Origin: an uncultured Cellvibrio sp.
GTDB lineage: Bacteria; Pseudomonadota; Gammaproteobacteria; Pseudomonadales; Cellvibrionaceae
Direction: 5' to 3'
Assembly (NCBI GenBank): GCA_946886255.1
Contig: CAMPIG010000270.1
Location: 1 to 6,743, forward strand
Length of the DNA stretch: 6,743 nt
This document shows, in pieces, positions 1-6,743 of this stretch. Numbering within the stretch: the first letter of the stretch is position 1; each line of letters opens with the position of its first letter. The translations under genes and the position numbers were made by a program. Under the pieces are notes generated by a model that saw only the letters and a program-made list of their open reading frames with translations, was not told where the DNA came from and made no database searches.

Positions 1-1053
1 GTTTTGCAGTTGCGCATCGCTACACGCCAGCGTCGCAACGGATGTAGTACCCGCAGTGAAATTCAGTGTGCCGAAATCAATATTTGGACCAATAGGATCG
101 GTGACGTTGGTGCGTTCACTGCGAAAATTTGCTTTAGGTAAAAGATTTACCATGTCCACACTCATCAGGTCGTTCATCAATTCCATGTAACCGCCCGCCC
201 CGGTGCCGGTGTTCGCCAGACGACGCCCGTTCTGGCAAATCGTCGGTTCACCGGGATACGCCGGTGCGAGCGTGCCGATCACGCGGCCGATGCTTGGATT
301 GGGTGTGTTCTGGCCGGATGCATAATCGGCCCGGAGTTGCGGCGTGGTCAGTGTGGGACACATCTCAAACATCACAAAACGCAACACAATGCCGGTTGCG
401 CCCGGCGCATCGATGATGGATTTGAGCATCGCGCTGTTTTGGTTGTAACTCACCACGCTGCTCAACGGAAATGTAATTTGAAACGTGCCGCTGATACGAC
501 TGGAACCGGGCGCATCCGGCTCGCCGACCAGGATGCGTACGGCAAGATCCTGGCTGCTGCACACGGTGTCATGGCGAATTAATAATTCCGGTGTGCTGCC
601 GGAACCGATTTGCAAACCGCCGACAAAAATTTGTGTGGTTTGTCCGCTGGTCGGATCAAGATCAACCATCATCGGCCCTGATACAGGGCCTTGTTTTGTT
701 ACCGGATCGATTGAACCCAATAAATACACCGGTTGACCAACCAGGTCGCCGCTGCTGCTGATATTGCCGGGCGTACCTTGCGAACTGATCAACGCATTCT
801 GCATATCCACCACATGCTGCCCGTAATGGTTCCAGCCGCCCGCCGTGTAGTAATCACCGGAGGGTGCGTTGATAAATGCATTTAATTGATCATCGCTGAA
901 TACCTGCGCGCTGGGTGCAACCGTCGACGTAGTCAGATCAAATAAATTCAAGGTACCGCTGGAGTACGGAATGGTCGGCGAATTATTCGGCACGCTCACA
1001 TCGGTACGAATACCGCCCCAAAAATTCAAACGTGGTCCATTGAGAATGCTCAT
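1..1053 (-). CDS. VioB/RebD/StaD-like protein, N-terminal 351 residues (3' end outside window)
   Basis: The frame is open from an ATG at 1053 to base 1 with no stop, so the gene is cut by the window edge. AAGGAGT (plus-strand 1059-1065) lies 7 bases before the ATG and overlaps the stop of the upstream gene. The product starts MSILNGPRLNFWGG, which resembles the VioB start as I recall it (MSILDFPRIHFRGW). Further parallels in the same order are an NH-aromatic pair at 75-77, GDLVG at 102-106, a DLDPTS...QIFVGGLQI stretch at 131-149, and GRVIGTLAPAYPGEP...GRRL at 256-279. VioB and its relatives RebD/StaD are haem proteins that couple imines of aromatic 2-oxo acids in violacein and bisindole pathways. 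VioB is about 1000 residues with a ferritin-like C-terminal part, which cannot be seen here. No signal peptide is visible, so it is probably cytoplasmic. It could also be a shorter protein sharing only this N-terminal domain. The substrate is unknown, and no VioA-like oxidase is present in the window. Confidence 0.62.
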   Translation of the reverse strand, partial: MSILNGPRLNFWGGIRTDVSVPNNSPTIPYSSGTLNLFDLTTSTVAPSAQVFSDDQLNAFINAPSGDYYTAGGWNHYGQHVVDMQNALISSQGTPGNISSSGDLVGQPVYLLGSIDPVTKQGPVSGPMMVDLDPTSGQTTQIFVGGLQIGSGSTPELLIRHDTVCSSQDLAVRILVGEPDAPGSSRISGTFQITFPLSSVVSYNQNSAMLKSIIDAPGATGIVLRFVMFEMCPTLTTPQLRADYASGQNTPNPSIGRVIGTLAPAYPGEPTICQNGRRLANTGTGAGGYMELMNDLMSVDMVNLLPKANFRSERTNVTDPIGPNIDFGTLNFTAGTTSVATLACSDAQLQN

Positions 1054-1063
1054 GTATTACTCC

Positions 1064-2371
1064 TTAATTTTGCGTGGCAGTTGCTTTTTTGATTGCAGCT
1101 GCAGGTGCTTGGGCAAATTTAAACAGGTAAGAAAAATCCGATTTATAGAGACTGTTGACCGGTGTCGCCATGGAGTGACAATTCATGCAACTGCTGTTGG
1201 GTTGAATGTAACTTTCCATGGTGACATTGGCTGAGATCGCCGGCGTCGGTTGGCCGAGTGGATTGCTGGGGTTGTCGGGCATCAGCGGACGTTGCGTAGT
1301 GACTAATTGATAATATTGGAACGCGGTTTTCGTCAAATTTTGTTGCGCAAAATTATTCGCTTTCTGCGTGGTGGCCGGAATAGGTGTTACACGGTTTAAT
1401 GGATTGGGTGTAGAAAAGGTGACGCCCTCTTTCGGCACGCATACCAACTGGTTATCTTGCTGCTGCCAAAGGCAGGCTGAATGATTGATATCGCTTGGTG
1501 ACGCCTTGCTATTGAAATAGGAATAGAACACACCGTCAGCAGGTTTATCGACCCATTTGCCGTCGACATTTTCTTTAGGCGGTACGTTGTCGATATGTTC
1601 AAAGGTGGACCAGATCCATTGTGGATAACCTGCGGCTTTGGTCGCAATATGCAGGCCTACCAAACCTAAAGTGGCAGCGCTGGCTTTACCAGTGGATTGA
1701 CCCTTCTCATCAAATATTTCCACCTGTGCTTGCATGCTCAGGTAGCGGCTCGCGTCATCGTTTTTGGTCAACATTCGCCAGCTGGCTTTGATTTCAGTCG
1801 CGGTATCCGGAAAATTAATATTGTTTGCCTTGCCAACGATATCCGCGTTGTAGAAATTATTGTTAACGATGTAGTCGTAAGAGGTCTTGTTAGCATAAAT
1901 GGCGTAATAGGTCGGATTGCCGCGTTGGTCAATCAACCAGCCGCCCACGGCTTGATCTACCATATTCACGATGCCGGTATTTTTCAGCACGGACACGTTA
2001 ATTGTGCTGAGGCTGGTATCAATCTCTCCTGAATTCCAGCCGCCTGGATTTTTTGCACTGGGTAAAAAAATCTGCTCAACGGTTTTGTAACTTTGCCACA
2101 CCACCGGACCTTTTGCCCCGATAGATTGGCTGCAATTCGGTTGCCCACGTTCTCCGGATTTAGCCGGCCAATTCAATGCAACAAACAGTTGCCAGCTATA
2201 AGAATCAAAATCCTCCTGACTCGCCGTCGGTGCAGGCGCTTTTGTCGGTGGGGTACAAGGCCAGGTCCATTGCAAATTGGCTTTGGTTGTCTGTGCTTCA
2301 TCTCTGGCGTGGGCTGTCAGGCTAAATCCCAGTGCTGCCAGCAAGACAACACCATACTTCAACTTATACAT
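1064..2371 (-). CDS. exported c-type cytochrome-like protein with one C-terminal CXXCH
   Basis: This is a complete 435-residue gene. GGAG lies 9 bases before the ATG at 2371. The N-terminus (MYKLKYGVVLLAALGFSLTAHA) is a Sec signal peptide with likely cleavage after Ala22, so the protein should be periplasmic. The only haem-attachment motif is CMNCH at 395-399 (plus-strand 1175-1189), leaving just 36 residues after it. The body carries stretches typical of a family usually annotated as 'cytochrome c family protein': a DFDSYSWQLFVALNWP block near residue 55, a VVWQSYKTVEQIF block near 90, and a GLVGLHIATK...PQWIWSTFEHIDNVP block near 240-265. It probably binds one covalent haem and transfers electrons or oxidises a periplasmic substrate, but the reaction is not known to me. 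It lies 36 bases after the unknown exported gene and ends 10 bases before the VioB-like start, consistent with one transcript. Confidence 0.82.
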   Translation of the reverse strand: MYKLKYGVVLLAALGFSLTAHARDEAQTTKANLQWTWPCTPPTKAPAPTASQEDFDSYSWQLFVALNWPAKSGERGQPNCSQSIGAKGPVVWQSYKTVEQIFLPSAKNPGGWNSGEIDTSLSTINVSVLKNTGIVNMVDQAVGGWLIDQRGNPTYYAIYANKTSYDYIVNNNFYNADIVGKANNINFPDTATEIKASWRMLTKNDDASRYLSMQAQVEIFDEKGQSTGKASAATLGLVGLHIATKAAGYPQWIWSTFEHIDNVPPKENVDGKWVDKPADGVFYSYFNSKASPSDINHSACLWQQQDNQLVCVPKEGVTFSTPNPLNRVTPIPATTQKANNFAQQNLTKTAFQYYQLVTTQRPLMPDNPSNPLGQPTPAISANVTMESYIQPNSSCMNCHSMATPVNSLYKSDFSYLFKFAQAPAAAIKKATATQN

Positions 2372-2407
2372 TATTGTTTTCTCCAGGCTATCGATTTTCT
2401 AACATTA

Positions 2408-3352
2408 TTATTCCGAAGAATGCTTCGATTGAATTTCCAGTCGATCCCATTGCGCTTTGTTGCCGCTCTTTAAGGGCGCAGGCGGGTTAAACAATTGACA
2501 TGCGGGTGGATCTTTCGGACACATCTTGGCGACGCGATCCCAGGTTTTTGCCGGGTCCGGCCGTTCGATGCGGAAGCCAGTGTAGTTCTGGCTGACAATC
2601 GGCGCGTTGGCCACCGTCACATCACCGGAAAAATAAAACGATTGTGGATGGCGATAGGGCGCCCCACCTTTTTCATCTGTGGTAGCGTCTTTATTAAAAG
2701 CATAACCAAACAGAATCGGCCCCTGCGGTGATTGCAAATCCAGCGCGTAGGCTTGCAGTGTGTTATTCAGATGTGCGCTGCGCGTGGGGCTGTAAGGCAG
2801 ATGCTTGATAAAGTCTTGCCGGGGCGGGTGATTCTCGGGCGAAAACAAACAACAGGCCGGCATGGTCGTGGGGCGATCTTCCGGGTAGGTTAAAAAGTAT
2901 GCCTTATTGCCTAAAGAAATAAATGTGCAGGTGTAGTTATTATTCTTAATCGGAAAAATCGGCAGGCAATACTTTTCATAATGTTCCATCATCGCGCCGA
3001 AACCGTCGCCATCAGCTGGAATGTAGCTGGTGTCGTAATAACTGGAACCGTATGAAACGGTGTAATCCTTTTTCGTTAAGGTTGATGGCGGGCTGCTGTA
3101 AGGCGGTGGATTTTTTTCATAATTCTGCGTAACGCGATACATGGTCCAGTCGCTCACCCACATGGCCGGGAAAAACGGGTCACTGGGATCTGTGTCGACA
3201 CGGTCTGCGATGCAATTACCGTTGTCTGCGTTACAGCCGAGGCTGTTGTGTACGCCCATCGTAAAAAAGACATCGTCTTGCTGGGCCGTTGCATACTGGC
3301 TGAGCGCGAGCAAACCAGCGATGATCAACGCGTTCCCTATGGAATTTTTCAT
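2408..3352 (-). CDS. exported protein of unknown family with eight cysteines
   Basis: I do not recognise this family. The ATG at 3352 is preferred over an in-frame upstream ATG at 3400 for two reasons: AAAGGAGAG lies just before it, and the product then starts with a good signal peptide (MKNSIGNALIIAGLLALSQYATA, cleavage after about Ala23). The upstream start would lie inside the VTT gene and would put a charged extension before the signal. The protein is 314 residues. The mature part has eight cysteines (40, 47, 129, 142, 167, 168, 278, 285), an even number that would suit disulfides in the periplasm, including a Cys-Cys pair. It is rich in Pro, Tyr, Asp and Asn, has no CXXCH motif, and shows no transmembrane segment after the signal. 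Its place directly before the cytochrome-like gene suggests it works with that protein in the periplasm, but this rests on position alone. Confidence 0.78.
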   Translation of the reverse strand: MKNSIGNALIIAGLLALSQYATAQQDDVFFTMGVHNSLGCNADNGNCIADRVDTDPSDPFFPAMWVSDWTMYRVTQNYEKNPPPYSSPPSTLTKKDYTVSYGSSYYDTSYIPADGDGFGAMMEHYEKYCLPIFPIKNNNYTCTFISLGNKAYFLTYPEDRPTTMPACCLFSPENHPPRQDFIKHLPYSPTRSAHLNNTLQAYALDLQSPQGPILFGYAFNKDATTDEKGGAPYRHPQSFYFSGDVTVANAPIVSQNYTGFRIERPDPAKTWDRVAKMCPKDPPACQLFNPPAPLKSGNKAQWDRLEIQSKHSSE

Positions 3353-3356
3353 ACTT

Positions 3357-3365
3357 CTCTCCTTT
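3357..3365 (-). promoter_or_regulatory. ribosome binding site that decides the 3352 start
   Basis: The minus strand reads AAAGGAGAG here, about 6 bases before the ATG at 3352. It immediately follows the TAG stop of the VTT gene (3366-3368), so ribosomes finishing that gene could reinitiate. This site argues against the in-frame upstream ATG at 3400. Confidence 0.75.
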
Positions 3366-4070
3366 CTATTTTTTTGTACGTAAACCTGGGTACAGTGCAA
3401 TCACACACGAGCGACAAAACAAAAATAAACCTGGCAACAACACGGATGCAAAGATGATCAGTAAAAAAGCTGTTTCGCCGGCAAGGAATGAGCCGATGTA
3501 GGCATAGGCTACCGCCAGACCGGCATTCGCCAGGGTAGTCACCAACAAAAATCTTTTCAGGGGATAACACTTCATACCGGCGGCCAATACCGAGACCTCA
3601 GCCAATACCGGAACACCGCGCAGGCACACCAACGCCAGCGTGCCCAGCTTATTAGCCAACTCACTGGCATGCTGCTTATCGCCAGCGCTTAACCAACGCG
3701 ACGCGAGGCGGAAGTAACCGGCGCCGAGAAAATAACCGAAGACAGAACCGCAACAAAGACCGGTAAAGATCGTCAGGATACCGCTGACGAACCCCAAATG
3801 CGTTGCCGCGAGCAAAGCTAATAACATGGAGGGAACCGGCAAAAGCACATCAAAAATCAACAGCAATATCACGACTATTGCCAGGCTTAATTGATACGCG
3901 GGTTGCTGCACAAGGGCTTGAACCAATCCCGTGATGGCGTGTTGAATGGAGGTTTCAAATAATAAAAAACTGGCGATGACGATACCGGTAAACACCGACA
4001 ATGAAAACCAAAAACCGGCACCCGGCAATTGCCTTCGCCATGTAGTCCATGCATTTACACCTGACTCCAT
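3366..4070 (-). CDS. VTT-domain (DedA/TVP38-like) inner-membrane protein
   Basis: This 234-residue protein is very hydrophobic. Membrane segments are visible at about 19-38, 61-90, 94-118, 143-166, 173-195 and 202-222, some of which are probably re-entrant. The family signs are the LPVPS stretch at 77-81, the Gly-rich GLCCGSVFGYFLGAG at 104-118, and RGVPVLAEVSVLAAG at 151-165, which matches the conserved Arg...Pro...Glu...Gly element of VTT/DedA proteins. Members of this superfamily include lipid scramblases and flippases or proteins needed for membrane homeostasis. The substrate here cannot be told from sequence. The ATG at 4070 has AAGGAA about 6-7 bases upstream (plus-strand 4077-4082). 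It is the first gene of the leftward set and ends 13 bases before the next one. The C-terminus is basic (RTKK). Confidence 0.85.
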   Translation of the reverse strand: MESGVNAWTTWRRQLPGAGFWFSLSVFTGIVIASFLLFETSIQHAITGLVQALVQQPAYQLSLAIVVILLLIFDVLLPVPSMLLALLAATHLGFVSGILTIFTGLCCGSVFGYFLGAGYFRLASRWLSAGDKQHASELANKLGTLALVCLRGVPVLAEVSVLAAGMKCYPLKRFLLVTTLANAGLAVAYAYIGSFLAGETAFLLIIFASVLLPGLFLFCRSCVIALYPGLRTKK

Positions 4071-4093
4071 CAGCTATTCCTTTGACAATTTTT

Positions 4094-4106
4094 GAGAAGG
4101 CTTCTC
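4094..4106. repeat. short perfect inverted repeat before the VTT gene
   Basis: GAGAAG and CTTCTC flank a single central base, giving a 13-base dyad whose inner edge is 24 bases upstream of the VTT start. The tight symmetry is more like a protein-binding site than an RNA hairpin, because one base cannot form a loop. It lies downstream of the candidate leftward promoter, where a repressor could act. No regulator gene is present in the window. Confidence 0.35.
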
Positions 4107-4198
4107 TGAAAACCTAAACCAGACAGCAAGAGCTGCCATTGTAAGAGTGTTCAGTAAAGACCAGAAATTCGGTATGTGCAATTACGGAGTATTACTGA

Positions 4199-4227
4199 TT
4201 CATAATGAGTGTGTGGTGTGTCGTCAA
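4199..4227 (-). promoter_or_regulatory. candidate sigma-70 promoter for the leftward four-gene unit
   Basis: On the minus strand, TTGACG (plus-strand 4222-4227) is followed after exactly 17 bases by TATGAA (4199-4204). This gives five of six matches to the -35 consensus and four of six to the -10. Transcription would begin near 4190 and leave a leader of about 120 bases before the VTT start at 4070. This comes from inspection only; chance matches of this quality occur in AT-rich gaps. Confidence 0.4.
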
Positions 4228-4302
4228 ATGCTGCGTGCACTTTTTTCGTCTGTCTGTTTGATCTCTGTAATAGCTTGTAATTTTATTACCGCAAAATAGG
4301 AC

Positions 4303-4343
4303 TAGGCTTCTTATAGCCGCCTATGCTGTGCAGCGAGCTATGC
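4303..4343. repeat. cluster of short direct and inverted repeats upstream of the polyphenol oxidase
   Basis: CTATGC occurs at 4321-4326 and again at 4338-4343, a spacing of 17 bases. Several small inverted pairs overlap the same stretch: TAGGC/GCCTA (4303-4307 and 4319-4323), GCTG/CAGC (4325-4328 and 4331-4334) and ATAGC/GCTAT (4313-4317 and 4337-4341). The cluster sits about 100 bases before the polyphenol oxidase ATG and could be an operator or leader structure. I found no convincing -35/-10 pair for the rightward unit; TATAAC at 4357-4362 is a possible -10 without a good -35. Confidence 0.28.
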
Positions 4344-4427
4344 GAACAAAATAATCTATAACCAGATTTTCGTGTTGCTAAAGTGATGATTGCTTTCTGG
4401 AAAAATCTCGCCCAACACATCTCAACC

Positions 4428-4434
4428 AAAGGAA
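4428..4434 (+). promoter_or_regulatory. ribosome binding site that decides the polyphenol oxidase start
   Basis: AAAGGAA ends 6 bases before the ATG at 4441 (core GGA to ATG gap of 7). It favours this ATG over an in-frame TTG at 4390, which would add 17 residues with no homology-like features. The ATG at 4436 is out of frame. Confidence 0.75.
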
Positions 4435-4440
4435 AATGAC

Positions 4441-5919
4441 ATGCCTATTCGAGAGAGAAAGAATGTGTATATGTTGCCGAATGGTGACCAGACTCTGGAG
4501 TGGTACGCACGAGCGGTAGCTGAAATGCGCAAGCGGCCAACGACTGATCCTACCAGTTGGAATTTTCAGGCCGCTATTCACGGGTTCAGGCCAGACAGCC
4601 CTTTCTGGGCCAGCGCCGGCCAATTACCTTCTGATGGGGAACGCAAGGAATACTGGAACCAATGCCAACATGGTTCCTGGTATTTTTTACCCTGGCACCG
4701 GATGTATCTCGCCTACTTTGAAGAAATTGTGGCAGACACGATTGTGAAGTTGGGTGGTCCGCCGAATTGGGCTTTGCCGTTCTGGGATTACAGCGATACA
4801 CATAATCCTTATGCACTCAATATTCCACCGGCTTTTACGGCTGGCTCCCCAGCTACCAATCCCTTGCAAATGCCAAACGGTGGTAACGCTCCCGGCAGGA
4901 GAAACACGCATATTAATGCGCGGGATGTCACACTGGGCGCGCTAAACAATTTAGTTTTTCAAGGATTTCCTAATGGCGCTTCTCCCGGCTTTGGCGGACC
5001 TGTTACCGGGTTTTCCCACGGGGGCAGTATTCATGGCGCACTGGAAAGTAAACCTCACGATCTGGTTCATGTGGATATCGGCGGCGCGATGGGTAGTCCA
5101 CCAACTGCCGCACTCGATCCAATTTTCTGGCTTCATCACGCCAACATCGATCGGTTGTGGCAAGTGTGGTTAAACCTGGGTAACCGGCGCAGCAACCCCG
5201 TCGATAACGCCTGGTTAAAATACACTTTCGATTTCCGTAACGCACAACGTGCACCGACCTCTTTGCGCGTTATGGATGTTGTGGATACAACCCGGGTACT
5301 TACTGGCTACACCTACCAAGGTGTTCCTGCTAATCCGCCCGTGCAAGCGATGAACAAAGGATTTGGTTTCATAACCGACTCATTGTTTTCCACGCTCAAA
5401 CAAGGAGAAGATGATCTGCCGCCAGAAGTTGCAGCAGCAAGTTTGCAGGCTGTCGGATTAAACTCCGCCGGTATCACAATAGAGTTACCATTTCTCGCTG
5501 CCAACCGTCGCAACAGTCCGGTGCGCAGCTTTCATGCCAAAGCACTACACCAGGAAAATGTATTGGAAGCCGATGTGCAAACGGCGACGAGCACCTATCT
5601 GAATTTTGAAAATATTATCGGCAAAGGTGTACCACCCGCGTGTGATGTTTATTTGAATCTGGATAATGGCAGCGCGGTGGATGAAAGCCATTATGCCGGT
5701 GCCCTGGCGTTCTTCGGTATTGATGAAGCATCAACAGCAGATGAACGACACAGTGGCAGCGGCCAACATTATGTTCTGGATATCAGTGACCTCGTCAACG
5801 AACTGCAACAGCAAGACAATTGGCATCCGGAGTATTTACAAGTCCATTTGCAACCACGGGAACCGATGGATGAAGAATCCAAGGTAACCATTGGCCGTAT
5901 CAGTTTGTACGTAAAATGA
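4441..5919 (+). CDS. type-3 copper polyphenol oxidase (tyrosinase family) with plant-like DWL and KFDV domains
   Basis: This 492-residue enzyme should oxidise phenols or catechols to quinones with O2 at a two-copper centre. CuA ligands are His47, His77 and His86, within HGSWYFLPWHRMYLAYFE (77-94), which fits tyrosinase signature 1. CuB ligands are His206, His210 and His233, with DPIFWLHHANID (226-237) fitting signature 2. Cys75-x-His77 is placed to form the Cys-His thioether seen in fungal and plant enzymes. Glu202, four residues before His206, matches the 'waterkeeper' Glu position. Residues about 254-295 resemble the plant DWL domain (AWLKYTFDF, VMDVVDTT, GYTYQ). Residues about 400-492 resemble the KFDV domain (CDVYLNLDNG, YAGALAFFGI, LDISDLVNEL, VHLQPRE, VTIGRISL). 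In plants this domain covers the active site until removed. No Sec or Tat signal is visible, so it is probably cytoplasmic. Its stop overlaps the next start. Whether it hydroxylates monophenols or only oxidises diphenols is open; the residue after His206 is Asp, not the Asn of B. megaterium tyrosinase. Confidence 0.93.
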   Translation: MPIRERKNVYMLPNGDQTLEWYARAVAEMRKRPTTDPTSWNFQAAIHGFRPDSPFWASAGQLPSDGERKEYWNQCQHGSWYFLPWHRMYLAYFEEIVADTIVKLGGPPNWALPFWDYSDTHNPYALNIPPAFTAGSPATNPLQMPNGGNAPGRRNTHINARDVTLGALNNLVFQGFPNGASPGFGGPVTGFSHGGSIHGALESKPHDLVHVDIGGAMGSPPTAALDPIFWLHHANIDRLWQVWLNLGNRRSNPVDNAWLKYTFDFRNAQRAPTSLRVMDVVDTTRVLTGYTYQGVPANPPVQAMNKGFGFITDSLFSTLKQGEDDLPPEVAAASLQAVGLNSAGITIELPFLAANRRNSPVRSFHAKALHQENVLEADVQTATSTYLNFENIIGKGVPPACDVYLNLDNGSAVDESHYAGALAFFGIDEASTADERHSGSGQHYVLDISDLVNELQQQDNWHPEYLQVHLQPREPMDEESKVTIGRISLYVK

Positions 5920-6674
5920 TAGCGCGCCGATACCCGCAGCTGTGGTTATGGTTGTTTTGCCTGCTGGCCTGGCTATTCATGCTATGGCCACCGGGCGAAC
6001 ATACGCAGAGCTTGCACCACTGTCATCACGGGTGCGGTGACACGCTTTTGCTGGGAACGGAATCCCACGTCAGCGCAGATTTTCTCAAGGGAATACTTCA
6101 TTGGTCGCTAATGATTGTGGCGATGATGTTTCCCTTATTGAAAGAGCCTCTGGCTTACGCCCTTTCACGTTATCCCAGCCACCAGGGTTATAAAGCGATG
6201 GTGTGGTTTCTGCTGGGTTATTGCATACCCTGGCTGGTGGTGGGCTTGTTGCTGCAAACAATCGTAATGTTATTACCCTTGTTTATCCCATCCGACAGTA
6301 ATTCACCGACCGTAAATATTTATACCTTCTTACCCTTTGCAGGTTTTGCCATAGCGGCGTTTTGGGTATGGTCTCCGTGGCGGCGCAAAGCCAGTCTGGC
6401 ATGCAGCCGTACGATTCCTATGCGCATTCAGGGATGGTATGCAGTGCGTGATTGTTTGCATTATGGACATCTATCCGGTATCGCATGCGTGCGTAACTGC
6501 TGGTCGCCTATGATGGCGCTGGTCATGGCGCAACATAATATGCTGTTGATGTTTATTGTTACCCTGTTGCTAATTTACGAGCGCACTTTTCTGACGTATA
6601 AAAGTCATACCCTGGGATATGCTTGGGCTTGCCTGTCGGTTGTGTTTTTCCTGCAAGCCACCACAAGCATTTGA
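5916..6674 (+). CDS. DUF2182-like polytopic membrane protein with His/Cys-rich loop
   Basis: The ATG at 5916 overlaps the polyphenol oxidase stop (ATGA). It has no clear Shine-Dalgarno site of its own, so translation is probably coupled. The 252-residue product has membrane segments at about 9-24, 60-80, 95-121, 136-153, 186-203, 206-222 and 232-248. DUF2182-like signs are HWSLMIVAMMFP (62-73) and GHLSGIACVRNCWSPMMALVMAQHN (184-208); the family is described as predicted metal-binding membrane proteins. Between segments 1 and 2 is HTQSLHHCHHGCGD (29-42), with five His and two Cys, likely to bind a metal. Basic residues before segment 1 (ARRY) suggest the N-terminus is inside and this loop faces the periplasm. 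A role in copper supply for the coupled oxidase is inferred from the operon and the loop. The expected CxxC-type context around 158-170 is only loosely kept, so family membership is likely but not certain. A second stop (TAA) follows directly. Confidence 0.75.
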   Translation: MIARRYPQLWLWLFCLLAWLFMLWPPGEHTQSLHHCHHGCGDTLLLGTESHVSADFLKGILHWSLMIVAMMFPLLKEPLAYALSRYPSHQGYKAMVWFLLGYCIPWLVVGLLLQTIVMLLPLFIPSDSNSPTVNIYTFLPFAGFAIAAFWVWSPWRRKASLACSRTIPMRIQGWYAVRDCLHYGHLSGIACVRNCWSPMMALVMAQHNMLLMFIVTLLLIYERTFLTYKSHTLGYAWACLSVVFFLQATTSI

Positions 6675-6743
6675 TAACGCCTCTTCACAACAGCGAAACA
6701 ACACATCATGGCTCCACGGCTTGTTGCGGTGAATCACGGCACA
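6675..6743. other. window tail with no supported gene
   Basis: These 69 bases follow the stop of the membrane protein. No terminator hairpin with a T-run is visible. An ATG at 6708 opens a frame of 12 codons to the edge (MAPRLVAVNHGT) but has no Shine-Dalgarno sequence. CACGGC occurs twice (6715-6720 and 6736-6741), probably by chance. The rightward transcript may continue past the window. Confidence 0.5.

Follow-up and report, generated by a model that had tools for sequence, protein, structure and literature searches.

A fragment of a VioB-like gene at the end of a contig from an uncultured Cellvibrio sp. (CAMPIG010000270.1, assembly GCA_946886255.1) raises the question of what a relative of an indole-pigment enzyme does beside a cytochrome-like gene and a DedA-type gene. 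The window, that is, the whole stretch of DNA analyzed (6,743 nucleotides; contig positions 1 to 6,743, forward strand), carries six genes, four on the minus strand and two on the plus strand. It ends inside the VioB-like gene at contig base 1 and holds no ebo genes. A preliminary description, based on block matches to VioB, had offered two readings: a new context for aromatic imine coupling, or an N-terminal domain used for something else. The features are as follows.

1..1053, minus strand: vioN1, predicted stand-alone VioB N-terminal half, codons 1-351 of about 596 (ATG at 1053, open at base 1)
1054..1063, minus strand: gap of 10 bp from the cyt1 stop to the vioN1 start
1064..2371, minus strand: cyt1, CxxCH protein with a single putative haem-attachment motif (CMNCH) and an export signal by eye
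2408..3352, minus strand: unk2, Cys-rich protein with an export signal by eye and no assigned function
3366..4070, minus strand: VTT/DedA membrane protein (PF09335, E 3.5e-16)
4071..4440, no strand: intergenic region from which the EDB-type and tyrosinase operons diverge
4441..5919, plus strand: tyrosinase/polyphenol oxidase (PF00264, PPO1_DWL, DUF7868)
5916..6674, plus strand: PpoB2-type copper chaperone (PF09948), with a 4-base overlap with the tyrosinase stop

The VioB likeness was assessed by profile-profile comparison (hhalign) using a profile of 23 window-type homologues (A1), a broader one (A4) built from 13 stand-alone N halves, and a profile of 19 VioB/RebD proteins (A2), the latter aligned out of 85 matches to a VioB query. 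A1 aligned with A2 over 553 columns (probability 99.6, E 2.5e-24), pairing residues 1-587 of P0001, the full-length version of the window protein (596 residues), end to end with residues 1-578 of VioB. A4 aligned with A2 over 571 columns (probability 100, E 1.1e-48), and the control, the CxxCH family against A2, gave a probability of 0.2. The likeness first proposed for the 351-residue fragment is real, and chance block matches are excluded by the two comparisons together with the control. Four of the five blocks originally named (start motif; DLVG; D.DPT...QI..G; GT/GV...GE...GR.L) fall in register, while the NH-aromatic block (NHY here, NHF in VioB) lies in the same stretch, about five residues out of register. 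Against the VioB equivalog model TIGR04492 (cut-off, 1250 bits), the fragment matched weakly (E 0.0026, residues 1-152, 15.6 bits) and P0001 scored 17.5 bits; some members, such as that of L001 (E 5.9e-8, residues 1-417), scored better, and P0111, one of five members tried, had no match. A TIGR04492 scan of 295 genomes gave no match even in G001, which carries the gene, and was therefore uninformative.

Beyond residue 351, the preliminary description had pointed to a ferritin-like C-terminal half or, in the opposite case, to an unrelated one. Neither was found: residues 352-587 still match the VioB N half, the protein ends at 596, and the C-terminal half of VioB is simply missing. Neither PF12902 nor any other Pfam domain was detected in five full or partial members (P0001, P0005, P0056, P0111, and P0120). 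On the VioB profile, matches of stand-alone ferritin-like proteins begin at about 614-638 and those of N halves extend to about 619, so the window protein corresponds to the VioB N half (578 of 998 residues in VioB) and includes none of the ferritin-like half. Judged by homology, the window gene is almost certainly a stand-alone VioB N-terminal half, and the encoded protein is predicted to be the front half of an indole-pigment enzyme, with the catalytic back half missing. Breakage or truncation of a vioB gene was ruled out, as 118 of the 120 relatives listed (the best 120 of 205 found) are 590-613 residues long, the sequence is conserved, and the window type forms a clade of its own. Mean column identity is 71% (23 rows), with conservation over the whole length and many invariant W, H, R, D, and E residues. 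Relatives with names were Pseudomonas proteins called "hypothetical" or "Ig-like domain-containing" and one Azomonas protein. The family is rare in profile scans, with matches in 4 of 390 genomes and, in a second set, 3 of 295 for A1 (one of the latter, G192, was dropped as noise; E 9.9e-4, 49 positions, 77-codon frame) and in 3 of 398 genomes for A4.

The nearest known enzymes, VioB, RebD, and StaD (TIGR04492 plus PF12902), are the iminophenyl-pyruvate dimer synthase and chromopyrrolate synthase; the start motif and the D.DP...QI..G and MP..R..S blocks are common to them and the window protein, whereas their ferritin-like half is absent from the window type. They differ from it further in that the window type forms a separate clade (100/100 support) and that no amino acid oxidase was recognized in the EDB genes tested. 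As the preliminary description had noted, no VioA/StaO/RebO-type oxidase is in view: none occurs among the other five genes of the window, nor was an amino acid oxidase found among the tested EDB genes of L001 and L047. In the surveyed literature, we found no function given for the VioB N half, that of VioB itself included.

Structure prediction had been suggested at the outset. The AlphaFold2 model of the window VioB half (mean pLDDT, 76.8; pTM, 0.80) gave VIA-align matches mainly covering residues 395-500, an Ig-like sandwich. Among the Foldseek matches listed were Ig-domain chains and others, with TM-scores of 0.15 or less by query length and none covering the whole chain; no VioB, ferritin, or haem-enzyme entries were among the fold-search matches listed. 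With so little fold match beyond the Ig-like sandwich, no active site can be named from structure. Sequence searches of the PDB returned no match for the window fragment, a best match of E 0.012 for A1 (residues 390-478), no relative for the CxxCH family, and a best match of E 0.016 for VioB itself (3hl1, ferritin-like part).

The gene directly upstream of vioN1 is cyt1. The preliminary description had correctly placed a cytochrome-like gene and a DedA-type gene beside the fragment; they encode the CxxCH protein (CMNCH) and the VTT/DedA protein. The cyt1 protein and its family belong to no Pfam family and had no NCBIfam match near a cut-off. The family counts 1154 proteins at E 0.01 or better. 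CxxCH is present in 118 of the 120 relatives listed (the best 120 of 1154), the remaining two being short; residues kept in at least 97% include H241, E193, K195, W252, W254, and E258 (window numbering), which are also invariant in a 24-row alignment. Members (P0206-P0325 of more than 1000) are mostly without names; those with a named source come from Cellvibrio, Gilvimarinus, Nitrospirillum, Endozoicomonas, Marinobacterium, and Pseudomonas, among others.

A contig scan gave 45 loci (42 labeled Pseudomonas and one each Rheinheimera, Azomonas, and "Pantoea") with 88 matched N-half frames, 84 of them with a recognizable start. Of these starts, 83 fall -4 to 13 bp after the stop of a CxxCH gene, the sole exception being in L042, next to a shortened cyt frame. 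The motif is found in 44 of 45 cyt1 frames and in 40 of 41 cyt2 frames, both exceptions again in L042. The window-type gene frame is shortened in L042 and L044, and these short frames may be assembly errors or decay. The "Pantoea" locus (L023, labeled Pantoea sp. Cy-639) holds a Pseudomonas-type cluster with 63% identity to P0001, and its label may be wrong.

In two genomes (G819 and G007), an N half stands directly before a PF12902 gene instead of a cyt gene. Readable stand-alone VioB halves thus adjoin a metal-protein gene, CxxCH or, in these two genomes, PF12902, a new pattern that leaves out P0201, P0203, P0204, and P0205. A ferritin-like partner as the rule was rejected: PF12902 matched in 14 of 349 Pseudomonadota genomes (13 over cut-off), and among these 14 only G819 had an N half, with up to about 1.5 kb of flank seen on each side; G007 had been found earlier. 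The G819 pair (L082 64-3080, plus strand) consists of an N half of 648 amino acids overlapping a PF12902 protein of 357 amino acids by 4 bp, preceded at about 1 kb by a weak VTT-domain gene (L081 13269-14000). P0201 and P0203 (663-668 residues, 42-43% identical to the VioB N half, without PF12902) make up another kind of stand-alone half, which falls on the VioB side in the tree.

In a tree of 27 N halves, each of the following groups had 100/100 support: the window type, the vioN2 type, the ferritin-split type, P0204/P0205, and VioB/RebD with P0201/P0203. The deep order of the groups was not recovered by this 27-row tree. Haem and ferritin partner labels required two changes on the best tree and one change in 29% of bootstrap trees, and ten rows, P0001 included, were unlike in composition; given these points, partner swapping is not demonstrated by the tree.

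The wider setting corrects the preliminary description, which had placed the gene outside the usual indole genes. The EDB-type gene set is known from soil bacteria, which make worm-repelling indoles from tryptophan. The order unk2-cyt1-vioN1 occurs in 44 of the 45 loci (the 45th, L045, holds the vioN1 end alone), and unk2 shares 68-76% identity with its EDB counterparts (67% for a short piece in L042). EboA, EboB (TatD-like), EboE, and EboF (phosphodiesterase) are present in 40 of 45 loci; of the five without the full set, four are short contigs or contig ends and one, L033, is rearranged. A ScyD/E-family gene adjoins or overlaps the end of the vioN1 frame in 43 of 45. Ahead of these genes, a VTT-EboD fusion, EboC, and EboA were found in all 8 genomes read further upstream (the fusion was checked with Pfam in two of the 8). 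The window VTT gene is 50-58% identical to the N-terminal domain of VTT-EboD in 8 of 8 genomes (57% over 198 and 51% over 210 residues against the VTT part of two of these fusions); this identity marks the window DedA gene as EDB-derived. A further, diverged pair, cyt2-vioN2, is present in 40 of 45 loci, with vioN2 of about 790 residues and 20-23% identity to P0001; the G272 cluster has one cyt-vioN pair only. PF12902 was not found in 7 of 8 EDB genomes.

The four minus-strand window proteins are about 50-76% identical to their counterparts in EDB loci of the type described from Pseudomonas fluorescens NZI7. The window differs from these loci in that its VTT gene is separate from EboD, with unk2 directly after VTT, and in its divergent tyrosinase/copper chaperone pair, not seen in any of the 45 loci or, in the 8 genomes read further, at the EDB locus. 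An orphan context was rejected, since the neighbors are EDB genes, and the window appears to be a partly dispersed or reduced EDB-type operon beside a copper oxidase pair. Dispersal is also seen elsewhere. G999 (Pseudomonas sp. FEN) has EboC-unk2-cyt1-vioN1 at one locus and EboD, EboA, B, E, F, cyt2, vioN2, and the ScyD/E gene at another on the same contig. Its EboD lacks most of the VTT part and EboC is at a separate locus (L104 6321-7565; L033 1-849); a PF01593 FAD amine oxidase gene lies about 8 kb downstream of its vioN1 (L033 13011-14780, plus strand). A bare cyt-vioN pair stands about 232 kb (G511) and about 245 kb (G590) from EboE in the same genome, with an ebo core without VTT around EboE in G511; as the pair stands apart from EboE, co-occurrence is not mere linkage. 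The membrane/haem/VioB-half part of EDB is therefore separable from the ebo export genes.

Published work reports on the chemistry of the EDB cluster. The EDB cluster of P. fluorescens NZI7, presumably the same as the loci described here, includes a full ebo cluster, and ebo genes serve the transport of scytonemin precursors, according to passages of PMC6282210. As relayed in PMC9655573 (on Zhou 2022), the EDB cluster expressed in Escherichia coli converted external tryptophan to indole-3-aldehyde and indolyl-oxoacetamide, which moderately repelled Caenorhabditis elegans (chemotaxis indices, -0.18 and -0.08), together with two further compounds for which no repellence assay is given. The cytochrome-like gene and the DedA-type gene both belong regularly to this type of cluster, which is reported to make indoles from tryptophan. 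Enzymes of E. coli itself could be the source of the published indole-3-aldehyde and similar products. The surveyed excerpts make no mention of a VioB likeness of EDB proteins; the original reports (Burlinson 2013; Zhou 2022) lay outside the survey. Of the two readings offered at the outset, an N-terminal domain used for something else fits better than a new context for imine coupling, because five members lack the ferritin-like half and no match to it was obtained in 7 of 8 genomes that carry the same operon.

The second point of comparison is the scytonemin cluster of Nostoc punctiforme, which shares the ebo genes and a ScyD/E-family gene with the window relatives and also has a tyrosinase (excerpts of PMC2726228 and PMC6282210). 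Scytonemin synthesis is described in PMC2726228, as excerpted, as compartmentalized, with late periplasmic steps proposed and the tyrosinase TyrP in the Nostoc cluster. Unlike that cluster, the tested EDB genes of L001/L047 and the window genes had no ThDP (ScyA-type) or glutamate-dehydrogenase (ScyB-type) domain by Pfam; in place of these, the EDB type carries VioB halves and CxxCH proteins. By eye, the L001 protein of the ScyD/E family shows no export signal, in contrast to Nostoc ScyD/E/F as described in the same excerpts of PMC2726228, which makes the analogy weaker.

The reading we prefer, and to which we give about an even chance, is that the VioB N half would be coupled to a secreted c-type putative haem protein in an EDB/ebo-type tryptophan-to-indole pathway. 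At the level of sequence, its components are in place: whole-protein homology to VioB 1-578, the missing ferritin-like half, the coupling to cyt genes, and the EDB gene content. We infer a mechanism of cytosolic handling, export, and periplasmic haem oxidation. The VioB half, placed in the cytosol because it has no export signal by eye, would bind or shape a tryptophan-derived intermediate (indole-3-pyruvate, its imine, or a condensation product), handling it without the ferritin-like half of VioB. The VTT and Ebo proteins would carry the intermediate across the inner membrane, as reported of ebo for scytonemin synthesis, and the periplasmic c-type haem protein, with unk2, would perform an oxidative step to indolic products. 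In the weakest link of the scheme, the divergent tyrosinase and copper chaperone might oxidize these further, in line with the role proposed for TyrP in scytonemin.

The tight gene coupling also suggests a closer association, in which the VioB half and the CxxCH protein would form one two-subunit haem enzyme, the covalent haem replacing the ferritin-like half as oxidant. Such an enzyme would fit the spacing of 83 of 84 starts at -4 to 13 bp after the cyt stop, the retention of that coupling both in the two paralogous pairs and where a genome has no ebo genes linked to the pair, and the naming of VioB and StaD as haem proteins (an excerpt of PMC2810235; a title cited in PMC10784701). It needs both partners in one compartment, however, and an export signal, by eye, is seen on the CxxCH protein but not on the VioB half, so the two may never meet; the deep branching order, too, gives no sign of whether a partner was swapped. 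We consider this two-subunit enzyme unlikely. It is improbable to a like degree that the N half is a structural or substrate-sequestering EDB protein with no catalytic role, for although no enzyme fold was recognized and the best-matched part is an Ig-like sandwich, the high conservation over the whole length and the invariant W, H, R, D, and E residues speak against it. That the gene is one subunit of a two-gene, chromopyrrolate-type synthase still coupling imines, its ferritin-like subunit lying just downstream, past base 1, or elsewhere, is very unlikely: such pairs exist in G819 (with its 4-bp overlap) and G007, but a ScyD/E-family gene follows vioN1 in 43 of 45 loci, no PF12902 match was found in 7 of 8 genomes that have this operon, and the N halves paired with a ferritin-like gene branch separately with full support.

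Coupling of the VioB half to a secreted haem protein, our preferred reading, can be set in a broader and more tentative frame, in which the VioB N half is a reusable module with interchangeable metal partners and, with the c-type haem protein, would make up a ferritin-free two-component system for oxidizing tryptophan intermediates. On the same doubtful reading, a ferritin partner, fused or split, would give the known indole coupling, most EDB clusters would hold two paralogous copies, and a copper tyrosinase would join in the window. A natural stand-alone half with a different metal partner makes the function of the N half directly testable. "Hypothetical" EDB genes likewise gain relatives and partners, in a cluster whose published phenotype is the repelling of a nematode predator.

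The tyrosinase pair may be either a tailoring addition or a chance neighbor. The window tyrosinase has 8b74 as its nearest solved relative (E 2e-100) and no export signal by eye. The proposed periplasmic late steps and TyrP in the Nostoc scytonemin cluster make a tyrosinase beside the window operon suggestive. Neither strand of the 45 loci carries a tyrosinase or PpoB2 relative (most of these loci stop short of the VTT-EboD gene), and none turned up in the 8 genomes read further upstream of VTT-EboD; tyrosinase relatives occur away from the EDB locus in 5 of 13 EDB and related genomes. With none at the EDB loci of relatives and relatives elsewhere, the window tyrosinase may be there by chance. 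One of the outlying genes, in G006 (L105), has a weak PpoB2-like neighbor, off the EDB locus.
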